Shown here in pieces: positions 1 through 12,492 of a stretch of DNA of 12,492 bases (position 1 is its first letter; every line of letters starts with the position of its first letter). The DNA is from Acidimicrobiales bacterium (GTDB lineage: Bacteria; Actinomycetota; Acidimicrobiia; Acidimicrobiales; VFJN01). The notes below the pieces were generated by a model, which had not been told where the DNA came from, did not search any database, and saw only the letters and a list, made by a program, of their open reading frames with translations. Both the position numbers and the translations under genes were made by a program. The stretch lies in the NCBI GenBank assembly GCA_016936035.1, contig JAFGPU010000457.1, positions 1-12,492 on the forward strand. The letters are read 5' to 3'.

Positions 1-500
1 AGCTCGGCGGCCGTGGCGGTGGCGGACGTGTAGACCATCGCCCGCATCCTGTGCTGGGGGACGAGGCGGGACAGGTGGGTGGCGGCCCCGAGCGCACCCC
101 GGTCGACCTCGGGCAGCCCGAAGGTGGCGTCGTCCGACGCGACGATGATGTCGGCGTTGCCGACCAGCCCGATGCCGCCGCCGAGGCAGTGGCCGTTGAC
201 GGCGGCGATCACCGGCACGGCGCAGTCGTAGATGGCGGCGAACGCGGCGTAGCAGCCGCGGTTGGCGCCGACGAGGGCGTCGAAGCCCTCGGTGGCCTGC
301 ATCTCCTTGATGTCGACCCCGGCGTTGAAGCCGCGGCCCTCGGCCCGCAGCACCACCACCCGCACGGCGTCGTCGGCGCCCAGGTCCCGGACGGTGGTGG
401 CCAGCTCGAACCACCCGGCGACGGTCAGGGCGTTGACCGGGGGGTTGTCCATGACGACCTCGGCGATGCCGCGATCGTCGATGCTGGTGGTGATGGGCAT
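1..500 (-). CDS. echA20: EchA20-type enoyl-CoA hydratase/isomerase (crotonase) family protein, 3' end cut by window
   Basis: Reading leftward from ATG at 500-498, the frame stays open to base 1, giving about 166 residues; the C-terminal third lies outside the window. It is a crotonase-fold acyl-CoA enzyme. The first oxyanion-hole segment is GRGFNAGVDIKEM (55-67) and the second is NGHCLGGGIGL (102-112), followed by FGLPEVDRGALGAATHLSRL (127-146). From memory this resembles mycobacterial EchA20, which hydrolyses a bicyclic CoA ester in steroid ring C/D breakdown. E131 matches the second catalytic Glu of rat crotonase (E164), but the first (E144) is replaced by Gly111. That argues against simple alkene hydration and fits a hydrolase or another specialised reaction. 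A GAGGGG ribosome site precedes the ATG. It is divergent from the SDR gene at 595. The crotonase assignment is firm; the EchA20 orthology is an inference from recalled sequence and gene order. Confidence 0.85.
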   Translation of the reverse strand, partial: MPITTSIDDRGIAEVVMDNPPVNALTVAGWFELATTVRDLGADDAVRVVVLRAEGRGFNAGVDIKEMQATEGFDALVGANRGCYAAFAAIYDCAVPVIAAVNGHCLGGGIGLVGNADIIVASDDATFGLPEVDRGALGAATHLSRLVPQHRMRAMVYTSATATAAE

Positions 501-519
501 GGTCCTACCCCTCGTCGGT

Positions 520-540
520 GGGCCGGGTGCCCTCCGGCCC
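520..540. repeat. 7-bp-arm inverted repeat GGGCCGG/CCGGCCC
   Basis: Perfect 7-bp arms (520-526, 534-540) around a 7-base loop lie in the leader side of the minus-strand crotonase gene, about 20 bp before its ATG. If transcribed, it would form a hairpin in the 5' UTR just upstream of the GAGGGG ribosome site. Its function is unknown, and such repeats occur by chance in DNA this GC-rich. Confidence 0.3.
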
Positions 541-546
541 GCGTTT

Positions 547-561
547 CTGACGGAACGTCAG
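547..561. promoter_or_regulatory. perfect dyad CTGACG-GAA-CGTCAG, probable operator between divergent genes
   Basis: Six-base arms (547-552 and 556-561) are exact reverse complements around a 3-base spacer. The site lies 46 bp from the crotonase start and 33 bp from the SDR start, in the 94-bp divergent intergenic region, so one dimeric repressor could control both genes. Size and symmetry suit a TetR-family operator, common for acyl-CoA catabolic genes in actinobacteria. It does not match the KstR2 half-site pattern CAAG..CTTG. Confidence 0.55.
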
Positions 562-594
562 GTCGCTGTGGCAAGGTAGGCCGAGGGAGGCACG

Positions 595-1377
595 GTGAAC
601 AACCCACTCGACAGCAACAGTCTCGACCACACGGGCAAGGTCGTGCTCGTCACCGGCGGCACCAAGGGCGTCGGCCGGGGCATCGCCGCCCGCTACGACG
701 CCGCGGGCGCAACGGTCGTCGTGTGCGGCCGGCACGCCCCCGAGGGCGAGCCCCCGGCCGCGGCGCCGACCTTCCTGGCGTGCGACGTGCGCGAGCCCGA
801 CCAGGTGACGGCGCTGGTCGACGGCATCGTCGACCGGTTCGGTCGGCTCGACGTCGTCGTCAACAACGCGGGCGGCGCCCCGTGGGCCGACTCGGCCACG
901 GCGTCTCCCCGGTTCAACGAGAAGATCATCGCCCTCAACCTGATCGCGCCGTTCACCGTCGGCCAGGCGGCCAACGCCGTCATGCAGAACCAGGACGACG
1001 GCGGGTCGATCGTGAACATCGCCAGCGTGTCGGGGGTCCGGCCGTCGCCGGGCACCGCGGCCTACGGGGCGGCCAAGGCCGGGCTGCTCAACCTCACCGA
1101 GACGCTCGCCGTCGAGTGGGCGCCCAAGGTGCGGGTCAACGCCGTCGTGGCCGGCATGATCGCCACCGAGCAGGCCCACCTGTTCTACGGCGACGCCACC
1201 GCCCAGGCGCGGGTGGCGGCGACGGTGCCCGCCGGCCGCCTCGGGACTCCCGACGACGTCGCCGGCGCCTGCCTGTTCCTCTCGTCACCGCTGGCGGCCT
1301 ACGTCAGCGGGGCCGCCCTGCGGGTGCACGGCGGCAACGAGCGGCCCGCGTACCTGGCCGCGGCGGCGGGACCGTGA
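595..1377 (+). CDS. short-chain dehydrogenase/reductase (SDR) family oxidoreductase
   Basis: A 260-residue classical SDR of usual length, probably a cytoplasmic NAD(P)-dependent alcohol/ketone oxidoreductase. The Rossmann dinucleotide motif is TGGTKGVGRG (20-29), D64 follows strand 3, and NNAG is at 90-93. The catalytic tetrad is N115, S144, Y157 and K161 (YGAAK). Arg46 after strand 2 (CGRH) hints at NADP(H). The C-terminus has the usual PAGRLGTPDDVAGACLFLSS and a G-rich end. The GTG start was chosen because GGGAGG (585-590) sits 4 bases upstream and the N-terminus begins just before the nucleotide-binding strand. The gene is divergent from the crotonase across a shared dyad. In Mycobacterium tuberculosis, an SDR (Rv3549c) is likewise divergent from echA20 in the KstR2 steroid regulon, so a role in side-chain or ring CoA-ester metabolism is plausible. 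The exact substrate cannot be read from the sequence. Confidence 0.93.
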   Translation: MNNPLDSNSLDHTGKVVLVTGGTKGVGRGIAARYDAAGATVVVCGRHAPEGEPPAAAPTFLACDVREPDQVTALVDGIVDRFGRLDVVVNNAGGAPWADSATASPRFNEKIIALNLIAPFTVGQAANAVMQNQDDGGSIVNIASVSGVRPSPGTAAYGAAKAGLLNLTETLAVEWAPKVRVNAVVAGMIATEQAHLFYGDATAQARVAATVPAGRLGTPDDVAGACLFLSSPLAAYVSGAALRVHGGNERPAYLAAAAGP

Positions 1378-1414
1378 GCGCACGGCGCGACGTCGCGACG
1401 GCGCAGGGTGGCAC

Positions 1415-1453
1415 CGCCGGGCGCCCGATCCCGCAACGGCGGGCGCCCCGGCG
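1415..1453 (+). terminator. strong hairpin downstream of the SDR gene, probable terminator
   Basis: Arms 1415-1427 and 1440-1453 pair over 13 bp with a single bulged base around a 12-base loop. It starts 37 bases after the SDR stop codon. There is no U-tract, which is common for actinobacterial terminator hairpins. It sits between the SDR gene and the promoter of the cupredoxin gene, as expected for a transcription boundary. Confidence 0.5.
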
Positions 1454-1466
1454 ATTCGACAGTGTT

Positions 1467-1483
1467 GCCTTACGCCATAAGGC
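1467..1483. promoter_or_regulatory. perfect dyad GCCTTA-N5-TAAGGC overlapping the cupredoxin promoter
   Basis: Exact 6-bp arms (1467-1472 and 1478-1483) with spacer CGCCA. The dyad ends 6 bases before the proposed -10 box and covers the -35/spacer zone, where a repressor dimer would block RNA polymerase. It is one of the few AT-containing patches in the region. The regulator is unknown; a metal or redox sensor would suit a copper protein, but that is a guess. Confidence 0.4.
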
Positions 1484-1489
1484 CAGGCC

Positions 1490-1495
1490 TAGCCT
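1490..1495 (+). promoter_or_regulatory. -10 box TAGCCT of a leaderless promoter for the cupredoxin gene
   Basis: TAGCCT fits the actinobacterial TANNNT consensus and lies 6 bases before the ATG at 1502, which would put the transcription start at the initiation codon. No Shine-Dalgarno-like run is present in AGCCTCTGCCC, supporting leaderless initiation. A TTGCCT (1465-1470) could act as -35, but the 19-base spacer is long. Confidence 0.45.
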
Positions 1496-1501
1496 CTGCC
1501 C

Positions 1502-1936
1502 ATGACCCGCCGTCGCACCGTCCTGTCCTCGCTGACCGTCCTGCTCGCGCTCGCTGGAGTCGCCGCCTGCGGCGACGACGACGGCGACGCCGGCGACCTG
1601 TCCGGCTCCGGCGACGGCGGCACGGCCGAGGTGCCCGACGACGTGGTGGTGCTCGACGGCGACGACGTGGCGGTCGCCGCCATCGACAACACCTTCCGGC
1701 CCGAGAACGTGCAGGTGGCGCCCGGCACCACCGTGACCTGGAGCAACGACGGCCGCAACGACCACGACGTGCTGCCGGCCGAGGGCGACGCCTGGGGCGT
1801 CGAGGTCGACGGGTTCCAGCCGGGCGACGAGTACTCGTACACCTTCGACGAGCCGGGCGTCTACGACTACTACTGCTCGATCCACGGCACGAAGACGGCC
1901 GGCATGATCGGCACGGTCGTCGTCGCCGAGGACTGA
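1502..1936 (+). CDS. cupredoxin (plastocyanin-like) lipoprotein
   Basis: A 144-residue exported type-1 copper protein. The N-terminus has a basic region (RRR, 3-5), a hydrophobic stretch and a lipobox VAAC with lipidated Cys23, then a flexible Asp/Gly-rich linker (24-47), so it should be anchored on the outer face of the cytoplasmic membrane. The cupredoxin domain (about 56-142) has all four blue-copper ligands: His88 in NDHDV, Cys125 and His128 in YYCSIHG, and Met135 in AGMIG. The C-x2-H-x6-M spacing is slightly longer than in plastocyanin. It may carry single electrons to or from a membrane partner or buffer copper. No oxidase or reductase gene lies beside it; its downstream neighbours are two other lipoproteins. 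Start ATG 1502 is set by the signal peptide and the -10 box just upstream. Confidence 0.92.
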   Translation: MTRRRTVLSSLTVLLALAGVAACGDDDGDAGDLSGSGDGGTAEVPDDVVVLDGDDVAVAAIDNTFRPENVQVAPGTTVTWSNDGRNDHDVLPAEGDAWGVEVDGFQPGDEYSYTFDEPGVYDYYCSIHGTKTAGMIGTVVVAED

Positions 1937-1943
1937 CCGCCGC

Positions 1944-1956
1944 CGCCCGCAGGGCG
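1944..1956 (+). terminator. small hairpin just after the cupredoxin stop
   Basis: CGCCC-GCA-GGGCG, a 5-bp stem with a 3-base loop, begins 7 bases after the stop codon. No U-tract follows. It could weaken read-through into the beta-helix gene 120 bp downstream, but the stem is short. Confidence 0.25.
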
Positions 1957-2056
1957 CACACCCGCGACCCGGCCGCACCACAGCCGTCCGGCAGGCCCGG
2001 CGACTCTCTGCTACAAGCACACCACCGACACCAGCACCACTCCTGGGGGGCACCCG

Positions 2057-3430
2057 ATGACGACCGCACGACGCCTACTCGCCCTACTGCTCGCGAGCGT
2101 GCTCGTGCTCGCAGCCGCCTGCGGATCCGACGACGACGGCGCCGCCGACGACGAGGCCGCGGAGAACGAGGGCGTCACGCTCCACGTCCCCGATGACCAC
2201 GACACCATCCAGGCGGCGGTCGATGCCGCCGCTCCCGGCGACCTGATCCTCGTCGCCCCCGGCACCTACACCGAGGCGGTGAACGTCGAGACCGACGACC
2301 TCACCATCCGGGGCCTCGACCGCAACGAGGTCATCCTCGACGGCGAGTTCGAGCTCGACAACGGCATCCGGGTGCTCGGCGCCGACGGCGTGGCCATCGA
2401 GAACATGACCGCCCGCAACTACACCAACAACGGGTTCTTCTGGACGGGGGTGGACGGGTACCGGGGCTCGTACCTGACCGCCTACCGCACCGGCGACTAC
2501 GGCGTCTACGCGTTCGACTCGACCAAGGGACTGCTCGAGCACAGCTACGCCTCGGGCAGCCCCGACGCCGGCTTCTACATCGGGCAGTGCTTCCCGTGCG
2601 ACGCCGTCATCGACGACGTCGTGTCCGAGTTCAACGGGCTCGGCTACTCCGGCACCAACTCCGGCGGCAACCTGCTCATCGTCAACTCGACGTTCCGCAA
2701 CAACCGGGCGGGTGTCGTGCCCAACTCGGGCAGCTACGAGCTCTGCTACCCCGAGCGCGAGACGACCATCGTCGGCAACCTGGTGTACGACAACAACCAG
2801 TCCGACTCGCCCGCCATCGACGTGGCCTACGACGCCCAGGGCAACGGCATCCTCGTCGCCGGCGGGGTCGGCAACATCATCGAACGCAACCGCGTGTGGG
2901 ACCACGACCTCACCGGCATCGGGCTCGTCCCCTTCCCCGAGAGCGACGCCAACGACGTGGTGCCGCCGCCCGAGGACGACGACCAGCCGTGCAGCGAGGC
3001 CCAGGGCGAGCCCACGGCCGATCCCGCCGACATCCCCGAGTCCGTGCTGTGGAACCCGCGGGGCAACAGCGTGGTCGGCAACGTCGTCGAGGACTCGCGC
3101 CTGGCCGACATCGCCGTCGGGTCGCTCGAGGACGTCTCCGGCATGGAGAACTGCTTCTCCGACAACGACCACGCCACCAGCGCGCCGGCCGATCTCGAGG
3201 CGCTGGCGCCGTGCGACGGCGAGGGCAGCGACGGCGACTGGTCCACCGGAGCGCTCGACTTCGGGCCCTTCCTCGCCGAGAAGCCGCCCTCGGGCGACTA
3301 CAAGACGTCGCCGGTGCCCGATCCGCAGGAGAACATGCCCGACGCCGACACGGCGCCTGCGAACCCGGCCCGCGGCGTGCCGCCCACCGTCGACGTCGAT
3401 GCCATCGAGGTGCCGGACATGCCGTCGTGA
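2057..3430 (+). CDS. right-handed parallel beta-helix repeat lipoprotein (NosD/CASH-like)
   Basis: A 457-residue surface lipoprotein. The signal peptide (basic 5-6, hydrophobic 7-21) ends at Cys22 (LAAAC), followed by an acidic linker to about 39. A pectate-lyase-like N-cap, DTIQAAVDAAAPGDLILVAPGTY (49-71), leads into successive beta-helix rungs (about 75-290) with recurring N-rich turns such as ENMTARNYTNNG, IVNSTFRNNRAG, IVGNLVYDNNQ and IIERNRVWDHDLTG. A last rung-like piece (GNSVVGNVVEDSRLADIAV) follows an acidic Pro-rich insertion. The C-terminal ~80 residues are Pro/Asp-rich and probably disordered. A CFPC motif (178-181) lies within GFYIGQC; other cysteines suggest disulfides. Beta-helix proteins of this type bind or cleave polysaccharides, or in NosD assist copper-enzyme maturation; no catalytic residues are identifiable. 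SD GGGGGG lies 6 bases before the ATG. The stop overlaps the DUF1996 start. Confidence 0.88.
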   Translation: MTTARRLLALLLASVLVLAAACGSDDDGAADDEAAENEGVTLHVPDDHDTIQAAVDAAAPGDLILVAPGTYTEAVNVETDDLTIRGLDRNEVILDGEFELDNGIRVLGADGVAIENMTARNYTNNGFFWTGVDGYRGSYLTAYRTGDYGVYAFDSTKGLLEHSYASGSPDAGFYIGQCFPCDAVIDDVVSEFNGLGYSGTNSGGNLLIVNSTFRNNRAGVVPNSGSYELCYPERETTIVGNLVYDNNQSDSPAIDVAYDAQGNGILVAGGVGNIIERNRVWDHDLTGIGLVPFPESDANDVVPPPEDDDQPCSEAQGEPTADPADIPESVLWNPRGNSVVGNVVEDSRLADIAVGSLEDVSGMENCFSDNDHATSAPADLEALAPCDGEGSDGDWSTGALDFGPFLAEKPPSGDYKTSPVPDPQENMPDADTAPANPARGVPPTVDVDAIEVPDMPS

Positions 3431-4407
3431 CGCTGGGTGGGTCGACTGCGGGGCCGCCGGACCGGAGCGGTGCCGGCGCCCCGCATCGCCGCCAGCGGTG
3501 CGTTGGCCGAGCCCGGCTCGCGTCCCTGCTGGTCGCCGCCGTGACGATCGCTGCGGTGGCGGCCGGGTGCGGGGGCGCCGGATCCGACGATGCCGCCTCG
3601 GACGGCGACGTCCCCGCCGTCTCCCCGGTCCGCCTGTCGCCCACCGAGCCGGGGCCCCAGGGGCGGGTGCCCCAGTTCGTCGTCGAGTGCGGGTTCAGCC
3701 ACGCGGGCCCCGACGACCCGATCGTCCACCCCGGCCACAGCGGCCGCTCGCACCAGCACGTCTTCTTCGGCAACACCACCACCGACGCGGACTCGACCGT
3801 CGACACCCTCGCCGCCGGCGGAACCACCTGCGACCAGCAGCTCGACCTGGCCTCGTACTGGGCGCCGGCGCTGCTCGACCACGGTCGCGTCGTCGAGCCC
3901 ACCCACGCCGTGGCCTACTACCGGCCCGGGGTGGGCATCGACCCGGCCACCGTCGAGCCCTACCCGTACGGCCTGAAGATGCTGGGCGGCGACCAGGTGG
4001 CGGCGCGGCCGCAGTCGCTTGACGTCGTCGCCTGGTCGTGCGGCACCGGCTCGGTGCGCGAGGCCACGCCGCCCACCTGCCCGGACGGGCGCCCGCTGCG
4101 CATGGCGGTGAGCTTCCCCGACTGCTGGGACGGCGAGCGGCTCGACAGCCCCGACCACGTGGCGCACACCGCCCGCAGCGACGAGGGTGCCTGTCCCGAC
4201 TCGCACCCCGTGCCGATGCCCCAGCTGCTGCTCACCATCTCGTACCCGATCACGGGCGCGGGCCACGACCTGAGCCTGGCCTCGGGGTCGCTGCTCACCG
4301 GCCACGCCGACTTCTTCAACGCCTGGGACGAGGACAAGCTGCGCACCGAGGTCGACCTGTGCATCCGCCGGGGCCTGACCTGCGGCGTGGCCAGCAACCG
4401 CACCTGA
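3427..4407 (+). CDS. DUF1996 domain-containing lipoprotein
   Basis: About 326 residues from a GTG that overlaps the preceding stop (GTGA, 3427-3430), implying translational coupling with the beta-helix gene. The reading frame is open further upstream, but that part is antisense-like Arg-rich sequence overlapping the beta-helix gene. The start is supported by a basic n-region (20-30), a hydrophobic core (31-47) and lipobox AAGC with Cys48. The DUF1996 domain spans about 80-320. It has the hallmark HPGHSGRSHQHVFFGN (101-116), then SYWAP (143-147), PDCWDG, SHPVPMPQL and GHADFFNAWD near the end, with paired cysteines. DUF1996 occurs in secreted fungal and actinobacterial proteins and has no established biochemistry. 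The His cluster could bind metal, notable beside a copper protein, but this is inference. SD support is weak, consistent with coupling. Confidence 0.88.
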   Translation: MTLGGSTAGPPDRSGAGAPHRRQRCVGRARLASLLVAAVTIAAVAAGCGGAGSDDAASDGDVPAVSPVRLSPTEPGPQGRVPQFVVECGFSHAGPDDPIVHPGHSGRSHQHVFFGNTTTDADSTVDTLAAGGTTCDQQLDLASYWAPALLDHGRVVEPTHAVAYYRPGVGIDPATVEPYPYGLKMLGGDQVAARPQSLDVVAWSCGTGSVREATPPTCPDGRPLRMAVSFPDCWDGERLDSPDHVAHTARSDEGACPDSHPVPMPQLLLTISYPITGAGHDLSLASGSLLTGHADFFNAWDEDKLRTEVDLCIRRGLTCGVASNRT

Positions 4408-4416
4408 CCGGCGCGT

Positions 4417-4441
4417 CCCGTCCCCGCGTGTCAGGGACGGG
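4417..4441. terminator. bidirectional hairpin between convergent genes
   Basis: A perfect 8-bp stem, CCCGTCCC (4417-4424) with GGGACGGG (4434-4441), around a 9-base loop. It lies 10 bases after the DUF1996 stop and overlaps the last codons and stop of the convergent minus-strand gene. Being symmetric, it could terminate both transcripts. No U-tract. Confidence 0.5.
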
Positions 4442-5123
4442 CGTACGCGGACGCGTAGGCGGGGACCTCGGGGCGGCCCCGCAGGTCGTCGGCGGCCACG
4501 GGCGCGCCCGCGACCGTCGCGAGCGGGACGACACCGGCCCAGACGGGCAGGTCCATGTCGCGGGGCTCGTCCTCGGGCCCGCCGGTGCGCACCTTGACCG
4601 AGCACTCGTCCAGGGGCAGAGACAGCACGAGGGTGGCCCGAAGCTCGCGCTCGTCGGGTGGCCGCACGTCGACGGACCGGCCCGGCAGGATGTGGTCGAC
4701 CAGCAGGTCGAGCGCCGCCCGCCGATCGGCCAGGTCGTCGACGGCGACCGCACGGCCGAACACCACCACCGAGCGGTAGTTCATCGAGTGGTGGAACGCC
4801 GAGCGAGCCAGCACGAGACCGTCCACCAGCGTGACCGTGACGCACAGCTCGGCGCCCTTGGCGGCCCCGCGGATCAGCCGGCTGGCCGCCGAGCCGTGCA
4901 GCAGCAGCCGGTCGCCGTTGCGCCCGTAGAGCATGGGGATGACCACCGGCCCGTCGGCGGTCGCCATGCCGACGTGCGCCACCATGCCCTCGTCGAGGAT
5001 GGCGTGGGCGGCCGCCCGGTCGTACGACCCGCGCTCGGGGACGCGGCGCACGGTGGCGCGGACGGACGGTGGCGGGGCGGGCGACTCGGGGTCGGTCCCG
5101 GCAGGCGAGGTGGGGGTCGGCAC
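4431..5123 (-). CDS. pyridoxamine 5'-phosphate oxidase family (NimA-like) flavin-binding protein
   Basis: A 230-residue cytoplasmic split-barrel flavoprotein of the Pyridox_ox_2/NimA type. After a Pro/Ser-rich N-terminal tail (1-20), the family opening RRVPERGSYDRAAAHAILDEG (26-46) leads to HVGMATADGPVVIPMLYGR (50-68), the probable phosphate-binding HGSAASR (76-82), and FHHSMNYRSVVVFGRA in the second half. Relatives bind FMN (or F420/haem in sister families), and some reduce nitro compounds; the substrate here is unknown. The GTG start at 5123 is favoured by TACCCT 7 bases upstream, a leaderless -10 arrangement, with no ribosome site. The 20-residue tail is dispensable for the fold, so a GTG at codon 21 is an alternative start. 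It converges on the DUF1996 gene and is divergent from the DGPF/ECF42 operon, so it is probably a separate unit. Confidence 0.87.
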   Translation of the reverse strand: MPTPTSPAGTDPESPAPPPSVRATVRRVPERGSYDRAAAHAILDEGMVAHVGMATADGPVVIPMLYGRNGDRLLLHGSAASRLIRGAAKGAELCVTVTLVDGLVLARSAFHHSMNYRSVVVFGRAVAVDDLADRRAALDLLVDHILPGRSVDVRPPDERELRATLVLSLPLDECSVKVRTGGPEDEPRDMDLPVWAGVVPLATVAGAPVAADDLRGRPEVPAYASAYARP

Positions 5124-5130
5124 GGGGCGA

Positions 5131-5136
5131 AGGGTA
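5131..5136 (-). promoter_or_regulatory. -10 box TACCCT, leaderless promoter of the NimA-like gene
   Basis: Read on the minus strand, TACCCT is followed by TCGCCCC (7 bases) and the GTG start at 5123, the spacing expected when transcription starts at the initiation codon. No Shine-Dalgarno sequence and no clear -35 hexamer are visible. Confidence 0.4.
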
Positions 5137-5280
5137 GGAGTGCTCCGCCGGGCGAGCGAGAGAGTTGCGGGGCGGCAGCCGGTGGTGGTCCCCTGGCGGG
5201 GCGTTCACCCGTCCGGGATGCGCCGAGCCGGGTGCCCATCTCGCACCACTGACCGGCGGCGCTCTTCCCTGTGACCAGAA

Positions 5281-5307
5281 TGTCGAGGATGCGTCGGCTG
5301 ATCCGAC
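5281..5307 (+). promoter_or_regulatory. ECF42-type promoter TGTCGA-N17-CGAC for the DGPF-sigma operon
   Basis: TGTCGA at 5281-5286 and CGAC at 5304-5307 are separated by 17 bases, a normal ECF spacing. The bipartite TGTCGA / CG(A/T)C pattern is the one I recall being reported for ECF42 sigma factors in Streptomyces venezuelae, where DGPF genes are the targets. Transcription would begin near 5314, leaving a leader of about 43 nt with AAGGAG (5345-5350) before the ATG. This implies positive autoregulation by the downstream sigma factor. Confidence 0.6.
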
Positions 5308-5356
5308 ATCTGGTCGAGGCGCCGCACCGGGCGCCCGGACCGACAAGGAGCGATCG

Positions 5357-5719
5357 ATGAAGTACATGCTGCTGATCTACGGCAACGAGGAGCTGTGGAA
5401 CTCCTTCCCCCAGGAGGAGCTCGCCGAGGTGATCCGCCAGACCGACGCTCTCCAGCAGGAGCTGCGCGAGTCGGGTGAGTTCGTCGGGGCCTGGGGCGTC
5501 GCCGACCAGGTGAACGCGAAGACCGTGCGGCTGCAGGACGGGGCGCCGGTCGTGACCGACGGCCCCTACATCGAGGCCAAGGAGTACCTCGGGAGCTTCG
5601 ACATCATCGACTGCGAGAGCGAGGAGCGGGCTCTCGAGATCGCCGCCCGGGTGCCCTTTGCCCGGTTCGGCTCGGTGGAGGTGCGGCCCCTCATGGCCGA
5701 GGCCGCGCCCGAGGTGTGA
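5357..5719 (+). CDS. DGPF/YCII-domain protein, partner of ECF42 sigma factor
   Basis: A 120-residue soluble protein of the YCII/DGPF family, covering the whole domain: MKYMLLIYGNEE at the N-terminus, an amphipathic helix (18-39), the name-giving turn as DGPY (68-71) instead of DGPF, then AKEYLGSFDIIDC (74-86) and a C-terminal helix plus strand ending EVRPLMA. It is a ferredoxin-like alpha-beta fold with no established activity; the DGPF proteins studied as ECF42 targets also remain functionally unclear. AAGGAG 6 bases upstream fixes the ATG at 5357 over the longer open frame upstream, which is not protein-like. The stop overlaps the sigma factor GTG by 4 bases (GTGA), so the two are one operon, headed by an ECF42-like promoter. 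Confident in family and pairing; function unknown. Confidence 0.92.
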   Translation: MKYMLLIYGNEELWNSFPQEELAEVIRQTDALQQELRESGEFVGAWGVADQVNAKTVRLQDGAPVVTDGPYIEAKEYLGSFDIIDCESEERALEIAARVPFARFGSVEVRPLMAEAAPEV

Positions 5720-6963
5720 GGCCGAGCCCTCGCGTCGAGGACCTGCTGCGTGAGCTCGCGCCGCAGGTCCTCGGCGCGCTGGTGCGGCGCTACGGGCACT
5801 TCGACGCCTGCGAGGACGCCGTGCAGGAGGCGCTGCTGGCCGCCGCCCTGCAGTGGCCCGAGCAGGGACGTCCGGCCAACCCCCGGGCGTGGCTCGTCAC
5901 GGTGGCCTCGCGCCGTCTCACCGATCAGCTCCGCAGCGACGAGTCCCGGCGGCGGCGCGAGGACGTCACGGCCGCCCGGGAGCCGGCCGACGAGCTGCTG
6001 GCGGCCGGGCCCGACGCCGCCGCCCCGGTCGACCGCGACGACACGCTGACCCTGCTGTTCCTGTGCTGCCACCCGGCCCTGACCCCGGCCTCGCAGGTGG
6101 CGCTGACGCTGCGCGCGGTGGGCGGCCTCACCACCGCCGAGATCGCCCGCGCGTTCCTCGTCCCCGAGGCGACCATGGCCCAGCGCATCAGCCGGGCCAA
6201 GCAGCGCATCAAGGCGGCCGGCACCACGTTCGAGATGCCCCCCGAGTCCGAGCGCGACGCCCGGCTGCGGGTGGTGCTCCACGTGCTCTACCTCATCTTC
6301 AACGAGGGCTACACGACCTCGTCGGGTCCCGAGCTCCAGCGCAGCGACCTGACGGCGGAGGCCATCCGGCTGACCCGCGCCGTGCACCGGCAGCTGCCCG
6401 ACGACGGCGAGGTGGCGGGCCTGCTGGCGCTCATGCTGCTCTCCGACGCTCGCCGCCCGGCCCGCACGGGCCCCACCGGCGAGCTGATTCCGCTCGCCGA
6501 GCAGGACCGCTCGCTGTGGGACCGGCGGTCGATCGCCGAGGGGGTCGAGGTGATCACCCGGGCGCTGGCGACGACGCGACTCGGGCCGTACCAGCTGCAG
6601 GCAGCCATCGCCGCGGTGCACGACGAGGCGTCTCGGGCCGAGGACACCGACTGGCCCCAGATCCTGGGGCTGTACGACCTGCTCGACAAGGTGGCACCGA
6701 GCCCCGTGGTCACGCTGAACCGGGCGGTCGCGGTGGCGATGGTGCGGGGACCGCAGGCCGGTCTCGACCTGCTCGCCGAGCTCGATGCCGACGACCGGAT
6801 GGCCGGCAGCCACCGCCTGGTGTCGGTCCGCGCCCACCTGCTCGAGATGGCGGGCGACACCGAGGCGGCGGTGGCCGGCTACCGGGACGCGGCCCGCCGC
6901 ACGACCAGCCTGCCCGAGCAGCGCCACCTCGAGGCGCGAGCGCGCCGGCTGACGGACCGGTGA
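5716..6963 (+). CDS. ECF42-group RNA polymerase sigma factor with C-terminal TPR-like extension
   Basis: A 415-residue sigma factor, about twice the length of a simple ECF. Region 2 (about 10-80) includes YGHFDACEDAVQEALLAA (26-43) and PRAWLVTVASRRLTDQLR (56-73). After a variable linker comes TLLFLCCHPALTP (112-124), a hallmark of this group, and region 4 with helix-turn-helix LTTAEIARAFLVPEATMAQRI (138-158). The remaining ~240 residues form the all-helical extension (DUF6596/TPR-like) with VLYLIFNEGY (190-199), LMLLSDARRPAR (239-250) and TLNRAVAVAM. ECF42 proteins lack a classical anti-sigma factor, and the extension is thought to control activity. The GTG start overlaps the DGPF stop. Likely targets are its own operon and perhaps other DGPF genes. 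The gene ends flush against a convergent second ECF gene, with no terminator between them. Confidence 0.94.
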   Translation: MRPSPRVEDLLRELAPQVLGALVRRYGHFDACEDAVQEALLAAALQWPEQGRPANPRAWLVTVASRRLTDQLRSDESRRRREDVTAAREPADELLAAGPDAAAPVDRDDTLTLLFLCCHPALTPASQVALTLRAVGGLTTAEIARAFLVPEATMAQRISRAKQRIKAAGTTFEMPPESERDARLRVVLHVLYLIFNEGYTTSSGPELQRSDLTAEAIRLTRAVHRQLPDDGEVAGLLALMLLSDARRPARTGPTGELIPLAEQDRSLWDRRSIAEGVEVITRALATTRLGPYQLQAAIAAVHDEASRAEDTDWPQILGLYDLLDKVAPSPVVTLNRAVAVAMVRGPQAGLDLLAELDADDRMAGSHRLVSVRAHLLEMAGDTEAAVAGYRDAARRTTSLPEQRHLEARARRLTDR

Positions 6964-8040
6964 TCACGATCGACCGAGCGTGGTCGGCAGGCCGAACGCC
7001 GGGAACAGCTCGGCACCGAAGGTGGTGATCTCGGCCACGGTGCCGCCCTCGATGCGCAGCACGTCGAACTTGAACGCCCGGAACTCGGTGTCGTCCCACT
7101 GCCGCAGGTAGCTGGCGGCGGTCGGCTGGCGGTTGGCGCGGGTGGGCACCAGGCGCCACTCGCCCGGCTGGTCCTCGCCGAAGGCCTGGGCGAGCAGGGT
7201 CTGCAGCTCGTCGATCCCCTGGTACACCATCGGGTGCGGCGGCATGGTGATGCGGATGTCGTCGCGCACCATCGCCAAAGCCGCGGCCGTGTCTCCCCGC
7301 TCGTGCGACTCGATGAAGCGCGCCAGCAGGTCGCGCTCGGCCTCGGTCGCCTCGGCGGTGCGCCACTCGAGGCGCCCCGAGGGCAGGCGGGCCTGCATCG
7401 TCGCCCGGGCGCGCTGCAGGGCGCTGTTGGTGGCGGCGACGGATGCGCCGAGCAGCGACGCGGTGTCGGCGGCCGACCAGCCGAGCAGGTCGCGGGCGAT
7501 GAGGGCCACCCGCTGCCGGGGCGGGAGCACCTGCAGGGCGGCGATCAAGGCGAGCTCGATCGTCTCGCGGGTGACGACCGCCGCGTCCGGCTCGTCGTCG
7601 TCCGACGCCACCTGGTCGAGCAACCGGTCGGGGTAGGGCTGCAGCCACGGGATCTCGTCGTGACCGGCGGCGACGGGAACCCGACGGGCGCTGCGCCGCA
7701 GGGCGTCGAGGCAGGCGTTGGTGGCGATGCGGTACAGCCACGCCCGGAACAGCGGCCCTCCCGAGAAGCTGTCGCGCTTGCGCCAGGCCCGCAGGAAGGT
7801 CTCCTGCACCATGTCCTCGGCCTCCTCGTACGAGCCGAGGATGCGGTAGCAGTGCACGTGCAGCTCGCGCTCGTGGCGACCCACGAGCGCGGCGAACGCC
7901 GTCTCGTCACCGCCGACCGCCGCCGCCACGAGCGGGTCGACGTCGCCCTCACCCGGTGCGGGTCCGGACGCGCCCGGGTCACGATCGGACACCTGCGCCG
8001 GTTGCATGCCGGTACGACCCCGGGCGCGGCGCGAACTCAT
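6964..8040 (-). CDS. ECF sigma factor with SnoaL-like C-terminal domain (SigG/SigX5-like)
   Basis: 358 residues from ATG 8040, or 347 from ATG 8007 (Met12); neither has a convincing ribosome site, so the start is uncertain. Region 2 (about 36-105) has HCYRILGSYEEAEDMVQETFLRAW (63-86) and FRAWLYRIATNACLDALRR (98-116). The linker carries IPWLQPYPDRLLDQV (130-144), typical of the SigG/SigX5 subgroup. Region 4 (about 160-225) has LPPRQRVALIARDLLGWSAADTASLLG (172-198). Residues about 230-355 are a SnoaL-like NTF2-fold domain with ITMPPHPMVYQG and LVPTRANRQP, ending FPAFGLPTTL. In related ECFs this extension modulates core-polymerase binding in place of an anti-sigma factor. It follows the phosphodiesterase gene by 55 bp on the same strand. 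Its stop codon abuts that of the convergent ECF42 gene. Confidence 0.93.
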   Translation of the reverse strand: MSSRRARGRTGMQPAQVSDRDPGASGPAPGEGDVDPLVAAAVGGDETAFAALVGRHERELHVHCYRILGSYEEAEDMVQETFLRAWRKRDSFSGGPLFRAWLYRIATNACLDALRRSARRVPVAAGHDEIPWLQPYPDRLLDQVASDDDEPDAAVVTRETIELALIAALQVLPPRQRVALIARDLLGWSAADTASLLGASVAATNSALQRARATMQARLPSGRLEWRTAEATEAERDLLARFIESHERGDTAAALAMVRDDIRITMPPHPMVYQGIDELQTLLAQAFGEDQPGEWRLVPTRANRQPTAASYLRQWDDTEFRAFKFDVLRIEGGTVAEITTFGAELFPAFGLPTTLGRS

Positions 8041-8049
8041 CGCACTGCC

Positions 8050-8069
8050 GCGCCGGTGGTCGCCGGCGC
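8050..8069 (-). terminator. 7-bp hairpin between phosphodiesterase stop and SnoaL-ECF start
   Basis: Arms GCGCCGG (8050-8056) and CCGGCGC (8063-8069) pair perfectly around a 6-base loop. On the minus strand it begins 26 bases after the phosphodiesterase stop and ends 9 bases before the sigma ATG at 8040. It may terminate or attenuate read-through, or mask that start; in the latter case the ATG at 8007 would be favoured. Confidence 0.4.
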
Positions 8070-8095
8070 CGGGGCGTCCGGGGGCTGCGACGTGC

Positions 8096-9709
8096 TCACA
8101 CGTCGACGTAGATGAAGCCGTAGGCCTCGTCGCGGTGGGGGATGCCGGTCGAGGCCAGGGCCGGGGCCCAGTCGCCGGTGACCTCGGGGTTGCTGTCCTC
8201 CATGCCGTGGTCGGCGACGAGGAAGAACGCCGTGCGGTCCCAGGCGCCCGAACGCTCGACGGCGTCGAGCACCTGGCCGAGCCGGGCGTCGCTGTCGTGG
8301 ATGCTGGCCCGGGCGATGTCGGCGTAGGGCCCGCTTTGGTGGAAGGCGGCGTCGGTCAGGGTGAAGTTCACGAACGTGAACCGGGGCAGCGGCGCCCCGT
8401 CGGCCGATCGGCCGTCGCGAGCCCCGTCCCAGACGTCGAGCGCCTGGACCATGCCGGTGTGGTCGATGCGCGACGCCACCTCGTAGGACTTCTCGGGGCG
8501 CACGAAGCGCTCGGTGGCGAACGGCAGGTCCTCGGCCCGCGGGGGCCGGCCCAGGTCGCCGCCGGTGCGCAGCACCTCGAACGTCGAGTAGTCCGCCCCG
8601 ACGTCGCACGGCTCGTTGATCGACACCGTGCGCGCCCCCGGGAACGCCCGGTGCACCGCCTGGTGGATGGTCTCGACCTGCGGCGACAGGGTCTGCATCG
8701 ACCACGGCCACGTGACCGGCGAGTTGGTGACCACCTGCTGGCCGGTGGACCGGTCGTACCAGGCGTTGTGGAGGACCCCGTGATGGCCCGGGTGGGCGCC
8801 GGTGAGGATGGTGGTGTGGTTGGCCAGCGTCACCGACGGCAGCGACGCCATGGCCCCGTGACCCATGCCGGTGCCCATGGCGAGCAGGCGAGCCAGGTGG
8901 GGCACCTCGCCGGCGGCCAGCATGTCGTAGAGCACGTTGGCGTTGGTGCCGTCCCACAGGAAGCCGATGACGTGGTCGGGGCGACGAACGCCCGGGTCGA
9001 GCAGCTCGGTCAGCACCCGGCCGTCCTGGCGGGCGACCAGGGCGTCGTCGAGCGGCGCCCCCGTCGGCCCCGTGCCCCGCAGCGTGGGCTCGGCGCCGAG
9101 CAGCGCCAGCACCGTGGGGGCGACGTCGACGAGCCGGCACGACCGGGGGATGAGCCCCTGGTCGCGCACCCCGGCGCCGGCGAGCACGAACGGCGCCCGC
9201 ACCTGCACGATGCCGAGGGACCCGTGCTCGCCGCGCTCGCCGCCGTGGTCCTCCCAGTTGTGGGCGGCGGTGTGCAGGCACACCAGGTCGGGCGCCGCCG
9301 GGTGGTCGAACAGCTGGGCGATGTGCTCGTGCGCGTGGGGGTACGACTGCTCGGTGCGCGCCGGCCACCGGTTGTCGATCTCGTCGGCCAGCGAGGCGAA
9401 CCGGTCGGTGGCCGTGTCGGCCAGCGGGTTGCGCCCCTCGACCCGAGTCTCGACGAACCGCCAGCCGGTGCCACCGGCCGCCGCCCCGCTCGTGTCGGCC
9501 TCGCGGCGGAAGCGCACCCGGCCGTCGACGGCCCGCACGTCGTAGCCCTCGTCGTCCGTGGTCACGACCAGGTCCACGATCGGTTCGAGCGCGACGTCGA
9601 GCAGCGCGTCGGCGGTCCGCCGCACCCGGTCGGGATCGGGCGCCCGGTACCCCACGGGGCGGGGCGCGGCCTCGGCCGTGGACGTGCGGTCCCGGTCTGC
9701 CAGCGCCAT
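8096..9709 (-). CDS. alkaline-phosphatase-superfamily phosphodiesterase/phosphatase with circularly permuted motif order
   Basis: 537 residues, no signal peptide. Residues 244-503 read as the front of a type I phosphodiesterase/nucleotide pyrophosphatase domain: D253 (FLWDGTN), nucleophile T294 in SLPSVTLANHTTILTG (289-304), D453-x3-H457 (TLTDAAFH) and D500/H501 (VADHGM). The chain ends 34 residues later, so the last metal-site histidine and the closing strand are missing there. They occur instead at the N-terminus: H162 in GEHGSL, then VRAPFVLAGAGV (170-181) and VDVAPTVLALLG (194-205), normally the C-terminal end. The protein therefore appears to be a natural circular permutation joined through about residues 206-243. 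It probably hydrolyses phosphomono- or diesters with two divalent metals; the substrate is unknown. Start ATG 9709 lies 8 bases after TACCGT (leaderless-like). The open frame continues upstream, but that sequence is antisense of the YihY gene. Confidence 0.88.
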   Translation of the reverse strand: MALADRDRTSTAEAAPRPVGYRAPDPDRVRRTADALLDVALEPIVDLVVTTDDEGYDVRAVDGRVRFRREADTSGAAAGGTGWRFVETRVEGRNPLADTATDRFASLADEIDNRWPARTEQSYPHAHEHIAQLFDHPAAPDLVCLHTAAHNWEDHGGERGEHGSLGIVQVRAPFVLAGAGVRDQGLIPRSCRLVDVAPTVLALLGAEPTLRGTGPTGAPLDDALVARQDGRVLTELLDPGVRRPDHVIGFLWDGTNANVLYDMLAAGEVPHLARLLAMGTGMGHGAMASLPSVTLANHTTILTGAHPGHHGVLHNAWYDRSTGQQVVTNSPVTWPWSMQTLSPQVETIHQAVHRAFPGARTVSINEPCDVGADYSTFEVLRTGGDLGRPPRAEDLPFATERFVRPEKSYEVASRIDHTGMVQALDVWDGARDGRSADGAPLPRFTFVNFTLTDAAFHQSGPYADIARASIHDSDARLGQVLDAVERSGAWDRTAFFLVADHGMEDSNPEVTGDWAPALASTGIPHRDEAYGFIYVDV

Positions 9710-9717
9710 GGAGCGGC

Positions 9718-9723
9718 ACGGTA
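9718..9723 (-). promoter_or_regulatory. -10 box TACCGT, possible leaderless promoter of the phosphodiesterase gene
   Basis: On the minus strand, TACCGT precedes the ATG at 9709 by 8 bases (GCCGCTCC), with no Shine-Dalgarno run between. It fits TANNNT and the same architecture as the cupredoxin and NimA-like genes. No good -35 hexamer at 16-18 bases is visible. Confidence 0.35.
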
Positions 9724-9782
9724 CCGGAACGGCGTCACGCTCGGCGCCCCTTCGGGGAACGCAGGAGTGCGTCCGACGCGAG

Positions 9783-9830
9783 CCCGGCGTCCGGCCGGGG
9801 ACCGCGCGTGGGTTCCCGAGATGGGCTCGG
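9783..9830 (-). terminator. hairpin pair downstream of the YihY gene
   Basis: Two stems lie in the 137-bp gap after the YihY stop: CCGAG-N5-CTCGG (9816-9830), 16 bases past the stop, and CCCGGC-N5-GCCGGG (9783-9799). Neither has a U-tract. Together they could end the YihY transcript before the phosphodiesterase promoter. The rest of the gap shows nothing else recognisable. Confidence 0.35.
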
Positions 9831-9846
9831 CGCCCGGCCGGTGGCG

Positions 9847-10845
9847 CTACGACCGCTTCTTCGCGGTCGACGGCCCCACCGTGTCGGCGGCGTACGCGTC
9901 GCGCTCGCCGAGGGGCTGGGCCGACCCGGTGGTCGTGTCGCGGGCTGTCTGCCGCTCGAGCTCCGCGTTGACCTCGGCGCCGGCGATGACGGCGTACGCG
10001 GAGATGAACAACCAGAGCATGACGACGACGACCGCGCCGAGCGCACCGTAGGTCTCGTTGTAGCTGCCGAAGTTGGCCGTGTAGATCGAGAACGCCACCG
10101 AGGCCACGAGCCACACGACGGTGGCCACCAGCGCGCCGACCGACACCCACTGCCAGCGGGCGTGCTCGCGGTCGGGGGCCCACCGGTAGAGGGCGGCGAG
10201 CGCCGCCAGCGCGACCACGGCCAGGAGCGGCCAGCGGACCACGAGCAGCACGATCCGGAGCGCGCCCTCGGCGCCGCTGCTGTCGAGCGCGTTGGGCAGC
10301 ACGAGCAGGCCGGCCACGGCCACCGCCGCGACCACGATGGCCCCGACCGTCAGCGCCAGCGCCATGCCCCGCAGCCTGAGAAAGCCGCGGCCCTCGGTCT
10401 CGTCGTAGGCCAGGTTGATCGCGCCCATCAGGTGCTTCATGCCGCTCGACGCCGACCACAGGGCGACGACCAGGCCGACGACCACGCCGAGCTGCAGGCC
10501 CGACGGCTCGCTCTCGACGATCGACGACAGCTGCGAGCTCACGAGCTCGCGCACCTCGGTGGGCGCGGCGCTGAGCGCGTCGTCGATGTTGCGCTCGATG
10601 TCGGCGGGGTCGGCGACGAGCCCGTAGACCGACACCAGGGCGACCAGGGCGGGGACGAGCGCCAAGAGGGCGAAGAACGCCACGCCGGCGGCCAGCAGCG
10701 GCACGGCGTCGAGCTTGAACTGCTCCTTGACCCGGACGGCCACGTCCTTCCACCCCCGCGGCGGCACCTGCAGCGGGGTCGTCGCACCCCGCCCGCGGTT
10801 GCGCCCCTCGTCACGGAGGTACGAGGACGACGCAGCGTCGGTCAT
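9847..10845 (-). CDS. YihY/virulence factor BrkB family integral membrane protein
   Basis: 332 residues. After a hydrophilic N-terminus (1-30), the family opening GWKDVAVRVKEQFKLDAVPLLAAGVAFFALLALVPALVALVSVYG (31-75) includes transmembrane segment 1. Five further segments are visible at about 116-137 (with the conserved SASSGMKHLMGAINLAYD following), 162-187, 198-222, 233-258 and 265-287. The last contains GALGAVVVVMLWLFISAYAVIAGAEVNAELE, the family's most conserved end. The tail (290-332) is charged. The family was once called ribonuclease BN by mistake and has no settled function; transport or envelope roles are suggested. ATG 10845 was chosen because it begins just before the family-typical N-terminus; the frame extends a further 34 codons upstream without homology-like sequence. 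No ribosome site is evident. It lies between PhoX and the phosphodiesterase on the same strand. Confidence 0.92.
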   Translation of the reverse strand: MTDAASSSYLRDEGRNRGRGATTPLQVPPRGWKDVAVRVKEQFKLDAVPLLAAGVAFFALLALVPALVALVSVYGLVADPADIERNIDDALSAAPTEVRELVSSQLSSIVESEPSGLQLGVVVGLVVALWSASSGMKHLMGAINLAYDETEGRGFLRLRGMALALTVGAIVVAAVAVAGLLVLPNALDSSGAEGALRIVLLVVRWPLLAVVALAALAALYRWAPDREHARWQWVSVGALVATVVWLVASVAFSIYTANFGSYNETYGALGAVVVVMLWLFISAYAVIAGAEVNAELERQTARDTTTGSAQPLGERDAYAADTVGPSTAKKRS

Positions 10846-10910
10846 GACAGGTGCGTACCCGCTGGCGGCCCCGGCATGCAGAAGTTCTCGGCCGCCGTCC
10901 CCCCTTTCGC

Positions 10911-10943
10911 CGTCCGCTGGCCCGCCCCTGCAGGCGGCGGACG
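10911..10943 (-). terminator. hairpin downstream of the PhoX-type gene
   Basis: CGTCCGC (10911-10917) pairs with GCGGACG (10937-10943), and an inner CGCC/GGCG stem (10923-10926, 10933-10936) stacks on it with a 5-base bulge on one side. It begins 10 bases past the stop codon on the minus strand and lies in the 108-bp gap before YihY. No U-tract follows, so termination is plausible but unproven. Confidence 0.4.
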
Positions 10944-10953
10944 CCACGCCGGG

Positions 10954-12417
10954 TCACACGCCGATGCGCCCCCACGGGCCCCAGATCGCGATGGTCATGC
11001 CGCGACCCGACTGGATGTTGACGAACAGCGTGCGGCCGTCAGGGCTGAACGTGGCGCCGGCGAACTCGTCGCCGAAGCGACCGGGCAACCGGTTGAGGGC
11101 GATGTCCCACAGCTGACCGTGGCGGGACAGGCCCCGCACGTAGTTGTCACCGCTGCTGTCCTCGCACAGCACGAGGGTGCCCCGCCTGCTGGTCGTGACG
11201 TTGTCGGGCAGGTCGAGCACGTCGGGGCCTGGGGACTGGAAGACGAGTCGCAGGCGCTCGGACGCCGGGTCGTACGCCCACACCTGGCCGCTGCCGTTGC
11301 CGAAGCCGTCGCCGACCGGCCCGGGCCCCGACTCCGCCTGACCCCCGCCCTGGGTCGACGTGAAGTAGACGAGGCCGCGGTCGTAGACGGCGCCCTCCAG
11401 GCGCGAGAACCATGCGGCACCTCGGGCCCGCCCCTGGTCGCCGACGTAGCGAATGGCCGTGTTGTTGGTCGTCGGAGCCGGCTCACCGGGGGTGTGGGGG
11501 AACGTCGGATCGGGATCGTCGATGTCGACCCAGACCACCGGGTAGGTGGCACCGTCGGGCTGGTGGGCGGCCAGGTTGGCCTCGGGCACCCCCGCGACGG
11601 CGAGCATCTGCAGGCGCCCGCCGTCGGTCAACCTGCCACCGGCCATCGGGTCGTCGTCCGGCAGGTAGCGGTAGAAGCCCGACGCGAATCCGAAGTTGTC
11701 CTCGGTCATGTAGAGCGCGCCGCCTGCCGGGTCGTAGGCCACCGCCTCGTGCGCGAACCGCCCGGCCGCCGTGATGGGCTGCCGCGACGCCTGGCCGCCC
11801 GCCGGCACCTCGAACACGTACCCGTGGCGCTGGGTGAGCGGCACGTTGGACGCTCCGGTGAAGTCGGCGCCGACGTCGGGGCCGTTGACGGTCTCCTCGC
11901 AGGTGACCCAGCTGCCCCACGGCATGACACCGCCCGCGCAGTTCATCTGGGTGCCGTTGAGGCTGGTGTAGGCGCGGATCACCTCGCCGTGCGGCGTGGT
12001 CTCGATGGTGGTCGTGCCGCCGCCCGCCATCGCGTCGTAGGCCGCGCCCGCATCGCCGAAGGCGGGTACCGGGTTGTTGACCTCGTGGTTGCGTACGAGC
12101 ACGACGTTCCCGTCGGGGCCCGGGAACGCCGCCATGCCGTCGTGTCGGCCGGGCAGGATCGTTTCGTCGTCGAGCGTGACGGTGCTCTCGGTGTCGTGGA
12201 ACGAGCGGTAGGCGAACCCGTCGGGCAGCCACAGTCGCACGACGCCGTCGCGCAGGTCGGCCACGGGGCCGAGGGTCGGTTGCGGCGTCGCGGCGCCGGC
12301 GGGACGCGCGATGACGCCGGCGAAGGGGCCCGCGAGGGCGGCGCCACCGGCGACGGCGGCGGACCCGGCGATGAACCGGCGCCGATCGATGCGTGTGGGC
12401 GCTCTCATACCAGCCAT
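10954..12417 (-). CDS. PhoX-family (DUF839) Tat-exported alkaline phosphatase
   Basis: 487 residues. A twin-arginine signal, RIDRRRFIAGSAAVAG (9-24), is followed by a hydrophobic stretch and a likely cleavage site near AGAA (40-43), so it is exported folded. PhoX enzymes are Ca/Fe-dependent beta-propeller phosphatases that release phosphate from organic esters. Family landmarks visible: GRHDGMAAFPG (90-100), RNHEVNN (109-115), NCAGG (159-163), SWVTCEET (169-176, with the Cys/Glu group expected at the iron centre), GRFAHEAVAYDP (219-230), LYMTEDN (235-241), LEGAVYDRGLVYFTSTQGG, LCEDSSGDNY (417-426) and FAGATFSPDGRTLFVNIQ. The architecture looks complete. ATG 12417 is preceded by AGGGGGAG with a 4-base gap; ATG 12408 is the alternative. 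The enzyme may equally act on other esters, as DUF839 is broad. It is followed downstream by YihY and a second phosphatase-fold gene. Confidence 0.92.
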   Translation of the reverse strand: MAGMRAPTRIDRRRFIAGSAAVAGGAALAGPFAGVIARPAGAATPQPTLGPVADLRDGVVRLWLPDGFAYRSFHDTESTVTLDDETILPGRHDGMAAFPGPDGNVVLVRNHEVNNPVPAFGDAGAAYDAMAGGGTTTIETTPHGEVIRAYTSLNGTQMNCAGGVMPWGSWVTCEETVNGPDVGADFTGASNVPLTQRHGYVFEVPAGGQASRQPITAAGRFAHEAVAYDPAGGALYMTEDNFGFASGFYRYLPDDDPMAGGRLTDGGRLQMLAVAGVPEANLAAHQPDGATYPVVWVDIDDPDPTFPHTPGEPAPTTNNTAIRYVGDQGRARGAAWFSRLEGAVYDRGLVYFTSTQGGGQAESGPGPVGDGFGNGSGQVWAYDPASERLRLVFQSPGPDVLDLPDNVTTSRRGTLVLCEDSSGDNYVRGLSRHGQLWDIALNRLPGRFGDEFAGATFSPDGRTLFVNIQSGRGMTIAIWGPWGRIGV

Positions 12418-12476
12418 GTGTCTCCCCCTGGTTGCGATGGTGGCGCAGATCGTGGCACGCAGACGCGTCGCGATGG

Positions 12477-12490
12477 GCGAAAAGCGAAAC
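12477..12490. repeat. tandem 7-bp repeat GCGAAAA-GCGAAAC upstream of the PhoX-type gene
   Basis: Two adjacent near-identical heptamers (12477-12483, 12484-12490) lie 60-73 bp upstream of the PhoX-type start, in the only A-rich patch of its promoter region. Phosphate-response regulators bind direct repeats, but the spacing differs from known PHO boxes. The window ends here, so the full pattern cannot be seen. Confidence 0.25.
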
Positions 12491-12492
12491 CT

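Follow-up and report, generated by a model that had tools for sequence, protein, structure and literature searches.

Evidence for a Natural Circular Permutation in a Type I Phosphodiesterase/Alkaline Phosphatase Superfamily Enzyme of the Acidimicrobiales

Results

The window, by which we mean the whole 12,492-nucleotide stretch of Acidimicrobiales DNA analyzed here, encodes at positions 8096..9709 of the minus strand a protein of 537 aa that very probably belongs, in circularly permuted form, to the type I phosphodiesterase/alkaline phosphatase (AlkP) superfamily, with a B block followed by an A block and both blocks folding into one domain that carries a complete two-metal site. Studies of enzyme evolution and promiscuity use the AlkP superfamily as a standard system, and to the best of our knowledge its described members share one motif order. 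In the arrangement that we propose, the old C-terminal block B, which contains the lone metal-ligand His, would have moved to the front, where about seven residues would link it to A, the old N-terminal block with the nucleophilic Thr and the other five ligands, and the new ends would have arisen in the loop that follows the GFIYV strand. The route may have been duplication followed by truncation.

The open reading frame runs from an ATG at 9709 to a TGA at 8096-8098. This ATG is a putative start codon, as residues 1-11 have pLDDT values below 50 and the N-terminal tails of homologues vary. The Pfam model PF01663 (type I phosphodiesterase) scores 117.9 bits on the whole protein against a curated cutoff of 23, but the match spans only positions 1-226 of the 342 in the profile and only residues 247-508, all in the C-terminal block. 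That block by itself scores 120.5 bits, and residues 1-238 by themselves have no Pfam match at E ≤ 1. We placed the boundaries of the blocks by eye, from the secondary structure of the predicted model and from the sequences. A variable tail (residues 1-25, 9635..9709, minus strand) precedes the B block (residues 26-236, 9002..9634, minus strand), which corresponds to the C-terminal block in relatives of normal order and would supply the last metal ligand. At the joint (about residues 237-243, 8981..9001, minus strand), the old C-terminus RQDGRVLTELL gives way within about seven residues to the strand HVIGFLWDG of the old N-terminus, and unpermuted proteins have C-termini that resemble the former, such as AQGRVLDELL or GRVLDELL. 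The A block (residues 244-537, 8099..8980, minus strand) corresponds to the N-terminal part of the nucleotide pyrophosphatase/phosphodiesterase (NPP) fold, residues 44-295 of the Xanthomonas enzyme (Xac NPP). The new N-terminus lies before the helix at residues 26-36 (RVRRTADALL) and the new C-terminus after the strand YGFIYV, two elements that appear to be chain neighbors in normally ordered proteins.

All seven metal ligands and nucleophile of the superfamily are present on the minus strand, in an altered order. H162 (GEHGSL, 9224..9226), the lone metal-ligand His that is last in normal NPPs, here comes first. It is followed by the metal ligand D253 (8951..8953), which aligns with the DG motif of Xac NPP, and by the nucleophile T294 (PSVTLANH, 8828..8830), D453 (8351..8353), H457 (8339..8341) and the D500-H501 pair (ADHGM, 8207..8212), the last four being metal ligands and all of them aligned with Xac NPP. 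The NPP-type Asn after the nucleophile (HGxxxN) is present as well; this residue, N315 (8765..8767), aligns with the Asn of HGIVHN in Xac NPP and is 99.1% conserved in the family alignment. We take the site residues of Xac NPP to be D54, T90, N111, D210, H214, D257, H258, and H363, of which N111, presumably a phosphoryl-oxygen contact, is the counterpart of N315. Conservation was assessed in 232 listed family proteins, comprising the best 120 of 1,733 matches (with the protein of the window among them) and 112 more from the best 120 of 754. H162, D253, T294, D453, and H457 are identical in all 232 aligned proteins and D500/H501 are kept in 231; among the best 80 of 128 relatives in GTDB genomes, the corresponding counts are 80 of 80 and 79 of 80, with a gap at D500/H501 in the remaining locus. 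The NPP ligand order of D, T, D, H, D, H, and then H is thus found in none of these proteins, all 232 family proteins and all 80 loci having His first, which marks the family as a permuted relative of PF01663 and not an ordinary member. A first-pass annotation of this DNA had named these seven residues together with H155 and H525, and each lies where it was placed. The complete set with H162 in front proved to be a property of the family, and the chain ends 36 residues after H501 rather than 34 after the pair. H525 had been offered as an alternative C-terminal candidate for the lone His. It is His in only 56 of the 232 proteins and Phe, Val, or Tyr in 64 of the 80 loci, and H155 is His in 68 of 232; neither is conserved, and hence both are unlikely ligands.

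Profile-profile comparison (hhalign) against an alignment of seven normally ordered proteins (A4) places the two blocks in swapped positions. Columns 114-196 of the 228 in the N-block alignment map to 350-445 of the 476 template positions with E 1.1e-12, GEHGS pairing with GGHGS and 80 aligned columns showing 41% identity, and the C-block falls on template positions 68-292 (E 7.3e-16). The first half of the B block lies outside this alignment and, as read by eye, also appears homologous to its normal counterpart. At the level of sequence profiles, then, the N- and C-blocks are shown to be homologous to complementary parts of one unpermuted family, with their order exchanged. The source genome also encodes a PF01663 protein of normal order (G000:C387), which covers profile positions 1-340 in one run.

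A profile built from nine N-blocks was run against 396 genomes of the phylum and gave a match at E ≤ 0.001 in 71 of them. We inspected the 30 loci retrieved (L036-L065) with separate N- and C-block models. Twelve (L036-L047) read B-A, including the locus of the window itself (L036), and 15 (L051-L065) read A-B, with the N-block model matching the C-terminal end at 28-46 bits. When 40 ORFs from the L051-L065 loci, the 15 genes among them, were residue-shuffled to give 1,200 sequences, the N-block model matched none of these at E ≤ 10. The remaining three (L048-L050) are larger proteins whose whole ORFs read B-A-B-A; a B-A-B duplication intermediate, considered for these loci, was dropped on that reading. 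The permuted gene of genome G110 (L045) is split over two frames by an apparent frameshift, and the copy in genome G011 lies on two contigs (L017, L027). In the best 80 of the 128 GTDB relatives, the B-then-A order is found in all 80.

The whole-chain model, predicted from an alignment of 86 sequences (alignment A1: 80 of the 232 at <76% mutual identity plus six from loci), has a pLDDT of 94.5 and a pTM of 0.94 over both blocks, a prediction that favors a single domain in which H162 would pack at the metal site. Sequential structure aligners place the C-terminal block on PDB structures and never align the core of the N-block; three of 50 VIA rows begin at residues 205-208, within the final 30 residues of that block. 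An unaligned N-block core is what sequential aligners are expected to give, and it is no evidence for a block without a known fold. A search of the viral structure library found nothing at E ≤ 0.001. Against PDB sequences, the N-block profile found only subthreshold superfamily matches, the best being ENPP4 (E 0.054, His motif aligned), with LtaS, iPGM, sulfatases, and PafA weaker; two designed beta-trefoil chains, plainly false, outrank ENPP4, and beta-trefoil designs also occur among the weaker matches, so we do not count this search as proof. Circular permutation, as the first-pass annotation had proposed, is supported by the profile-profile swap, the restriction of PF01663 to the C-block and the one confident whole-chain fold, and both the conserved order and the unpermuted relatives that it had suggested looking for (L051-L065 and the copy in the same genome) are found.

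Two other explanations of the protein were weighed. The N-terminal block could be a separate accessory domain, with H525 completing an incomplete or unusual site, a reading that would account for the missing Pfam match and for the core that structure aligners leave unplaced. H162 is invariant and H525 is not, however, the pTM of 0.94 spans both blocks, and the homology of the N-block is to the C-terminal block of the superfamily itself, on which the idea of a separate unrelated domain fails; we consider this explanation highly improbable. The block order could also be an assembly, frame, or binning artifact of a metagenome-assembled genome (MAG), given that the source genome is 68% complete in 555 contigs and that the cluster of the protein has one member, but relatives with the same order already refute this: the order recurs in all 80 of the best loci, including L094 on a 2.96 Mb contig, the one-contig genome G008 is colinear over residues 22-536, and 61 of the 296 genomes sampled in the class contain the N-block at E ≤ 1e-15, one copy each as counted by the N-block only. 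The chance that an artifact explains the order is negligible, and we retain the permuted enzyme as the reading of the protein.

Some relatives are far larger. The proteins at L066:2086-5619, L067:213-4121, L068:325-4317, and L069:1226-4951 read B1-A1-B2-A2, and by-eye comparison places a whole normal NPP domain at the position of the joint; both ligand sets are conserved and two of the four end in LPxTG-like motifs. Four genomes of the phylum sample (G060, G069, G138, and G341) were confirmed to encode such giants, and in the family of G060 the block is present in two of 16 genomes. With hhalign, the inner domain of the giants matches the C-block at E 3.8e-21 and the N-block weakly (probability 76, E 2.2e-5), again with swapped placement in each case. 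Of the four segments of a giant, the outer pair (B1, A2) falls in the permuted family and the inner pair (A1, B2) in the normal family. It is likely that these are nested two-enzyme proteins, B1-[A1-B2]-A2, with a complete normal NPP at the joint of its permuted sister, probably secreted, bearing Ig-like tails and sometimes LPxTG-like ones, and with both active sites kept. The giants would then be an elaboration within the permuted lineage, a normal NPP domain (A1-B2) having entered the joint of a permuted one (B1...A2), so that the joint would be a port of entry for an entire sister enzyme.

The order B1-A1-B2-A2 might instead be ancestral, produced by circular permutation of a tandem two-enzyme protein, with the short B-A proteins arising by loss of the inner enzyme. 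Both the division of the four segments between the families and the position of the inner domain exactly at the joint would fit such an origin. In the A tree, however, the clade of giant A2 segments has the four long B-A proteins P0305-P0308 as its successive sister lineages, a pattern for which one insertion is simpler than several losses, and we regard the ancestral giant as unlikely. Supports for this placement are 81-95 with CAN_L019 in the tree and 50-86 without it, and the matching group in the B tree has a support of 41. The trees contain 25 permuted proteins, 17 of 60 aligned giants, and normal proteins numbering 13 and then 12 (A) or 9 (B). Segments were cut by our own rules, with L061, L063, and the A2 of P0278 recut manually and every A2 segment extended at its N-terminal end. 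The A tree was rerun without CAN_L019, a rogue that is placed among the permuted proteins with a branch length of 2.68 and in whose presence the A-block bipartition is not recovered; the B tree leaves out CAN_L019, L020, L023, and L028, in which no reliable B segment was found. The giants could also be plain tandem repeats of two permuted B-A units (B1 with A1 and B2 with A2), as the linear B-A-B-A order would suggest at first sight, and this we judge much less probable again. The nested arrangement is the reading that we carry forward. The long permuted proteins P0305-P0308 (654-970 aa) have C- or N-terminal extensions, three are lipoprotein-like, and they possibly come from other phyla.

The loci (best 80 of 128) are mostly titled as Acidimicrobiia, Acidimicrobiales or Actinomycetota/Actinomycetes MAGs. 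Contigs titled Bifidobacterium breve (L082, L100, and L103) also carry genes of this family, which elsewhere occurs in records of Acidimicrobiia, and L071, nearest among the named relatives that have conserved neighbors, is titled Thermoanaerobacterales; these titles may reflect mislabeled bins. Neighborhoods were compared in 69 sequences, the window plus 68 of the 80 loci with at least 7 kb, using a crude ORF caller for which many listed clusters are antisense ORFs and gene names were recognized by eye. No functional partner was found in these 69 sequences, and the neighborhood does not reveal a pathway. The genes rplM, rpsI, and glmM each occur in 28 of the 69, and on the other side lie truA (21), rpoA and rplQ (20 each), rpsD (17), rpsK (15), and rpsM (14). 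In many relatives (for example, L094, L099, L114, and L132), the permuted gene sits on the opposite strand between the truA-rplQ-rpoA-rpsD and rplM-rpsI-glmM sides. The window itself is without this ribosomal-gene neighborhood and has other neighbors. A PhoX-type alkaline phosphatase (PF05787, 218.5 bits; 10954-12417) is encoded on the same strand two genes upstream of the enzyme, with the gene for a BrkB-family membrane protein (9847-10947) between them, and two ECF sigma factors (one with a SnoaL-like tail, the other with a DUF6596 tail) and a YCII gene (5354-8040) adjoin the enzyme. L071 has no tblastn match (E ≤ 1e-10) to the ECF sigma and YCII genes of the window; pyridoxamine-oxidase-like, DUF1996, beta-helix, and cupredoxin genes directly adjoin the enzyme there.

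Discussion

From its residues, we infer that the enzyme binds two metals and hydrolyzes a phosphate ester with a Thr nucleophile. As in NPPs, the two metals, probably zinc, would activate T294, which would attack the ester, and the covalent intermediate would then be hydrolyzed. The most likely substrate is a phosphodiester or a pyrophosphate; a diesterase is favored over a monoesterase because the nucleophile and the HGxxxN Asn (N315) follow Xac NPP. In our own reading, the protein has no obvious signal peptide and is for that reason, in contrast to the giants, probably cytoplasmic. In one source the family often goes by the name phosphonoacetate hydrolase, an assignment that is unsupported, as the score with TIGR02335 (PhnA) is 41.5 bits against an equivalog cutoff of 407.55. 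The alkaline phosphatase PafA model NF042991 likewise gives 48.6 bits against an equivalog cutoff of 650.

The permutation explains why annotation fails here, with Pfam covering only the A block. A conserved natural permutant with a complete site makes it possible to test whether block order affects folding or rate and which of the loops can accommodate new termini. The spread of a permutation through a lineage also becomes testable, because a single phylum contains normal, permuted, and nested forms side by side.

We found no paper on natural permutation in the AlkP superfamily within the open-license PMC literature. The nearest survey, one of structural outliers, lists an insertion for alkaline-phosphatase-like proteins (PMC3779223), and the permuted SGNH hydrolase treated in PMC9487903 is unrelated to the present family. 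The closest parallel in kind of event is provided by the cpRAS circularly permuted GTPases, described in PMC2430557 as a natural permutation of an enzyme domain with a scattered phylogeny; their fold is different and they are eukaryotic.

Within the superfamily, Xanthomonas NPP (PDB 7n1s, 2gsn, and 7mw8; PF01663) has the normal order with the lone His near the C-terminus, whereas the protein of the window has reversed blocks, its lone His at residue 162 of 537, and new termini and a new joint. The PafA and SPAP/PhoK alkaline phosphatases (5tj3 and 3q3q) are likewise of normal order, unlike the window protein. PhnA (TIGR02335; 1ei6 and 3szy) shares the superfamily and the A-block motifs with it, and relative to PhnA the block order of the window protein is reversed. 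The normal AlkP proteins of the same phylum (L051-L059 and L063) and G000:C387 are homologous to it in both blocks, but in them A precedes B.
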